From the NCBI GenBank assembly GCA_947625045.1, contig CANQMW010000018.1:1-60285 (forward strand): a stretch of 60,285 nucleotides of DNA. Reading direction: 5' to 3'. Of the stretch, positions 1-60,285 are shown in pieces. Position numbers and translations under genes: made by a program. How positions within the stretch are numbered: the first letter of the stretch is position 1; the number at the start of each line of letters is the position of its first letter. The notes under the pieces were generated by a model. The model worked only from the letters and a program-made list of their open reading frames with translations, did not search any database and was not told the origin of the DNA. The DNA comes from an uncultured Oscillospiraceae bacterium (GTDB lineage Bacteria; Bacillota; Clostridia; Oscillospirales; Oscillospiraceae).

Positions 1-3000
1 CCGTCAAAGGTCGCCTGGAACGTGAAGCCGGTGGTGTACTTTTTGAGCTGGGCGGCCATTGCGGCGTCTGCCACAGCGTCGGGGGTCTCTGCCCCCGCGG
101 GCGGCGTGATGCTGTCCGCCGTCGCGTCCGTCACCTTCACATCGGTCAGTGCCGGCCATTCGGGGTCGGCGATGACCAGCTTGTAGAAGATCGTCGCTTC
201 CTTGCGCTCGACCCTGATCATGACGGTCTTGCTCTCACCCGGGGTGAGCGTGAGCTCCTGGGGGAGATCTTCGCCCGCTCCGCTCCAGCTGTCGCCGTCG
301 CAGAATTTGATGGTATCACCCGCAGCGCCGGTCACCGTCAGCTGGGCGGCCTTGACGCTCTTCTTCAAGGTGATATCGACCGTCTGGGCGTCCTCATTCG
401 TATTGTACGCCGTGACGTTGAGACCTGCCGTGAACGTCTCCCCGCCCACCTGGACGTTCGTCAGGGGCGTAGGTCCGGCGGGGTTGGTGACGGACAGCTT
501 GTAGTAGGTGGGATCGGAGCCCAGGCCGTCATACACGCAGATGTATACATCCGTGGCCTCATCCTCATTGAGGAACGTTGTCTTGACGTCGATGGTGCTG
601 GCTGCGTCGGAGGTGAGCTCGGTGCCTGTCTCCTTCAAAGTTTCAACAGCCGATGCGTCCTTCGTGTATCTGGCATGCAGGCCGGCGAACGCCGCCTTGA
701 CGCTGAAGTTTGCGGCGTGTTTATCAAGCGTCGCGGTGTACTGGATGGGGTCGCCGCTGGTACCGGCGCCGGCGCCCTTATCAGCCGCCTTCGTCGGGTC
801 GGTGCCGCCCACGCCCACGTTCAGCGCCGTCAGCACGGGCTGCTTGCCGTTGGTCACGGTCAGCTTATAGAAGATGTCCGCCTTGTTGCGGGTGACTTTG
901 ATGACGATGGTCTGGGTCGGCTGGCCATTGAAGGACACCTTGGTGGCAGTTTCGTTATTAAAACTCTGCCAGTCGTAGCTGCCCCCGGTACTGTCATAGG
1001 CCCACTGCGCCGTGCTCGTATCGTCGCCGGACACTTCGCCCACTGCCGTGAACGCTGCCTTGAACCAGAACGCATCCACGTATTTCTCCAGCGTGGAAGT
1101 CGCCAAGCTGGCTGCCGTCTCAGACGCTCCGCCGGCGATACTACCGTCAGCAGCCGCATATTCGCTGTTCTTCGTATTCACTTCCAGCTTGGTCAGCTTC
1201 GGCGCGGCGGGGTCGGTGATGGTCACCTTGTAGAAGATATCCGCGCCGTTGCGGGTGACCTTGAGCCAGACAGTCTTCGTGGTCTTTCCGTCCGGGGTGA
1301 GCGTAAGCGTCACGCCGTCGCCGATAGCCGTACCCGGGTCTCTCCAGGTCTCGCCAACGTAATACTTGATGGTGGTTTCCGAATCATTGCCCGACGCCAC
1401 CGTCAGCTTGGCCGTCTCGACGCTCTTCGTCAGTTTGATATCGACCGTTTCGGGCGCTGTGCTTGAATTGTACTCTGTGACCGTCGGGGCTGTGAACGCC
1501 TCGTCGCCCACCTTGATGCTCGTCAGGGGCTTCGGCCCGGCGGGGTCCGTGACGGTCAGCTTGTAGTAGCTCTCGACGGAGCCTTCCTTGTCCACACGGA
1601 TGTATACCGGCACTTCCTCATCCGTGCCAGACATGTGGTCCGGGACCTCGATGTCTTCGCTGTCCGTTCCGGTGTTGAGCGCGGTCCCGCTTTCAGCGCT
1701 GCTCAGCTCGTCAAAGCCTGTCGTCGAATAATGGACCGTGACGTCGCTGAAAGTCGCCTGGAAGGTGAATTTATCGGCGTGTTTGCCAAGCGTTACGCTC
1801 AGCGGGACAGGCTTGTCGGTGCTCCCGCCGCCCTTTATTTCCCCGGCGACCGAGACGGTATCGTCGGGCACATTGCCATTTTTCACGGTCAGGCCCGTCA
1901 GCTTGAGGGGCGCGCCGTTGGTGACGGTCAGCTGGTAATAGACGGTGGCGCTGTTGCGGCTGACCTTGATGTAGATGGTCTTGCTCCCGGCCTTGGCATA
2001 CTCGTTGCCGGTATCGGCGTCGAACTGGACTTCTGCATTATCGCTGCTGGCTGCTATCGTCTTGTCCAGTGCACCTATGTCGTTGCCCCAGGACACCGTC
2101 GTCTCGCCGCTGTCTTCAAATGCCGCGGTGAACATGAACTTTTCGGCATACTTGCCGCTCAAATCGGCCGTGAGCTCCGTGGGAGAGTCATACGTGCCAC
2201 CTTCTATGGGACTGCCGGCGGCTTCCCCGCCGACCTTCTTTACAGCCGCATCGTTCACCGTGAGGCCGGTCAGCACCGGCCCGGCGGGGACCGTGACGGT
2301 CAGCTTGTAATAGCTGGGCTCGGAGCCGTCTTTATCCACGCGGATGTAGATCTCCACAGTATGCGGATCGCCGTCATCAGCGTCCGGGACCGGGATAGAC
2401 GTGGTCTCACCGAACGTCTTGACATTATGGGAGGTCCGCAAATCACTGAGCGCTTTCCCGCCCGTCGCATATTTGGCCGTGCCATCAATCACCGCGGTCA
2501 GCTTGATCTCTGCAGTATGCTTGGAAAGCGTCGTGCTCAGCTGGGGGTATTTATCCGTCGTGCCGCCGCCCGGGAGAGCTTCTGTGCTCCAGTTACCGGT
2601 GTCAGCCACCGCGTCGGTCACGCTCAGGCTCGTCAGCGCGGGGGGCGCGCCGTTGGTGACGGTCAGCTTGTAGTAGAGGTCGGCGCTGTGATTGGTGACT
2701 TTGATGTAGACGGTCTTCGTCCCCCCGTAGACCGGGGCCTCTCCTTTCTCATCGAAAGTGATCTCGGCCTTTCCTGCTCCGTCACCGCTCGCCAGCGCCT
2801 GGCCCTCGGTATCCAGCTTGTCGGGGTCCTCGGACCAGGTCGCTGAGCCTTCAAAGCTGGCAGTGAAATCAAAGCCGACGACATAGTCGTCCAGCGTGAT
2901 CTGCTTGCCCTCGGCCTCCGCCAGAGCTTCGACGCTCTCGACTCCGGCTTCACCGCTGAGACCCACCGGCGTCTCGTCGTTTATCGTGACCGAATTCAGC

Positions 3001-6000
3001 TTCGGCCCTTCGGCGTTGGTGACGGTCAGCTGGTAATAGACGGTGGCGCCGTTGCGGTTGACCTGGATGTAGATGGTCTTGGGCTTCGTCAGGTCGTCGA
3101 ACGTGACCGTTGTTTCCTCGCCGCTGGTCAGCGTGTTCTCCCACTTGGCAGGGCTGGCCTCAGTGGACCAGAACGCCGTGGTCTCCTCTCCCCCCTCAAA
3201 CGTGGCCTTGAACTGGAATGCCTTGACGTGCTTCTCCAGCGTGGACGTCAGCTTGGGGGCACTGTCGGCCGTATCGCTGCCTGCTATGGCATCGACGGTC
3301 TGCTCGCCCTGCTTCGCATCCTTGTCCTCCACCGTGAGGCCCGTCAGCGCCGGCCATGCGGGGTTGGTGACGTTCACCTTGTAAAAGACAGCCTTGTCAT
3401 TCCGCTCGACCTTGATATAGAGGGCCTGCTCCGTGCCATCCGGCTTGATATCATTCTCCGTAACGGAGACACTGATACTCTTGTTCACGCTGCTCGGATC
3501 AGTACCCCAAGTTACCGTGGTCTCGTCGTCGCCAACCTTTCCGGCCTCGATGGTGAAGTTCTTGTAGCTCTTGTCCAGTTTGACGTCATTTATCTCCGTG
3601 GCATCGTTTCCGTCCTTGGCATAGTCACTGCCGGTCAATGTGAGCTTCGACTGGTCAACGGTCGTTTCACCCAGCTTGAGCGACGTCAGCGCCACCGGCC
3701 CGGGTTTGACCGTGAACGTCAGCGGATTGGCGCTTTGTTCAAAGCCATCTTCCTTTTTGGTTACCGTCATCTCGCACGGCGTATCCGTTGTGATGGGACT
3801 GGTAAACTCCAGGGTGAGTGTATTGTTTTCATTAGCCGTAACTTCCACAGACCCGGGCGTCGTGGGGGTGAACGTGTAGTCGCTGGCTTTCGTAACATCG
3901 TTCAGCGTGACAATCGCCGTTTTGTTTTCATAATTGGCTGTGACGGGAGTCTGCGCCGTTATGTCCTTTGTCTTCACGGTATTGACCGTGACTGTGGCCT
4001 TGACGTTATCCGGGAAGGTGTTGCCGAAGTTATAAGTATCCTTCTCCTCAAACACATTTTTGTTCATCACCCAGATAATAACGTCGCCCTTTTTGATGTC
4101 CTCGCTCTTGAGGTTCAGCGTCACGCTGCCATCCTCGCGGTTGAACTCCATGGAGGATATCGTATTCAGGCCGGTGGTGTTACCAGCTACTACGCCGATA
4201 CCGGAGCTGCCACTGGAACTGAACGTAAGCGGCGTGTCGTAACCCTCCAGCTTGGCGGACAGTTTCACCTTCAGCGTTACTTCGCCCTCGGTCAGTGAGT
4301 CGGGGCTGGGCTCGGTGGACTCCACCGTGAGTACCGGCGTCACCTGGGTCATGCAGTTGAACTGGTAGTAGAGGTGCTCCTCGCCATTGGAGATAATGAC
4401 GTAGAGGTCCATATTGGGCTGGTTGATGGTTATGGGATCGCTCGCCTTACCGTCGTCTACTGACCTCCCGGGCTCATGAAAGCTCTCGGTGTCATACCTC
4501 AGTTCGCCCGTCACCCCGCTGGGCGTGATCGTGAACGAGCCCGTCTGGTCCACCTTGACGTTCTCCACTGTGACCCTGCTCGAGTCACCCATATTGCCGC
4601 CGGTGAGTTCGGCTTTCGTACCGCCGATCGTGAGGCCCCCCAGCTTCGGGTTTTCGGCAGACTTGATGGTGAAGGTCCCGGACACAAAACCGATAGATTC
4701 TTCCTCAAAGCTGAGTGTATACTCCTGTCCACCGTTGTTTTTGGCGTCGTAGTGGTTGGTATCGATTGTATAAAGATGACAGTCCTTCGCGGCGGTGGCC
4801 GTCACCGTGAACTCCTCGTCCTTGTAGACGTCGAACGTATCGCTACTGTTCGGGTCCCAGGTGACGCTCCCGGTGTACGGGGCCGTAAAGTTCACTGTTA
4901 GACTCTCGAAACGGCTCTTATCATCCAGCTTGAGCTTGTACTCGCTTTCCTCCTTGGACAGGGACAGGGTGCTGCTGTCATCATAGTCCGCGGTCGTCTT
5001 CACCGTGTAGCCGACATATCCGTCGGAGTCCACCGTCGTACCGCCCTCTACCTCGAACCCGCTGCTGTCTTCAAATTTATAGCCGCGCTTGACCAGTACG
5101 TCATCAAAAGTCAGATATGGCACTGGATAGAGATAACTCTCCGCGACTGAATCTGGCTTGAACGCGTCGCTGTTCTTGCTGACGGCGTCCAAAAGCGTGC
5201 GGGCGGTGGGCGTTGTAATCGTCAGCGTCTTATTGGCATACTGACTGAGATCAGAGATCTTATACTGGCAATATTTAAAGCCCCCGTAAGGTCCATCGAA
5301 TCCCAGCTCTATACTCTTTCCGTCACATGTCACCTCCAGCGTATAACCGTATTGGACGTAATAGACGAGGCTACTGCCCTCGCTGTTATCACCGGTGAAC
5401 CAGTATGTTCTGTCTTTGGTATCGGAGCCGACGCCATTCGTATAGAGTTTCGTGGCACCAGTTATATCAGGGGCGATCACGTCTGAGGCCTGCACCAGAT
5501 TGATGGTTAAGTCAGCAGTCAATTGAACGCCATTATACGTGCGTATTCTATCTGTCCCCGGATTATGAATGCTGGACGTCCCGTTTATTGAACTTCCGTT
5601 CGCAATGCCGCTGCTATTTTTGTCGATCTCATAGAACGCGGGGATGATGATGTCATACGTATTCGCCGCACCCGTGGACTTAACGGAGAACTTTGCATAC
5701 TCCGACTCATCATTGAGCGGGCAGAATTGTGCAATATCCGGGTCGGTCGTGAACGTGATCGTGTATGATGAGCCAGCATCCACTGTTACACGCTCCGCAG
5801 TGCCCGCCGCTGCAGGCGCGGGGACGTCCGCTGCCGTCACGGGCGCGGCTTCATCCGCCTCCGCCTCGGGCTCCTCAGCCTCCTCCGCCACGGGGGACTG
5901 GGGCTCCTCCGGCTCCACGGGCTCGGGCCCGGCAGGCTCCGCCGGGGCCTCGGGCTCCACAGGCGCGGCCTCTTCCGGCGCTTCCGGCGCCGCCTCTACC

Positions 6001-6104
6001 GCCTCATCCACGGGCATATCCAGCTCCTCCGCGGCGATCGCCGCGGGGAACAGGCTGAATATCATGACTGCCGCCATAATGAGGGACAATATACGCTTTC
6101 TCAT
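1..6104 (-). CDS. Giant secreted repeat protein with cadherin-like beta-sandwich repeats (3' end outside window)
   Basis: About 2,034 codons are visible and the frame is still open at base 1, so the C-terminus (and any sorting signal) lies outside. The ATG at 6104 has AGGAGG about 8 bases upstream. Residues 1-25 are a signal peptide (MRKR, then a hydrophobic core ending AIAA). A Glu/Pro/Ala-rich acidic stretch follows to about residue 95, then about 800 residues of Ser/Thr/Asp-rich beta-type sequence. From about base 3400 to the edge the protein is a tandem array of roughly 118-residue units, each ending in a motif like YYKLTVTNxxGPxLTxLTV. Ten such motifs are seen, near bases 3363, 3016, 2652, 2290, 1917, 1549, 1213, 846, 485 and 163. 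The units resemble the cadherin-like beta-sandwich family (PF12733) by pattern only. It is probably a cell-surface stalk or adhesin. A class B sortase lies just upstream on the same strand. Its promoter carries a G tract. Confidence 0.85.
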   Translation of the reverse strand, partial: MRKRILSLIMAAVMIFSLFPAAIAAEELDMPVDEAVEAAPEAPEEAAPVEPEAPAEPAGPEPVEPEEPQSPVAEEAEEPEAEADEAAPVTAADVPAPAAAGTAERVTVDAGSSYTITFTTDPDIAQFCPLNDESEYAKFSVKSTGAANTYDIIIPAFYEIDKNSSGIANGSSINGTSSIHNPGTDRIRTYNGVQLTADLTINLVQASDVIAPDITGATKLYTNGVGSDTKDRTYWFTGDNSEGSSLVYYVQYGYTLEVTCDGKSIELGFDGPYGGFKYCQYKISDLSQYANKTLTITTPTARTLLDAVSKNSDAFKPDSVAESYLYPVPYLTFDDVLVKRGYKFEDSSGFEVEGGTTVDSDGYVGYTVKTTADYDDSSTLSLSKEESEYKLKLDDKSRFESLTVNFTAPYTGSVTWDPNSSDTFDVYKDEEFTVTATAAKDCHLYTIDTNHYDAKNNGGQEYTLSFEEESIGFVSGTFTIKSAENPKLGGLTIGGTKAELTGGNMGDSSRVTVENVKVDQTGSFTITPSGVTGELRYDTESFHEPGRSVDDGKASDPITINQPNMDLYVIISNGEEHLYYQFNCMTQVTPVLTVESTEPSPDSLTEGEVTLKVKLSAKLEGYDTPLTFSSSGSSGIGVVAGNTTGLNTISSMEFNREDGSVTLNLKSEDIKKGDVIIWVMNKNVFEEKDTYNFGNTFPDNVKATVTVNTVKTKDITAQTPVTANYENKTAIVTLNDVTKASDYTFTPTTPGSVEVTANENNTLTLEFTSPITTDTPCEMTVTKKEDGFEQSANPLTFTVKPGPVALTSLKLGETTVDQSKLTLTGSDYAKDGNDATEINDVKLDKSYKNFTIEAGKVGDDETTVTWGTDPSSVNKSISVSVTENDIKPDGTEQALYIKVERNDKAVFYKVNVTNPAWPALTGLTVEDKDAKQGEQTVDAIAGSDTADSAPKLTSTLEKHVKAFQFKATFEGGEETTAFWSTEASPAKWENTLTSGEETTVTFDDLTKPKTIYIQVNRNGATVYYQLTVTNAEGPKLNSVTINDETPVGLSGEAGVESVEALAEAEGKQITLDDYVVGFDFTASFEGSATWSEDPDKLDTEGQALASGDGAGKAEITFDEKGEAPVYGGTKTVYIKVTNHSADLYYKLTVTNGAPPALTSLSVTDAVADTGNWSTEALPGGGTTDKYPQLSTTLSKHTAEIKLTAVIDGTAKYATGGKALSDLRTSHNVKTFGETTSIPVPDADDGDPHTVEIYIRVDKDGSEPSYYKLTVTVPAGPVLTGLTVNDAAVKKVGGEAAGSPIEGGTYDSPTELTADLSGKYAEKFMFTAAFEDSGETTVSWGNDIGALDKTIAASSDNAEVQFDADTGNEYAKAGSKTIYIKVSRNSATVYYQLTVTNGAPLKLTGLTVKNGNVPDDTVSVAGEIKGGGSTDKPVPLSVTLGKHADKFTFQATFSDVTVHYSTTGFDELSSAESGTALNTGTDSEDIEVPDHMSGTDEEVPVYIRVDKEGSVESYYKLTVTDPAGPKPLTSIKVGDEAFTAPTVTEYNSSTAPETVDIKLTKSVETAKLTVASGNDSETTIKYYVGETWRDPGTAIGDGVTLTLTPDGKTTKTVWLKVTRNGADIFYKVTITDPAAPKLTKLEVNTKNSEYAAADGSIAGGASETAASLATSTLEKYVDAFWFKAAFTAVGEVSGDDTSTAQWAYDSTGGSYDWQSFNNETATKVSFNGQPTQTIVIKVTRNKADIFYKLTVTNGKQPVLTALNVGVGGTDPTKAADKGAGAGTSGDPIQYTATLDKHAANFSVKAAFAGLHARYTKDASAVETLKETGTELTSDAASTIDVKTTFLNEDEATDVYICVYDGLGSDPTYYKLSVTNPAGPTPLTNVQVGGETFTAGLNVTAYNTNEDAQTVDITLKKSVKAAQLTVTGAAGDTIKFCDGDSWSGAGEDLPQELTLTPGESKTVMIRVERKEATIFYKLVIADPEWPALTDVKVTDATADSITPPAGAETPDAVADAAMAAQLKKYTTGFTFQATFD

Positions 6105-6178
6105 ATCTCAGGTCCTCCTTTTCGCCGCCCATAGGGGCGGTGCGCGCAAAAAACAAGGGTCCAACTTATAATAGTATC

Positions 6179-6208
6179 ATTTTAACCCCCCCCCCCGCGA
6201 TATTTCAA
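6179..6208 (-). promoter_or_regulatory. Promoter with 11-G homopolymer in the spacer, driving the giant surface protein
   Basis: Read on the minus strand, TTGAAA (6208-6203) is followed by an 18-base spacer (6202-6185) and TAAAAT (6184-6179). Eleven of the spacer bases are an unbroken G run (plus-strand C at 6186-6196). The predicted start near 6172 gives a leader of about 70 bases. The promoter of the other large surface gene (56165-56194) has the same -35, spacer length, G tract and flanking TCGC. A one-base slip would change the spacer to 17 or 19. Confidence 0.75.
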
Positions 6209-6226
6209 CAAAAAATGGCCGGGATA

Positions 6227-6261
6227 CCGAAATTGGTCGTTTTTATCCCGAAATTGGTCGT
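6227..6261. promoter_or_regulatory. Two perfect 14-bp direct repeats at 21-bp period, possible activator site
   Basis: The 14-mer ccgaaattggtcgt occurs at 6227-6240 and again at 6248-6261. The 21-bp period places both copies on one helix face, about 20-55 bp upstream of the -35 at 6208. On the transcribed strand each copy contains CCAATTTCG, which fits the CAnTTnnG half-site of LytTR-type regulators (AgrA/ComE class), whose half-sites also repeat every 21-22 bp. The regulator identity is inferred. Confidence 0.5.
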
Positions 6262-6273
6262 CGGCGGAAAGCA

Positions 6274-6299
6274 AAAGACCTGCCAGATGGCAGGTCTTT
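6274..6299 (-). terminator. Intrinsic terminator after the sortase gene
   Basis: A perfect 12-bp stem (AAAGACCTGCCA and its complement) with a 2-base loop lies just after the sortase stop codon. It ends in TTT followed by a loose T-rich tail in the minus direction. Confidence 0.75.
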
Positions 6300-6304
6300 C
6301 ATCT

Positions 6305-7567
6305 TTATTCCCCGCTCACCGGTATCATCAGCCCGTGGACCAAAAACCTCGGGTCGGCGTAGCCGCCGGAGTAGTCGCAGGTGGACAGGGTCATGAGCTG
6401 GTATTGGGTGCTCACGGCCGTATTCGTGGCGAAATAGGAGTGGCTGGTGATATCGTTCAGGTAATTCTGGAAGTCCCAGTCGCTCTCGAAATAATAGGGG
6501 TAGTTGGTCATCAGCGACTCGGTGATATGGGCCGCGATCAGCTCCACCCGGTAGTCCCCCTGGGGGGTGTAGAAGTAGATGGTGGGGTGCTGATAATAGT
6601 AGTTGGCGTCCACGTACTTCTCCAGGGAGGCGAACATGGACCCGTCCTTCATGTTGTGGCCGTAGATGATGTAGTTGTTGTACTGGGAGCCGATGTTGCA
6701 CACCGTGTCGGCAAACAGCGTGCCGGACACGTTCTCCTGTCTGTCCCAGAAGCTACGGTGCAGGTAGAAGTCGTTGTCCGTGGTCTGGACCACGGGGTAG
6801 TTGATCATGGTGTCCGGGCAGTAGAGCCAGCCCACCACGTCGGGGTTCACGCTGCGCAGATAATCCCAGTCCACCGAGGACGCGCTCTGGGTATTGCCGT
6901 CCCCTGAGCCCTGCTGGGCGTTGGGGTCCGGGGTGGCGTCCGGCTCCGTCATGCTCCCCAGGGCCTGCTCCGCCAGGTCGCTGTAGGCCGAGCGGTCCCG
7001 CCGGTAGTCCAGCATGATGTCCAGAAGCTTTCCCCCGGCGAACAGCACGCCGCACACCAGCACTACCACCAGGATGATGAGGGGGATGCTCTGCTTCCGG
7101 CTGCCGCCCCCGCCGCCCCGGCGGCGCCAGGGCTCCGGGTCATCGTACCGCCTGTCCCGGCGGTCGTCATAGGCCTCCCGGGCGGGACGGCGGCCGTACC
7201 CGTCGGGGTATACCTCCTGCCGGGGGGCGCGCTGACGGCGCGCGGGGCGCTCTTCCTCGTAATAATACTGCTCCTGCCGCTGCCGGGGCTGCTGCCGGCG
7301 GGCAGGGCGTTCCTCTTCGTAGTAATATTCCTCCTGCCGGGGCGCTCTCTGCCGCCGCACAGGCCGCTCTTCCTCGTAATATACCTCCTGCCGCTGCCGG
7401 GGCTGCTGCCGGCGGGCGGGGCATTCCTCCTCGTAGTATTCCTCCCGCCGGGGGGCACGCTGACGGCGGACAGGCTCTTCCTCCTGCCAGGCGTCGTCCC
7501 AGTCCATGTCCTGGCGCCGGGAACGGCCGGCGCCGTCCTGGTCCGGGTTCAGATGGCGTCCTGCCAT
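6305..7567 (-). CDS. srtB: Class B sortase with long repetitive cytoplasmic tail
   Basis: The protein has 420 residues. The ATG at 7567 has GGAGGAGCT just upstream and is preferred over an ATG 14 codons earlier. Sortase B-type transpeptidases cleave a sorting motif and attach the protein to peptidoglycan or pilins. A single membrane segment lies near residues 160-180 (SIPLIILVVVLVCGV), followed by an extracytoplasmic linker and the catalytic domain. The catalytic triad is visible: His about 304 (YGHN), Cys about 397 (TLSTC) and Arg about 407 (DPR). The unusual part is the N-terminal 150 or so residues, which should be cytoplasmic: five units of about 19 residues alternate between RRQRAPRQ and RRQQPRQRQ types, each closed by YYYEEE. 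Typical sortase B proteins are about 230-260 residues. The large surface gene downstream is a plausible substrate, but its C-terminus is not visible. Confidence 0.9.
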   Translation of the reverse strand: MAGRHLNPDQDGAGRSRRQDMDWDDAWQEEEPVRRQRAPRREEYYEEECPARRQQPRQRQEVYYEEERPVRRQRAPRQEEYYYEEERPARRQQPRQRQEQYYYEEERPARRQRAPRQEVYPDGYGRRPAREAYDDRRDRRYDDPEPWRRRGGGGGSRKQSIPLIILVVVLVCGVLFAGGKLLDIMLDYRRDRSAYSDLAEQALGSMTEPDATPDPNAQQGSGDGNTQSASSVDWDYLRSVNPDVVGWLYCPDTMINYPVVQTTDNDFYLHRSFWDRQENVSGTLFADTVCNIGSQYNNYIIYGHNMKDGSMFASLEKYVDANYYYQHPTIYFYTPQGDYRVELIAAHITESLMTNYPYYFESDWDFQNYLNDITSHSYFATNTAVSTQYQLMTLSTCDYSGGYADPRFLVHGLMIPVSGE

Positions 7568-7685
7568 AGCTCCTCCTTTTCCTCCCTGAGCCCACCGGCC
7601 CGGGGACATTCGCGGTTTTTGTCAGTATACCACGTTTGTAACCCTTTTGCAATCTCTTCGCCGGTCCATATTATGATATGAAAAG

Positions 7686-7710
7686 GGCGGCGCGTATGCA
7701 ACGCGCCGCC
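7686..7710 (-). terminator. Terminator after the small membrane protein
   Basis: A perfect 10-bp GC-rich stem (ggcggcgcgt and its complement) with a 5-base loop is followed by CTTTT in the minus direction, just past the stop codon at 7731. Confidence 0.75.
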
Positions 7711-7730
7711 GCTTTATATCGCCGCTTGTC

Positions 7731-8147
7731 TTACGCCGTGGGCTCCTTGAACGCGCCCCACGCGTACAGCACGGGCAGGCACAGCTCCACCACCGCCATG
7801 GCGGCGATGGTCCCCACCTTGTCGGTCATGGAAATGCCCAGGACGAAGCTGGCTATGGCCAGGATGAGCAGGATGACGCCCAGCACCCGGCAGGCCATGG
7901 CCTTGGCCTTCACGCCCAGGATGCCGGCGGCCAGGTTCAGCACGCAGCCGATGGCGGCCACCACGAAGATCACGGTCGTGGACAGGACCCCGGCGCCGAT
8001 CGCGCCGGTCATGCCGGCCGCGTCGAAGACCATGGACACCAGGGACCCGGCGAAGATGGACATGGCCAGCGTCAGCACCAGGCCGATGATGCTCAGGATG
8101 ATATGAAGGATGCTGGTCACCTTCAAAAGCGTGTTGGGTCTTTTCAT
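7731..8147 (-). CDS. Small four-helix integral membrane protein, unknown function
   Basis: The protein has 138 residues. The start is the ATG at 8147, seven bases after GGGAGGA; a TTG one codon upstream is less likely. The sequence is almost entirely hydrophobic, with about four predicted membrane segments: a first helix after MKRPNTLLKVT, a second containing STTVIFVVAAIGCVLNLAAGILG, a third around CRVLGVILLILAIASFVLG and a last near the C-terminus. I see no enzymatic motif, and nothing ties it to a pathway. It is transcribed alone, away from the divergent GntR/ABC operon, and ends at its own terminator. Confidence 0.7.
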   Translation of the reverse strand: MKRPNTLLKVTSILHIILSIIGLVLTLAMSIFAGSLVSMVFDAAGMTGAIGAGVLSTTVIFVVAAIGCVLNLAAGILGVKAKAMACRVLGVILLILAIASFVLGISMTDKVGTIAAMAVVELCLPVLYAWGAFKEPTA

Positions 8148-8260
8148 CAAACTTTCCTCCCAAATCTACAAATATTGATTTGCATTTTTGTCTATTTTAT
8201 CACACCTGGCGCCAAAAGGCAATATTTGGCACCAAAAGACAGAGAATTTCCCGCAGGCCC

Positions 8261-8304
8261 TTGACAGAACTGTTATAACTGTGTATATTCTATATGAACA
8301 GTTC
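8261..8304 (+). promoter_or_regulatory. Promoter with inverted-repeat operator of the GntR/ABC operon
   Basis: TTGACA (8261-8266) and TATATT (8284-8289) are separated by exactly 17 bases. The 7-bp arms GAACTGT (8267-8273) and ACAGTTC (8298-8304) are perfect inverted repeats that bracket the -10 box. A partial copy, AACTGTG, lies between them. This layout suits autorepression by the first gene of the operon. Confidence 0.75.
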
Positions 8305-8320
8305 AAAGCGAGGACACGTC

Positions 8321-8701
8321 ATGACGATCTACATCGACAACCGGACCGGCGCGCCCATCTACGAGCAGATATGCGCCCAGCTGAAGGCACAGATCATCAG
8401 CGGGGCCCTGCGGGAGGGGGAGATGCTCCCCTCCATCCGGAACCTGGCCAAGGACCTGCGCATCAGCGTCATCACCACCAAGCGGGCCTATGACGAGCTG
8501 GAGCGGGAGGGGTTCATCTATACCGTGGCGGGCAAGGGCTGCTTCGTGGCGCCGAAAAATACGGAGCTTCTGCGGGAGGAGAGCCTGAAAAAGCTGGAGA
8601 GCCTCCTGGCGGAGGCCTCCCGGCTGGCGGCCGCCTGCGGGCTGAGCCGCCGGGACATCGTGGACATGCTGTCCATATTGGAAGGAGACGAGCAAGAATG
8701 A
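8321..8701 (+). CDS. GntR-family (YtrA-type) transcriptional regulator
   Basis: The protein has 126 residues. The ATG at 8321 follows GAGGAC and begins MTIYIDNRTGAPIYEQ. The N-terminal winged helix-turn-helix is typical of GntR proteins (IYEQICAQLKAQIISG, then LPSIRNLAKDLRIS). The effector domain is replaced by a short helical tail of about 45 residues, which defines the YtrA subfamily. These proteins usually repress a linked ABC transporter operon. Here the stop codon overlaps the ATG of the ATPase gene by four bases (ATGA). The operator at 8267-8304 is the likely target. Confidence 0.9.
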   Translation: MTIYIDNRTGAPIYEQICAQLKAQIISGALREGEMLPSIRNLAKDLRISVITTKRAYDELEREGFIYTVAGKGCFVAPKNTELLREESLKKLESLLAEASRLAAACGLSRRDIVDMLSILEGDEQE

Positions 8702-9543
8702 ACGCTATCGAGCTGCGGGGCCTGGAGAAGTCCTATGAGGGCTTCCACCTGGGGCCCCTGGACCTGGACCTGCCCGCTGGGTGCATCCTGGGCCTGGTGG
8801 GGGAAAACGGCGCCGGCAAGAGCACAACCATCCGGGCCATCCTGGGCATCATAAAGCCGGACGCCGGCGAGGCGTCGGTGCTGGGCGCGCCTGCGGGGCC
8901 CGACATGCGCCAGGCAAAGCAGGACATGGGCGTAGTGCTGGACGAGGTGGGCTTCCCCGCCGGCCTGCGGGCGGGCCAGATCAGCCGCATCATGGCCGCG
9001 GCCTACAAAAACTGGGACCAGGGGCTTTTTGACAAGTACCTGCGGGACCTGGATATCCCCACGGACAAGAAATTCTCCGCCCTGAGCCGGGGCAACCGGA
9101 TGAAGATGGGCATCGCCGCGGCCCTGAGCCACGACGCAAAGCTGCTCATCCTGGATGAGCCCACCGGCGGTCTGGACCCGGTGGTCCGGGACGAGGTGGT
9201 GAGCCTCTTTTCCGACTTCACCCGGGACCCGGGCCACTCCATCCTCATCTCCTCCCACATCGTCAGCGACCTGGAGAAGCTGTGCGACTACATCGCGTTT
9301 TTGCACAAGGGGCAGCTGCTGCTCTGCGAGGAAAAGGACCGGCTTTTGGAGGAATACGGCCTCATCCAGTGCGATAAGGCGTTTTTGGATAGCCTTGCCC
9401 CCGGGGCCGTGCGGGGCACGCGGGAGACGCCCTATCACGTCGAGGCGCTGGTGCGCCGGGACGCGGTGCCCGCGGGGACGGATGTGCGGCCCGTGACCAT
9501 CGAGGAGCTTTTCGTGCTGCTGGTAAAGGGGGATATGCAATGA
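8698..9543 (+). CDS. ABC transporter ATP-binding protein (YtrB/antibiotic-export type)
   Basis: The protein has 281 residues. Walker A is GENGAGKST, Walker B is LLILDEPTGGLDP, and the H-loop region reads SSHIVSDLEKL. The signature motif is LSRGNRMK instead of LSGGQ, a variant common in this exporter subfamily. It should energise the two small permeases encoded next. Overlaps of four bases with both neighbours indicate translational coupling. Substrates of YtrA-controlled systems are commonly cell-wall-active compounds, but nothing here identifies one. Confidence 0.9.
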   Translation: MNAIELRGLEKSYEGFHLGPLDLDLPAGCILGLVGENGAGKSTTIRAILGIIKPDAGEASVLGAPAGPDMRQAKQDMGVVLDEVGFPAGLRAGQISRIMAAAYKNWDQGLFDKYLRDLDIPTDKKFSALSRGNRMKMGIAAALSHDAKLLILDEPTGGLDPVVRDEVVSLFSDFTRDPGHSILISSHIVSDLEKLCDYIAFLHKGQLLLCEEKDRLLEEYGLIQCDKAFLDSLAPGAVRGTRETPYHVEALVRRDAVPAGTDVRPVTIEELFVLLVKGDMQ

Positions 9544-10184
9544 AAGCGCTGATCTTGACCGACCTCTATCAGCTGTGGATCAACTTCAAATTCTACGCCG
9601 TCTTCATCGTCGTGGCACTGGGCATCGCGGCCTTCTCCAACGGGGACAGCGATCTGGGCTTTTTCTTCCCCATGTACGCGGTGCTCATGTGCAGCATGAT
9701 GGGCATGAGCCTTGTGCAGCTGGACGAGGCCAGCCGCTGGAACGTCTGCGCCCAGACCCTGCCCTGCTCCCGCCGGGACCAGGTGACGGGGAAATACATC
9801 GTCACCATGGCCAGCTTCGCCGCCACCTGGCTCCCCTTCGTCCTGCTCTATGCCGTGCTGGCCATCCTGGGCCGGATGGCCTGGCAGACGGTGGCGGTCC
9901 AGTCGGTCCTGCTGCTGATCGTGGGGCTGCTTGCCCCCGCCTTCAGCCTGCCGCCCCTGTTCCGCTGGGGCACCGCCAGGGGCCGCGTCATCTATATCTT
10001 CCTGGTGATACTGATGGCCGCCGGCATTGGGGGCCTGGCGTCGGGGCTGGCCACGCTGGACCTGTTCGCGCTGCCGGCACTGCCCATGCCCCTGCTGGCC
10101 GTTCTGGCCGTGGCGGTCCCCGCCGCCCTGTTTATCGGCAGCTGGGCCCTGTCCGTGCGGTGGTACGATAAACGGGAGCTGTGA
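9540..10184 (+). CDS. ABC-2 type permease, copy 1
   Basis: The protein has 214 residues and about six hydrophobic segments. Its ATG overlaps the ATPase stop codon. It is paralogous to the next gene: both carry ASRW(N/D)xCxQxxPC(S/T)RRQ-like segments near residue 60 and end in the same residues, GSWALSVRWYDKREL. It is probably one half of a heterodimeric membrane channel. Confidence 0.85.
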   Translation: MKALILTDLYQLWINFKFYAVFIVVALGIAAFSNGDSDLGFFFPMYAVLMCSMMGMSLVQLDEASRWNVCAQTLPCSRRDQVTGKYIVTMASFAATWLPFVLLYAVLAILGRMAWQTVAVQSVLLLIVGLLAPAFSLPPLFRWGTARGRVIYIFLVILMAAGIGGLASGLATLDLFALPALPMPLLAVLAVAVPAALFIGSWALSVRWYDKREL

Positions 10185-10185
10185 G

Positions 10186-10821
10186 ATGAAGGCGATATGG
10201 CTGGCGGACCTGTACGGGTCCAGGAGGAGCCTGCGGCTTTTAACGCTGCTGGCGATGCTGTTCATGCTGCTGGCGATCTCCAGCGCCGCCACGGTGACCA
10301 GCCTGACCTTCGCCCTGTGCGCCTCCGCCGGAGCAAGCATGCTTCCGGTGATGGGCCTGGAGGCCGCCGAGGCCTCCCGCTGGGACCGGTGTGTCCAGGC
10401 CATGCCCTGCACCAGGAGACAGGCAGTGAGCGCCCGGTATCTGGAGGCCCTGGCCGTCGTTGGCGCCGCGTGGGCCTACGGCGCCGCCCTGTTCTGCGCG
10501 AAAGCCGCCCTGGGCGGCTGGACCTGGGCCGAGACCCGGCTGCTGACCGCCTTCGTGCCGGCGGCGGGCCTGCTCTCGGCGGCCCTCTGCCTGGCCGTCA
10601 CCTTCCGCATGGGCTGGGCCAGGGGTAAGTTCGTCTTTTCCGTCACGGTCTGCGTCGTCGGCGGTTCCGGCGCGGTGACCAGTCTGCTGGGCGTCAGCGA
10701 TGCTGGCCTGGGGCCCTTCGCGGGAAGCGCGGCCGTGCTGGCGCTGCCCATCGCCGCCCTCGCCCTGTTCATCGGCAGCTGGGCTTTGTCCGTCCGGTGG
10801 TACGATAAACGCGAGCTTTAA
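10186..10821 (+). CDS. ABC-2 type permease, copy 2
   Basis: The protein has 211 residues. The start is the ATG at 10186, one base after the preceding stop codon, giving MKAIWLADLYGSRRS; a longer reading frame from 10027 only overlaps the upstream gene. It has about six membrane segments. The shared C-terminal end and the shared motif around residue 60 show tandem duplication with copy 1. It probably completes the transporter with copy 1 and the ATPase. No clear terminator follows before the repeat block. Confidence 0.85.
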   Translation: MKAIWLADLYGSRRSLRLLTLLAMLFMLLAISSAATVTSLTFALCASAGASMLPVMGLEAAEASRWDRCVQAMPCTRRQAVSARYLEALAVVGAAWAYGAALFCAKAALGGWTWAETRLLTAFVPAAGLLSAALCLAVTFRMGWARGKFVFSVTVCVVGGSGAVTSLLGVSDAGLGPFAGSAAVLALPIAALALFIGSWALSVRWYDKREL

Positions 10822-10870
10822 CCCGACTGGCGGTGAGAACCGGCAGTGCCCCGCACGCGCTCGGTGAACG

Positions 10871-10985
10871 GTTGGGGCCCCCATGAAAGCCCAGCGAAGC
10901 GGGTTTCATGGGGAAAAGGAGGAGCCGCGGGCCACTCGAGCTTTGCCGCTTGCGGCAAAGGGAGACCTGGCCTGCGTGCTCCGAC
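10871..10985 (-). repeat. B-type structured interspersed element, copy B1
   Basis: It is the reverse complement of the elements at 16266, 39571 and 43421. It contains the Cttt-GCCGC-aa-GCGGC-aaag hairpin and a second hairpin with arms CCCCATGAAA/TTTCATGGGG around a conserved CCCGCTTCGCTGGG core. Confidence 0.8.
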
Positions 10986-11036
10986 GCCCTTTAGCGAGAG
11001 GGTCCCTGTCGGGCTCAGCCGCCCTGGCACCACGTA

Positions 11037-11135
11037 GGTTTTGCCCGGACGGGCCCGACAGTATGCCTGCTGCTAAAGTTCGCTAACGCTCACCAACCGC
11101 ATCCGGCACACTGCCGGTTCCCGCCGGGCGTCGGG
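11037..11135 (+). repeat. C-type interspersed repeat, copy C1
   Basis: This stretch of about 99 bp recurs in reverse orientation at 22793-22893 with only a few differences. It holds small hairpins (GCCCG-ga-CGGGC and CCGGCA-cac-TGCCGG). Fragments also flank the B element at 43384-43588. Confidence 0.8.
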
Positions 11136-11165
11136 CTGGCGAGGGCGGCCTTCCCACACACAACA

Positions 11166-11194
11166 AAAAGCGCGGTGCGATGCACCGCGCTTTT
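11166..11194 (-). terminator. Terminator after rny
   Basis: A 13-bp stem (aaaagcgcggtgc and its complement) with a 3-base loop is flanked by A and T runs, so it could act in both directions. It lies 15 bases past the rny stop codon. Confidence 0.8.
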
Positions 11195-11209
11195 CCTGTT
11201 CATATGTAG

Positions 11210-12754
11210 TTATTTGGCGTACTCAACTGCTTTGGTCTCCCGCAGGACGTGGACCTTGATCTGGCCGGGATAGGTGAGCTCGTTCTCGATCTTCTTGGCG
11301 ATGTCCCGGGCCAGGAGGGTCATCTGGTCCTCGCTGACCTGGTCGGGCTTCACCATGACCCGTATCTCCCGGCCCGCCTGGATGGCGTAGCAGGAGTCGA
11401 TGCCCGGGAAGGACATGGACACCTCCTCCAGCTTCTCCAGACGCTTGACGTAGTTTTCGATGTTCTCCCGCCGGGCGCCGGGGCGGCTGGCGGAGATGGC
11501 GTCGGCCGCCTGGACGATGCAGGCGATGACCGTCTGGGGCTCCACGTCCCCGTGGTGGGCGTGGATGGCGTGGATGACCTCGGGGGACTCTTTATACTTC
11601 TTGGCGATGTCCACGCCGATGGTGACGTGGCTGCCTTCGACTTCATGGTCGATGCTCTTGCCGATATCGTGGAGCAGACCCGCCCGCTTGGCGGTGGCGA
11701 TGTCCACGCCCAGCTCCGCGGCGATGAGCCCGGAGATATGGGCCACCTCCATGGAGTGGTTCAGCACGTTCTGGCCGTAGCTGGTACGGTATTTCTGCCG
11801 GCCCAAGAGTTTGATAAGCTCCGGGTGCAGGCCGTGGACGCCGGTCTCGAATACGGCCCGCTCGCCCTCGGCCTTGATGGTGGCGTTGACCTCCTTCTGG
11901 GCCTTGGCGATCATTTCCTCGATGCGGGCCGGGTGGATGCGTCCGTCCGCGATGAGCTTTTCCAGGGCCAGCCGGGCCACCTCGCGGCGGACCGGGTCAA
12001 AGCAGGAGACCGTGATGGCCTCCGGGGTGTCGTCGATGATAAGGTCCACGCCGGTGAGGTTCTCGATGGAGCGGATGTTCCGCCCCTCGCGGCCGATGAT
12101 GCGGCCCTTCATCTCGTCGTTGGGCAGGCTCACCACGGATACGGTGACCTCGCTGGCATGGTCGGCGGCGCAGCGCTGGATGGCCAGGGCGATGACTTCC
12201 CGGGCGCGCTGGTCGGCCTCTTCCTTGAACTGAGCTTCGATCTCCCGGACCTTGACGGCCTGCTCGTGGGTGACCTCGCTGGCCAGGGATTCGATGAGGA
12301 GGTTCTTGGCCTCCTCGGCGGTGTAGCCGGAGATGCGTTCCAGCACCTCCAGCTGGCTGTTTTTGAGCTTTTGGACCTCCTCCTGCTGCGCTTCGACCTC
12401 GCTGATCTTCTTGGTCAGGAGCTCATTTTTCCTATCGATGGCGTCGGTCTTCTTGTCCAGGTGTTCTTCTTTCTGCTGCAAGCGGTGCTCCTGCTTGGAA
12501 AGCTCCGCTCGTCTCTCCTTGACCTCCCGCTCATACTCCGAGCGGTTCTTGTGTATCTCTTCCTTCGCCTCCAGGAGAGCTTCACGCTTCTTGCTCTCGC
12601 CGGATTTTATGGCTTCGTTCAATATCCGTTTCGCTTCCTCCTCCGCGGAGCCTATCTCCCGCTCGCCAACGCGCTTGCGGTATATCACGCCCGAGCCGAA
12701 GCCCAGGACCAGGCCCACGAGGATCAGAAGGATGGACAACCATACAGGCATCAT
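11210..12754 (-). CDS. rny: Ribonuclease Y
   Basis: The protein has 514 residues, the usual length. RNase Y is a membrane-anchored endoribonuclease that starts mRNA decay in many Firmicutes. The start is the ATG at 12754, about 14 bases from AGGAGG; a GTG inside the ribosome binding site is unlikely. The order is: N-terminal membrane helix (residues 1-25), long charged coiled coil (about 30-200), KH domain with [15 protein letters not shown] (about 220), and the HD domain with the motif [12 protein letters not shown] (about 365). It is a single-gene transcript with a good promoter upstream and a strong terminator. Confidence 0.97.
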
Positions 12755-12877
12755 AGAAAGTATACACACCTCCTATCCTATTCAGTTTTCGCATACGGCG
12801 GGTATCAAGCACCCCATCCGATAAATCAAGGACGCAACAGCGGGAAAACCATCCAATTATCCCACTGTAACTAATTG

Positions 12878-12906
12878 ATTTTAATGCCAATTTTGTCTTA
12901 TGTCAA
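12878..12906 (-). promoter_or_regulatory. rny promoter
   Basis: On the minus strand, TTGACA (12906-12901) is separated by 17 bases from TAAAAT (12883-12878). The predicted leader is about 115 bases. The rest of the gap to 13124 contains palindromic repeats only. Confidence 0.75.
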
Positions 12907-12949
12907 GTTTAACTTCTTTTTTCTTCCAAAAAAAGATGCAAAAGAAGAG

Positions 12950-12972
12950 GCCCCCTCAGACGAGGGGGCTCT
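12950..12972. repeat. A-type palindrome, short copy A9
   Basis: ggccccctc-agac-gagggggct is a terminal palindrome of the A repeat family without the rest of the element. It directly precedes the full copy A1. Confidence 0.6.
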
Positions 12973-12978
12973 GCTTGG

Positions 12979-13104
12979 AAGGCTCCCTTGTGCAAAGGGA
13001 GCTGTCGCCGCCGCGAGGCGGTGACTGAGGGATTGTTGCGTTACGGACATTCACAACCCCTCCGCCTCGCTTCGCTCGGCACCTCCCCTTGCACAGGGGA
13101 GGCG
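12979..13104. repeat. A-type palindromic element, copy A1
   Basis: The 126-bp element starts with the hairpin aaggctccctt-gtgc-aaagggagct and ends with cctcccctt-gcac-aggggagg. Internal GC hairpins and the conserved ctgagggattgt / acaacccctccg segments lie between them. It sits between rny and the ABC ATPase gene, and could provide a terminator for the ABC operon at 13125. Confidence 0.8.
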
Positions 13105-13124
13105 TTTTCTTTTAGCTTTTTCTT

Positions 13125-13865
13125 TCAATTGTTCCGGAACCTTGACAAAAAGTCCTTCGTCTCCTGTTTCTGCGGGTTTTCCAGGACCTCCGACGGGGAG
13201 CCCTGCTCGCATATGACCCCCTGGTTCATGTACACCACGTGGTTGGACACGTCCCGGGCGAAGGCCATCTCGTGGGTCACCACCAGCATGGTCATGCCCC
13301 CGGACGCCAGCTGCTGCATGACGTTGAGGACCTCGCCTACCATCTCCGGGTCCAGGGCGGAGGTGGGCTCGTCGAAGAGGAGCACCTCCGGGCCCATGGC
13401 CAGCGCCCGCGCGATGGCCACACGCTGCTTCTGGCCGCCGGAGAGCTGCCGGGGCTTGGCGTTGATGTAGGGGGCCATGCCCACGTACTGCAAAAAGCGC
13501 AGGGCGTTCTCCTTCGCCTCGTCCTTGCCCTTTTTCAGCACCTTTACCTGGCCCACGATGCAGTTTTCCAGCACCGACATGTTGTTGAAGAGATTGAAGG
13601 ACTGGAACACCATGCCCACATGGGAGCGGTACTCCGGGGCGTTCACCCCCCGGCCGGTCACGTCCTTGCCGTGGAAGAGGATCTCCCCGCTGGTTGGGGT
13701 CTCCAGCAGGTTCACGCACCGCAGCAGGGTGCTCTTGCCGGAGCCGGAGGCGCCGATGATGGCGGTCACGTCCCCCTTGGAGACGGTGAAGTCGATATCC
13801 TTAAGCACCTCGTGGGAGCCGAAGCTCTTGGAGAGGTGGCGTATTTCCAAGATCGTGTCTGCCAT
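13125..13865 (-). CDS. Amino-acid ABC transporter ATPase (predicted lysine uptake)
   Basis: The protein has 246 residues. The start is the ATG at 13865 ([13 protein letters not shown]), after GGGGGGAG and one base past the permease stop codon; an extended frame to 13943 only overlaps the permease. Walker A is GASGSGKST, the signature is LSGGQKQR, and Walker B is [13 protein letters not shown], as in the GlnQ/HisP polar amino-acid family. It completes a three-gene uptake operon with the permease and binding protein. The lysine riboswitch ahead of the binding protein suggests that the substrate is lysine or another basic amino acid. Confidence 0.95.
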
Positions 13866-13866
13866 C

Positions 13867-14751
13867 TTACCGCTCCCCCCTGTTTTTGCCGATCTTGACC
13901 TCCTGGATGACCTCGTCCCGGGAGGGCTTGTGGTGCTCGTCAAAGGGCGTGCCCCGGTCCGGGTGGGCGTAGGTGCCCGCGGCCATGACCAGCTGATCGT
14001 CAGATACCAGCTCGTAGTTATCCGATCCGTCCAGCCGCTTTTCCAGCCACCGCAGGAGGAACGAAGCCGCCAATGTGAGGCACAGGTACCCCACCATCTC
14101 GATGGCGGCGGAGGGGAAGTACATCAGGTTCACGCCCACGATGTTCCGGTGGGTGGCGAAGAACTCCACGAACCCGATGACGAACATGACGGAGGTGTCC
14201 TTGATGTTGATGATGAAGTTGTTGCCGATCTGGGGGATGATGTTGCGAAGGGCCTGGGGCAGGATGACATGGATCATGGTCTGCACATGGGTCATGCCGA
14301 TGGCCTTGGCGCCCTCGGTCTGGCCCGGGTCCACGGAGATGATGCCGCCCCGGACGGACTCGGCCATGTAGGCGCCGGTGTTGATGGACACCACTAAGAG
14401 CGACGCCAGCCATATGCCCCCGTTGCCCCTAAAGGCGATGGAGCCGTCGGAGAAATAGGGCAGGCCGTAGTAGATGAACACCGCCTGCAGCACCATGGGC
14501 GTGCCCCGGAACACCTCCACGTACACCCGGACCACCACCCGGATGAGCGCCAGGAAAAAGCGCTTCACGGGATTGTCGGTCTTGGCGTGGGGGATGGTAT
14601 TCAGCACGCCGCAGATAAAGCCGATGACACACCCTGCCAGGGTGGCCGCCACCGCCACGATGAGGGTGTTGCGGATACCGGTGAGGTAGGCCGGCATATA
14701 GGCGGCCCATAGGCGGCTTATATCGGAGATGAGCTTTGAAAACTTATCCAC
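13867..14751 (-). CDS. Amino-acid ABC transporter permease (HisM/GlnP type)
   Basis: The protein has 294 residues. The start is a GTG at 14751, with AAGGAG ten bases upstream. It has several membrane helices and the EAA-loop signature, which here reads [26 protein letters not shown]. It also carries the [20 protein letters not shown] segment typical of the family. The C-terminal 45 or so residues form a hydrophilic tail ([17 protein letters not shown]) beyond the usual end. It is the second gene of the predicted lysine transporter operon. An A-type palindromic element lies between it and the binding-protein gene. Confidence 0.95.
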
Positions 14752-14777
14752 AGAAAACCTGCTCCTTCTACATTATG

Positions 14778-14892
14778 GAAGGCCCCCTTGTGTAAAGGGG
14801 GCTGGCAGCGCGAAGCGCTGACTGAGGGATTGTAGTTTACAACCCCTCCGGCCGCCTGACGGCGGCCACCTCCCCTTGCACAGGGGAGGCGG
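14778..14892. repeat. A-type palindromic element, copy A2
   Basis: The element lies inside the ABC operon, between the binding-protein and permease genes. It has the terminal hairpins aaggccccctt-gtgt-aaagggggct and cctcccctt-gcac-aggggagg and the family core. It may attenuate the downstream genes relative to the binding protein. Confidence 0.8.
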
Positions 14893-14910
14893 CAATGGTC
14901 GGTTGGAATT

Positions 14911-15804
14911 TTAAATCTCAGGCTGCACGGAGATGGCCTGGTCCATGAGTGCGTTGAACTGATCGGCGTCCAGCTCGCCCACAACGGCGTTGATGGCGTC
15001 CAGCAGCTCGGTGTTGCCCTTCAGGACGGAGATGCCGATGTTGACCTCTTCCTCGGACACGTCGAAGTCGTCGTCGGAGCCGGAGAAGTCCAGGATGACC
15101 AGATCGTCATAGGTGCTCACGGCGCCCAGGGCGGTGGGCATATCGGTGCAGATGAAGTCCACGGTGCCGCTCTCCACGGCCATGATCATGGCGGGGGCGG
15201 TCTCGGCCTCGGGCATCATCTCGGCGCCCTCGATCTGGGGCAGGCAGGTGTCATACCAGATGGTGCCGGTCTGGGCGGTGCAGGTGCCGCCGGCCAGGTC
15301 GCTCAGGCCCTGGGCCCCGGCAAAGGCGCTGTCGGCCTTGGTCACGCACACGATGGAGGCGTAGATGTAGGGGCCGGCCATGTCGACTTCCTGCAGACGG
15401 GTCTCGGTCATGGACTGACCGGCGATGACCGCGTCAAGGGTGCCGGCGGACAGGGCGGGGTTCAGGCCGTCCCAGCCGATGGCCATGACCTCCAGGTCCC
15501 AGCCGTAGGCGTCGCAGATGCGCTGAGCCATCATGACGTCGTAGCCGTTGGCATAGGAGCCGGGGTTGTTGGCGATGGGCACGGCGCCGTTGGAGTCGTC
15601 CATCTGGGTCCAGTTGTAGGGGGCGTAGGCGCACTCCATGCCCACGGTGAGGACGCCGTCCTCCACGCCGGGGATGGCGCTGGTGTCCACGTCGGTCAGG
15701 TCGGGCACTTCGGGGATCTCAACGGCCTCTTCGGAGGCGAAAGCGGCGGCGCTCATGCTGAGCACCAGGCACAGGGCCATCAGGATAGCGGTGATTCTTC
15801 TCAT
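14911..15804 (-). CDS. Extracellular amino-acid binding protein (predicted lysine)
   Basis: The protein has 297 residues. The ATG at 15804 follows AGGAGA. A signal peptide (MRRITAILMALCLVLSMSAAAFA) is followed by an acidic linker and an SBP_bac_3-type fold: GVLTVGMECAYAPYNW at the start of domain 1, GYDVMMAQRICDAYGWDLEV, and AGQSMTETRLQEVDMAGPY. There is no lipobox cysteine at the signal-peptide end. It is the first gene of the transporter operon. The lysine riboswitch and its terminator lie directly upstream. Confidence 0.93.
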   Translation of the reverse strand: MRRITAILMALCLVLSMSAAAFASEEAVEIPEVPDLTDVDTSAIPGVEDGVLTVGMECAYAPYNWTQMDDSNGAVPIANNPGSYANGYDVMMAQRICDAYGWDLEVMAIGWDGLNPALSAGTLDAVIAGQSMTETRLQEVDMAGPYIYASIVCVTKADSAFAGAQGLSDLAGGTCTAQTGTIWYDTCLPQIEGAEMMPEAETAPAMIMAVESGTVDFICTDMPTALGAVSTYDDLVILDFSGSDDDFDVSEEEVNIGISVLKGNTELLDAINAVVGELDADQFNALMDQAISVQPEI

Positions 15805-15881
15805 TGTTCTTGTTCTCCTTTTCAAATTCTTTCCGGCGCCTTTTGAATTTGCTCCCGGCGGCGGCGCCCCTCCGCCGGAAA

Positions 15882-15912
15882 CAAAAAATTGGACCGCTTT
15901 GTCAAGCGATCC
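15882..15912 (-). terminator. Riboswitch expression-platform terminator
   Basis: The 9-bp stem GGATCGCTT/AAGCGGTCC (one G-U pair, loop GACA) is followed by AATTTTTTG in the minus direction. It lies after the lysine aptamer and about 75 bases before the binding-protein start codon. The 9-mer tcaagcgat that builds the 5' arm (15902-15910) is repeated exactly at 16121-16129, so the leader start could pair with the 3' arm as an antiterminator. Confidence 0.85.
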
Positions 15913-16130
15913 ACGGAAAAACTCGGTTTGGGCCCCAGGGGGCTTTCCATCGGCCATGACAGCGCTCCACAAAACTTTGTGACAGTCCGGCGGATATTCT
16001 CCGACGGCCCAGCGGCAGGGAGGACAGACATCCTCTTCCGTCGCTTCGGCGGTGTTCCCTTTCCCCGTGTCCGGCTGTCTGGCCCTGGACGGCGGGTACT
16101 GATGAAAACCGCGCCTCTGTTCAAGCGATT
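15913..16130 (-). ncRNA. Lysine riboswitch (L-box) aptamer
   Basis: The minus-strand leader carries the conserved lysine-aptamer boxes in the right order: AGAGGCGCGG (16118-16109), ATCAGTA just after it, GGGGAAAGGG (16066-16057), CGCCGAAGCG (16051-16042), CTGTCAC (15985-15979) and GTGGAGCGCT (15970-15961). These match the B. subtilis lysC leader pattern (AGGTGCG, GGGGAGCG, GCCGAAGC, GGCTGTCA, GGAGGGCTATC). A terminator follows, so lysine binding should switch the transporter operon off. Confidence 0.93.
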
Positions 16131-16144
16131 CAATTTTCGAGCGT

Positions 16145-16173
16145 ATGATACCATCCCTTCCCCGCCCTGTCAA
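16145..16173 (-). promoter_or_regulatory. Promoter of the lysine-riboswitch operon
   Basis: TTGACA (16173-16168) and TATCAT (16150-16145) are separated by 17 bases on the minus strand. Transcription should start near 16138, at the beginning of the aptamer. Confidence 0.85.
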
Positions 16174-16265
16174 CAGGGAAAATATATCTTTGTCGAATGG
16201 TGATAAAGAATTTGGCCCCGAAAAGCACTTCAATTAGTTAAAACGCAACAGAACGTCGATGTTCG

Positions 16266-16369
16266 CGTCGCAGGTCTCCCCTTTCCGCAAGCGGAAAGGC
16301 TCGAATGCTCGGCGACATCTCCTTCTCCCCATGAAACCCGCTTCGCTGGGCTTTCATGGGGACCCCATT
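16266..16369 (+). repeat. B-type structured interspersed element, copy B2
   Basis: It has the same two-hairpin layout as B1, B3 and B4, but hairpin 1 is CCTTTCCGC/GCGGAAAGG, with both arms changed together relative to CTTTGCCGC/GCGGCAAAG. Hairpin 2 has arms CCCCATGAAA/TTTCATGGGG. It begins immediately after the bofA stop codon and may serve as its 3' end. Confidence 0.8.
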
Positions 16370-16637
16370 ACAAAAGGTACTTCACCGCCCACGCCAGTGC
16401 CGCGCCGGGCACGCCCAGCACCGCCGACAGAGAGAGGGTCAGGGCGTTCAGTCCCACCCCCAGGCCCGCCAGCTCCCCCACAAGGTCGGCGGTGAACAGG
16501 GCGGCCAGGCCCGACGCGGCGTGCAGGGCCGCCCGGCCCTTCCCGCTCTTCACCTGCCCCGCCAGAGCCAGGGCCCGCCAGATGAACGCCAGCCCCACGG
16601 CGGCGCACAGCGCTTTCAAGATGTTGTCCGGCACCAT
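16368..16637 (-). CDS. bofA: BofA-family pro-sigmaK processing inhibitor-like protein
   Basis: The protein has 89 residues, close to the 87 of B. subtilis BofA. The ATG at 16637 follows AGGGGG at 7 bases and begins MVPDNILKALCAAVG. Two to three hydrophobic helices are seen, and the C-terminal LGVPGAALAWAVKYLL is the family hallmark. In B. subtilis, BofA sits in the outer forespore membrane and holds the SpoIVFB protease inactive until the sporulation checkpoint. Upstream, AATACAAT resembles a sigmaE -10 box (CATACAAT), but I could not fix a -35. The gene is monocistronic and divergent from the topoisomerase pair. Confidence 0.8.
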   Translation of the reverse strand: MVPDNILKALCAAVGLAFIWRALALAGQVKSGKGRAALHAASGLAALFTADLVGELAGLGVGLNALTLSLSAVLGVPGAALAWAVKYLL

Positions 16638-16665
16638 GACATGTCCCCCTTTCCATAAATTGTAT

Positions 16666-16762
16666 TTGCGCCCGGCGGGATTTAGACGTATACTATCCCC
16701 AGACAGAGAGATCGGGCGCATTCATTTTTTATAGGCGGGGACAAAAGTCCCCGCTTCTTTTT
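16666..16762 (+). ncRNA. Candidate short transcript (promoter plus terminator, no ORF)
   Basis: TTGCGC (16666-16671) and TATACT (16689-16694) are spaced by 17 bases. About 40 bases later there is a strong intrinsic terminator: 8-bp stem gcggggac/gtccccgc, loop AAAA, then TTCTTTTT (16735-16762). The predicted RNA, about 16701-16762, holds no reading frame and lies between divergent bofA and the topoisomerase genes. The -35 match is weak. Confidence 0.4.
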
Positions 16763-16764
16763 AT

Positions 16765-16815
16765 GCCTCCCTCTGACGAGGGAGGTGGCACGGCGAAGCC
16801 GTGACGGAGGGAGAG
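16765..16815. repeat. A-type palindromic element, half copy A3
   Basis: The left half of the family only: gcctccctctgacgagggaggtgg, then gcacggcgaagccgtg and acggagggagag. It sits just ahead of the parE promoter. Confidence 0.7.
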
Positions 16816-16826
16816 ATATCGTTTTC

Positions 16827-16854
16827 TTGATTTTTAAACAAAATATGGTATACT
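16827..16854 (+). promoter_or_regulatory. Promoter of the topoisomerase operon
   Basis: TTGATT (16827-16832), 16 bases, then TATACT (16849-16854). The -10 is preceded by TGG, which makes it an extended -10. Confidence 0.75.
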
Positions 16855-16913
16855 GTGTTTATACTAGGTAGATTATGTCCACCGGACAACAAGATATTGA
16901 AGTGAGGATATCC

Positions 16914-18896
16914 ATGGCAAAGGCAAAGAAGGAAGTCTACGGCAACGAGTCCATCAGCCAGCTGAAGGGCGCGGACCGGGTGCGCAAGCGCCCCAGCGTC
17001 ATCTTCGGCTCCGACGCGCTGGAGGGCTGCGAGCACTCGGTATTCGAGATATTGTCCAACTCCATCGACGAGGCCCGGGCGGGCTACGGCGACGTCATCA
17101 CCGTCACCCGGTTCGAGGACAAGTCCATCCAGGTGGAGGACTTCGGCCGGGGCTGCCCGGTGGACTGGAACCCCACGGAGAACAAGTATAACTGGGAACT
17201 GGTGTACTGCGAGCTGTACGCCGGCGGCAAATATGACAACGACGAGGGCGAGAGCTACGAGTACTCCCTGGGCCTGAACGGCCTGGGCGCCTGCGCCACC
17301 CAGTACGCCTCCGAGTACATGGATGTGACCGTGTGGCGGGACGGGTACCGCTACGACCTGCGCTTTGAAAAGGGCGAGATCGTGGGCAAGCTGAAAAAAG
17401 GCCCCGCGGACCGGAAAAAGACCGGCACCACCCACCGCTGGCGGCCGGACCTCAACGTATTCACCGACAACGACATCCCGGAGGAGTGGTTCCGGGACAC
17501 CCTCCGCCGTCAGGCGGTGGTAAACGCGGGCGTCACCTTCCGCTTGCGCATCCAGCACGGCAGCAAGTTCGAGACCACGGACTATCTCTACGAACAGGGC
17601 ATATTGGACTACGTGGCGGAGACGGCCGGGGAGAACACCCTCACCGCGCCTACGTTCATCGAGGCGGAGCGCCGGGGCCGGGATAGAGAGGACAAGCCGG
17701 AATACAAGGTGAAGCTCTCCGCGGCGTTCTGCTTCTCCAACCGGGTGAATCTTTTAGAGTACTACCACAACTCCTCCTGGCTGGAGCACGGCGGCGCGCC
17801 GGACAAGGCCGCCCGCCTGGGCTTTGTCTACGCCGTGGACGCCTACATCAAGAAGCTGGGCAAATACCAGAAAAACGAGTCCAAGATATCCTTCCAGGAC
17901 GTGCAGGACTGCCTCATCCTGGTGACCAACTGCTTCTCCACCCAGACCAGCTACGCCAACCAGACGAAAAAGGCCATCACCAACCGCTTCGTCCAGGAGG
18001 CCATGACCGACTTCTTCAAGGAGAAGCTGGAGATATGGTGCATCGAGCACAAGGCCGAGGCGGACAAAATGGCCGAGCAGGTGCTCATCAACAAGCGCTC
18101 CCGGGAGCAGGCGGAGCGCCAGCGGCTGAACATCAAGAAAAAGCTCACCGGCTCCATGGATATCGTCAGCCGGGTGGAGAAGTTCGTGGACTGCCGCAGC
18201 CGGGACCCGGAGAAGCGGGAGCTGTACATCGTGGAGGGCGACTCCGCCCTGGGCTCCTGCAAGATGGGCCGGGACGCGGAATTTCAGGGCATCATGCCCG
18301 TCCGGGGCAAGATACTCAACTGCCTGAAGGCGGACTACACGCGCATCTTCAAAAGCGACATCATCACGGACCTGCTGAAGGTCTTAGGCTGCGGCGTGGA
18401 GGTGGAAAAGCACGGCAAGGAACTTAATTCCTTCGACCTTGCGAACCTCCGGTGGAGCAAGGTGGTCATCTGCACCGACGCGGACGTGGACGGCTTCCAG
18501 ATACGCACGCTCATCCTCACTATGCTCTGGCGGCTCACCCCCACCCTCATCAAGGAAGGCTACGTATACATCGCCGAGTCGCCGCTCTATGAGATCACCT
18601 GCCGGGAGAAGACGTGGTACGCCTACTCCGACGGGGAGAAGAACAAGATCGTGGAGGACCTGGGCAAGGCGAAATTCACCGTCAACCGCTCCAAGGGTCT
18701 GGGCGAGAACTCCGCGGAGATGATGTGGCTCACTACCATGAACCCGGAGACCCGCCGGCTCATCCGGGTCATGCCCGAGGAGGCCCAGCGCACGGCCTAT
18801 TACTTTGAGCTGTTTGAGGGCAACGACCTGGAGGGCCGTAAAGCCCATATCGCCACCGAGGGCTACAAGTACCTGGAGCTGGCGGATATATCGTAA
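16914..18896 (+). CDS. parE: Type II topoisomerase B subunit (ParE/GyrB-type)
   Basis: The protein has 660 residues. The ATG at 16914 lies 7 bases after GAGG. It is the ATPase subunit of a topoisomerase IV-like enzyme that decatenates and relaxes DNA. The GHKL ATPase is at residues 20-220 (NSIDEA with the catalytic region; GLNGLGACATQY lid). The transducer domain follows, then TOPRIM with EGDSALGS (about 443) and TDADVDG (about 522). GRGCPVDWNP replaces the more usual GRGIPV(D/G), which marks the divergent second topoisomerase pair of Clostridia. The partner gene begins 10 bases downstream. Confidence 0.9.
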   Translation: MAKAKKEVYGNESISQLKGADRVRKRPSVIFGSDALEGCEHSVFEILSNSIDEARAGYGDVITVTRFEDKSIQVEDFGRGCPVDWNPTENKYNWELVYCELYAGGKYDNDEGESYEYSLGLNGLGACATQYASEYMDVTVWRDGYRYDLRFEKGEIVGKLKKGPADRKKTGTTHRWRPDLNVFTDNDIPEEWFRDTLRRQAVVNAGVTFRLRIQHGSKFETTDYLYEQGILDYVAETAGENTLTAPTFIEAERRGRDREDKPEYKVKLSAAFCFSNRVNLLEYYHNSSWLEHGGAPDKAARLGFVYAVDAYIKKLGKYQKNESKISFQDVQDCLILVTNCFSTQTSYANQTKKAITNRFVQEAMTDFFKEKLEIWCIEHKAEADKMAEQVLINKRSREQAERQRLNIKKKLTGSMDIVSRVEKFVDCRSRDPEKRELYIVEGDSALGSCKMGRDAEFQGIMPVRGKILNCLKADYTRIFKSDIITDLLKVLGCGVEVEKHGKELNSFDLANLRWSKVVICTDADVDGFQIRTLILTMLWRLTPTLIKEGYVYIAESPLYEITCREKTWYAYSDGEKNKIVEDLGKAKFTVNRSKGLGENSAEMMWLTTMNPETRRLIRVMPEEAQRTAYYFELFEGNDLEGRKAHIATEGYKYLELADIS

Positions 18897-18906
18897 GAGG
18901 TAAGAT

Positions 18907-21150
18907 ATGGCACGTAAAGCGAAAAACGACAACGCCCCCGCCAAGCGGGGCATGGACCCCAACGTGATGGGCCTCCGGGGCGAGGTCATCGACCAGCCCA
19001 TCACCGATACGCTGGAGCTCAATTTCATGCCCTACGCCATGAGCGTCATCGTCTCCCGGGCCATCCCGGAGATAGACGGCTTCAAGCCCAGCCACCGAAA
19101 GCTCCTCTATTGCATGTACCGGATGGGCCTTCTGAACGGGGCCCGGACCAAGAGCGCCAACATCGTGGGCCAGACCATGCACTATAACCCCCACGGGGAC
19201 GCGGCCATCTACGAGACCATGGTGCGCCTTACCCGGGACAACGAGGCCCTGAACGTGCCCTTCGTGGACAGCAAGGGCAACTTTGGCAAGGTCTACTCCC
19301 GGGACATGGCCTACGCCGCCAGCCGCTACACCGAGGCCAAGCTGGCCCCCATATGCGCGGAGCTGTTCCGGGACATCGACAAGGACACGGTGGACTTCGT
19401 GCCCAACTACGACAATACCACCACCGAGCCCAGTCTGCTGCCCACCACCTTCCCCAATGTGCTCGTCAGCGCCAACCTGGGCATCGCCGTGGGCATGGCC
19501 AGCCAGATATGCGGCTTCAACCTGGCGGAGGTGTGCCAGACCACCATCGAGCTCATCAAAAACCCGGACCATGAGATCCTGTCCACCATGCCCGCCCCCG
19601 ACTTCCCCACCGGCGGCGAGATCGTCTACGACCCGGGCCAGATGGCGGAGATATACCGCACCGGCCGGGGCTCCTTCCCTGTCCGGGCCCGGTGGCGCTA
19701 TGTGGAAAAAGAGCACATCATCGAGATCTACGAGCTGCCCTACACAACCACCGCCGAGGCGGTGATGGACAAGTGCCGGGACCTGATAAAAGAGGGCAAG
19801 ATCAAAGAGATCGCCGACATGCGGGACGAGACCGACCTGGGCGGCCTCAAATTAGCCATCGACATCAAGCGGGGCACGGACCCGGACAAGCTGATGGCGA
19901 AGCTGTTCCGGCTCACGCCGCTGCAGGACAACTACCCCTGTAACTTCAATATCCTCATCGCCGGCTCCCCCCAGGTGCTGGGGGTGGGCGAGATACTGAC
20001 CGAGTGGATCGCCTGGCGCACCGAGTGTGTCCGGCGGCGGGTCTACTTCGACATGACCCGCAAAAAGGAGAAGCTCCACCTCCTGGAGGGCCTCAAGGCC
20101 ATACTTTTGGACATCGACCGGGCCATCCGCATCATAAGAGAAACCGAATCCGAGGCCGAGGTGGTGCCCAACCTCATGATCGGCTTCGGCATCGACGAGG
20201 TCCAGGCGGAATACGTGGCGGAGATAAAGCTTCGCAACATCAACCGGGAGTATATCTTAAAGCGCACGGAGGAGACCGCCGCCCTGGCGGAAGAGATAAA
20301 GGACTTGGAGGACACCCTCTCCTCCAAGCGCCGCCTGCGCTCCATCATCACCGACGAGCTCAAGGCCGTGCTCAAAAAGTACCCCTCCCCCCGGCGGACG
20401 GGCATCGTCTACGCCCGGGAGATCGAGGACCTGGACGAGGGACCGGAGCCGGTGGACGACTACCCGGTGCATGTGTTCCTGTCCCGCCACGGATACATGA
20501 AGAAGATAACCCCCCAGAGCCTGCGCATGAGCGGGGAGCAGAAATATAAAGAGGACGACGGCCTGGGCTGGTACTGGGAGACCACCAACGCTGCGGAGCT
20601 TCTGCTCTTCACCGATAAGCAGCAGGCCTACAAGGTCCGCCTTTCTGACTTCGCCGACGGCAAGGCGAGCCAATTGGGCGACTACCTGCCCGGGGCGCTG
20701 GGCTTCGACGAGGGGGAGAGCTTCGTCACGGCGGTGCTGGCCGGGGACTATTCCGGGTCCATGCTGCTGTTTTTTGAAAACGGCAAGTGCGCCCGTCTGC
20801 CCCTTTCCGCCTACGCCACCAAGACCAACCGCCGCCGCCTCACCGGCGCTTACTCCGACAAGAGCCCTCTCGTGGCCCTGCTGCCTCTGGAGGGGGAGGC
20901 GGAGATCGCCGTCACCAGCGCGGAGGGCCGGTGCGTGGTGTTCTCCTCCGCCCTCCTGGCCCCCAAGACCAGCCGCACCACCCAGGGCGTGCAGGTGATG
21001 ACCGTGAAAAAGCACCTGGTCGTCCGGGCGCAGTTCCTCACGGACACCGCCATACAGAACCAGTCCCGCTACCGGGTCCGCTCCATCCCCGCCGCCGGCG
21101 CGAAGCTCACTGACGCCGATAGAGGCGAGGAACAGATGACGTTCATTTGA
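18907..21150 (+). CDS. parC: Type II topoisomerase A subunit (ParC/GyrA-type)
   Basis: The protein has 747 residues. The ATG at 18907 follows AAGAGGTAAG. It breaks and rejoins DNA through Tyr141 (AASRYTEAK). The quinolone pocket reads PHGDAAIYE (95-103), so the position equal to E. coli GyrA Ser83 is Ala99, while the second acidic position is Glu. The coiled-coil tower is followed by a C-terminal beta-propeller of about 240 residues. I find no GyrA box (QRRGGRG type); the comparable stretch is TKTNRRRLTGAYS. This favours ParC over GyrA. It is operonic with parE. Confidence 0.9.
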   Translation: MARKAKNDNAPAKRGMDPNVMGLRGEVIDQPITDTLELNFMPYAMSVIVSRAIPEIDGFKPSHRKLLYCMYRMGLLNGARTKSANIVGQTMHYNPHGDAAIYETMVRLTRDNEALNVPFVDSKGNFGKVYSRDMAYAASRYTEAKLAPICAELFRDIDKDTVDFVPNYDNTTTEPSLLPTTFPNVLVSANLGIAVGMASQICGFNLAEVCQTTIELIKNPDHEILSTMPAPDFPTGGEIVYDPGQMAEIYRTGRGSFPVRARWRYVEKEHIIEIYELPYTTTAEAVMDKCRDLIKEGKIKEIADMRDETDLGGLKLAIDIKRGTDPDKLMAKLFRLTPLQDNYPCNFNILIAGSPQVLGVGEILTEWIAWRTECVRRRVYFDMTRKKEKLHLLEGLKAILLDIDRAIRIIRETESEAEVVPNLMIGFGIDEVQAEYVAEIKLRNINREYILKRTEETAALAEEIKDLEDTLSSKRRLRSIITDELKAVLKKYPSPRRTGIVYAREIEDLDEGPEPVDDYPVHVFLSRHGYMKKITPQSLRMSGEQKYKEDDGLGWYWETTNAAELLLFTDKQQAYKVRLSDFADGKASQLGDYLPGALGFDEGESFVTAVLAGDYSGSMLLFFENGKCARLPLSAYATKTNRRRLTGAYSDKSPLVALLPLEGEAEIAVTSAEGRCVVFSSALLAPKTSRTTQGVQVMTVKKHLVVRAQFLTDTAIQNQSRYRVRSIPAAGAKLTDADRGEEQMTFI

Positions 21151-21154
21151 GAAT

Positions 21155-21273
21155 AAGCCTCCCTCTGACGAGGGAGGTGGCGCGGCGATAGCCGCGACGG
21201 AGGGAGAGAAACTTAAAATCTCTCCCCCAGTCACCGCCTAACGGCGGCGACAGCCCCCTCGTCAGAGGGGGCC
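21155..21273. repeat. A-type palindromic element, copy A4
   Basis: The 119-bp element has terminal hairpins aagcctccctctgacgagggagg and gccccctcgtcagagggggc. Its right end supplies the GAGGGGG that serves as ribosome binding site for the next gene. Confidence 0.8.
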
Positions 21274-21276
21274 ATA

Positions 21277-22167
21277 ATGGCAAGCGAGGCAACTATGGAC
21301 AAAGTGACTCAATTTCTCAAAACCGACGGGAAAGCTGTCGCCATCAACCTCATCGGCTGCGTCATCGCCGGGGTCAGCTTCTCCTTCTTCACCTTTCCCA
21401 ACAACATCGTCTCCGGCGGCCTCACCGGCGTGGCGCAGATATTGAACCTGCTGCTGGGCCTGCCCGTGGGCGTGACCATCATCGTGATGAACATCCCCCT
21501 GTTTCTGGTTGCGTGGAAGAAGTTCGGCCTCAGGTTCATCATCTACTCCCTCATCGGCACGGTGGGCTCCAGCGTGGCCATCGACCTATTGAACGCCCTG
21601 CATATCACCCTCACCCACGACATATTGCTGGCGGCGGTGTACGGCGGGCTTTTGAAGGGCCTGGGCTACGGGCTCATCTTCACTACCGGCGGCACCAGCG
21701 GCGGCACAGACATCCTGTCAAGGCTTCTCCGCCGCAAGTACGGCTATATCCAGCTGGGCACCATCGGTCTGGTGCTGGACGCGGTGGTTGTCGTGGCCTT
21801 CGCGGTGATATTCAAACGCTTCGACGCGGCCATGTATACCATCATCACCATGTTCGTGTCCAGCCGGGTAGTGAACCTGCTGCTCTACGGCACGGCCAAT
21901 TCCAGCGTCTGCTACATCATCACCACCGCCCCCCGGGACATCGCCCAGGCCATCGGCGCGGCCCTGCACCGGGGCGCCACGCTCCTGAAGGGCGAGGGCG
22001 CCTATACCGGCGAGGAGCGGGACGTGGTGCTGTGCGCCGTGAAGCGCCAGCAGATACCCCAGCTCAAGAAGCTGGTATCCGACTATGACAAGAGCGCCTT
22101 CGTCATCGTCACCCAGTCCCACGAGGTGTTCGGCAAGAACTTCCAGAACATCATAAATACAGATTGA
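21277..22167 (+). CDS. YitT-family membrane protein (DUF161 + DUF2179)
   Basis: The protein has 296 residues. Five or six membrane helices fill the first 200 residues, with the typical GGLTGVAQI (about 48-56) and GGTSGGTDI (about 143-151) glycine motifs. The last 80 residues form the cytosolic DUF2179 domain (AALHRGATLLKGEGAYTGEERDVV). The molecular function is not established. The ATG at 21277 is served by GAGGGGG from the repeat; a second ATG at 21295 has a weaker site. No own promoter is evident, so it may be read through from parEC. Confidence 0.85.
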   Translation: MASEATMDKVTQFLKTDGKAVAINLIGCVIAGVSFSFFTFPNNIVSGGLTGVAQILNLLLGLPVGVTIIVMNIPLFLVAWKKFGLRFIIYSLIGTVGSSVAIDLLNALHITLTHDILLAAVYGGLLKGLGYGLIFTTGGTSGGTDILSRLLRRKYGYIQLGTIGLVLDAVVVVAFAVIFKRFDAAMYTIITMFVSSRVVNLLLYGTANSSVCYIITTAPRDIAQAIGAALHRGATLLKGEGAYTGEERDVVLCAVKRQQIPQLKKLVSDYDKSAFVIVTQSHEVFGKNFQNIINTD

Positions 22168-22180
22168 GGAGGATATCGCT

Positions 22181-22768
22181 ATGGCAGGCATCATTGAAAA
22201 TCTCAGGAAAAACGGCTTCACCGTCACCGAGTTCGACACAAAGGAAGCCGCGGCGGACTGGCTGGTTGACAGCATCCACGGCAAGACCGTGGGCATGGGC
22301 GGCAGCGCCACGTTGGGGGCCCTGGACATCTACGACCGCCTCAAGGCGGACAACACCGTCTACTGGCACGCCAAGGAGCCCGGCGCGGATACCTGCATCC
22401 ACGAGATCAACGCCCAGGTGTTCCTCACCAGCGCCAACGCCATCTCCGAAGAGGGCTACATACTGAACATCGACGGTCAGGGCAACCGTCTGGCCGCCTC
22501 CGCCATGAAAAAGGAGCGGGTCATATTCGTGGTTGGGCAGAACAAGCTCTCCGGCCCCTTCCCCGAGGCCCTGGAACGGGCCCGGAATATAGCCGGCCCC
22601 CTGAACGCCAAGCGGTTGGGGAAGAAGACTCCCTGCGCCGTGGACGGCGTCTGCCACGACTGCCACAGCCCCGACCGCATCTGCAACGCCCTGCTGGTCC
22701 TCTGGGCCAAGACCATGTGGGCGGACAGCATGGAGGTCGTCCTCATCCACGAGGACCTGGGATTCTGA
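22181..22768 (+). CDS. LUD-domain protein (lactate utilisation LutC/DUF162 type)
   Basis: The protein has 195 residues. The ATG at 22181 lies 7 bases after GAGGAGGA. The LUD fold is seen in KTVGMGGSATLGALDIYDRLK, in the central ILNIDGQGNRLAASAM, and in the C-terminal cysteine-rich stretch CAVDGVCHDCHSPDRIC. This single-domain form with clustered cysteines is common in anaerobic Firmicutes and is not coupled to LutA/LutB here. Its reaction is not known. It starts 14 bases after the YitT gene, so both are probably co-transcribed. Confidence 0.8.
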   Translation: MAGIIENLRKNGFTVTEFDTKEAAADWLVDSIHGKTVGMGGSATLGALDIYDRLKADNTVYWHAKEPGADTCIHEINAQVFLTSANAISEEGYILNIDGQGNRLAASAMKKERVIFVVGQNKLSGPFPEALERARNIAGPLNAKRLGKKTPCAVDGVCHDCHSPDRICNALLVLWAKTMWADSMEVVLIHEDLGF

Positions 22769-22792
22769 GGGCGGTGAGGCCGCCCCTGCCAG

Positions 22793-22893
22793 GCCGACGC
22801 CCGGCGGGAACCGGCAGTGTGCCGGATGCGGTTGGTGAGCGCAGCGAACTTTAGCAGCAGGCATACTGTCGGGCCCGTCCGGGCAAAACCTGC
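22793..22893 (-). repeat. C-type interspersed repeat, copy C2
   Basis: It is the reverse complement of 11037-11135, including ccggcagtgtgccgg, gttggtgagcg and the tgtcgggcccgtccgggc end. It lies between the LUD gene and 23031. The rest of that gap is AT-richer and holds no clear promoter. Confidence 0.8.
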
Positions 22894-23030
22894 GTCCTCA
22901 AAGGGCGGCCTCGGGTCGGCATAGGGCGGCCTGGAACACAGTTTTAATCCCTTTTTAATCTCCCTTCCATATCCCTTTAAAAAACCCGTGCTAGGATGGG
23001 CCCAGATCAAAAACCTAAGGAGGTATCGCC

Positions 23031-23579
23031 ATGGAACGGTACGAGATGGCGGAGCTTTTGAGCCAGAAGGCGGGCGTGACCCTGGAGGAGGCCCGTAAGG
23101 CTCTGGAGGACAATAACTGGGACATGCTGGACGCCATGGTGGCCCTGGAGCGGGCCCACAACAAGTCCGGCGGCGTCCATGTGGAGACGGGGGCCGAGGC
23201 GCCCGCCGGGGTGAAGCCGGTGAAGAACGTCAGCTCCAAGGACGGCGCCGGGGTGTTCACCAACGGCTTTGCGGTGCTGTGGGGGTATGTGAAAAAGCTG
23301 TTCCGCATCAGCCTGGACAACGACTTCGTGGTCCTGCACCACGATAAGCAGATCATGGCCGTGCCGGTGCTGGTGCTGGTGGTGCTGCTGTTTGCAAGCG
23401 TCGGCCTCATGCTGGTTGTACTGCTGGCGGGGCTCTTCCTGGACTGCAAGTACCACTTCGCCGGCCGGCAGCTGGGCCAGGAGGGCATCAACGCCGCCAT
23501 GGACAAGGTCAGCGACCTGGCCGGGGACATCAAGCAGTCCATCCGCAGTGCCGGCGAGGACAAGCCCGATGACCAGTAA
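23031..23579 (+). CDS. UBA-like N-terminal domain plus membrane segment (DUF4342 type)
   Basis: The protein has 182 residues. The ATG at 23031 lies 8 bases after AAGGAGG. Residues 1-42 form a three-helix UBA/TS-N-like domain (LLSQKAGVTLEEARKALEDNN). After a linker comes the conserved WGYVKKLFRISLDNDFVV patch and a long hydrophobic stretch (VPVLVLVVLLFASVGLMLVVLLAG), then a helical tail. This resembles the DUF4342 family. No activity is known. It lies ahead of a two-component system but is separated from it by a terminator. Confidence 0.65.
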   Translation: MERYEMAELLSQKAGVTLEEARKALEDNNWDMLDAMVALERAHNKSGGVHVETGAEAPAGVKPVKNVSSKDGAGVFTNGFAVLWGYVKKLFRISLDNDFVVLHHDKQIMAVPVLVLVVLLFASVGLMLVVLLAGLFLDCKYHFAGRQLGQEGINAAMDKVSDLAGDIKQSIRSAGEDKPDDQ

Positions 23580-23595
23580 CAGAACACATTGCACA

Positions 23596-23625
23596 GGGGG
23601 CGGGGCTTCCCGCCCCCTTCTCTTT
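23596..23625 (+). terminator. Terminator after the UBA-domain gene
   Basis: A 9-bp stem gggggcggg/cccgccccc with a 4-base loop is followed by TTCTCTTTT. Confidence 0.8.
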
Positions 23626-23642
23626 TGCCGGGAGGTGGGACC

Positions 23643-24326
23643 ATGGCGGTGAAGATACTGATCGTGGAGGATGAATCGGGCATCGCCCGGTTTCTGGAGC
23701 TGGAGCTTGAACACGAGGGCTATGCCGTGGACAAGGCCGCCGACGGCCGCACGGGCCTGGACATGGCCCTGGCAGGCGGGTATGGCCTCATATTGCTGGA
23801 CGTGATGTTGCCCGGGCTCAACGGCCTGGAGGTGCTGCGCCGGCTCCGGGCGGAGTCCGCGGTGCCAGTGATACTGCTCACCGCCCGGGACGCGGTGATG
23901 GACAAGGTCAGCGGTCTCGACATGGGCGCCAACGACTATATCACCAAGCCCTTCTCCATCGAGGAGCTCTTAGCCCGCATCCGGGCGGCCCTGCGGGCAG
24001 GAAGCACGGAAAAGCGCCCGGAGGCCCTCACATGGGGAAAGCTCTCCCTGGACCCGGCCCGGCACACGGTGACCTACGGCGGCGAGGGCATCCGCCTTAC
24101 CTATAAGGAATTTATGCTCTTACAAACGCTTCTGGAGAACCGGGACATCGTCCAGACGAGGGACGCCCTTTTGGAAAAGGTCTGGGGCTACGACTTTGCC
24201 GGGGAGACAAACGTAGTGGATGTATACATCCGCTATCTGCGCCAGAAGATCGACGACCCCTTCGGCGTGAAGCTCATCCACACCGTCCGGGGCCTGGGCT
24301 ACGTCATCCAGGGGGACGGCACATGA
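23643..24326 (+). CDS. OmpR/PhoB-family response regulator
   Basis: The protein has 227 residues. The start is the ATG at 23643, after GGGAGGTGG; an upstream extension to 23589 runs through the terminator. The receiver domain has acidic residues 10-11, phospho-acceptor Asp53 (LLDVMLPG) and Lys102 (TKPFS). A winged-helix DNA-binding domain follows, ending VDVYIRYLRQKID and VRGLGYVI. It overlaps the kinase gene by four bases, so the two form one system. The target genes are unknown; the phospholipid group downstream is a candidate. Confidence 0.95.
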   Translation: MAVKILIVEDESGIARFLELELEHEGYAVDKAADGRTGLDMALAGGYGLILLDVMLPGLNGLEVLRRLRAESAVPVILLTARDAVMDKVSGLDMGANDYITKPFSIEELLARIRAALRAGSTEKRPEALTWGKLSLDPARHTVTYGGEGIRLTYKEFMLLQTLLENRDIVQTRDALLEKVWGYDFAGETNVVDVYIRYLRQKIDDPFGVKLIHTVRGLGYVIQGDGT

Positions 24327-25639
24327 ACGGCCGCACTACCTCCATCGCCCGGCGCATCGCCTGGAGCCAGCAGTGGAAGAAGTTCTGGCGCATCCTGTGG
24401 CAGACGGTGATCCTGTTTGTCGTTGCCGTGGCCGTGTGGTGCGTGGCCGCGGCCCAGGGGTTGGATGTGCCCCTGACCCGCGGCACGGAGTTTTATATCC
24501 AGATAGCTGACGACAGCCCTCACACCTTCTCCGACGTGGTGCTGGCGGACCCCGGCTCCGCCCTGAATTTACTGCAGCACGGTGGCGAAAACCCCTGCGC
24601 CGGCGACGTGATCTTTCACATGGGGGACAAGACGGCGGACATGGGCGCGTTCCTGTTCTGGCTGGGCTTCTGCCTGGAGTGCCTCACGGCGCTGCGGCTC
24701 TTATTCTGGCTGCTTTCCTGCTTCCGGGCCACGGCCCGCGTGCGCAAATATCTCCGGCCCATCGACGACATCGCCCAGGTGACGGAGAGCATCTCCGCCC
24801 ACGGCTTCGACGAGAGCAAGTTCCACTCCCTGGAGGAGGCCATCGACCATCTGAACGGCGCCTCCCCCGACGAACAGCTGCACGTGGGTGACAGCGACCT
24901 GGCGGGACTGGAGAACGCGGTCAACAACCTCATCGTGCGCATGCACGCGGGCTACCGCCAGCAGGTCCGCTTCGTGGACGATGCCAGCCACGAGCTGCGC
25001 ACGCCCATCGCCGTCATCCAGGGCTACGCCGACATGCTGGACCGCTGGGGCAAGACCGACGAGAAGGTATTAAACGAGTCCATCCGGGCCATCCGCACCG
25101 AGGCGGAGCACATGAAGACCCTGGTAGAGCAGCTTCTGTTCCTGGCCCGGGGCGACGCGGGCCGCCAGGAGCTGAAGCTGGAGGATACGGACCTGGCCGC
25201 CCTGGTGCGGGAGGTATACGAGGAGAGCCGGATGATAGACCCGGCCCACGAATATGCCGCGGACCTGGCCGCCCCCGTGCCCGTGCGGGCCGACCCGGCC
25301 CTTTTGAAGCAGGCGGTGCGCATCCTCGCGGACAACGCCCGCAAATACTCCCCCGCGGGCACCCGTATCACCCTCCGGGCCTATATGGACGGGCCGGACG
25401 CCTGCGCCGACGTGCAGGACAACGGCATCGGCATCAGTCCTGAGGACGCGCCCAAGATGTTCGACCGCTTTTTCCGCGCCGACGCCGCCCGGAAGGCCGA
25501 CGACAAGGGCAGCGGCTTGGGCCTTTCCATCGCCCGGTGGATCGTGAGCCGCCACGGCGGGCATTTCCAGGTCCGCTCCTATGAGGGCGTGGGCACCCGG
25601 GTCACCCTTATCCTGCCGGGGGAATCAAAGAAGTCTTAA
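24323..25639 (+). CDS. Sensor histidine kinase
   Basis: The protein has 438 residues. The order is: membrane helix 1 (about 26-45), an extracytoplasmic sensor of about 60 residues, helix 2 (about 108-134), a HAMP-like linker, and the HisKA domain with His223 (DDASHELRTPIAV). The HATPase domain follows with ADNARKYSPAG (N box), DNGIGISPEDAPKMFDRFF (G1/F) and GSGLGLSIARWIV (G2). Its ATG overlaps the regulator's stop codon. The external sensor is short and has no recognisable ligand fold. Confidence 0.95.
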   Translation: MNGRTTSIARRIAWSQQWKKFWRILWQTVILFVVAVAVWCVAAAQGLDVPLTRGTEFYIQIADDSPHTFSDVVLADPGSALNLLQHGGENPCAGDVIFHMGDKTADMGAFLFWLGFCLECLTALRLLFWLLSCFRATARVRKYLRPIDDIAQVTESISAHGFDESKFHSLEEAIDHLNGASPDEQLHVGDSDLAGLENAVNNLIVRMHAGYRQQVRFVDDASHELRTPIAVIQGYADMLDRWGKTDEKVLNESIRAIRTEAEHMKTLVEQLLFLARGDAGRQELKLEDTDLAALVREVYEESRMIDPAHEYAADLAAPVPVRADPALLKQAVRILADNARKYSPAGTRITLRAYMDGPDACADVQDNGIGISPEDAPKMFDRFFRADAARKADDKGSGLGLSIARWIVSRHGGHFQVRSYEGVGTRVTLILPGESKKS

Positions 25640-25776
25640 TGGACACCGGGACCCGTTTCGCGCTATACTGCGATACGGGCCATTTTTACCCTTTCCTTTA
25701 CCGCTCCCTTTACCGCCGTGGCCTATATTCAGGCCAGGCTGTGACGAAACTGTAAGGCATTTGTAATAGATACCGG

Positions 25777-25805
25777 TTGCGCCGGGGAGCGGTATTTGAT
25801 AAAAT
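25777..25805 (+). promoter_or_regulatory. Candidate promoter of the phospholipid gene group
   Basis: TTGCGC (25777-25782), a 17-base spacer, and TAAAAT (25800-25805) lie 26 bases ahead of the PAP2 start codon. The -35 is weak. Confidence 0.5.
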
Positions 25806-25830
25806 GATGACAAATCCCAAGGAGGCCCCT

Positions 25831-26508
25831 ATGCCCTCACTCCTGACCAAATGGATACCCAGGCCCGGCTGGAAGATGCTGACCGCGGCGTTTATATTCC
25901 AGTGTCTCGTCTACAGCGGCACCCGGCTGGTGAACACCGCCTGGCCCCACTGGGACATGACTACGGCTCTGGACCAGGCCGTGCCCTTCCTGCCCTGGAC
26001 GGTGGCGGTGTACGTGGGGGCGTTCCTCTTTTGGTTCGTGAACTACAACCTCGCGGTGCAGCCCCTTGACAGCCGGGCCTGGCGATTCCTGACGGCGGAT
26101 ATTCTGGGGAAAGCGGTGTGCCTGGTGATCTTCCTGGCCCTGCCCACCGGGAACATCCGGCCCGACATCCCGGAGGGGGCGCCGCTGGGCTGGGCCATGG
26201 GCTTTATCTGGGCCATGGACACGCCGGACAACCTGTTCCCCTCGGTCCACTGTCTCAACAGCTGGCTGTGCTGGGCGGCGGTGCGGGGCCGGACGGATGT
26301 GCCCCGGTGGTATAAGTATCTCTCCCTTGTCCTGGTCCTGGCCATACGCGCGTCCACCCTGACCACTCATCAGCATGTGGTCTTGGATGTGCTGGGCGGC
26401 GTAGCTCTCGCGGAGCTTGCCTGGCAGGCCGCCGGGCATACGGACCTGGCCGCATGTTACAGGAGGCTGTGGACAGGGAAGGAAAAGAAGAAAGCCTCCC
26501 CTGTGTAA
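25831..26508 (+). CDS. PAP2-superfamily membrane phosphatase
   Basis: The protein has 225 residues. The ATG at 25831 follows AAGGAGG; the frame extends upstream but without a ribosome binding site. There are about six membrane helices. The phosphatase motifs are NLFPSVHCLNSW (PSxH type) and RASTLTTHQHVVLDVLGG (SRxxxxxHxxxD type), so it is probably a lipid or undecaprenyl pyrophosphate phosphatase. It heads the flippase/pssA/psd group. Its last residues (KASPV) and its stop codon lie inside the A5 palindromic element, so the repeat has rewritten the gene's 3' end. Confidence 0.85.
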   Translation: MPSLLTKWIPRPGWKMLTAAFIFQCLVYSGTRLVNTAWPHWDMTTALDQAVPFLPWTVAVYVGAFLFWFVNYNLAVQPLDSRAWRFLTADILGKAVCLVIFLALPTGNIRPDIPEGAPLGWAMGFIWAMDTPDNLFPSVHCLNSWLCWAAVRGRTDVPRWYKYLSLVLVLAIRASTLTTHQHVVLDVLGGVALAELAWQAAGHTDLAACYRRLWTGKEKKKASPV

Positions 26509-26619
26509 GGGGAGGTGGCCGCCGTCAGGCGGTCGGAGGGGTTGTAAACGTCCATAACGCGACAATCCCCCAGTCTCCGGCTTCGCCGGAGCCAGCACCC
26601 TTTGCACAAGGGGGCCTTA
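26492..26619. repeat. A-type palindromic element, copy A5
   Basis: The element has terminal hairpins aagcctcccctgtgtaaggggagg and ccctttgcacaaggggg. Its left end encodes the last five residues and stop of the PAP2 gene. Its right end stops 10 bases before the next gene's ribosome binding site. Confidence 0.85.
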
Positions 26620-26641
26620 AAGGAGAACGGAGGTGATCCCC

Positions 26642-27688
26642 ATGACAAAACAGCAAAAACGCATCCTGGGGGACGGCCTTCTGTTCGCGGCCATCCTGGC
26701 CCTGACGCTGTACGCGGTGTTCCGGGGCCGGGACCTGGAGGACGTGATGGACGCCATCCGCTCCTGCGACGGCCGGTGGCTCCTCCCCGCCCTGGGCTGC
26801 GTGGTGGTATTCATCGGCGGCGAATCGGTGATCCTCCGGCTGCTGCTGCGCTCCCGGGGCGTGGCGCTGGGGCAGTTCAAGTGCTTTCTGGTATCCTCGG
26901 CGGGGTTTTTCTTCTCCGCCGTCACCCCCTCCGCCGGGGGCGGCCAGCCCATGCAGGCCTATTTTCTCCGGCGGGAGAAGGTTCCGGTGCCCATCTCCGC
27001 GGCCATACTGCTGGCGGTGACGGTCACCTACAAGCTGGTGCTCATCGTCACCGGCCTTATACTGGTGCTTTTTAAGTACGACTTCCTGCGGACCCACTTC
27101 GGCAATTACATCTACCTCTTCTGGGGCGGCCTCGCCATCACAACAAGCTTTACCGCGTTTCTTCTCATGCTGGTGTTCCACCCCCGCATGGCCAAAAAGC
27201 TGTGCCACGGCGGGCTGGGACTCTTGGAAAAGCTCCGCATCCTGCGCCACAGCGACGCCCGGGAGAAGCGGCTCCTGGCCGCCATGGACAAGTACCACGA
27301 GACGGCGGCCTACTTCAAGACCCACATGGGCCTGATGGCCCTGGTGCAGGTCATCACCTTCGCCCAGCGCTACGCCCTGTTCACGGTGCCCTGGCTGGTA
27401 TATAAAGCCTTCGGCCTCACGGGGTACGGCTGGCTGGCCATCGCCGTGCTCCAGGCGGCCATCCAGGCGGCGGCGGACATGCTCCCCCTGCCCGGGGGCA
27501 TGGGGGTGACGGAGGCCATGTTTCTGACAGTATTCCAGCCCCTGTTCGGGGCGCTGACCCTGCCGGCCATGGTGCTGAGCCGGGGGACGGATTTTTACTG
27601 CCGGCTGCTGCTGTCGGCGCTGTTCACCGCCCTGGCGGCGCTCGTGCTGGGCCGGGTTGGCGGAAAGAGAGAGGAGGACAGGGCATGA
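26642..27688 (+). CDS. Flippase-like integral membrane protein (MprF N-domain/UPF0104 family)
   Basis: The protein has 348 residues. The ATG at 26642 lies 8 bases after GGAGG. Seven to eight membrane helices are seen, with the family motifs SAGFFFSAVTPSAGGGQPMQ (about 84-103) and DMLPLPGGMGVTEAMF (about 279-294). These proteins share the transmembrane domain of lysylphosphatidylglycerol synthases and are thought to move lipids across the membrane. It overlaps pssA by four bases, so a role in handling newly made phospholipid is reasonable but inferred. Confidence 0.85.
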   Translation: MTKQQKRILGDGLLFAAILALTLYAVFRGRDLEDVMDAIRSCDGRWLLPALGCVVVFIGGESVILRLLLRSRGVALGQFKCFLVSSAGFFFSAVTPSAGGGQPMQAYFLRREKVPVPISAAILLAVTVTYKLVLIVTGLILVLFKYDFLRTHFGNYIYLFWGGLAITTSFTAFLLMLVFHPRMAKKLCHGGLGLLEKLRILRHSDAREKRLLAAMDKYHETAAYFKTHMGLMALVQVITFAQRYALFTVPWLVYKAFGLTGYGWLAIAVLQAAIQAAADMLPLPGGMGVTEAMFLTVFQPLFGALTLPAMVLSRGTDFYCRLLLSALFTALAALVLGRVGGKREEDRA

Positions 27689-28350
27689 TAGGCCGATATG
27701 ACTACACCGTGTGGATGACCTACGCAAGCCTTGTGTCCTCCCTGGCGGGCATGTTTCTCGCCACGGCGGGCCACGTCCGCTGGGCGCTGGCGTGTCTGGC
27801 CCTGTCCGGGCTCATGGACGCCTTCGACGGGAAGATCGCCCGGACGAAGAAAGACCGCACCGACATGGAGAAGGCCTACGGCGTGCAGATAGATTCCCTC
27901 TGCGACATCGTGTGCTTTGGGGTGCTGCCGGTGATTATCTGCATTCACCTGGGCATGCACAGCCTCTGGGCCGTGGCGATACTGTGCTTCTACGGCCTCG
28001 CGGGGCTCATCCGCCTGGCCTGGTTCAATATCACCGCCGACGCCCCGCCCCGGCCTGACGGGAAGAAGTACTACCAGGGCCTGCCCATCACCTCCGTGGC
28101 GGTGATACTGCCCATCTTCTACGCCGCGGGCACATTGGCCCCCGCCTTCTTTGCGGCAGCCCTGCCCTTCGTCATGCTCCTTACGGGATTTTTGTTCATC
28201 CTCCGCTTCCCCTTCCGCAAACCAACCACCAAGGAGCTTCTTGTGATCATCGCCCTGGTTGGAGCCACCATATTGTACATCCTGGCCTGCCATCTGTGGG
28301 GCAGCGTCCTGCCCTGGAAGTGGGTGCTGCGCCGGGTGCCCAGCCCATGA
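27685..28350 (+). CDS. pssA: CDP-diacylglycerol--serine O-phosphatidyltransferase
   Basis: The protein has 221 residues. It should make phosphatidylserine from CDP-diacylglycerol and serine at the membrane. The CDP-alcohol phosphotransferase signature is complete: Asp45, Asp48-Gly49, Ala52-Arg53, Gly66, Asp70 and Asp74. The gap between Arg53 and Gly66 is a few residues longer than the textbook spacing. About six membrane helices are predicted. Its ATG overlaps the flippase stop codon and its TGA overlaps the psd ATG, so the three genes are translationally coupled. Confidence 0.92.
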   Translation: MIGRYDYTVWMTYASLVSSLAGMFLATAGHVRWALACLALSGLMDAFDGKIARTKKDRTDMEKAYGVQIDSLCDIVCFGVLPVIICIHLGMHSLWAVAILCFYGLAGLIRLAWFNITADAPPRPDGKKYYQGLPITSVAVILPIFYAAGTLAPAFFAAALPFVMLLTGFLFILRFPFRKPTTKELLVIIALVGATILYILACHLWGSVLPWKWVLRRVPSP

Positions 28351-29162
28351 GGGCGGCGGAATTTCTGTACGGCACGGCCCCGGGGCGCGTTCTGCTCCGG
28401 GGCCTGTGCCGTCCCTGGTTTTCCAAGCTGGGGGGATGGGTGCTCAGTACGCGCCTGTCCGCCCTGGCGGTGGGACCCTTCATCCGGGCCCACGGCATCG
28501 ACATGAGCCAATGCCCCGAGACGAAGTTTTCCTCCTTCAACGACTTCTTCACCCGCCGGCTGCCGTCCTCGGCAAGGCCCGCGGACATGGACCCGGCGGC
28601 GTTCATAAGCCCCTGCGACGGACGGCTCACCGTCTGGCCCGCGGATGAGGCCGGCCGGTTCCCCGTGAAGGGCACGGAGTATACGCTCTCTGAGCTTCTC
28701 CGGGACGAGGCCCTGGCCAGGCGGTTTTATGGGGGGCTCATATGGCTTTTCCGCCTGTCCCTGGAGGACTACCACCGGTACATCTGGACCGCGGACGGCA
28801 TGGCGGGCGAGAAGGTATCCATCCCCGGGGTTCTCCATACCGTCCAGCCCCTGACGCGGGGCCAGCGGCCGGTGTACCACGAGAACACCCGGCAGTACCG
28901 GGTGCTGGACACCGCCTTCGGGCCCACGGCCGTCATGGAGGTGGGCGCCCTGCTGGTGGGGCGGATAGAGGACGAGCCCTTTGAAAACCCGGTCCGCCGG
29001 GGCATGGAGAAGGGCCATTTCGCCTTCGGCGGCTCCACGGTCATCCTCATAACGCCCCCCAACGCCGCCTCTCCCTTGCCCTCTATCGCCGCCGCCTCCG
29101 CGCGAGGGGAAGAGACACCGGTGAGGCAAGGGGAACGGGTCGGGACGATAACAAAAAAATGA
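28347..29162 (+). CDS. psd: Phosphatidylserine decarboxylase proenzyme
   Basis: The protein has 271 residues. The ATG at 28347 overlaps the pssA stop codon (ATGA). It converts phosphatidylserine to phosphatidylethanolamine after self-cleavage that makes a pyruvoyl group. The cleavage site is GGST with Ser about 230, where most family members have LGST. Other motifs are the N-terminal SSFNDFFTRRL, SPCDGRL and RLSLEDYHRY. The tail after the cleavage serine is about 40 residues. Its stop codon lies inside the terminator shared with cstA. Confidence 0.93.
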   Translation: MRAAEFLYGTAPGRVLLRGLCRPWFSKLGGWVLSTRLSALAVGPFIRAHGIDMSQCPETKFSSFNDFFTRRLPSSARPADMDPAAFISPCDGRLTVWPADEAGRFPVKGTEYTLSELLRDEALARRFYGGLIWLFRLSLEDYHRYIWTADGMAGEKVSIPGVLHTVQPLTRGQRPVYHENTRQYRVLDTAFGPTAVMEVGALLVGRIEDEPFENPVRRGMEKGHFAFGGSTVILITPPNAASPLPSIAAASARGEETPVRQGERVGTITKK

Positions 29163-29190
29163 CCGCTGCTTTCGCAGCGGCCATTTTTTT
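29153..29190. terminator. Bidirectional terminator between psd and cstA
   Basis: A 7-bp GC stem ccgctgc/gcagcgg is flanked by A7 on the left and T7 on the right, so it works in both directions for the convergent genes. Confidence 0.9.
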
Positions 29191-29203
29191 GTTTGATTGT
29201 CTC

Positions 29204-30913
29204 TTAGGCCTTGGTCTTCTTGCCCTGCTTGGAGAAGGTGCCGATGCCCTCGATGATCAGGAACACGGCCAGGATGACCATCGCCACAGCGATGACCAGC
29301 TGGAACCAGTTGCCCCAGACGGTGCCCGCGAAGCAGATACCGATCAGGTCCTTGATCTTGATGACCAGGAAGGTCAGGGTGGCGACCAGCATGAAGATCA
29401 TGGGGATGTAGAACATCTTGTTGTTCTTGCCGATCTGGCCCAGCCAAGCGGCCACGGCCATCAGAGCAAGACCAGCCAGCAGCTGGTTGGCAGCGCCGAA
29501 CAGACCCCAGATAGCGCTCAGGCTCATGCCGCCCAGCAGGCAGCCGACCACGACCATGAACACGGTACCGGTCAGAGGATGAGCCAGGAACTTGCGGGCG
29601 CCGGTGGCGTCCTTCCAGGTGGCCTCGCCGTCCTTCAGGAACAGCTCGGTGAACATGAAGCGGCTCAGACGGGTGCCGGTGTCCAGGGAAGTCAGAGCGA
29701 ACACGGACACGGCCAGGGTCAGCAGCGTGTAGATCACGTTGTAGACGTGGCTCGCGGTATTCAGGCTGAACATGGAGGCGATGCCGGTGGCGAAGGCCAC
29801 GGCGGGGGAACCGAACTCGCCGGCGGTGTAACGGGAGAACACCATGCCGACAGCGATCAGGGACACGACGCCCAGAGCGGACTCGATGAGCATGGAGCCG
29901 TAGCCGATGGCCTTGGCGTCCTTCTCGTTGGCCAGCTGCTTGGAGGAGGTGCCGGTGGAGATCAGGGAGTGGAAGCCGGAGCACGCGCCGCAGGCCACGG
30001 TGATGAACAGGGCCGGGAACATGCCGCCCAGGCTGGTGGACCAGCCGGTGAAGGCGGGCAGCTCGAAGGTGGCAGTCTTGTCGCCGGTGAAGGCGGAGAA
30101 GAAGATGCCGATCACGGCCACGCCCATCATGGCGTACAGCAGGAAGCTGGACAGGTAGTCACGGGGCTGGAGCATGATCCACACGGGGATCAGGGAGGCC
30201 ACGGCGATGTACACACCGATGAGGATGATCCAGGTGGTGCGGCTCAGAGCCAGGCCGAAGTTCAGGCCCAGCCAGATGGCGGCCACGATGCCGATGATGC
30301 CGATGATGGTGGCGGGCACGGTGCCCAGGCCGGCCTTATTGGTCAGCAGGCCGTAGATGATGGCCAGGACGATGAACAGCACGGACACCATAGCGGTGGT
30401 CTCGTTGCCGGTCACGGCGTCGCCGGAGGTGATGCCCACGGAGTCGGACATGAAGGTGCCGGCCACGACGTTCACGAAGGACGCGATGACCATGATGAGC
30501 ACCAGCAGAGCGAACAGGATGAACAGCTTCTTGGCGCGGTCGCCCATGGAGGTCTTGATGATCTCGCCGACGGACTTGCCCTCGTTACGGATGGACGCGA
30601 ACAGGGAGCCGAAGTCCTGCAGGCCGCCAAAGAAGATACCGCCAATGACGCACCACAGGAATACGGGGACCCAGCCAAAAACGGAGGCCTGGATCGGTCC
30701 GTTGATGGGGCCGGCGCCCGCGATGGACGAGAAGTGGTGACCCATCAGAACGGCGGGCTTGGCGGCGACGTAGTCCACGCCGTCTTCCATCTCCACCGCA
30801 GGGGTCTTTCTGCTGGGGTCGATGCCCCACTGCTTTGCCAGCCAGGAGCCATAGGTAACATAGCCGATGACCAGCAAAACGATCGCCGCGAGGATGATCA
30901 GTACTGCAATCAT
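29204..30913 (-). CDS. cstA: Carbon starvation protein CstA-family transporter
   Basis: The protein has 569 residues. The ATG at 30913 lies 5 bases after GGGAGAG. Family members are many-helix membrane transporters, with pyruvate or peptides as reported substrates. The N-terminal YGSWLAKQWGIDP, then VMGHHFSSIAGAGPINGP-like segment and GACSGFHSLISTGTSSKQL are hallmark motifs. The length equals the compact clostridial form rather than the 700-residue enteric form. It follows a 166-residue gene by 11 bases and is probably co-transcribed with it. Confidence 0.93.
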   Translation of the reverse strand: MIAVLIILAAIVLLVIGYVTYGSWLAKQWGIDPSRKTPAVEMEDGVDYVAAKPAVLMGHHFSSIAGAGPINGPIQASVFGWVPVFLWCVIGGIFFGGLQDFGSLFASIRNEGKSVGEIIKTSMGDRAKKLFILFALLVLIMVIASFVNVVAGTFMSDSVGITSGDAVTGNETTAMVSVLFIVLAIIYGLLTNKAGLGTVPATIIGIIGIVAAIWLGLNFGLALSRTTWIILIGVYIAVASLIPVWIMLQPRDYLSSFLLYAMMGVAVIGIFFSAFTGDKTATFELPAFTGWSTSLGGMFPALFITVACGACSGFHSLISTGTSSKQLANEKDAKAIGYGSMLIESALGVVSLIAVGMVFSRYTAGEFGSPAVAFATGIASMFSLNTASHVYNVIYTLLTLAVSVFALTSLDTGTRLSRFMFTELFLKDGEATWKDATGARKFLAHPLTGTVFMVVVGCLLGGMSLSAIWGLFGAANQLLAGLALMAVAAWLGQIGKNNKMFYIPMIFMLVATLTFLVIKIKDLIGICFAGTVWGNWFQLVIAVAMVILAVFLIIEGIGTFSKQGKKTKA

Positions 30914-30924
30914 GATAACTCTCC

Positions 30925-31425
30925 CTACCTTTGATTTGAAATATTGCGAAAGAGCTTCTTCAGTTCCCGGCCCAGGCGGTTATAGACCAGGGTGCCGGAA
31001 GAAGTCTCTAGTGCAACCGCGCGATAGTTGCTCCAGCCCTGCAGGCGGTAGCTGTAGCTTTTATAGTGTTTCAGCTTCTTCACCGCGGCCATGGCGTCCG
31101 GCTCGATGCGGTCCGCCAGGACGATCAATGTAACGTCGGAATTGCGGTGGGCGCTGTGGGGCTTGACGTAGGATATGCCCCGCTCCCAGGCGGCGGCGTC
31201 CATCTCCATCAGCTTATCCAGCGTCAGGTCCTCCACCGCGGCGAAATAGACGTACTCGTGGGAATCCGCCTCGGAGATGCGGGCGCTCTTTACAAGCACA
31301 TACGTCTCCCCGTGGGAGTGGAACCGTGCCTCCGCGTCAAAGGGGGGCTGCACGTCTTCCCGGATCACGTCGTAGTACCGGACGTAGGAGCGCAGGAGCT
31401 TTTCCAGGGCTTCCGAGGATGTCAT
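30925..31425 (-). CDS. Conserved-looking hypothetical protein upstream of cstA
   Basis: The protein has 166 residues, is soluble and is of mixed alpha/beta composition. I do not recognise the family. It starts MTSSEALEKLLRSYVRYYDV, has a central VYFAAVEDLTLDKLMEMDAAAWERG, and a hydrophobic strand DVTLIVLADRI. The charged C-terminal segment is RLGRELKKLFRNI. There are no cysteine motifs and no signal peptide. It lies 11 bases ahead of cstA under one promoter, so it may regulate or assist the transporter. Confidence 0.7.
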   Translation of the reverse strand: MTSSEALEKLLRSYVRYYDVIREDVQPPFDAEARFHSHGETYVLVKSARISEADSHEYVYFAAVEDLTLDKLMEMDAAAWERGISYVKPHSAHRNSDVTLIVLADRIEPDAMAAVKKLKHYKSYSYRLQGWSNYRAVALETSSGTLVYNRLGRELKKLFRNISNQR

Positions 31426-31485
31426 ATCTTCACCCGTTTAAAAGAAAAAATTGTTAGCAAATTGTGAACACATTCAATCAAAGAT

Positions 31486-31514
31486 ATTCTAGCGCCAAAG
31501 TGTGAAAAGTGCAA
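31486..31514 (-). promoter_or_regulatory. Candidate promoter of the cstA operon
   Basis: TTGCAC (31514-31509), 17 bases, then TAGAAT (31491-31486) on the minus strand. The -35 matches consensus at only three positions. Confidence 0.45.
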
Positions 31515-31566
31515 GCCCTTTTTCCGAAAATAAGCGAAAATCAAGGCGAAAAATGCAGGGAATTTG

Positions 31567-31944
31567 TCATTCGGCGAGGGTCTCCTGGGCCGGACGGCCG
31601 AATTCCGCCTCGGGAACGCGCTGCTTCAGCTCCTCCATGAGGATCTGGGCGGCCTTTTTGCCGGGCAGCTGGACCTGGGCCAGCTCCTGGTCCCCCTCGC
31701 CGCAGATGACCAGGTTCTCGATCTCGAAGTCCCCCTTGCCGCAGCACAGCTTCGCCGGCACGGCCATGACCCGGCGGAACAGGCGTCTCACGTCGTGGTA
31801 GGGGATGTAGTAGGTCTTGAGGCCCGACTTCACGAACAGCCGAAGCTCCCCCATCTTCACCTTCCCGATCTCCCGGGCGGTCTTGTATTCCTTGTTGAGC
31901 TCGCTCTCCTCCACTTCGGAGGCGGTCATGGGATAGAATTTCAT
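31567..31944 (-). CDS. Hypothetical protein, 125 residues
   Basis: The ATG at 31944 follows AAAGGGG. The protein is soluble, with a beta-rich middle (LRLFVKSGLKTYYIPYHDVRRLFRRVMAVPAKLCCGKGDFEIENLVIC) and an amphipathic C-terminal helix (AAQILMEELKQRVPEAEF). It has no signal peptide and no catalytic motif that I can name. The alternation of strands and one long final helix is reminiscent of a small PH-like fold, which is only a guess. It stands alone between the cstA operon and trkH. Confidence 0.65.
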   Translation of the reverse strand: MKFYPMTASEVEESELNKEYKTAREIGKVKMGELRLFVKSGLKTYYIPYHDVRRLFRRVMAVPAKLCCGKGDFEIENLVICGEGDQELAQVQLPGKKAAQILMEELKQRVPEAEFGRPAQETLAE

Positions 31945-32001
31945 GGTGTGCCCCTTTCTTATATGAATGGTATGTAAGGCTCGTTCAAATTTATGTCCCG
32001 C

Positions 32002-33447
32002 TCAGGACTTCCTGCGCCAGACGCCGGAGGCGAACAATGTGAGCACCGGGAAGATCTCCAGCCGCCCCAGCAGCATGCACAGGCTCAAAATGAGCTTTGC
32101 CGGGCCGCTCCAGATGGAGAAGTTGCCCGTGGGCCCCACCAGGGACAGGCCAGGGCCGATGTTGGAAAGGCAGCTTATGACGCTGGTGAAGGTGGTCTCC
32201 AAGTCGTAGCCCTCCGTGCTCAGGAGCAGGAACGCCCCCAGGGCGAAGAAGGTATAGAGGATATAGTAGACCATGGTGTTGCGGATGGCGTCGGCCTCCA
32301 GCCGCTCCCCGTCCAGGGTCACCCGGCTGACAGACCGGGGAAAGAGGAGCTTCCGTATCTCCGCCCATATGGCCTTGCCCACGATGACGAGGCGCGCCAC
32401 CTTGGTGCCGCCGCCGGTGCTGCCGGCGCAGGCGCCCAGGAGCATCAGCAGAACCAGCAACGCCCGGGAATAGCTGGGCCAGACATTGAAGTCCGCCGTG
32501 GCGAAGCCGGTGGTCGTGATGATGCTGGACACCTGGAAGAAGGAGTAGCGCAGCGACTCCATGAAGCTGCTGTAAAGATGGGCGATGTTCAGGGCGATGG
32601 TGACCGTCGCCCCCGCGATGACGGCCAGGTACACCCACAGCTCCTGGCTTTTCAGGCTCTTCAGGGACCGCTTCATCAGGATAAGGTAGTACAGGTTAAA
32701 GTTCACGCCAAACAGGACCATGAACACGCCAACCACCACGTCCACATAGGCGCTGTTATAGGCGCCTATGCTGGCGTTGCGCACGCCGAAGCCGCCGGTG
32801 CCGGCGGTGCCGAAGGCGGTGGTCAGCGCGTCGAACCAGCCCAGGCCTCCGGCCATGAGCAGCACGACCTCCACCACCGTCATGCAGAGATATATGATGT
32901 ACAAGGCCCGGGCCGTGGAGCGCATCTTGGGCATGAGCTTGCCCTTCACGGGGCCGGGCACCTCCGCCCGGAGAAGGTGCATGGAGTGCTCGTCGTCGGT
33001 GGGCAGGATGGCCATCATGAATACCAGCACGCCCATGCCGCCCACGAAGTGGGAGAAGCTCCGCCAGAACAGCACCCCCTTGGGCACCACCTCCACCTCG
33101 GGCAGTACGCTGGCGCCGGTGGTTGTGAAGCCGGAGATGATCTCGAACAGGGCGCTTATGTAGTTGGGGATGGCGCCGGAGTAGACGAAGGGCAGCGCCC
33201 CCACCAGGGAGATGACGAGCCAGCTCAGGGTCACGGACACGAACCCCTCCCGGGGGTGGAGCGTGCCCGTGTGCTTCCGGCCTATGAGGTACAGCACCAC
33301 CGCCGTGAGCAGGGAGATGAGGATGGTCCACAGAAAGGGGCTCAGGCTCTCCCCGTATACGGCGGCCACCACCGTGGGCGCCAGCAGCAGTCCCGCCTCG
33401 ATGGCCAGGATGCGGCCCAGGATGCTCGATATGATCCGGTAATTCAC
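32002..33447 (-). CDS. trkH: TrkH/KtrB-family potassium transporter membrane subunit
   Basis: The protein has 481 residues. The start is a GTG at 33447 (MNYRIISSILG), 4 bases after the trkA stop codon. It forms the ion-conducting subunit with four membrane-pore-membrane repeats. Selectivity-filter regions are visible as GFTTTGASVL (about 110), GTAGTGGFGVRN (about 217), TTTGFATADF (about 313) and SNIGPGLSLVGP (about 433). It works with the TrkA ring encoded immediately upstream. Confidence 0.95.
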   Translation of the reverse strand: MNYRIISSILGRILAIEAGLLLAPTVVAAVYGESLSPFLWTILISLLTAVVLYLIGRKHTGTLHPREGFVSVTLSWLVISLVGALPFVYSGAIPNYISALFEIISGFTTTGASVLPEVEVVPKGVLFWRSFSHFVGGMGVLVFMMAILPTDDEHSMHLLRAEVPGPVKGKLMPKMRSTARALYIIYLCMTVVEVVLLMAGGLGWFDALTTAFGTAGTGGFGVRNASIGAYNSAYVDVVVGVFMVLFGVNFNLYYLILMKRSLKSLKSQELWVYLAVIAGATVTIALNIAHLYSSFMESLRYSFFQVSSIITTTGFATADFNVWPSYSRALLVLLMLLGACAGSTGGGTKVARLVIVGKAIWAEIRKLLFPRSVSRVTLDGERLEADAIRNTMVYYILYTFFALGAFLLLSTEGYDLETTFTSVISCLSNIGPGLSLVGPTGNFSIWSGPAKLILSLCMLLGRLEIFPVLTLFASGVWRRKS

Positions 33448-33451
33448 GCCC

Positions 33452-34810
33452 TTACCCTCTCAGTATGTCTTCCAGCCGGGTCATGCCCCGCCGGGTGGTC
33501 ACGGCCAGCACGCTGTCGCCGGGCTGGATGGCGTCATTGCCGCCGGGGATGAGGCACCTGCCGCTGCGGATGATGGCCGCCACCAGCACGTCCTGCCGGA
33601 TGGGCATGTCCCGCAGGGCCACGCCGATGCAGGGGCCGGCCGCCCCCGCCCGGAACTCCAGCACCTCCAGCTTTCCGTCCAGGATGCGCCGGAGCATCTC
33701 CACGCCGCCGGTGCCGCTGGCGTTGGCCATGCTGCGCACATACTGCAGCACCTGCTGGCCGGTGATGACCCGGGGCTGGACCGGCTCCTCCAGGCCGAAG
33801 GACTCGGCCAGGGAGATGAGGTGGTCCTCGTTGACCTTGGCGATGGCCTTGGGCACGCCCACGGACCGGGCGTAGGCGCCCAGGATGATGTTGATCTCGT
33901 CGGAGCCGGTGATGGCCACCAGGGCGTCGGTGCCCCGGAGGCCCTCCTCCTCCAGCACGTCGGGCCGGGAGCCGTCGGCGCAGATGACATCCGCCTTGGG
34001 CAGCAGGTCCTTGATGGCGCTGCACTTGGCCTCGTCCTGCTCCAGGATCTTCACCCGGATGCCCATGCTGAGGAGCTGACGGCCCAGGTACACGCCCACA
34101 TGGCCGCCGCCCACGATCATGACGCTCTTCGCGCTCTTTTTGAAGATGGCCATGGCCCTGAAAAAGGCGTGTATCTCCCGGGGCGCGCCCACCACGTTCA
34201 CGCTGTCGCCGGCCTGGAAGACGAAGTCGCCGCCGGGGATGATCACGTCCTCCCCCCGGCGCACCGCGCATATAAGGGTGCCGCGGTCGAAGCGGCCGTG
34301 GAAGTTTTTGAGCTCCGTCCCGCACAGGGGGTTGTCCTCCATGAGCTTGAACTCCACCAGCTCCGCCTGGCCCTTGGCGAAGGGCTCCACCTTGGCGGCG
34401 GAGGGGAAGCGCAGCACGCGGCTGATCTCCCGGGCGGTGTCCTGCTCGGGATTGATGGTCATGGAAAGGCCCAGCTCCTCCCGCAGGAACATGACCGCCT
34501 CGAAGTGCTCCCGCCGGCGCACCCGGGCGATGGTATGTTTCACGCCCAGCTTCCGGGCCATCATGCAGCAGAGGATATTGGACTCGTCCGAGTTGGTCGC
34601 GGCGATGAGCAGGTCCGCCGAGGCCGCTCCCGCCAGGCGCAGCAGCTCCAGGTCCACGCTGCCGGTCACAGTTATGGCGTCCAGGGTGGTGTTCACCAGA
34701 CTGATGCGCTCGGCCTTGCGGTCGATGACCGTCACGTCATGGCCCTCCCGGGTCAGATACTGGGTCAGGGTGAAACCGATCTTGCCGGCGCCCACGATGA
34801 TGATATTCAT
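33452..34810 (-). CDS. trkA: Trk system potassium uptake regulatory subunit TrkA
   Basis: The protein has 452 residues. The ATG at 34810 follows GGGAGGGCC; an in-frame extension to 35209 overlaps the divergent lipoprotein gene and is rejected. There are two tandem RCK modules, each an NAD-binding Rossmann domain (IIVGAGKIGFTL at residue 3 and MIVGGGHVGVYL at about 230) followed by a RCK-C/TrkA-C domain. It gates TrkH in response to nucleotides. It is the first gene of the operon. The start region is divergent from the foldase gene at 34965. Confidence 0.95.
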   Translation of the reverse strand: MNIIIVGAGKIGFTLTQYLTREGHDVTVIDRKAERISLVNTTLDAITVTGSVDLELLRLAGAASADLLIAATNSDESNILCCMMARKLGVKHTIARVRRREHFEAVMFLREELGLSMTINPEQDTAREISRVLRFPSAAKVEPFAKGQAELVEFKLMEDNPLCGTELKNFHGRFDRGTLICAVRRGEDVIIPGGDFVFQAGDSVNVVGAPREIHAFFRAMAIFKKSAKSVMIVGGGHVGVYLGRQLLSMGIRVKILEQDEAKCSAIKDLLPKADVICADGSRPDVLEEEGLRGTDALVAITGSDEINIILGAYARSVGVPKAIAKVNEDHLISLAESFGLEEPVQPRVITGQQVLQYVRSMANASGTGGVEMLRRILDGKLEVLEFRAGAAGPCIGVALRDMPIRQDVLVAAIIRSGRCLIPGGNDAIQPGDSVLAVTTRRGMTRLEDILRG

Positions 34811-34887
34811 AGGCCCTCCCAAAAGCCAAATTCCCGCTATTTTGACGAATATATGATAGCACCAGCCCCCCTTTCCGTCAAGGGTGC

Positions 34888-34916
34888 TTGTGGACGGGGC
34901 CGGAACGTGATATACT
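34888..34916 (+). promoter_or_regulatory. Promoter of the foldase lipoprotein gene
   Basis: TTGTGG (34888-34893), 17 bases, TATACT (34911-34916), about 48 bases before the start codon. Confidence 0.65.
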
Positions 34917-34964
34917 GTGCGGCAGGGGCTTTGAGGCCCCTCTACCCACAAAGGAGGTCCCCTT

Positions 34965-36251
34965 ATGAGAACACGTCTCACCGCCGCGCTGCTGTGCCTG
35001 ATCCTGGCTCTGTCCCTGCTGGCCGGCTGCGGCTCCAACAAGATCCAGACCCTGGACGAGCCGGCGGCGGATACCGCCGAGGCCACCGACGCGCCCGAGG
35101 CAGCGGACGCGCCCGAAGAGGCTGCCGACGACAGCCAGCCCGCCGAAGCGGCAGAGCCCACTGAGGAGCCGGAGCCCACGGCTACCCCCGTCCCCGGCCT
35201 GGGGCCCACGGCCTATGAGCCGGACACCGTCGTGGCCTCCTTCAACGGCCAGGACGTGACCTGGCGGGAGTATTACTACTGGCTGAGCTACTATGTGGAC
35301 TACACCGCGTACCTGGCCAGCATGGGCCTGATGCCCTTCAACGGCTGGGACAGCGAGGATGTGGCCCCCGGCAACACCAACGCGGACGTGGTGCGCCTCA
35401 GCGCCTGGTCCAGCATGGCCCAGTATCTCGCCATCGAGGAACTGGCGAAGGAGCTGGACGTGTCCCTGACCCAGGAGGAACAGGACGAGATATCCACTAC
35501 CTTCGAGACCGCCGCGGACAACTACGGCGACGGGGACGGGGAGTGCACCGAAAACGAGCTGACCGCCTTCCAGGGGTATCTGGACACCCTCTTTATGGAC
35601 CGGGCCCTCTTTGAGCGGATGAGCGGGGCGGACGCCCTCTACGGCAAGTGCTCTGAAGCCCTCTACGGGGCCCAGGGCGCGGACTATCCCGACGAGGACG
35701 CCCTGGCCTTCGCCGAAGAGGAGGGCGACCTTCGCTGCAAGCACATCCTGCTCATGACCGTGGACCAGGCCACCAGCGAGCCCCTGCCGGAGGATGAGCA
35801 GACCGCGGCGAAGGAGAAGGCCGACGACCTCTATGAGGAGCTGTCCGCCAAGGCCGACGACCCTGAGGCGCTGGAGGCGCTCTTCGACGAGCTCATGGAG
35901 GAAAATACTGAGGACACGGGTCTCGCCGCCTACCCTGACGGCTACCAGTTCGCCCCCGGGACCATGGTGGCGGAATTTTCGGACACCGCCGCGGCCCTGG
36001 AGGAGTACGGCCTTTCCGAGCCCGTCCAATCCAGCTACGGCTGGCACATCATCCTTCGCCTGCCCCTGGACCTTGACGCGCCCGTCATGCGAAACGGCAC
36101 CTCCGCCGCCACCCTGCGGGCGGACGCCGCGGACCAGGCCATGCTGGATAAGATCAACGAGACCGTCCAGGCCGCCCAGGTGGAATGGAAGGATGACTTC
36201 GAGACCGTGGACATCGCGGAGGTCTTCGGCGAGGCCCTGCCCCAGAGCTGA
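34965..36251 (+). CDS. Secreted SurA/PrsA-like peptidyl-prolyl isomerase lipoprotein
   Basis: The protein has 428 residues. The ATG lies 7 bases after AAAGGAGG. Lipobox LLAGC (Cys21) marks a lipoprotein. An acidic Ala/Glu/Pro linker (about 28-75) is followed by a SurA-N-like helical chaperone region (VVASFNGQDVTWREYYYWLSYY) and a parvulin-like PPIase region (CKHILLMT, then SSYGWHIILRLPL near 360-372). It should help fold secreted proteins outside the membrane. The internal insert between the parvulin motifs is rich in Glu and Asp. Confidence 0.85.
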   Translation: MRTRLTAALLCLILALSLLAGCGSNKIQTLDEPAADTAEATDAPEAADAPEEAADDSQPAEAAEPTEEPEPTATPVPGLGPTAYEPDTVVASFNGQDVTWREYYYWLSYYVDYTAYLASMGLMPFNGWDSEDVAPGNTNADVVRLSAWSSMAQYLAIEELAKELDVSLTQEEQDEISTTFETAADNYGDGDGECTENELTAFQGYLDTLFMDRALFERMSGADALYGKCSEALYGAQGADYPDEDALAFAEEEGDLRCKHILLMTVDQATSEPLPEDEQTAAKEKADDLYEELSAKADDPEALEALFDELMEENTEDTGLAAYPDGYQFAPGTMVAEFSDTAAALEEYGLSEPVQSSYGWHIILRLPLDLDAPVMRNGTSAATLRADAADQAMLDKINETVQAAQVEWKDDFETVDIAEVFGEALPQS

Positions 36252-36268
36252 CCTGACCCCATAGGAAC

Positions 36269-36297
36269 ACCGCCCCGTCCTTGCCGGACGGGGCGGT
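36269..36297. terminator. Hairpin between convergent genes
   Basis: A perfect 12-bp stem accgccccgtcc/ggacggggcggt with a 5-base loop follows the foldase stop codon. Neither side has a long T run, so efficiency is uncertain. Confidence 0.65.
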
Positions 36298-36311
36298 CTC
36301 TATGTCGGTTT

Positions 36312-38135
36312 TCAGTCCTCGGTGGGCATGTCTATGTAGTCCGACAGGAGAATGTTCTGCTCCTTGGCCTCCTCATAGAGCTGGCGGTAGTCGTACTCGA
36401 TGGCGCCGGGCAGGTCCTCCGCCACCCACAGCGAGCCGTTGCCGTGCCACAGCATGTACCCGCCGGGGACGCCGGCGTCGTACACGCCCACGATCTGCCG
36501 CTGGATGTTCAGGGCGTTGTACTCATAGTCCGAATCGTCCCAGGTCTGCATCCAGGTCCGCACGATGGCGGGGCTGGCGCACTCCTGCTGCCGGTCGAAC
36601 ACGTGCAGGCCCCAGTTGTGGAGCATGAGGTACGGCCGCTTATAGGGGATGATCCAGCGGTTGTTTTCCTGATACCGGCCGAAGTGGTCAGGGTAGGGCA
36701 TGCCGCTGATCACATCCACCACGTCGGAGATGGCGGGCCAGTACTGGCCGTAGGTGGACACATAGCTGTTGGCGGTCTCGCCGAACACGTCCGCCGCCAC
36801 ATAGACCCCGTGCTCATGCAGCACGTCGCAGGCGTAGGTCAAAAACCGCTGCACCGCCTGGGCCATGGACTCGCCCAGGGCGTTGCGCTGGTCAAGATAG
36901 GTCTCCTGCTCCAGAATGTAGTCCGGGAAACGGACATAGTCGAACTGTATCTCATTGAGGGCGAAATTGTCCGCCGCCTCCACGGCAAAGCCCACCTTCA
37001 GCTTCCACACGTCCCGGCTGTAGGGGGAGGGCCAGTAGGAGCCGCTCATCTCATAGGGCCTGCCGGTGCCGTCCACGATGGACCACTCGGGCCGGGCCTG
37101 GGCCAGGGGGTCGTCCCGGAAGGTGGTGACGCGGCCGATGACGTAATAGCCCTTGTCCCGCAGGGTCTGCACCACTTCGGCAAAGCCCTCCAGGGTGTTG
37201 TAGGCGTGGTACTCCTCCATGAGGCCGTACTGCTCTATCCAGGGGGACTCATAGGCCATCTCCAGGCCGTCGTTCAGGGTGATCACGAAGGCGTTGATGG
37301 CGGTGCCCTCGGCTATCTCCAAGTAGTCGTCCAGGGTGTCCATGGTGGCGTGGCTCGCGGGCATATACAGGGCGTACACATCCTCAGGCATCACGTTGCC
37401 CTCGTCGGCGAAGTCCCCCTTGGCGTGGGGCCAGTAGTCCAGGTCCTTGGCCTCGCCGCCGCCGTAGTTGTCCACGGTCTCGTGGATATCGTAGCCCGCG
37501 GGGCCTATCCACACGTCCATGGCGGCGCCGTAGTCCAGCACGGCGTATTCAGACTTGATCCACCCGAACTCGTCGCCCATCTTCACGTGGTACATGTTGA
37601 CGGTGCCGTCGGGCTTGAAGTGGTCGTAGCCAACCACCCGCAAAAGCGTGCCCTTCTGCACAAGGCTCCCCAGCTCGATGCCGTCCGGCTCCGTCAGAAG
37701 GTGCACCGGCGTGCGCACATAAAGCTGCGTCTCCTGCATCAGCTCTGACTGGTCGTCGGTGATGTTGACACAGGGGATGTAGCCCAGCTCGCCGCCCACA
37801 TAGGCGTGGTAATATTCCTCGCCGGACTCGGTGACGAAGGGCTCCCAGCTCTCCAGTTCCACCTGGGTGCCCCGGCCGAATTCATCCACCACGGCGAAGC
37901 CCTCGTTATAAAAAGGCGCGGTCAGCTCCCCCTCGCCCACCATGATGAACCCGGTGACGGGGTCGGTGAAGCCGGAGCCCTCGGCGGGGGGCGCCTCCAT
38001 TTCCCGTATGGTATGGAAGTTCAGAAACAGCGTGCTGCACACGGCAAAAATGGCGAGCAGGCCCAGCACCAGCAGCATCTTCTGCCCTGGCTTTAAGTAC
38101 ACCGTCTTTCTTTTTTTTCGGGGAGCACGGGCCAT
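36312..38135 (-). CDS. Membrane-anchored putative glycosidase (DUF4015) with SH3-like region
   Basis: The protein has 607 residues. The ATG at 38135 lies 6 bases after GGAGG. After a basic start (MARAPRKKRKTVYLKPGQK) comes one membrane helix (about 20-40). Next is an SH3-like beta region (about 60-200; QLYVRTPVHLLTEPDG, KGTLLRVVGYDHF), then a TIM-barrel domain of the DUF4015 type (about 255-590). Its signature stretches are ALYMPASHATMD, AFVITLNDGLEMAYES, VIGRVTTFRDDPLA and LNEIQFDYVRFPD. Substrates of this family are not established; cell-wall or capsule glycans are likely. Confidence 0.85.
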   Translation of the reverse strand: MARAPRKKRKTVYLKPGQKMLLVLGLLAIFAVCSTLFLNFHTIREMEAPPAEGSGFTDPVTGFIMVGEGELTAPFYNEGFAVVDEFGRGTQVELESWEPFVTESGEEYYHAYVGGELGYIPCVNITDDQSELMQETQLYVRTPVHLLTEPDGIELGSLVQKGTLLRVVGYDHFKPDGTVNMYHVKMGDEFGWIKSEYAVLDYGAAMDVWIGPAGYDIHETVDNYGGGEAKDLDYWPHAKGDFADEGNVMPEDVYALYMPASHATMDTLDDYLEIAEGTAINAFVITLNDGLEMAYESPWIEQYGLMEEYHAYNTLEGFAEVVQTLRDKGYYVIGRVTTFRDDPLAQARPEWSIVDGTGRPYEMSGSYWPSPYSRDVWKLKVGFAVEAADNFALNEIQFDYVRFPDYILEQETYLDQRNALGESMAQAVQRFLTYACDVLHEHGVYVAADVFGETANSYVSTYGQYWPAISDVVDVISGMPYPDHFGRYQENNRWIIPYKRPYLMLHNWGLHVFDRQQECASPAIVRTWMQTWDDSDYEYNALNIQRQIVGVYDAGVPGGYMLWHGNGSLWVAEDLPGAIEYDYRQLYEEAKEQNILLSDYIDMPTED

Positions 38136-38197
38136 TTTTACGCCTCCTGCGGGTCAAATCCCATAAAATAATATCATAAACGGCCCAAAATAGCAAG

Positions 38198-38221
38198 TAT
38201 GTGGGGGATGTGTCCCACATA
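38198..38221. promoter_or_regulatory. Inverted repeat upstream of the glycosidase gene
   Basis: Perfect 8-bp arms TATGTGGG/CCCACATA with an 8-base centre lie about 65 bases upstream of the start codon at 38135, in an AT-rich gap. It could be an operator. No partner regulator is adjacent. Confidence 0.45.
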
Positions 38222-38306
38222 TTGGGCTAAAATGGGTCAGTATGATACAATACGATGTATAGCAAGTTACATAATGCCCTTTTGAAGAATTTTCCAAAAA
38301 TAAGGA

Positions 38307-38328
38307 CGCTCCCCCTTGCGGGGGAGCG
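38307..38328 (-). terminator. Terminator after the dipicolinate synthase operon
   Basis: A 9-bp stem cgctccccc/gggggagcg with a 4-base loop is followed by TCCTTATTTTT in the minus direction, 12 bases past the dpaB stop codon. Confidence 0.85.
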
Positions 38329-38339
38329 CCGGGGACGGT

Positions 38340-38909
38340 TCAGGCCAGGATAGGCTGTAATTGTTTCCCCTCATACGCCGCCTGCACGGCGGGGACGATC
38401 CGCTCATACCGGCAGCTCAGGCTCATGGGCTTGGCGGCCGGGTCGTCCTGGCCGAAGGGGACGAAATATATGTGCTTGCGGGCCAGGAGCCGGCCTATGT
38501 TCTCCGCGGAGCCGGCCAGGCCGTCGTTGGTGGACACGCCGATGACCACCGGCTTGCCGTTTCTGAGGTGCCCCTTGGCCGCCATGGTGACAGCGGTGTC
38601 GGTGATCCCCCGGGCGAGCTTGCCCAGGGTGTTGCCCGTGCAGGGCACGATGGCCAGCACGTCGATAAGGTTTTTAGGTCCCAACGGCTCCGCCCCGGCG
38701 ATGGACATGACGGGAGCGTGGCCCGTCATCTCTTCCAGCTTTGCCATCCAATCCGCCCCGGCGCCGAAGCGGCTGTCCTTTTGGGCGCTCTCGCTGAAGA
38801 TGGGCAGCACGTCGAACGCTTCGCACAGGTCCGGCAGCACCGCCTCCAGCTTGGAAAAGGAGCAGTAGGAGCCGGTGAGGGCCAGCCCCAGGCGCAGTTT
38901 ACTCTCCAT
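38340..38909 (-). CDS. dpaB: Dipicolinate synthase subunit B
   Basis: The protein has 189 residues. It is a flavoprotein-like subunit that, with DpaA, makes the spore-core compound dipicolinate from a lysine-pathway intermediate. Family motifs are LALTGSYCSFSKLEAVLPDL (residues 9-28), PCTGNTLGKLARGITDTAVTMAAKGHLRNGKPVVIGVSTNDGL and the C-terminal CRYERIVPAV. The start codon lies 11 bases inside dpaA, so the genes are coupled. Together with bofA it points to endospore formation. Confidence 0.93.
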   Translation of the reverse strand: MESKLRLGLALTGSYCSFSKLEAVLPDLCEAFDVLPIFSESAQKDSRFGAGADWMAKLEEMTGHAPVMSIAGAEPLGPKNLIDVLAIVPCTGNTLGKLARGITDTAVTMAAKGHLRNGKPVVIGVSTNDGLAGSAENIGRLLARKHIYFVPFGQDDPAAKPMSLSCRYERIVPAVQAAYEGKQLQPILA

Positions 38910-39516
38910 GGTCTTCTTCCTCCTCGATCACACGATATATGGCCTCCGCCATCACGTCGGCGGCGGCCTTGGGGGCGTACAGCCCCGGCAGGCCCGGGGC
39001 CTTCAGCACCGGCGCGTCCGAGGCCCAGCCCCCCGGCGCGCTGGCCAGGTCCATGCACAGCGCCCCGCCGTAGTCCCCCGCCAACACCGGGGCGGGGACG
39101 GTGTTCACCACCGCGTCGAACGCGGGAGGTATGTGCTCAAAATCCACCGCCCGGCAGCCGTGGAGCCTCGCGGCGGCCCGGGCGGCCTCGTTCCGGGCCG
39201 CCACGGTCACACGGGCCCCCAGTCCGGTGAGCATCCCGGCGAGAAAGGCGCCTACGCGCCCGTAGCCCGCCACCAGTACCTCCATGCCCGCCACGGCCCG
39301 GTTGGACCGGCGCATGAGAAGCTCCAAGGCCCCCTCCGCCGTGAGGGCGGCATTCTCGATGACGTATATCTCGTCCTTATAGTAGGGCACTCCCTCCCGC
39401 CAGGAGGGTGGGGCGATCTTGTGTCCCGCCGTAGGCAGGACGCTGTGGCCGTCCAGCTCCAGGCGGCGCTTTAAGTAGGGGAACCGGGGGTCGGTCCCCA
39501 GCAGGGTAAAGTCCAA
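38899..39516 (-). CDS. dpaA: Dipicolinate synthase subunit A, short form
   Basis: The protein has 205 residues, against about 290-300 in B. subtilis SpoVFA. The start is a TTG at 39516, 7-8 bases after AGAGGTG; an in-frame stop lies three codons upstream, so the short form is not a mis-called start. The Rossmann NAD(P)-binding half is complete (MEVLVAGYGRVGAFLAGMLTGLGARVTVAARN, about 78-109) and ends in KAAADVMAEAIYRVI. The N-terminal substrate domain is reduced to about 70 residues. Function is inferred from the partner gene. Confidence 0.85.
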   Translation of the reverse strand: MDFTLLGTDPRFPYLKRRLELDGHSVLPTAGHKIAPPSWREGVPYYKDEIYVIENAALTAEGALELLMRRSNRAVAGMEVLVAGYGRVGAFLAGMLTGLGARVTVAARNEAARAAARLHGCRAVDFEHIPPAFDAVVNTVPAPVLAGDYGGALCMDLASAPGGWASDAPVLKAPGLPGLYAPKAAADVMAEAIYRVIEEEEDHGE

Positions 39517-39570
39517 ATCACATCACCTCTTGTCATCCTATGCCGGATGGGGTAAAATTGACATATCCTC

Positions 39571-39684
39571 GTCGGAGCACGCAAGCCAGGTCTCCCTTTG
39601 CCGCAAGCGGCAAAGTTCGAGTGGCCCGCGGCTCCTCCTCTTCCCCACGCGACCCGCTTCGCTGGGCTCGCGCGGGGACCCCAT
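39571..39684 (+). repeat. B-type structured interspersed element, copy B3
   Basis: Begins gtcggagcacgcaagccagg. Hairpin 1 is CTTTGCCGC/GCGGCAAAG. Hairpin 2 has arms CCCCACGCGA/TCGCGCGGGG around the CCCGCTTCGCTGGG core, so both arms differ from B1/B2 while pairing is kept. It lies between dpaA and the DUF1015 gene. Confidence 0.8.
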
Positions 39685-39685
39685 T

Positions 39686-39715
39686 AGCTGACAGCCCCCT
39701 CATCTGAGGAGGGCA
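39686..39715. repeat. A-type palindrome, short copy A7
   Basis: gctgacagccccctcatctgagg-agggc is the right-end hairpin of the A family without the left part. It abuts the B3 element. Confidence 0.55.
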
Positions 39716-39733
39716 ATAAGGAAAGGATTTAAA

Positions 39734-40852
39734 ATGAAAGATATTTTCACCCCCGCGGATATCCTCCTGCCCAAAGAGGGCACGGACATGACCAGGTGGG
39801 CCACGGTGGCCTGCGACCAGTTCTCCGCCCGGCCGGAGTATTGGGAGACCATGAGCGAGTATGTGGGCCAGGCCCCCTCCGCTCTGCGGCTCATGTTGCC
39901 GGAGGCGTATCTGAACGCCCCGGATGTGGAAGCGCGCAAGGCGGCCCTGTGCCAAGCCATGGAAGATTATCTGGTGGGGGATGTTTTCCGAAATATTCCC
40001 GATTCTTACATCTATGTGGAGCGGACGCTCCCAAACGGCAAGGTCCGGCGTGGCCTGGTGGGGAAGCTGGACCTGGAGGCCTATGACTGGACGGCGGGGT
40101 CAAAGTCCCCCGTGCGCTCCACGGAGGCCACCGTCCCCGCCCGGCTGCCCACCCGGGCGGCCCTGCGGCGGCAGGCGGCGCTGGAGATGCCCCACATCGT
40201 GCTGTTCATGGACGACGTGGGGGATACGGTGATGCCCCTGGCCGCCGGGGCCGAGGAGCTCCTCTATGACTTCGGCCTCTATGAGGGGGGCGGGCATTTG
40301 AAGGGCTTCCGGGTCCACGGGGACCAGGCCGCCGCGGTGAAAGCGGCCATCGACGCCCTGCCCGGGCCCATCGTGTTCGCCATGGGGGACGGCAACCACT
40401 CCCTGGCCGCCGCCAAAGAGCACTGGGAGGCCCTGAAGGCCGCCGGCGCGGCCATGGACCACCCGGCCCGGTACGCATTAGCGGAGCTTGAAAACCTCCG
40501 GGACGACGCGGTGGAGTTCTACCCCATCCACCGGGTGGTGTTCGGCACCGACGCCGGCGGGTTCGTGGAGACTTTGTCCGGCGGGGACACCGGGGCGCTG
40601 GTGGCCAGGGCCGACGAGCTGGCAAACGCCTATATCGCCGCCCACGGGGGCACGGTGGACTATATCCACGGCGAGGAGGAGGCCCGGGCCCTGGCGGCGA
40701 AGCCGGGCAATGGGGCGTGGCTGCTGCCCGCGCTCAATAAAGCCGAGCTCTTCCCTCACATCGAGACCTGCGGCAACTACCCCAAAAAGAGCTTTTCCGT
40801 GGGCCACAGCCTGGACAAGCGCTGGTATGTGGAGTGCCGGAAAATACGGTGA
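39734..40852 (+). CDS. DUF1015-family protein
   Basis: The protein has 372 residues. The ATG at 39734 follows AGGAAAGG. The family signature is visible: a start in FTPADILLP, then ATVACDQFSARPEYW, GLVGKLDLEAYDW, and the strongly conserved FAMGDGNHSLAAAKEHWE (about 216-233). GNHS-type motifs in this family suggest a phosphohydrolase or kinase-like activity, but the biochemical role is not established. It is followed 70 bases later by a gene with its own promoter. Confidence 0.85.
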   Translation: MKDIFTPADILLPKEGTDMTRWATVACDQFSARPEYWETMSEYVGQAPSALRLMLPEAYLNAPDVEARKAALCQAMEDYLVGDVFRNIPDSYIYVERTLPNGKVRRGLVGKLDLEAYDWTAGSKSPVRSTEATVPARLPTRAALRRQAALEMPHIVLFMDDVGDTVMPLAAGAEELLYDFGLYEGGGHLKGFRVHGDQAAAVKAAIDALPGPIVFAMGDGNHSLAAAKEHWEALKAAGAAMDHPARYALAELENLRDDAVEFYPIHRVVFGTDAGGFVETLSGGDTGALVARADELANAYIAAHGGTVDYIHGEEEARALAAKPGNGAWLLPALNKAELFPHIETCGNYPKKSFSVGHSLDKRWYVECRKIR

Positions 40853-40858
40853 AACCCG

Positions 40859-40887
40859 TTGCGAACGACTTTTGGACATGCTATAAT
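40859..40887 (+). promoter_or_regulatory. Promoter of the YhcH-family gene
   Basis: TTGCGA (40859-40864), 17 bases, perfect TATAAT (40882-40887), about 36 bases before the start codon. Confidence 0.8.
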
Positions 40888-40922
40888 TTACCTATCAACT
40901 TAAACTATAAGGAGGTCCCACC

Positions 40923-41384
40923 ATGATCCTTTCCAAGCTCAACGGCCAGGACGATTTCTCTTACTATCCCGCCGCCATCCAGCGGGCCATCCAGTGGCTC
41001 AAGACCAACGACGTCATGGCCATGGAACCCGGCAAGGTCGAGATCGAGGGCGCCGACATGTACGCCAACATCTCGGACATCACCACCAAGGCGGAGGCCA
41101 AGGCCGAGGCCCACGACAAGTACCTGGACCTGTTCTACTGGCCCGAGGCCGGCGAGCGCATCGGCGTGGCCCCCCGCACCGGCCGGGAGACCATCTCCGA
41201 GGCCCATCCCGAGAAGGACAAGATCAACTACTCCTCCGTGGAGGAGGAGACCGTCCTCACCGTCTATCCCGGCGACTTCATCGTCCTGTTCCCCTGGGAC
41301 ATCCACCGTCCCGGCCTGATCATGGACGGCGAGCCCGCCACCTTCCGCAAGGTGGTCATGAAGATCGCCCTGAAGCTGCTGTAA
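40923..41384 (+). CDS. YhcH/YjgK/YiaL-family protein
   Basis: The protein has 153 residues. The ATG at 40923 follows AAGGAGG. It is a single-domain cupin-like fold also found as the beta subunit of evolved beta-galactosidase (EbgC). The conserved metal-site motif appears as EAHDKYLDLFYW (about 62-73; H, E) and FPWDIHRPGL (about 121-130; D, H). Members are linked to sialic-acid or sugar-acid metabolism, but no sugar operon is present here. It has its own promoter and terminator. Confidence 0.88.
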   Translation: MILSKLNGQDDFSYYPAAIQRAIQWLKTNDVMAMEPGKVEIEGADMYANISDITTKAEAKAEAHDKYLDLFYWPEAGERIGVAPRTGRETISEAHPEKDKINYSSVEEETVLTVYPGDFIVLFPWDIHRPGLIMDGEPATFRKVVMKIALKLL

Positions 41385-41411
41385 ACCGCCAAAAAACCGC
41401 ATTTTGCGACC

Positions 41412-41446
41412 CAGAGGACGTTTTTTCGGAAACGTCCTCTGTTTTT
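41412..41446 (+). terminator. Terminator after the YhcH-family gene
   Basis: A 12-bp stem cagaggacgttt/aaacgtcctctg with a 6-base loop is followed by TTTTTG. Confidence 0.9.
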
Positions 41447-41460
41447 GTTGAAATTGGCAC

Positions 41461-41489
41461 TTGATTTTTCACGTTTCTCGCACTATATT
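41461..41489 (+). promoter_or_regulatory. Promoter of the antiporter gene
   Basis: TTGATT (41461-41466), 17 bases, TATATT (41484-41489). The leader to the start codon at 41567 is about 70 bases and very AT-rich. Confidence 0.65.
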
Positions 41490-41566
41490 AATAACCTGTA
41501 TGTGCAGAGATATAAATTATATATAAGTAAAATTAATTTCAGAAAAGAAATCAGGTAATAATTTCC

Positions 41567-42958
41567 ATGACGACCCTACTCTCCGTATCCGTGGCCATCC
41601 TGGCGGGACTTTTGATGACCCGCATCTCCCGGCTGGCCAAGCTGCCCAACGTGACGGCGTACCTGGTGTCCGGCGTGCTCATAGGCCCCTTCTTCCTGGG
41701 GGCGCTGGGCATCGACTACCTGGGCTTCACCAGCTTCGCCCAGGTGGAGGGGCTGGAGCTGGCCTCCGACATCGCCCTGGGCTTCATCGCCTTCTCCATC
41801 GGCAGTGAGTTCCGCCTGGCGGAGCTGAAGGCCATCGGCAAACAGACCTTCGTGGTGGGCGTGTTCCAGGCCCTGACGGCCACGCTGTTCGTGGATATCG
41901 CCCTCATCATCTTCCACACCCTGCGGCCCGACGTGCTCACTACGGCCCAGGCCATCACCCTGGGCGCCATCGCCACGGCCACCGCCCCGGCGGCCACGCT
42001 GATGGTGGTGCGGCAGTATAAGGCCAAGGGACCGCTCACCAACCTCCTGCTGCCCGTGGTCGCCCTGGACGACGCGGTGGGCCTCATCGTCTTCGCCGTC
42101 TCCTTCGGCGTCGCCAAGACCCTGGTCACCGGCAACATGGACATGGTGTCCATCCTGGTGAACCCCATCCTGGAGATCGTCTGCTCCCTGAGCCTGGGCG
42201 CGCTGATGGGGTGGCTGCTGACCCAGCTGGAAAAGCTCTTCAACTCCAACACCAACCGCCTCAATATGACCATTGCCTTCGTGTTCCTCACGGTGGCGCT
42301 GTCCATGGCGGAGTTCCGCATCGGCCCCGTGACCATCGGGTTCTCCTCCCTTCTGGTATGCATGATGCTGGGCACGGTGTTCTGCAACTGCTGCCCCCTG
42401 TCCGGCGACCTTATGTACCTGGCGGACAAGTGGTCCAGCCCGGTGCTGGCGCTGTTCTTCGTGCTGTGCGGCGCGGAGCTCGATCTGAGCGTGTTCGCCT
42501 CCGGCACCATCGTGCTCATCGGCGTGGTCTACATTCTGGCCCGGTCCGCGGGCAAGTACCTGGGCGCCCGGGCCTCCGCCAAGGCCACCCACTGCTCCCC
42601 GGAGATATGCAAGTACCTGGGCGTCACCCTCCTGCCCCAGGCCGGCGTGGCCCTGGGCATGTGCACCACCGCCATGCAGCTGGGCGAGCAGGGCGCCCTC
42701 ATCCGCAATATCACGCTGTTCGCCGTGCTCATCTATGAGCTGGTTGGCCCGCTGATGACGAAGATGGCCCTGACCGCCGCCGGCGACATCCAGCCCAAGG
42801 GCGAGGAGATCACCACCCGCCGCCAGCGGAAGCTGGCCGTGGCCGCCGCCCAGCCCGACGTGGCCGGGCGCATGGACGCCCTGAAACAAGCCGATGCCCG
42901 AGCCGAGGCCAAGGCCGCGTCCCAGTACAACGACCGGCGCAAGACGAAAGCGTCGTAA
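41567..42958 (+). CDS. Cation/proton antiporter (CPA2, KefB/NapA-like)
   Basis: The protein has 463 residues and about 12-13 membrane helices over residues 1-405. The ion-site region is visible in TLGAIATATAPAATLMVVRQY and VVALDDAVGLIVFAVSFG, where the paired aspartates sit. A hydrophilic, basic, Ala-rich tail (about 410-463; TTRRQRKLAVAAAQPDVAGRMDALKQADARAEAKAASQ) replaces the RCK domain of Kef channels. It is monocistronic and ends at its own terminator. The transported ion (Na+ or K+) cannot be read from sequence. Confidence 0.88.
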   Translation: MTTLLSVSVAILAGLLMTRISRLAKLPNVTAYLVSGVLIGPFFLGALGIDYLGFTSFAQVEGLELASDIALGFIAFSIGSEFRLAELKAIGKQTFVVGVFQALTATLFVDIALIIFHTLRPDVLTTAQAITLGAIATATAPAATLMVVRQYKAKGPLTNLLLPVVALDDAVGLIVFAVSFGVAKTLVTGNMDMVSILVNPILEIVCSLSLGALMGWLLTQLEKLFNSNTNRLNMTIAFVFLTVALSMAEFRIGPVTIGFSSLLVCMMLGTVFCNCCPLSGDLMYLADKWSSPVLALFFVLCGAELDLSVFASGTIVLIGVVYILARSAGKYLGARASAKATHCSPEICKYLGVTLLPQAGVALGMCTTAMQLGEQGALIRNITLFAVLIYELVGPLMTKMALTAAGDIQPKGEEITTRRQRKLAVAAAQPDVAGRMDALKQADARAEAKAASQYNDRRKTKAS

Positions 42959-42970
42959 ACGGAATAAATC

Positions 42971-42996
42971 AAGGGCGCGTTGCAAAACGCGCCCTT
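42971..42996. terminator. Terminator after the antiporter gene
   Basis: An 11-bp stem aagggcgcgtt/aacgcgccctt with a 4-base loop. The T tail is short. Confidence 0.7.
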
Positions 42997-43021
42997 ACCA
43001 TGTTGACGCGAGGTGAGAACT

Positions 43022-43312
43022 ATGCAGATCGGCGACCGTATACGGCAGCTCCGGGATCGGGAGAGCATCAGCCAGTCGGCCCTGGCCGAGGCGCTGGGTG
43101 CCACGCGGGCGGCGGTGAATGCGTGGGAGATGAGCGTCAGCAATCCCAGCATGCAGTCGCTGGTGGAGCTGTCCCGATATTTCCGGGTGTCGGTGGACCA
43201 CCTGCTTGGCCTGGAGGATGCCGACCGCATTTCTCTGGCCGGGCTGACGGCGGAGGAAAAGGCGCTGGTATTGAAAATGATCCGGCACTTTGAGAGTGAG
43301 CATAAACAATAA
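43022..43312 (+). CDS. Small HTH-XRE transcriptional regulator
   Basis: The protein has 96 residues. The ATG at 43022 lies 6 bases after GAGGTG. It begins MQIGDRIRQLRDRESISQSALAEALGATRAAVNAWE, a Cro/CI-type helix-turn-helix of about 60 residues. It continues with YFRVSVDHLLGL and a helical tail of about 25 residues. There is no effector or membrane domain. Targets are unknown. It lies between two terminators, so it is transcribed alone. Confidence 0.88.
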   Translation: MQIGDRIRQLRDRESISQSALAEALGATRAAVNAWEMSVSNPSMQSLVELSRYFRVSVDHLLGLEDADRISLAGLTAEEKALVLKMIRHFESEHKQ

Positions 43313-43330
43313 GGTCTTTAGAAATGATGT

Positions 43331-43359
43331 AAAGCCCGGACCTCACGGTCCGGGCTTTT
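43331..43359 (+). terminator. Terminator after the small XRE gene
   Basis: A 12-bp stem aaagcccggacc/ggtccgggcttt with a TCAC loop, ending in TTTTG. Confidence 0.9.
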
Positions 43360-43420
43360 GCTTTCGACGCGGTCAGGCATAGCGCGGACGGGCCCGACAG
43401 TATCCCGACCCACTTGTTGG

Positions 43421-43532
43421 CGTCGGAGCACACAAGCCAGGTCTCCCTTTGCCGCAAGCGGCAAAGCTCGAATGGCCCGTGGCTCCTCCTTTTCCCCGCG
43501 CGACCCGCTGCGCTGGGCTCGCGTGGGGACCC
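43421..43532 (+). repeat. B-type structured interspersed element, copy B4
   Basis: Hairpin 1 is CTTTGCCGC/GCGGCAAAG. Hairpin 2 has arms CCCCGCGCGA/TCGCGTGGGG. It is flanked on both sides by pieces of the C-type repeat (43384-43403 and 43560-43588), as B1 is, so B and C may form one composite element. No gene lies between 43313 and 43596. Confidence 0.8.
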
Positions 43533-43596
43533 CGATTTGCTCACGAGCCGTGGGACCGTGACACTGCCGGTTCCCGCCGCGCGTCGGATGGACATA

Positions 43597-44568
43597 TTAC
43601 CTTTTCCTCTTCTCCGTCAGCTCCACCGCCGCGGCCAGGGCCGCGAACAGCACCGCCGCCACCGGCCAGACCAGCCATGTGAAGTCCCAGCGCTTAGTGA
43701 TGAAGCTCCAGGCCAGGTACCCCGCTGTGACCAGGCACCAGTAGACGCCTGTCACCGCCCGCCGCCAGGGCGCCTTCTTCTCCGGGGCATAGTCCCCCTC
43801 CTGCAGGAGCATCTGGTACGCGCCCCAGGGGATGGACACGCTGACGATGAGATACGCCCCCACCGCCACGATGGCCAGCAGCAGGCCAATGCCGCAGGTC
43901 AGCAAAAACTCACTCTCGGCGGCCACGCACACCAGTATTGGCACCGCCGACGCCACGCACAGGCATACGCCCGTCACCATCCGGCGGCTGTGGGTCTCCC
44001 GGTCCCGGTCCATACCATCCCGGGCCAGCGCCTCCACGCCGGGGGCAGGCGTGAAGACCTCCTTTTCCAGATACTCATATTTTTCCAGCTTCATCCCCCA
44101 GCGCACGAAGACGGCCACCGCCGGGACCACGAAGGCGAACAGCACCGCCAGGCCTACCGCCATGGCGATCTGCTCCCGGACGGGGCGGATCGCGGACAGC
44201 CCACCCAGCAAAATGAGGCACACCGGGGAGAGGATGCACGCCGCCACCGCCAGGGCGAAGGGCTTGGCGGACGCCTCCTTGAGCTCCACGAAGGACCGGG
44301 CCTCCTCCAGCGTCACCTGCCGCAGGGGCGGCTCCTCCGGCGAGGACGCCTCCTCCGTATCGGGCAGGTCCAGTTCATCCTTTAATAAATAGTCGGTGCT
44401 GACGCCGTAGAGCCGGCTCAGCTCCAGGAGCTTATCGATGGCCGGGGCCGCCAGGTCCCCCTCCCACTTGCTGACGGACTGGCGGCTCACGTCCAGCTTT
44501 TCCGCCAGATCGTCCTGGGTCCAGCACTCCCGTTTCCGCAGCTGAATGAGTTTTTCGCCCATGGTCAT
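43597..44568 (-). CDS. HTH-XRE regulator with multi-helix membrane domain (copy 1)
   Basis: The protein has 323 residues. The start is the ATG at 44568 (MTMGEKLIQLRKRECWTQ), 8 bases after AGGAGGT; a longer frame is rejected. Residues 1-65 are an XRE helix-turn-helix (LAEKLDVSRQSVSKWEGDLAAP, then YGVSTDYLLKDEL). An acidic linker and five to six membrane helices follow (about 115-320), in three pairs. It is probably a membrane-tethered regulator that senses an envelope signal. It is paralogous in its DNA-binding part to the neighbour at 44702 and has a matching CAACT/AGTTG operator upstream. Confidence 0.85.
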   Translation of the reverse strand: MTMGEKLIQLRKRECWTQDDLAEKLDVSRQSVSKWEGDLAAPAIDKLLELSRLYGVSTDYLLKDELDLPDTEEASSPEEPPLRQVTLEEARSFVELKEASAKPFALAVAACILSPVCLILLGGLSAIRPVREQIAMAVGLAVLFAFVVPAVAVFVRWGMKLEKYEYLEKEVFTPAPGVEALARDGMDRDRETHSRRMVTGVCLCVASAVPILVCVAAESEFLLTCGIGLLLAIVAVGAYLIVSVSIPWGAYQMLLQEGDYAPEKKAPWRRAVTGVYWCLVTAGYLAWSFITKRWDFTWLVWPVAAVLFAALAAAVELTEKRKR

Positions 44569-44597
44569 ATCGCACGACCTCCTTTCTTGCTGCCCCC

Positions 44598-44662
44598 AGC
44601 ATACCCGTTTTTCCCGTTGCAGACAAGCAAGAAAACTTGAAAATCCCGCAACTAAAAGTTGC
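44598..44662 (-). promoter_or_regulatory. Promoter and palindromic operator of XRE-membrane gene 1
   Basis: On the minus strand, TTGTCT (44626-44621), 17 bases, TATGCT (44603-44598). The palindrome GCAACT-AAA-AGTTGC (44648-44662) lies 22 bases upstream of the -35. A related palindrome stands in the same place ahead of the second gene. Confidence 0.6.
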
Positions 44663-44663
44663 G

Positions 44664-44691
44664 AAAGCCCCGGAGAGCGCGTCTCCGGGGC
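44664..44691 (-). terminator. Terminator after XRE-membrane gene 2
   Basis: A 10-bp stem gccccggaga/tctccggggc with a 5-base loop, followed by TTTCG in the minus direction. Confidence 0.75.
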
Positions 44692-44701
44692 GGTTTTACT
44701 A

Positions 44702-45586
44702 TTAATGATGTTCCTCTTCCGCGTAATGCTCGGTCCACACCGCGTCGCCGTGGGCGGGGCAGGTCTCGATATACAGGAGCTTCCCGTTGCCGTCCCTATC
44801 GCAGTGGTCATAGTCCCGGACGGTGCGCACGTCGATGTCGCCCTCGCCGGCGAAGTTGCGCATGGTGCCCTGGAAATGGCCGCCGGTCAGGCTCTCCCCG
44901 TTGGAGGTGAGCACGTCGGTGAGCACCCGGATGGGCTGGCCCTCAAAGTACCAGCGGCCGTCCTCGCAGGTGATGCCGTAGGGGGCGTATTCCGCCGCGA
45001 TGGCGGCCAGCAGGTCCTCGTCGATGATGCCGTCCACGGTATAGCCGCCGGCCTCATAGGTGGACATCTCCATGGCCGGGCCGTCCTCCATCTCCGGGGC
45101 GGAGACGGCTTCCTGGAACGTCTCTTCTGTGGCCGTTTCCGACACCATGTCCTCGGGGATGGGCGAGGGCTGGAGCAGCTCCACGGACAGGGCCATCCGC
45201 GGCGGGACCAATTCCTCCTCCCGATGGCGGGACGCGTACAGCGCCAGGACAGCCACTACCAGCAAGCAGGCCACCTGCACCCAGGGCCACTTCTTCCGCC
45301 AAAACTTGGGCGGCGCCTCCGGCTCTGGGGCAGGCGCGGGCGGCTCCTCTGCCGGCGGGGGCGGCAGGGCGCCGCCGCTGTCCGACGCGGGGTCATCTTT
45401 CAATAAATAATCCGTGGTGACGGCGAACAGCTCGCTCATCTTCAATATCTTGTCCAGCTCCGGCACGGCCTGGGCCATCTCCCACTTGGATACGGACTGG
45501 CGGGACACATCCAGCCTGTCCGCCAGGTCGATCTGGCTCCAGCCCTGCTTTTTCCGCAGCTCGATGATCTTATCGGCCAAAGGCAT
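44702..45586 (-). CDS. HTH-XRE regulator with single membrane helix and extracellular domain (copy 2)
   Basis: The protein has 294 residues. The ATG at 45586 follows AAGGAGG (8 bases). The XRE domain (residues 1-65) closely matches copy 1, including LDVSRQSVSKWE and TTDYLLKDD. A Pro/Glu-rich linker (PPPPAEEPPAPAPEPEAPP) leads to one membrane helix (about 98-115). An extracellular domain of about 175 residues follows, with paired Cys (CEDGRWYFEG... and CDRDGN...CPAHGD) and no family I recognise. The layout suggests a one-component sensor that binds DNA in the cytoplasm and a signal outside. Confidence 0.82.
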   Translation of the reverse strand: MPLADKIIELRKKQGWSQIDLADRLDVSRQSVSKWEMAQAVPELDKILKMSELFAVTTDYLLKDDPASDSGGALPPPPAEEPPAPAPEPEAPPKFWRKKWPWVQVACLLVVAVLALYASRHREEELVPPRMALSVELLQPSPIPEDMVSETATEETFQEAVSAPEMEDGPAMEMSTYEAGGYTVDGIIDEDLLAAIAAEYAPYGITCEDGRWYFEGQPIRVLTDVLTSNGESLTGGHFQGTMRNFAGEGDIDVRTVRDYDHCDRDGNGKLLYIETCPAHGDAVWTEHYAEEEHH

Positions 45587-45631
45587 ATGAAACGCCTCCT
45601 TTATTGGATTTGGGTGGTCCACCTGGCGTTC

Positions 45632-45695
45632 AGTATACCGGCCACGGCCTGCTATAGCAACCGTTTTGCCTTGGAAATGTGTCAACTGACAGTTG
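45632..45695 (-). promoter_or_regulatory. Promoter and palindromic operator of XRE-membrane gene 2
   Basis: On the minus strand, TTGCTA (45660-45655), 17 bases, TATACT (45637-45632). The palindrome CAACTG-a-CAGTTG (45683-45695) lies 22 bases upstream of the -35, as at the first gene. Confidence 0.6.
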
Positions 45696-45730
45696 CAGCC
45701 CCGTTTTTCCGGGGAAAAATGGGCAGAGCC

Positions 45731-45872
45731 AAGCCTCCCCTGTGCAAGGGGAGGTGCTGAGCGGAGCGAGGCGGAGGGGTTGTTACCAGTCTTGGAATTC
45801 TACCTAGCTTGGTAACAATCCCTCAGTCACCGCCTGACGGCGGCGACAGCTCCCTTTGCACAAGGGAGCCTC
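45731..45872. repeat. A-type palindromic element, copy A6
   Basis: The 142-bp element has terminal hairpins aagcctcccctgtgcaaggggagg and ctccctttgcacaagggag. It lies directly left of the IS element. The stretch 45587-45972 holds only this, the promoter above and the left end of the IS. Confidence 0.85.
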
Positions 45873-45880
45873 CAAAAGGA

Positions 45881-45895
45881 AAGCCTCCCCGAGGG
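45881..45895 (-). terminator. Far half of an IS-split palindrome, probable upp terminator
   Basis: aagcctccccgaggg here and gaggctt at 47138-47144 read together as one palindrome with 10-base arms AAGCCTCCCC and GGGGAGGCTT. In the minus direction it is followed by TCCTTTT. The IS element sits exactly in its right arm. Confidence 0.6.
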
Positions 45896-45929
45896 TGAAC
45901 TGTACCGGGGAAAACAGACAACTGAAAAG

Positions 45930-45963
45930 ACCCCCTGGTGTAAGATAGAATACACCAGGGGGT
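45930..45963. promoter_or_regulatory. RBS-sequestering hairpin ahead of orfA
   Basis: Perfect 13-bp arms ACCCCCTGGTGTA/TACACCAGGGGGT with an 8-base loop end in the GGGGGT that serves as the orfA ribosome binding site. Transcripts entering from outside would fold and hide the start. Confidence 0.7.
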
Positions 45964-45972
45964 GAAGTATAC

Positions 45973-46242
45973 ATGAAAGTAAAACAGAAGGGGCCGGAAA
46001 TGGAGCAACTCCGGCGGGAAGGAAAAACATACCAGGAGATAGCCTCGGTAGTAGGCCTGCGTAAAGAGCAGGTAAAGGGATACTTTAGACGAAGCAGGCA
46101 GGAGCAGCGCAGACGCGGTCATCCGCGCAGCAAGAAAGCAGACGCGTTAAAGACTAACCAGGCACTGCGGAGCGAACTGAAGCGTCTGCGGATGGAAGTA
46201 GACCTTTTGCGGGATTTTCTGGACGTTATGGAAGGGAGGTGA
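45973..46242 (+). CDS. IS3-family transposase OrfA
   Basis: The protein has 89 residues. The ATG at 45973 lies about 10 bases after GGGGGTG. It has a helix-turn-helix (EMEQLRREGKTYQEIASVVGLRKEQVKGYFRR) that should bind the terminal inverted repeats. A leucine-zipper-like helix follows (LKTNQALRSELKRLRMEVDLLRDFLDV) for dimerisation. Its TGA overlaps the GTG of orfB. Confidence 0.92.
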   Translation: MKVKQKGPEMEQLRREGKTYQEIASVVGLRKEQVKGYFRRSRQEQRRRGHPRSKKADALKTNQALRSELKRLRMEVDLLRDFLDVMEGR

Positions 46243-47054
46243 GAGCAAAAGAGAAGTACAAAGCCATATACAGGAACCGGGAGAAGTACAGCATTTCCGA
46301 GATGTGCCGGTACTTTGCCGTTTCCAGAAGTGGTTATTATGGCTGGTTGTCCAGAAAGGATCTGCCAGACCGGGATGAAAATATTGCCCGGATGATCTGC
46401 CAGCGCCGCAGTATGAAATACGGCAAAAGCCTTGGGTGCCGAAGGATGCAGAAATGGTTGGCCCGGGAGAAGGGCATCCACCGCAACTTCAAGACCGTCT
46501 GGCGGATCATGCAGAAGTATGGCCTGCTCAGCGAATGCCGGCGGCACAGGATATACCGGCCCCAGACCTCTCTGCATACATACGGCAACCTGCTGGCCCG
46601 GGACTTCTACTCTGCACGTCCTGACACAAAATGGGTGACTGACATCACCTACATCCCCACCTCGCAAGGTACCCTCTTCCTCTCCGCCATCCTTGACTTG
46701 CATGACCGCCATATCGTATCCTACAAGTTGAGTACCAGAAATGATTGCAGACTGGTATATGACACGGTTAGAGCCGCTATGAAAAAGAAGGTCACTGCAA
46801 AGCCCCAACTTCACAGTGACCAAGGGTTTCAATACACGTCCCACGGGTATTTGAAACTACTGCAAAAATACAACATCACACCCTCTATGTCAAGACCTGC
46901 CACGCCACACGACAACGCAGTTATGGAGTGTTTCTTTGGAATATTCAAAACAGAAGCGCTCAGACTCTATCCTCCCCAGACCCTGGCCCAGGCCAGAACT
47001 CTGGTCCACGACTACATTCACTACTACAACACGGAACGCATGCTGTTAAAATAG
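46239..47054 (+). CDS. IS3-family transposase OrfB (DDE integrase)
   Basis: The protein has 271 residues if read from the GTG at 46239. The N-terminal HTH_21-like part (EMCRYFAVSRSGYYGWLSR) precedes an rve-type catalytic core. The core has Asp in WVTDITYIP, Asp in LSAILDLHDRHIV and Glu in NAVMECFFGIFKTE. It is in the -1 phase relative to orfA. I find no canonical A6G slippery run in the overlap, so coupled re-initiation at the GTG inside AGGTGAG is as likely as a frameshift fusion. Confidence 0.92.
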   Translation: MRAKEKYKAIYRNREKYSISEMCRYFAVSRSGYYGWLSRKDLPDRDENIARMICQRRSMKYGKSLGCRRMQKWLAREKGIHRNFKTVWRIMQKYGLLSECRRHRIYRPQTSLHTYGNLLARDFYSARPDTKWVTDITYIPTSQGTLFLSAILDLHDRHIVSYKLSTRNDCRLVYDTVRAAMKKKVTAKPQLHSDQGFQYTSHGYLKLLQKYNITPSMSRPATPHDNAVMECFFGIFKTEALRLYPPQTLAQARTLVHDYIHYYNTERMLLK

Positions 47055-47137
47055 ACGGACATGCCTTCGCACATCCGTCTATCTATTCCCTTACACCACG
47101 GGCCTTTTTCCCTGTCCGTTTCTCCTGGTACAGTTCA

Positions 47138-47144
47138 GAGGCTT
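47138..47144 (-). terminator. Near half of the IS-split palindrome
   Basis: gaggctt is the proximal arm of the split palindrome, 13 bases past the upp stop codon. The rest is at 45881-45895. Confidence 0.5.
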
Positions 47145-47156
47145 ATAATGTCTCTT

Positions 47157-47786
47157 TTATTTCGTACCGAAAATTCTATCTCCCGCGTCGCCCAAACCGG
47201 GGACGATATAGCCGTGGTCGTTCAGATGGTCGTCCAGGGCGGCGGCGAAGATGTCCACGTCGGGGTGGGCCTCCTGGACCACCTTCACGCCCTCGGGGGC
47301 GGCGATGATGCACATGAACTTGATGTGCTTGACGCCCTCGTCCTTCAAAAACTGGATGGCCGCCACGGCGCTGCCGCCGGTGGCCAGCATGGGGTCGACA
47401 ACGATCACGTCCCGCTCGGTGATATCGGGGGGCATCTTGAAGTAGTACTTCACCGGGGCCAGGGTCTCCGGGTCACGGTACAGGCCCACATGGCCCACCT
47501 TGGCGCTGGGGATCAGGTCCACCATGCCGTCCACCATGCCGAGACCCGCCCGCAAAATGGGCACCACGGCCAGTTTCTTGCCCGCCAGCCGCCGGCAGGT
47601 GGCCTCCGCCACGGGGGTCTTCACCTTGACCTCCTCCAGGGGCAGGTCACGGGTGGCCTCATAGCACATGAGCTTGGCGATCTCGCTGACCAGCTCCCGG
47701 AACTCCTTGACGGAGGTGTTCTCGTCCCGGAGGATGGACAGCTTGTGCTGGATGAGGGGGTGGGAAAATACCATTAAGTTGCTCAT
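47157..47786 (-). CDS. upp: Uracil phosphoribosyltransferase
   Basis: The protein has 209 residues, the normal length. It salvages uracil to UMP with PRPP in the cytosol. The ATG at 47786 follows GGAGAGAT. The PRPP-binding loop reads [18 protein letters not shown] (about 127-144), the early loop reads [14 protein letters not shown], and the end [14 protein letters not shown] is the uracil-binding region. It is the last gene of the polA-rimI-tsaDEB run. The IS element now replaces the sequence immediately downstream. Confidence 0.97.
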
Positions 47787-47809
47787 ATCGATCTCTCCTT
47801 TGCAGAAGT

Positions 47810-48505
47810 TTATTCCTTTTCGAGTTTTGCCAGCCGTTCCCGCTCCGCCTGGCTCATGCGCAGGTACTGGGGCATGAGCTCCCCGGCAGGGACAGCCTCC
47901 TTTCCCATGGCGGCCAGGCCCACGCCCCGGGCACTCTGGACGCGCAGGGGCTCCGGCGCCAGGAACACGGTCACCTGGCTCCGGTCCAGGGTGCTGTAGC
48001 ACAGCTCCGCCCCGTCGCCCAACAATATCCACGGCTCCTGCCGGGCGATGAGCTCGCTTTCAAGCTCCCCGATAGAGATAGCCCTGTCTTCCGTCAGGCG
48101 CACGGGCTTTCCGCCCTCCACGGTGAACAGGGCGTTATACACCTGCCCCCGGCGGGCGTCCATGGCGCAGCAGAGCATCTGCCCGTCCAGCACCGGCCCG
48201 CCCCAGGCCATGGCCTCCAGCGTGGACACCCCCACCAGGGGCTTATCCAGTGCCCAGCCCAGGCCCTTGGCCTCGGCCAGGCCTATGCGCAGGCCCGTGA
48301 AGGACCCGGGCCCCCGGCTCACGGCCACCCGGTCGATGTCCGCGGGGCTCTTCCCTAAGTTTTTCAGCATGTCCTCCGCCATGGGCAGGAGGGTCCGGCT
48401 GTGGGTGAGGCCGGCGTTCTGGATGGAGAAGGCCAGCATTTTTTCGTCCTCAAATACCGCCGCCGAGGCGGCCTTGGCGGAGCTCTCCAGCGCCAGTGTC
48501 AGCAT
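47810..48505 (-). CDS. tsaB: tRNA threonylcarbamoyladenosine biosynthesis protein TsaB
   Basis: The protein has 231 residues. It is an ASKHA-fold scaffold that partners TsaD and TsaE for the universal t6A modification of tRNAs reading ANN codons. Motifs are [17 protein letters not shown] at the start, [38 protein letters not shown] (about 64-101) and [13 protein letters not shown]. The ATG at 48505 follows AGGGAGG and overlaps the end of tsaE. Confidence 0.95.
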
Positions 48506-48921
48506 AGGGGTCCTCCCTCTATCGTTATTTTTCTGTCGTTGTCCCCGGTCTTTTCAAAGCGGACGGCGATCTCGTCGCCCTCGAAGGCCCCGGGCACGTT
48601 CTCGCTCCACTCCACGGAGCACACGCCGCCCCGGGCGAGATAGTCCTCCCAGCCGATGTCGAAAAGCTCATCGGCGCTTCCAAGGCGGTACATGTCGAAG
48701 TGGAACAGGGGCCGGGGGCCGTCATATTCGTTCACGATGGTGAAGGTAGGGCTGGTGACGGCGCAGTCGATGCCCATGCCCCGGGCCATGCCCCGGACGA
48801 AGGCGGTCTTGCCGCAGCCCAGGTCCCCATAGAGGGCAACCACGGCCCCCGCCGGGAGATTCGCGGCAAACCGCGCGCCCAGGTCCTCGGTTTCTTTTTC
48901 GGAGTGGGTAGTGTAGGTCAT
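48499..48921 (-). CDS. tsaE: tRNA threonylcarbamoyladenosine biosynthesis protein TsaE
   Basis: The protein has 140 residues. It is the ATPase of the TsaBDE complex. The P-loop is GDLGCGKTAF (about 39-48), followed by VTSPTFTIVNEYDG and the HFDMYRL motif. The start is the ATG at 48921 (MTYTTHSEKETEDL) after GGAG, one base past the tsaD stop codon; a frame extending 7 codons upstream is rejected. Confidence 0.95.
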   Translation of the reverse strand: MTYTTHSEKETEDLGARFAANLPAGAVVALYGDLGCGKTAFVRGMARGMGIDCAVTSPTFTIVNEYDGPRPLFHFDMYRLGSADELFDIGWEDYLARGGVCSVEWSENVPGAFEGDEIAVRFEKTGDNDRKITIEGGPLC

Positions 48922-48922
48922 C

Positions 48923-49927
48923 TTATAGCTCCATCGTGGCATAAGCGTTCAGGTCGCTGCCTGCCGTGTGCCCCGCTAAAAACTCATAGTAGGCCTGCGC
49001 GCCGATCATGGCGCCGTTGTCGCCGCAGAGGCGCAGGGGCGGCACATAGAGGGTCTTCCCCGCCTTTTGGCAGGCGGATTCAAAGTCCGCCCGGATGCGG
49101 GAGTTGGCGGCCACGCCCCCGGCCACGGCCACATGGGCGTAGCCCAGGGCCTCCGCCGCGGCCATGGTACGGCTCACCAGGGATTCGCTCACCGCCCGGC
49201 ACAGGCTGGCGGCGAGGCCCGCCTTATCCAGCTCCTCCCCGGTCTGTTCAGCGTGGTGGACGATGTTCACCACCGCGGTCTTCAGGCCGGAAAAGCTCAT
49301 GTCGTAGGGATTGCCGTCGTTCACGGCGGGCCGGGGCAGGTCATAGGCCTTATCGTCCCCCTGTTTCGACAGGTCGTCGATGGGCTTGCCCCCCGGGTAG
49401 CCCAAGCCCATGACCCGGGCGGATTTGTCGAAGCACTCCCCCGCCGCGTCGTCCCGGGTCCGGCCCAGCACCCGCATGTCCGTGTAACTCCGTACATCCA
49501 CCAGCATGGTGTTGCCCCCGGAGATGGCGAGACACAAAAAGGGCGGCTCCAGCTCCGGGAAGGCCAGGTAGTTGGCGGCGATATGGCCCCGGATATGGTG
49601 CACCGGGATGAGGGGCACGCCGAGAGCCAATGCCGCGCTCTTGGCGAAGTTCACCCCAACCAGCACCGCGCCGATGAGCCCCGGCGCGTAGGTGCAGGCC
49701 ACCGCGTCTATGTCGCCGCGGGATATGCCCGCCTTTTGAAGCGCCCTATCCGCCAGCAGGGAGATGACCTCCAAATGGCTGCGGGCCGCGATCTCCGGAA
49801 CCACGCCGCCGTATATCTCATGCAGGGCCACCTGGGAGAATATCTCGTCCGCCAGGACTTTTCGCCCGTCCTCCACCACCGCCGCGGCGGTCTCGTCGCA
49901 GGAGGATTCAAAAGCCAGTATCTTCAT
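48923..49927 (-). CDS. tsaD: tRNA N6-adenosine threonylcarbamoyltransferase TsaD
   Basis: The protein has 334 residues. It transfers the threonylcarbamoyl group to A37 of tRNA. It starts MKILAFESSCDETAAAVVEDG. The metal ligands are in HHIRGHIAAN (about 109-118), the nucleotide loops in SGGNTMLVDV and GGVAANSRIR, and a terminal Asp in LCGDNGAMIG. The ATG at 49927 shares one base with the rimI stop codon; a GTG one codon upstream is possible. Confidence 0.96.
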   Translation of the reverse strand: MKILAFESSCDETAAAVVEDGRKVLADEIFSQVALHEIYGGVVPEIAARSHLEVISLLADRALQKAGISRGDIDAVACTYAPGLIGAVLVGVNFAKSAALALGVPLIPVHHIRGHIAANYLAFPELEPPFLCLAISGGNTMLVDVRSYTDMRVLGRTRDDAAGECFDKSARVMGLGYPGGKPIDDLSKQGDDKAYDLPRPAVNDGNPYDMSFSGLKTAVVNIVHHAEQTGEELDKAGLAASLCRAVSESLVSRTMAAAEALGYAHVAVAGGVAANSRIRADFESACQKAGKTLYVPPLRLCGDNGAMIGAQAYYEFLAGHTAGSDLNAYATMEL

Positions 49928-50364
49928 CACAGCACCAACGTCATCAAAATGGCGTCCTCTCTGGGTTTTTCATAGTAATTGGTCCGCCGGCCCACCGGCA
50001 CGAAGCCGTGCTTGGCGTACAGGGCTATGGCGGCGGCATTGGAGGCGCGCACCTCCAGCGTGATAAAGGAGAGCTCCTTTTCCCGGGCCCTTCGCACCAT
50101 CTCACCCATGAGGGCGTCCGCCACGCCGCGGCGGCGGCAGGCAGGGTCCACGGCCAAACTGTCCAGGCTCCCCTCGTCCAGGACGCTGGAAAGCGCCGCG
50201 TAGCCCAAAAACCGGCCGTCTTCCTCCGCCGCCAGCAGCTTGTCCAGCCGCCGGACGATGAAGTCCTCCGGCCACGGGTCGGAGAAGCATGCCCGCTCCA
50301 GCGCCGCGACCGCGGGGATATCTTCGGTTGTCGCGTTGCGAATGACCATCGTCTTAATGTGCAT
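49927..50364 (-). CDS. rimI: Ribosomal protein S18-alanine N-acetyltransferase-like GNAT
   Basis: The protein has 145 residues. It is a GNAT-fold acetyltransferase with the acetyl-CoA loop VDPACRRRGVADALMG (about 76-91) and the C-terminal ALYAKHGFVPVGRRTNYYEKPREDAILM pattern typical of RimI. The ATG at 50364 lies inside the polA end; an ATG five codons later is an alternative. Linkage of rimI with tsaB/tsaD is widespread in Firmicutes. Confidence 0.9.
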   Translation of the reverse strand: MHIKTMVIRNATTEDIPAVAALERACFSDPWPEDFIVRRLDKLLAAEEDGRFLGYAALSSVLDEGSLDSLAVDPACRRRGVADALMGEMVRRAREKELSFITLEVRASNAAAIALYAKHGFVPVGRRTNYYEKPREDAILMTLVL

Positions 50365-52912
50365 CTGCCCAGCTCTGGCCGATCTTTGCGTCGGCGGTGA
50401 GGGGGACAGAGTACTGCACCGTGTGCTCCATCTCTTCCTTCAATATCGCCGCCGCCCGCTCCCCCAGGGCCGCCGGGCATTCCACGATGAGCTCGTCGTG
50501 TACCTGCAAGAGAAGCCGCGCCTCGGGCAGCTCCCGGGCGAGCCGGTCGTACACCCGTATCATGGCCAGCTTGATGATATCCGCTGCGGTGCCCTGGATG
50601 GGCATGTTCCGGGCCACCCGCTCGCCGAAGGAGCGGAGGTTGAAGTTGCTGGCGTGCAGCTCCGGGATGGGCCGCCGCCGGCCGAAGAGGGTGGCGACAT
50701 ACCCCATCTCCTTCGCCTGGGCGATGGTGCTCTCCATGTACTCCCGCACGCCGTGGTATTTTTCCAGATACGTATCGATATAGAGCTTGGCCTCCGGCTG
50801 GCTGACGCCGATGTCCTGGCTCAGGGAGAAGGCGGAGATGCCATAGACGATGCCGAAATTCACCGCCTTGGCCCGGCTCCGCAGTTCATGGGTGATTTCC
50901 TCCAGGGGCAGGCCGAAGACCTGGCTGGCCGTGACGGCGTGGATGTCCTCGCCGGACAAAAAGGCCTCCCGCATGGTCCCGTCCCCGGACATATGGGCCA
51001 GCAGCCGCAGCTCGATCTGGCTGTAGTCCGCGTCCACCAGCACGTTCCCCGGCCCGGCCACGAACATGCGCCGGATACCAGCGCCCAGCTTCCGCCGCAC
51101 GGGGATATTTTGAAGGTTGGGGTCCCGGGAGGACAGGCGCCCTGTGTCCGTCACGGTCATCTGGAAGGTGGTATGGATGCGCCCGTCGGGGCCGATGGCC
51201 TTTTGCAGGCCGTCGGTATAGGTGCTCTTGAGCTTGGTAAGCTCCCGGTACTCCAATATCTCCCCCACGATGGGGTGCTTGTCCCGCAGGCCCTCCAGCA
51301 CATCGGCGTTGGTGCTCCAGCCCCGGTGGTTCTTCTTCCCCGTGGGCAGGCCCAGCCGCTCGAACAGCACCTCGCCCAGCTGCTTGGGGGAGTTGATGTT
51401 GAACTGGCCCCCGGCCTGGGCCCATATATCCTCCTGCAGGGCGGTTATGCCCTCGGATAGCTCCTGGCCGAAGTCATAGAGGGCCTTCCGGTCCACCAAA
51501 AACCCCGCCCGCTCCATGTCCGCCAGCACGGCGCACAGGGGCAGCTCCACCTCATAATAGAGCTTTTCCATGCCCATCTCCCGGAGCTTGTCCGGCAGGA
51601 CCCTGTACAGCTCAAACACCGCCTCGGCCCCGTCCAGCTCCCGGCCCAGATACCGCCGGCTCAGCCGGGGCAGGCCGTAGTCCGGCGCGGTGGCCTCCAA
51701 AAGGTACCCGGCCAGGGCCGTGTCAAAGACGAAGCCGCCCGTATCCAGCCCCTCGGCCAGCAGCAGGGCCATCAGCTCCTTCACCTGGTGGGCGGCCTTT
51801 TTCACGCCGGGCGAGAAGAGCGAGCGCAGAAGCTCGTTATATTCCTCGCCCCCGTCGGACCAGGTGAGGTCGTATACCGCCTTCCCGTCGCAGAGGGATA
51901 CGCCGTCCAGGTCCTGGGCAGGCCCCACGGCCACGATCTCCGCCGCCTGCACCGCGGCCAGGGCCGCGGCCATGTCCCCCGTCACATGGGGCAGGGCGGG
52001 CGTCTCCTCCGCCGGGGCGTTCCCGTCCGGCGTGAGGCCCCAGCGCTCGATGAACCGGCCGAAGCCCAGCCGTTTGCACAGCGCATAGAGGGGCCCCGTG
52101 CTGTGCAGCTCCCATTCCGCGTCCGCCGGGGCGAACTGGATGGGCGCGTCCCGCCGGATGGTAGCGAGGGTGTATGAGAGGTACGCGCTGTCCTTCCCCG
52201 CGGCCAGCTTCGCCCGCTGGCCCGTCTTGATGGAGGCGTCGTCGATGTTTTCATACACCCCGTCCAGGGTGCCGAACCTGTGCAGCAGGTCCAATGCGGA
52301 CTTCTCGCCGATGCCGGGCACGCCGGGGATGTTGTCGGAGCTGTCGCCCATGAGGGCTTTCAGGTCCACCATGCCCGCGGGCTCCAGGCCGTACTCGGCC
52401 CGGAACAGGGCGGGGTCATATTCCACCGTCTCGGTCTGGCCCATGCGGGTCTTGATGTGGATGACGTGGGTGTCCTCGGTGATGAGCTGGAAGGAGTCCT
52501 TGTCGCCGGTGACCAGCCGGCAGGCCCAGCCGTCCTTTTCGCAGGCCGCCGCCATGGTGCCCAGCAGGTCGTCCGCCTCCCAGCCCGCCAGCTCATACCG
52601 GCGGATGCCCATGTCGTCCAGCAGCTCCTTCAAAAGGGGTATCTGCACCCGCAGGTCCTCGGGCATGGGCTTTCGCGTGGCCTTATAGGCGTCGGACATT
52701 GCATGGCGGAAGGTGGGGGCGTGCACGTCGAAGGTCACGGCCACGGCGTCGGGCTTTTCCTGCTCCAGCAGCCGCTGCAAAATGGCGATGAAGCCGTATA
52801 CCCCGTTGGTGGGGGTGCCGTCGGGGGCGTTCAGCATATGGATGCCGAAATAGGCCCGGTTGACGATGGAGTTGCCGTCCAGGATCATGATCTTTTTTGC
52901 CGTCTGGGCCAT
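50354..52912 (-). CDS. polA: DNA polymerase I
   Basis: The protein has 852 residues. The ATG at 52912 follows GGAGGG (MAQTAKKIMILDGNSIVN). The order is: 5'-3' exonuclease (1-290; GWEADDLLG, MGDSSDNIPGVPGIGEKSA), a 3'-5' exonuclease-like middle domain (about 305-460) without the DxE pair at its first motif, so probably without proofreading, and the polymerase domain. Polymerase motifs are DADYSQIELRLLAHMSGD (A), RSRAKAVNFGIVYGIS (B) and QVHDELIVE (C). It heads the downstream rimI/tsa/upp run and overlaps rimI by 11 bases. Confidence 0.96.
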   Translation of the reverse strand: MAQTAKKIMILDGNSIVNRAYFGIHMLNAPDGTPTNGVYGFIAILQRLLEQEKPDAVAVTFDVHAPTFRHAMSDAYKATRKPMPEDLRVQIPLLKELLDDMGIRRYELAGWEADDLLGTMAAACEKDGWACRLVTGDKDSFQLITEDTHVIHIKTRMGQTETVEYDPALFRAEYGLEPAGMVDLKALMGDSSDNIPGVPGIGEKSALDLLHRFGTLDGVYENIDDASIKTGQRAKLAAGKDSAYLSYTLATIRRDAPIQFAPADAEWELHSTGPLYALCKRLGFGRFIERWGLTPDGNAPAEETPALPHVTGDMAAALAAVQAAEIVAVGPAQDLDGVSLCDGKAVYDLTWSDGGEEYNELLRSLFSPGVKKAAHQVKELMALLLAEGLDTGGFVFDTALAGYLLEATAPDYGLPRLSRRYLGRELDGAEAVFELYRVLPDKLREMGMEKLYYEVELPLCAVLADMERAGFLVDRKALYDFGQELSEGITALQEDIWAQAGGQFNINSPKQLGEVLFERLGLPTGKKNHRGWSTNADVLEGLRDKHPIVGEILEYRELTKLKSTYTDGLQKAIGPDGRIHTTFQMTVTDTGRLSSRDPNLQNIPVRRKLGAGIRRMFVAGPGNVLVDADYSQIELRLLAHMSGDGTMREAFLSGEDIHAVTASQVFGLPLEEITHELRSRAKAVNFGIVYGISAFSLSQDIGVSQPEAKLYIDTYLEKYHGVREYMESTIAQAKEMGYVATLFGRRRPIPELHASNFNLRSFGERVARNMPIQGTAADIIKLAMIRVYDRLARELPEARLLLQVHDELIVECPAALGERAAAILKEEMEHTVQYSVPLTADAKIGQSWADAH

Positions 52913-52942
52913 GCCGCGCCCTCCTTTTCCCATATTGGTATG

Positions 52943-52951
52943 ATTGTACCA
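52943..52951 (-). promoter_or_regulatory. Extended -10 promoter of the polA run
   Basis: TGGTACAAT on the minus strand is a good extended -10, about 30 bases ahead of the polA start codon. No convincing -35 lies at 16-18 bases, only a T-rich stretch. Confidence 0.5.
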
Positions 52952-52986
52952 TGTTTCCGCCAAAAAAGAAACAATAAATAAGAAGA

Positions 52987-53010
52987 GGAGCAGAGCCGAA
53001 GCTCTGCTCC
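52987..53010 (-). terminator. Terminator after the second surface-protein gene
   Basis: A 10-bp stem GGAGCAGAGC/GCTCTGCTCC with a UUCG loop, followed by TCTTCTTATT in the minus direction. Confidence 0.85.
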
Positions 53011-53043
53011 CCGTTGAGAATTTGCTTTTTGCTCTGGGCTAAG

Positions 53044-56000
53044 TCACTTCACCCAAATGCTGCCGTTCCAGTTGCCCAGCTTCTCAGACCAGGTGCACTT
53101 GCCGGAGGAGCCGGACTTCGTCTCGAACCAGCACTCGCCGTAGTCGCCGCCGACCCACTGCCAGCCGGTCAGCATCTTGCCGACCTCGCCGTGGTCATTG
53201 TTGGGCTGCAGGAAGTACCAGCCATAGCCGCCGTGCAGGTCGTCGATGTACTGCATGCCGGTCAGCATCTTGCCGTCGGGTCCCACATAGTACCAGTTCT
53301 TATCCCACTGGCTGGCCCCGTCGATCTTGCCCACCCAGTAGTTCGCGACCACCTCGCCCTTCTTGAAGAAGTACCACTCGCCGGTGTCGTAGTCATAGCT
53401 CCAGCCGGTGCCGCCGTTGGTCTTGGGCGGGTCCACGGGGACCGTGGGCTTATCGCCGCCGGTGCCCGGCGTGGGAGAGGGGCTGGGAGAGGGAGAGGGA
53501 GACGGAGACGGGCTGGGGCTGGGAGAGGGAGACGGGGACGGGCTGGGACTGGGCCTGCTCGTGCCGCCGCCGATGTCTACGCCGCCGGTGTACTTCTCCG
53601 TGACATTGAGCGTGATCACGTTCGCGCCGTCGTCCGGTGTGACATAATAGTAGTCAAAATACCCATTGCTCTCGACATATTCGCACCGGCCGTTGGTCAC
53701 GGAAAGCACTGCCTCCGTGGAAACATACACCCGCAGCGGGAAGTTCTCCCGGAATAAGAACGAGCCGCCTCCCCAGTCAACAATATAATTATCGTCGTTA
53801 TTGACCCTGATCTCAACGATGTCGGCCGCCGGGGCCTCCGTGTCCTTTTCAATGGTATACACCGCGCCATTGACGGCAGTCAATGTATAGTAGTGGTAAG
53901 GCTCCGGCTCCTCCGTATAATAGTCGACATCCTGGCCCTCAGCCGGGACCACTTTGCCTTCATACTTCAAAACATACTGCCATCTCAGATCAACGTACAT
54001 ACTGGCGCCGGCCGGGACCTTGTTTTCGCTGGGGATCAGATTGCCGGAGATGGCGTCCTGCCCGCTCACGTAGCGGTAGCTGCCTCCAAACCAGCCCTTG
54101 TCGTCGCCCTGGAACTTGACCGTGGCCTCATCAAGCTTCTTGGCCCTGACCGTGATCTCCTCCTTCTCGCCAGGCAGAGAAAGATAAAGACGTTTTGTCC
54201 CATCTTCATCCACCATGCAGTTGAAGACCCCGGCATTTCTATCAATAATGATATAATAGCCCGTGTCGAGCTCGCAGGTCAGCAGGCTTATTGTGCTCAG
54301 ACTGTCCTCGTCCCAGATCCACTCCAGATGATAATCACGCAGCTTATAGGTGCCAGCCGTTTCGGGCTCTATCTTGGTACCGTTCCATGCCAGCTCTGTG
54401 ATGGCGCCCGCCGGGTCCACATTCACCGTAATAGTAGGATTCTCCTCTACGGTGAGCGTCAGCACATACGTGTCGTCCTCGAGATACTCCTCCCATTTAT
54501 CCAGCTGGATCGTATAGATCCTCTTGACGTCCTTCGGATCCTCGACCTCATTGAAGTTATATCTCTTCCTGGAAATGACGCCATCCGGCATTTTCAGGAT
54601 ATAGTCCTTATCTACCACTACGGTGAGCCCATCCCCGGGGTAAGCGGAAAAGACGTCACCGCCCTTGACCGGCGAGCCGTAGAGGGTCATCTTTTGGACC
54701 TGCGCCGTGTAGTCGCCTTTGAGCACGACCTGGTACTGCACCTTCTCCTCGGCGGTGAGCGTGATGACCACGCCGTCGGCCTCGGCGGGATCGCCGTTGA
54801 ACACGTAAGCATAGCTGTCCAGCTCTGTCCTGTTCATGTACGCTCCCCAGACGCTGTACGTGAACTGGAGCCAGACGTCCTCAAAGGCCTTGCCGGACTG
54901 CAGCGTAAACGTTACGATCTGCCCCTCGGAAATGGACAGCGGCGTGTCCTTCGAGGGGTCCTCCAGCACGGTCACGCCGTCCAGGGCGACGCTCTTGATA
55001 AGCTCGCTGCCCTCGCCGAACTGCAGCGTGGCCCGCAGGGGCAGATCCGCCTGGATGTCCACGGCAATATTCTCGGTCCCCTCACCCACATAGCTTACGA
55101 GGTACTCATTGGGAGTCCCGGTGGGGTCGACATAATAGTTGTCGCTGCTGCGGAGTGTATAGCCGTTGTATACTGTCACGTAGAAGGGAGTGTACAGATC
55201 GGGCGCGTACAGGGCCGCGCCATAGGTATACTCGAACCTTTGCCGGTCGCCGTATTCCTTTTCGACCTTTTCGACGCCGCCGCCCCAGGTCAGGGTGCCT
55301 ATCTTCGGGACGCCTTCCACAGCGGTGACCGTTACCGATGTCGCGCCTTTATCGGGTATGATGCGCCAGCAGACGCAGCGATTGTTTCCATCGACACCAT
55401 TGTAAACAGCTATGTCCCTGCCGTATATATCTTTTGAGAGCGTGGCGTTCTCAAGCTTCAGGCTATATCCTTCCCGAACATAGATGTCCACGGGCTGGTC
55501 CGGCAAAAACGCCTCGTTTGTGTTAATGAAATACTCCGGATTGGTGTATTTGACCTTTACGGGCTGGATCTCTGTTGCGCTCTTTACGTAGACGGTGACC
55601 ACCGTCGCGCCGGACTCAGGTGCAAACACATAGCCGCGGAAGACTTTGTCGCCGTTAGTTCCCATATGCCGGTAATTCTCTATTTCCTCTGCGCCCTCCA
55701 CGTGGTCGAGCGCATACCCGGAGTAGAGCCTGATCGGGAACGTGAACTTTCCGTCTGAATCCTCAGAACCATTCCATATATTACCCACTAGGACCTCAGT
55801 ATCGGGGTCTATCTTATATATGGCTTTCTCGGCGGGGAGCAGCTTGAACTTGACGGTGGTGCCCACTACCGTTTTCTCTGTTCCCCAGTTCTCATTTTTG
55901 CCGCTGTCGCCGCCCTCTTCGCCGCTCGAGATCGGCACAGGCACCTCCGCCGCCGCGGGCGCGGGTTCCTCGGCCACGGCCTCCACGGGCGCTTCCGGCT

Positions 56001-56103
56001 CTTCCAGGCCCGCCGGGGCGTCAGGCGCCGCCGCAAACGCGGGGATCGCCAGACCCAGCGTCATCACGAACGCCAGGAACAGGCTCAACGCACGCTTTTT
56101 CAT
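53044..56103 (-). CDS. Large secreted surface protein with Ser-Pro spacer and C-terminal wall-binding-like repeats
   Basis: The protein has 1,019 residues. The ATG at 56103 follows GGGAGGAAAGC. The signal peptide is MKKRALSLFLAFVMTLGLAIPAFA. An Ala/Glu/Pro linker (about 25-60) precedes about 780 residues of beta-rich sequence that I cannot assign, with recurring VTVTA/ITLTAEEK-type strands. Next comes a run of about 17 Ser-Pro pairs (near 860-895). The last 115 residues are aromatic Trp/Tyr/Gly repeats (NWYYVGPDGKMLTGMQYID, GYGWYFLQ, GKMLTGWQWVGGDYGECWFE) resembling choline/glucan-type cell-wall-binding repeats. There is no LPxTG motif. Its promoter has the same G-tract design as the gene at 6104. 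Confidence 0.88.
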   Translation of the reverse strand: MKKRALSLFLAFVMTLGLAIPAFAAAPDAPAGLEEPEAPVEAVAEEPAPAAAEVPVPISSGEEGGDSGKNENWGTEKTVVGTTVKFKLLPAEKAIYKIDPDTEVLVGNIWNGSEDSDGKFTFPIRLYSGYALDHVEGAEEIENYRHMGTNGDKVFRGYVFAPESGATVVTVYVKSATEIQPVKVKYTNPEYFINTNEAFLPDQPVDIYVREGYSLKLENATLSKDIYGRDIAVYNGVDGNNRCVCWRIIPDKGATSVTVTAVEGVPKIGTLTWGGGVEKVEKEYGDRQRFEYTYGAALYAPDLYTPFYVTVYNGYTLRSSDNYYVDPTGTPNEYLVSYVGEGTENIAVDIQADLPLRATLQFGEGSELIKSVALDGVTVLEDPSKDTPLSISEGQIVTFTLQSGKAFEDVWLQFTYSVWGAYMNRTELDSYAYVFNGDPAEADGVVITLTAEEKVQYQVVLKGDYTAQVQKMTLYGSPVKGGDVFSAYPGDGLTVVVDKDYILKMPDGVISRKRYNFNEVEDPKDVKRIYTIQLDKWEEYLEDDTYVLTLTVEENPTITVNVDPAGAITELAWNGTKIEPETAGTYKLRDYHLEWIWDEDSLSTISLLTCELDTGYYIIIDRNAGVFNCMVDEDGTKRLYLSLPGEKEEITVRAKKLDEATVKFQGDDKGWFGGSYRYVSGQDAISGNLIPSENKVPAGASMYVDLRWQYVLKYEGKVVPAEGQDVDYYTEEPEPYHYYTLTAVNGAVYTIEKDTEAPAADIVEIRVNNDDNYIVDWGGGSFLFRENFPLRVYVSTEAVLSVTNGRCEYVESNGYFDYYYVTPDDGANVITLNVTEKYTGGVDIGGGTSRPSPSPSPSPSPSPSPSPSPSPSPSPSPTPGTGGDKPTVPVDPPKTNGGTGWSYDYDTGEWYFFKKGEVVANYWVGKIDGASQWDKNWYYVGPDGKMLTGMQYIDDLHGGYGWYFLQPNNDHGEVGKMLTGWQWVGGDYGECWFETKSGSSGKCTWSEKLGNWNGSIWVK
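53466..53568 (-). repeat. Hexanucleotide-type repeats encoding the Ser-Pro spacer
   Basis: Imperfect 6-base units (CCCAGC, CCGTCT, CCCTCT and similar) encode about 17 Ser-Pro pairs between the beta-rich body and the wall-binding repeats. Being in-frame, changes in copy number would change stalk length only. Confidence 0.8.
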
Positions 56104-56164
56104 ATGCTTTCCTCCCGTTGTTCAAAAAATAATTGGATGCAAAATACCAGAATATAGCATCATC

Positions 56165-56194
56165 ATTGTAACACCCCCCCCCCAGCGATTTCAA
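56165..56194 (-). promoter_or_regulatory. Promoter with 10-G homopolymer in the spacer, driving the second surface protein
   Basis: On the minus strand, TTGAAA (56194-56189), an 18-base spacer (56188-56171) with ten consecutive G, then TACAAT (56170-56165). The leader is about 55 bases. The -35, the TCGC after it, the G tract and the AATGAT after the -10 are shared with the promoter at 6179-6208. Confidence 0.75.
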
Positions 56195-56211
56195 CACTTT
56201 TTTGTGTTGAA
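56190..56211. promoter_or_regulatory. Inverted repeat overlapping the -35
   Basis: Perfect 8-bp arms TTCAACAC/GTGTTGAA with a T6 loop cover five of the six -35 bases and extend upstream. It may be a regulator site. It is absent from the sister promoter, which instead has direct repeats. Confidence 0.45.
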
Positions 56212-56235
56212 GGGATATTTTTTGAAAACGGACAT

Positions 56236-56266
56236 AAAAACGCCTCCCCTCGCGCAGGGAAGGCGT
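56236..56266 (-). terminator. Terminator after copA
   Basis: An 11-bp stem ACGCCTTCCCT/AGGGGAGGCGT (one mismatch) with a GCGCG loop, followed by TTTTT in the minus direction. Confidence 0.8.
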
Positions 56267-56331
56267 ATTCATTTTCGCATATTCTGAAATATTCTGTGAT
56301 ATCCGCTGATATTCGTACACATACGATGAAT

Positions 56332-56362
56332 ATGCGCACGCGATATGAGCCCGCGTGCGCAT
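56332..56362. other. Strong hairpin of unknown role between copA and its terminator
   Basis: Perfect 11-bp arms ATGCGCACGCG/CGCGTGCGCAT with a 9-base loop lie in a gene-free 300-bp gap (56104-56403). The DNA beside it has several degenerate gatattc/atattct repeats (56268-56320). No T run follows. Confidence 0.55.
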
Positions 56363-56403
56363 GTGTCCGGCATTATACGTCTTTATTCACCGATATTCGC
56401 ATA

Positions 56404-56613
56404 TCACGCGATCGCCGTGACCTTGTAGTCCTGGTCCTCCACGGCCTTCTTCAGGGTCTCGTCGGCCACGGCGGCGCTCAGGGTCACCACAGCGGTGCCC
56501 GCCTCATGGCTCACCTTCGCCTCCTGCACGCCGGACACGGCCTCCAGGGCCTTCTTCACCCGGGCCTCGCAGTGGGCGCACATCATGCCCTCGATATTCA
56601 TGGTCTTTTCCAT
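56404..56613 (-). CDS. Possible internal in-frame start yielding free CopZ copper chaperone
   Basis: The 69 residues run from the ATG at 56613 inside copA, with the same stop codon. AAGGAG lies 9 bases upstream of that ATG, spacing as good as a normal gene start. The product MEKTMNIEGMMCAHCEARVKKAL... is a complete HMA chaperone of CopZ size with the CxxC copper site. Both a fused and a free form could be made from one mRNA. Confidence 0.5.
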   Translation of the reverse strand: MEKTMNIEGMMCAHCEARVKKALEAVSGVQEAKVSHEAGTAVVTLSAAVADETLKKAVEDQDYKVTAIA

Positions 56614-58923
56614 CGTTTTCGTCTCCTTTTGATTTTTGTTGTTTTTATGCTTCCTGCGCCGGTCATGCCGGGCGTCGTGCATATGAAAGAAATTGAGTCT
56701 CAGCGCGTTGGTCACCACGCAGAAGCTGGACAGGCTCATAGCCGCCGCGCCGAACATGGGGTCCATCTGCCAGCCAAAGAGGGGGATGAACAGCCCCGTG
56801 GCCAGGGGGATGCCGAGACTGTTGTAGATGAACGCCCAGAAGAGGTTCTCATGGATGTTCCGCAGGGTCGCCCGGCTCAGGCGGATGGCCGCCGGCACGT
56901 CCGCGAGGCTGCTCTTCATCAGCACCACGTCCGCCGCGTCGATGGCCACATCCGTGCCCGCGCCGATGGCCACGCCGGTGTCCGCGCTGGTCAGCGCCGG
57001 GGCGTCATTCACGCCGTCGCCCACCATGATGACCTTGCCCTCGCGCTTGAGCCGCTGGATGACGGCCTGCTTGCCGTCGGGCAGCACCCCGGCCACCACC
57101 TCGTCCACCCCGGCCTGGGCCCCGATGGCCCGGGCGGTTCTCTCGTTGTCGCCGGTGAGCATGACCACCCGCACGCCCATGTTCCGCAGCTCCTTCACCG
57201 CCCGGGGGCTGTCGGGCTTGATGACGTCCGCCACGGCGATGACGCCCAGAAGCTCCCCGTCCCGGGCGAAGAAGAGGGGCGTCTTCCCCTCCCCCGCCAG
57301 GGCGTCGGCCCGCGCCTGCATATCCGCCGGGACCGTGACCTTCCCGCCGATGAACGCGCCGCTGCCGCCCAGCAGCGCGCGGCCCTCCGCCGTCCCGGCC
57401 AGGCCGTTGCCCGGCAGGGCCTGGAAGCCGGCGGCCTCGATGGGTTCGAGTCCCATACTTTCCGCCCGCTCGTTCACCGCCCGGGCCAGGGGGTGCTCGC
57501 TCTTGCGCTCCAGCGCCCAGGCCAGGCCCATGAGCTCCGCCTCGGAAACGCCTTCGCCCGGGAGGATGTCCGTCACCTGGGGCCGCCCTTCTGTGATGGT
57601 CCCGGTCTTATCCAGGACCACGATGTCCGTCCGGCCGGTGGCCTCCAGGGAGGCGGCGGTCTTGAAGAGCACGCCGTTTTTCGCGCCCACGCCGCTGCCC
57701 ACCATCACCGCCACGGGGGTGGCGAGACCCAAGGCGCAGGGGCAGCTTATGACCAGCACGGATATGCCCCTTGCCAGGGCGAAGCCTGGCGCCCGCCCGG
57801 CGATGAGCCAGGCCGCGATGGTCACCAGGGCGATGGCGATGACCGTGGGCACGAATATGCCCGACACCTTGTCGGCCACCTTCGCGATGGGGGCCTTTGT
57901 GGCGGCGGCGTCGCTGACCATGCGGATGATCTGGGAAAGCGTCGTATCCTGCCCCACCCGCGTGGCCCGGCAGCGGAGGAACCCGGACTGGTTCATGGTG
58001 CCGGAGGACACATTGGCGCCCGGCTCCTTGTCCACGGGCACGCTCTCGCCGGTGAGGGTGGACTCGTCCACGGCGCTCATGCCCTCCAGCACCACCCCAT
58101 CCACGGGGATGTTCTCCCCCGGCCGCACCGTGAACTCGTCCCCGGCGGCCACCTGCTCCACGGGCAGCTGTACCTCCCTGCCGTCCCGCAGGACGGTGGC
58201 GGTCTTGGGCGCCAGCTTCATGAGCCCCTTGAGGGCGTCGGTGGTCCGGCCTTTCGACCGGGCCTCCAGGGTCTTGCCCACGGTGATGAGCGTGAGGATG
58301 GTTGCGGCGCTCTCGAAGTAGAACTCGTCCATGTAGCCCATGGCCGCCTCCGCCCCGCCGGTCATCATGGCAGAGCTTGCCGCGAACAGGGCCCACAGGC
58401 TGTAGCCAAAGGCCGCCGCGGCCCCCAGGGCCACCAGGGAGTCCATGTTGGGCGCCCGGTGCCACAGGGCCCTGAAGCCGGAGACGAAGAAGCGGTTGTT
58501 GATGACCATCACCAGCGCCGTCAGCACCAGCTCATAGAGCCCGATGGAGACCATGTTCCCCCGCAGGAATCCCGGCAGGGGCCAGTCCCAGAGCATGTGC
58601 CCCATGGACACGTACATCAGGGGCAGCAGTATGCACACGCTTATGATGAGCCGCCGCAGGAGCTTCGGCGTCTCGGTATCCTTCAGTTCATCCTCATTGG
58701 CCGCGGGAGCCTGGGCGGCGGCCGCGCCCTTCAGGGACGCGCCGTAGCCCGCGTCCACCACCGCGGCGATGATATCCGCGGGGGCGGCGGTGCCCTCCAC
58801 GCCCATGGAGTTGGTCAGCAGGCTCACCGCGCAGGCGGTGACGCCGGGGACCTTGCTCACCGCCTTCTCCACCCGGGCGGAGCAGGCCGCGCAGCTCATG
58901 CCGGTGACGTTATACTGTTCCAT
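56404..58923 (-). CDS. copA: Copper-exporting P-type ATPase with fused C-terminal CopZ-like domain
   Basis: The protein has 839 residues. Residues 1-65 are a heavy-metal-associated domain (GMSCAACSA). Eight membrane helices surround the ion-site CPC (VISCPCALGLATP, about 375). The actuator TGES (about 265), the phosphorylation motif DKTGTIT (about 425) and MVGDGVNDAPAL (about 628) are all present. After the last helix and a His/Lys/Asn-rich linker (HMHDARHDRRRKHKNNKNQ), a second metal-binding domain (MEKTMNIEGMMCAHCEARVKKAL) forms the last 69 residues. That domain has its own ATG with a ribosome binding site. It overlaps nothing; csoR is 13 bases upstream in the operon. Confidence 0.95.
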   Translation of the reverse strand: MEQYNVTGMSCAACSARVEKAVSKVPGVTACAVSLLTNSMGVEGTAAPADIIAAVVDAGYGASLKGAAAAQAPAANEDELKDTETPKLLRRLIISVCILLPLMYVSMGHMLWDWPLPGFLRGNMVSIGLYELVLTALVMVINNRFFVSGFRALWHRAPNMDSLVALGAAAAFGYSLWALFAASSAMMTGGAEAAMGYMDEFYFESAATILTLITVGKTLEARSKGRTTDALKGLMKLAPKTATVLRDGREVQLPVEQVAAGDEFTVRPGENIPVDGVVLEGMSAVDESTLTGESVPVDKEPGANVSSGTMNQSGFLRCRATRVGQDTTLSQIIRMVSDAAATKAPIAKVADKVSGIFVPTVIAIALVTIAAWLIAGRAPGFALARGISVLVISCPCALGLATPVAVMVGSGVGAKNGVLFKTAASLEATGRTDIVVLDKTGTITEGRPQVTDILPGEGVSEAELMGLAWALERKSEHPLARAVNERAESMGLEPIEAAGFQALPGNGLAGTAEGRALLGGSGAFIGGKVTVPADMQARADALAGEGKTPLFFARDGELLGVIAVADVIKPDSPRAVKELRNMGVRVVMLTGDNERTARAIGAQAGVDEVVAGVLPDGKQAVIQRLKREGKVIMVGDGVNDAPALTSADTGVAIGAGTDVAIDAADVVLMKSSLADVPAAIRLSRATLRNIHENLFWAFIYNSLGIPLATGLFIPLFGWQMDPMFGAAAMSLSSFCVVTNALRLNFFHMHDARHDRRRKHKNNKNQKETKTMEKTMNIEGMMCAHCEARVKKALEAVSGVQEAKVSHEAGTAVVTLSAAVADETLKKAVEDQDYKVTAIA

Positions 58924-58936
58924 GCGATGCGCCTCC

Positions 58937-59239
58937 TTATTTGATGAGCTTTTTCAGCACGTCGGCCAGCTCCTCGGCGGCCTCGTCCTTCCCGGCCCGG
59001 ATGTCCCGGACCACGCAGCCCTTGATGTGGCTTTCCAGCAGCGCCCGTTCAAAGGCGCTCACCGCCGCGCTCACCGCCGCCGACTGCACCAGCACGTCGG
59101 CGCAGTAGGCGTCCTTCTCTATCATGCCCCGGAGGCCGCGGATCTGGCCCTCGATGCGGTTTAAGCGGTGGATGAGCTTTGTCCGCTCCTCCTCCGTCCG
59201 TTCGGTGGTCTTCCCGCCGCAGCAGCACGTTTTCTCCAT
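58937..59239 (-). CDS. csoR: CsoR-family copper-sensing repressor
   Basis: The protein has 100 residues. The ATG at 59239 follows AAGGAGG; a longer frame would run through the operator. It is an all-helical tetrameric repressor that releases DNA on Cu(I) binding. The copper ligands Cys46, His71 and Cys75 are all present (YCADVL, ESHIKGCVV). The N-terminal MEKTCCCGGK is cysteine-rich and unlike most family members. It represses its own copA operon through the site at 59261. Confidence 0.95.
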   Translation of the reverse strand: MEKTCCCGGKTTERTEEERTKLIHRLNRIEGQIRGLRGMIEKDAYCADVLVQSAAVSAAVSAFERALLESHIKGCVVRDIRAGKDEAAEELADVLKKLIK

Positions 59240-59260
59240 CCCGGCGCCTCCTTGTCCAGT

Positions 59261-59277
59261 ATACCCCCTTGGGGTAT
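59261..59277. promoter_or_regulatory. CsoR operator
   Basis: ATACCCCCTTGGGGTAT is a GC-cored palindrome of the classic CsoR type. It covers the predicted transcription start. Confidence 0.85.
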
Positions 59278-59281
59278 GTAT

Positions 59282-59310
59282 ATCATATGCCCGTCCGGGG
59301 TATATGTCAA
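59282..59310 (-). promoter_or_regulatory. csoR-copA promoter
   Basis: TTGACA (59310-59305), 17 bases, TATGAT (59287-59282) on the minus strand. Confidence 0.85.
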
Positions 59311-59351
59311 GGGGTTTATCTACATTATGCCCAGCAGACGGCATAAAGAAT

Positions 59352-59376
59352 AAGGCCCCCTCGTCAGAGGGGGCGT
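59352..59376. repeat. A-type palindrome, short copy A8
   Basis: aaggccccctcgtcagagggggcg is a lone terminal hairpin of the A family, between the copper operon and the recombinase gene. Confidence 0.6.
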
Positions 59377-59405
59377 CATAAGACAGTACAATATCGAATT
59401 ACGGG

Positions 59406-59431
59406 AATGGCGTGGCGGTTGTCACGCCATT
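59406..59431. terminator. Inverted repeat at the recombinase 3' end
   Basis: AATGGCGTG/CACGCCATT, 9-bp perfect arms with an 8-base loop, span the recombinase stop codon. It may be a terminator, or part of the mobile-element end. Confidence 0.5.
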
Positions 59432-60285
59432 TCCACTTGCATCAGTTCTTGGATGGGGATGAACCCCACAAAGTCATAGGAGATGTGGATGCTCTGCCGC
59501 CGCTTGCCGCTGCTCTTATCCGGGGCCTCTATGTAGATGGCCTTTACAAGCTCATGCAGTGCATACGGCGTCAGTTCCTCCAGCCCAACATATCTGTGCG
59601 CCTGGGCTATGAAGTGTTCCACATCGCTGGCTTTCTGCTCCTGCTGGGCCACCTCTTTTGTGAGCGTTTCCACTTCCTGTTTGAGCTTCGTTTGCTCGTC
59701 ATCATAGGACTTGCTCATGGACGCGAACCGCCCGTCGGAGATCGTCCCATTCACCCGGTCCTCATACAGCCGCATAAAGATGCGGTCCAGCTCGTTTAGC
59801 CGCTTCTCTGCCTTGGCCAGCTTCTTTTTGTTCACCCGGATGGCCTCGTTGGACGCCAGCTTCAGCTTGTCTCCCATGACCGCCCGGAAGTGCGCTTCAT
59901 GGTTTGCCACATAGGATATGACCATCTGCATATGCCGCAGCACCATATCCTCCAATACCATCGCCCGGATGTAATGACTGCCGCATTTGTCCTTGTTATG
60001 CCGGTGGGTGGAACAGGTGAAAAAATCCTGCCGCTTCTCAAACTTGACGCTGGTGCAGTAGTACATCTTCGCACCGCAGTCCGCGCAGAAAACCAGGCCG
60101 GAAAAGATACTGCTCTTGCCGGTTTTTGTCTGGCGGTGGCGCTGCTGGCGTATCTGCTGGACCTTCTCAAACACTTCCTCCGTAATGATGACCGGCTGGG
60201 TGTCATAGAATACGGTCCTGTCATCTTCCGGCGTTTTCCGCTGCTTCTTATCCCAGATGGAGTTGGTGTAGGTCTTGAAGTTGAC
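59422..60285 (-). CDS. Large serine recombinase, C-terminal part (5' end outside window)
   Basis: The visible 287 codons run in from the right edge without a start. Order: the end of the 'recombinase' domain (NFKTYTNSIWDKK, TQPVIITEEVFEKVQQIRQQR), a zinc beta-ribbon (FCADCGAKMYYCTS...FFTCSTHRHNKDKC), a long coiled coil (about 125-230 of this part) and a DUF4368-like tail (KRRQSIHISYDFVGFIP). Proteins of this build (TndX/TnpX type) move integrative or conjugative elements and are usually encoded at one end of the element. The catalytic serine domain lies outside the window. Confidence 0.9.
   Translation of the reverse strand, partial: VNFKTYTNSIWDKKQRKTPEDDRTVFYDTQPVIITEEVFEKVQQIRQQRHRQTKTGKSSIFSGLVFCADCGAKMYYCTSVKFEKRQDFFTCSTHRHNKDKCGSHYIRAMVLEDMVLRHMQMVISYVANHEAHFRAVMGDKLKLASNEAIRVNKKKLAKAEKRLNELDRIFMRLYEDRVNGTISDGRFASMSKSYDDEQTKLKQEVETLTKEVAQQEQKASDVEHFIAQAHRYVGLEELTPYALHELVKAIYIEAPDKSSGKRRQSIHISYDFVGFIPIQELMQVEMA

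Follow-up and report, generated by a model that had tools for sequence, protein, structure and literature searches.

Why should the putative promoter of a giant surface-protein gene carry an unbroken run of guanines between its two hexamers, and could this run act as a switch? The question arises in a contig of 60,285 nucleotides (62% G+C), hereafter the window, from an uncultured Oscillospiraceae bacterium, presumably one that lives in the gut. In Neisseria, homopolymers between the -35 and -10 elements are the basis of switching in porA, with opc as the other example. An earlier note had proposed a phase-variable promoter of this kind here, with TTGAAA and TAAAAT 18 bp apart and 11 of those bases in one G run, an anatomy that the sequence bears out. 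The minus strand reads TTGAAA-TATCGC-G11-T-TAAAAT from 6208 to 6179, with the -35 hexamer at 6203-6208, the G11 tract at 6186-6196 (11 of the 18 spacer bases) and the -10 hexamer at 6179-6184. The distance from the -10 hexamer to the ATG at 6104 is 74 nt, and the ATG is preceded by AAGGAGGACC. A consensus scan of 6050-6400 finds a single promoter-like site, the one at this cassette; shuffles of the same stretch average 0.5 sites, so that the hexamers alone are weak evidence. The homopolymer lies between the -35 and -10 elements of a promoter that is predicted from this consensus match.

The gene behind the cassette (3-6104, minus strand) encodes a predicted signal-peptide surface protein of at least 2034 residues, a minimum length because the frame is open to the contig end. 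Its N-terminus, MRKRILSLIMAAVMIFSLFPAAIAAEE, was judged by eye to be a signal peptide, and a YKLTVTN-like motif recurs eight times in the protein at a spacing of 111-124 residues; no Pfam family matches at 1e-3. The giant genes of the window (at 1-3) and of contig C49 (L045:8103) both leave their contigs at the same repeat, where the assembly breaks. The co-oriented upstream neighbour (6305-7609, minus strand) encodes a class B sortase (PF04203; TIGR03064 with 182.2 bits against a cut-off of 153.75). Between the sortase gene and the promoter, a repeat scan located a perfect 12-nt hairpin (6274-6299), which scored as terminator-like on the plus strand. Random surface switching in gut bacteria has mostly been studied as promoter inversion; an inverton was rejected here, as no inverted repeats of 10 nt or longer flank the first promoter within 5950-6450, where only the one-sided hairpin at 6274-6299 is found.

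The same cassette had been noted before a second gene some 50 kb away, and it is real. At 56194-56165, again on the minus strand, the sequence reads TTGAAA-TCGCT-G10-TGT-TACAAT with a spacer of 18 (-35 at 56189-56194, G10 tract at 56174-56183, -10 at 56165-56170), and it precedes the gene of a signal-peptide surface protein of 1019 residues (53044-56103, minus strand, ATG at 56103). The C-terminal module of this protein weakly resembles choline-binding repeats, below the Pfam cut-offs. A perfect 11-nt A-rich inverted pair (56121-56131 and 56216-56226, 84 nt apart) brackets the second cassette. Short palindromes, AACGC-A6-GCGTT and AACAC-A6-GTGTT, stand directly before the -35 at C4:11968 (L043) and C18:56165, and the changes between them match in both arms.

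A census of G/C runs over the 60-kb window revealed none longer than 6 except one of 10 and one of 11, and both of these are promoter spacers of signal-peptide genes. Long runs as such are not rare under the simpler null models: a dinucleotide shuffle of the window gives a mean of 15.3 G8 windows compared to 7 observed, and order-1 Markov copies average 0.9 runs of at least 10. What carries weight is therefore where the runs lie and not that they exist. Simulation of the window with Markov models, 60 copies of order 1 and 60 of order 5, yielded no cassette.

That the cassette is a recurring design, as the earlier note held from two copies, turned out to be an understatement. The window's own genome (G000; 2.93 Mb in 73 contigs, 95% complete) contains 28 distinct tracts of at least nine G, counted from 49 overlapping matches, and seven of these sit between TTGNNA and TANAAT with spacers of 17 or 18. 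They lie at C18:6179, C18:56165, C3:11563, C3:25081, C4:11968, C24:8336 and C49:3992, matching the pattern TTGNNA-N-G(10-11)-N-TANAAT; the reversed pattern, used as the control, gives 0 in this genome. All seven tracts are pure G10 or G11 (G11 and G10 in the window), compared to a length of about 8 or more for a switch of this kind, and they look uniform in this one assembly. Downstream of each cassette, at 57-77 nt, come a motif resembling a ribosome site and a start judged by eye to open a signal peptide, either MKKRALSLFLAFVMTLGLAAPAFAA or MRKRILSLIMAAVMIFSLFPAAIAA in type (7/7); surface or surface-modifying genes are the usual, if not strictly defining, targets of such switching. The seven genes are related, so the cassette copies are not independent. 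The C-terminal module of the 1019-residue protein has 31 matches in the genome, 24 of which cover at least 110 of its 115 residues, and it is carried by five of the seven cassette genes, the other two leaving their contigs. In the gene on C24 the module is located behind a frameshift. This gene (C24:7763-8272, L044), which follows a pure G10 cassette, is frameshifted about 150 residues in, with the rest open in another frame, and no homopolymer was seen by eye at the frameshift site. The distance from tract to -10 differs between the promoter groups of the genome (0, 1 or 3 nt), and their flanks differ too.

Related promoters were then compared for the purity of the tract. For a signal-peptide query, the upstream 160 nt were read at the best 30 of 65 matches, with starts set by script, a few of which may be off. 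Five of these 30 family starts have a pure G10, two have interrupted G-rich spacers and 23 have no G run longer than 5; the window gene at 6104 and the C49 gene ranked lower in this search and fall outside the best 30. The two interrupted spacers occupy the same place as the pure tracts, one at C3:17975 (GGGAGGGG, spacer 16) and the other at C26:30043 (GGGGGATAGGG, spacer 17). A tract-blind search by the element just upstream of the -35 found seven promoters in 2 of 35 genus genomes, namely the window's own and that of a sister species (G023), and none with the control. The own genome contributes three G10 tracts and one interrupted spacer, the sister a G9, a G10 and one interrupted spacer, so that five of the seven are pure (G9-G10) and two interrupted, with spacers of 16-18. 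Pure tracts thus prevail in the promoter group that shares this upstream element, and "locked" versions exist. In total, three related promoters retain a spacer that is rich in G but interrupted, which indicates that the gene can persist without a pure run. At G023:C16:31935-31963 (L072), a G10 cassette is followed by no signal-peptide start and resembles a promoter fused to the remnant of a gene.

Length differences between otherwise matching sites were found within the genus and beyond it. At the site that is homologous to the first promoter of the window, the sister genome has TTGACA-N7-G7-TATAAT with a spacer of 14, compared to TTGAAA-N7-G11-TATAAT with a spacer of 18 on C49 of the own genome; the flank is of equal length, and the tract is shorter by four in the sister. 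Nine cassettes of an unrelated, uncultured member of the Bacilli (G427) share TTGAAATTTTGAT-Gn-TATAAT, with n = 11, 11, 11, 12, 12, 13, 13, 14 and 14. In five of them the 52 flanking nt are identical, with n = 11, 12, 12, 13 and 13; thus 8 of 10 flank-identical pairs differ, and only in the tract. Elsewhere, the single such pair of G428 differs (12 vs 11), that of G426 does not (0/1), and G432 has no such pair. The lengths in G427, G428 and G426 come from metagenome assemblies in which several copies lie close to the end of a contig, and sequencing is poor at long G runs, so that a one-base error is possible in single cases. Taken together, the G7/G11 difference at the homologous site and the differences between flank-identical copies in G427 show that tracts of such build change length. 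The strongest data on length change come from lineages other than that of the window.

Among genomes, sets of cassettes are rare and patchy. The earlier note had suggested a search of related genomes for the pattern with TTGAAA as its first box; in this form, five cassettes are present in the own genome and none in the 34 other genus genomes. With TTGNNA, 400 family genomes yielded 14 cassettes in six genomes (seven in the own genome, three in the sister and one in each of four others) compared to 1 with the reversed control, and 299 phylum genomes yielded 12 in six, of which the own genome again has seven, compared to 2 with the control. The single matches outside the own and sister genomes are near chance, with counts close to the control: 4 vs 1 in the family sample and 5 vs 2 in the phylum sample. 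In a scan of named genomes, which may leave out the window's own species, at least 117 stretches exist, of which 80 loci, with 81 cassettes, were examined. Eighteen genomes picked for having a match gave 60 matches (one place counted twice) and none with the control, led by G426 (12), G427 (11), G432 (6), Faecalibacterium prausnitzii CNCM I 4541 (G434; 6) and G436 (5); in these other Firmicutes, up to 12 cassettes occur in one genome of 1.3 Mb. Among the 81 listed cassettes, those with a spacer of 15-21 stand ahead of a start of the exported or membrane type in 36 of the 55 cases that could be read (10 of 65 were too short), compared to 2 of 15 for spacers of 10-14 (1 of 16 too short) and 78 of 1600 at random points. 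The Fisher value of 0.0004 is optimistic, because several rows share a genome. A phage-borne cassette was considered and rejected: across an entire collection of viral contigs, the G9 pattern matches five stretches, two of them with identical letters in the match, and the cassette is therefore not a common phage feature. Strain variants of the cassette did not emerge from the same collection either: the 28-nt downstream flank has no match there, and the upstream-element pattern has five stretches, none with a G run longer than 2 in the match.

The first cassette is most probably a phase-variable promoter of the sigma-70 type, built like that of porA, acting by slipped-strand mispairing and belonging to a set of such promoters on surface-protein genes. 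This is also what the earlier note had read into the locus, and the reading is supported by the anatomy at 6179-6208, by the recurrence in seven copies with surface-protein targets, and by changes of length at homologous or flank-identical sites elsewhere. We infer that slippage is the cause of these changes. The G11 tract would be the elastic part of the spacer: mispairing at replication would add or remove G residues and move the distance between -35 and -10 away from or onto the optimum of 17-18 bp, and the gene of the giant surface protein would be transcribed more or less strongly in a heritable and reversible manner, also in the window's own species. The states of the seven genes would combine into many surface profiles, and the benefit might be escape from phage, antibody or competitors, or altered adhesion. 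ON/OFF and graded switching had both been envisaged; by analogy with porA, graded switching appears more likely and a strict ON/OFF switch less so. The spacers of 17-18 in the seven own cassettes suggest a productive state in the assembled population, and the sister copy with a spacer of 14 would be off. Full-length MutS is present in the genome; loss of mismatch repair was thus rejected as a driver, and the slip rate need not be high.

Among the other explanations, the one that survives best, although we consider it unlikely, takes the G tract as the fixed G-rich spacer of a weak, activator-dependent promoter, with direct repeats upstream as the activator site and slipping as an unused by-product. 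Interrupted G-rich spacers do persist in three relatives, all seven own tracts are 10-11 long, and a conserved direct-repeat pair, ACGACCAATTTCGG (6224-6261, minus strand; 17 nt each, 94% alike, 21 bp apart), ends 15 nt before the -35 hexamer in the first cassette. The pair is a candidate regulator site, perhaps an operator shared in the genus; its layout resembles that of LytTR-type regulator sites, and a LytTR regulator is perhaps what acts there. Ten further loci of the genus were examined, and nine of these, one of them in the own genome, have the pair, with an imperfect second copy at L330. Signal-peptide-like starts were seen by eye after the pair at four loci (L323, L330, L325 and L327) and not at the remaining five. 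Against a fixed spacer, none of these nine other loci has a G run longer than 5 within the next 200 nt, so the repeat-pair site does not need a G spacer, and the tract differs by four at the homologous site. If the pair is an activator site, a slip of the tract would also shift its distance to the -10.

Less probable still is that the cassettes are copies of one ancestral promoter, spread by gene duplication with a functionless tract. The seven genes are indeed related and promoter groups share upstream sequence; however, groups with different flanks and different tract/-10 distances (0, 1 and 3 nt) all keep a pure G10-11, where functionless pure tracts would be expected to decay, and unrelated lineages show the same design before exported-type proteins. 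Chance or an assembly artefact, for which the error-prone lengths of homopolymers and the ease with which a dinucleotide shuffle yields G8 windows might speak, is hardly credible given the window census, the absence of cassettes from all 120 simulated windows, the seven cassettes of the own genome against none for its reversed-pattern control, and the same anatomy in a sister species and in a strain genome of Faecalibacterium prausnitzii.

The proposed phase-variable promoters may be accompanied by a second kind of G-tract switch. Eight of the 28 tracts in the own genome, all G9-10, lie near the start of small genes resembling those of Nif11-like or double-glycine leader peptides (three at C13:47.9-48.4 kb and one each at C9:3148, C27:11969, C2:88834, C45:6210 and C46:5992; loci L048, L049, L052, L055, L056 and L057). 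In these genes the tract would code for glycines, and a slip would take the remainder out of frame. As assembled, the tract is in frame in five of these genes and out of frame in three; translational switching by G tracts would leave such a mixture of frames among like genes. One of four tested leader products passes the Pfam Nif11 cut-off and scores 31.9 bits against the NCBIfam Nif11-leader model, which needs 32.3; two gave no convincing family in Pfam or NCBIfam, and the fourth no family in Pfam, the only collection used for it. Six long ORFs, from four loci that lie close to six of the eight leader tracts, gave no match to a peptide-modifying family, and some of the scanned ORFs may be antisense; the likeness to RiPP systems therefore stays a resemblance. 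Five further G9-10 tracts lie at C1:125150, C1:132769, C5:72210, C13:34636 and C3:83731. One of them falls where a gene for a dicarboxylate symporter (PF00375) begins; of the other four, placed by eye, one is in a permease-like gene, one in an AraC-like ORF, one towards the end of a long ORF and one immediately ahead of a LytTR-like response regulator. We give even chances to a wider proposal, in which two kinds of G-tract switch, one in promoter spacers of large surface proteins (at least seven) and the other in frame in Nif11-like or double-glycine leader genes, shuffle surface profile and peptide output together in single cells, similar promoter sets having arisen separately in other Firmicutes.

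The principle itself is already known, from porA of Neisseria and from G tracts of Bifidobacterium; what is notable here is the presence of seven such promoters in one genome, together with the tracts in leader genes. In Neisseria meningitidis, the promoter of porA, a gene for a major surface protein, likewise has a pure G tract (9-11) in its spacer, and the poly-G length between -10 and -35 sets expression: relative to 11G, the surface protein is reported to be reduced about 2-fold in the 10G variant and 13-fold in the 9G variant, and total protein 1.2-fold and 3-fold, respectively (PMC3639595). The present case differs in that bacterium and protein are unrelated to those of porA, that seven related surface-protein genes in one genome are concerned, and that it is known from sequence alone. 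Slipping G tracts also control a surface structure, a sortase-dependent pilus, in the gut commensal Bifidobacterium breve; the tracts studied in that report lie in the reading frame and not, as here, in a promoter, although a side remark of the authors places other G tracts of this strain within promoter spacers (PMC9187656). Invertons of gut bacteria likewise give heritable random switching of surface genes, and a median of 3 per genome, a low number, is reported for the Clostridia-like Firmicutes_A (PMC11892184); unlike the first cassette, they use site-specific inversion with inverted repeats. Hypermutable homopolymers have been described as a general mechanism in prokaryotes, the same principle as here, in a survey that deals with tracts within coding genes, mainly poly-A and poly-T (Orsi 2010, PMC2831843). 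Among the literature matches listed, a scope that leaves out preprints and most subscription papers, none describes promoter spacers with poly-G in gut Firmicutes, and the view that the design had not been described in this bacterial group is not contradicted by them.

Averaged assemblies would hide the state of genes behind G-tract cassettes. If the reading is true of commensal Firmicutes, slipping G tracts would provide a little-noticed layer of cell-to-cell variation in these bacteria; tract lengths could then be counted in existing reads, per gene and per host, and would report selection by phages, antibodies and diet.
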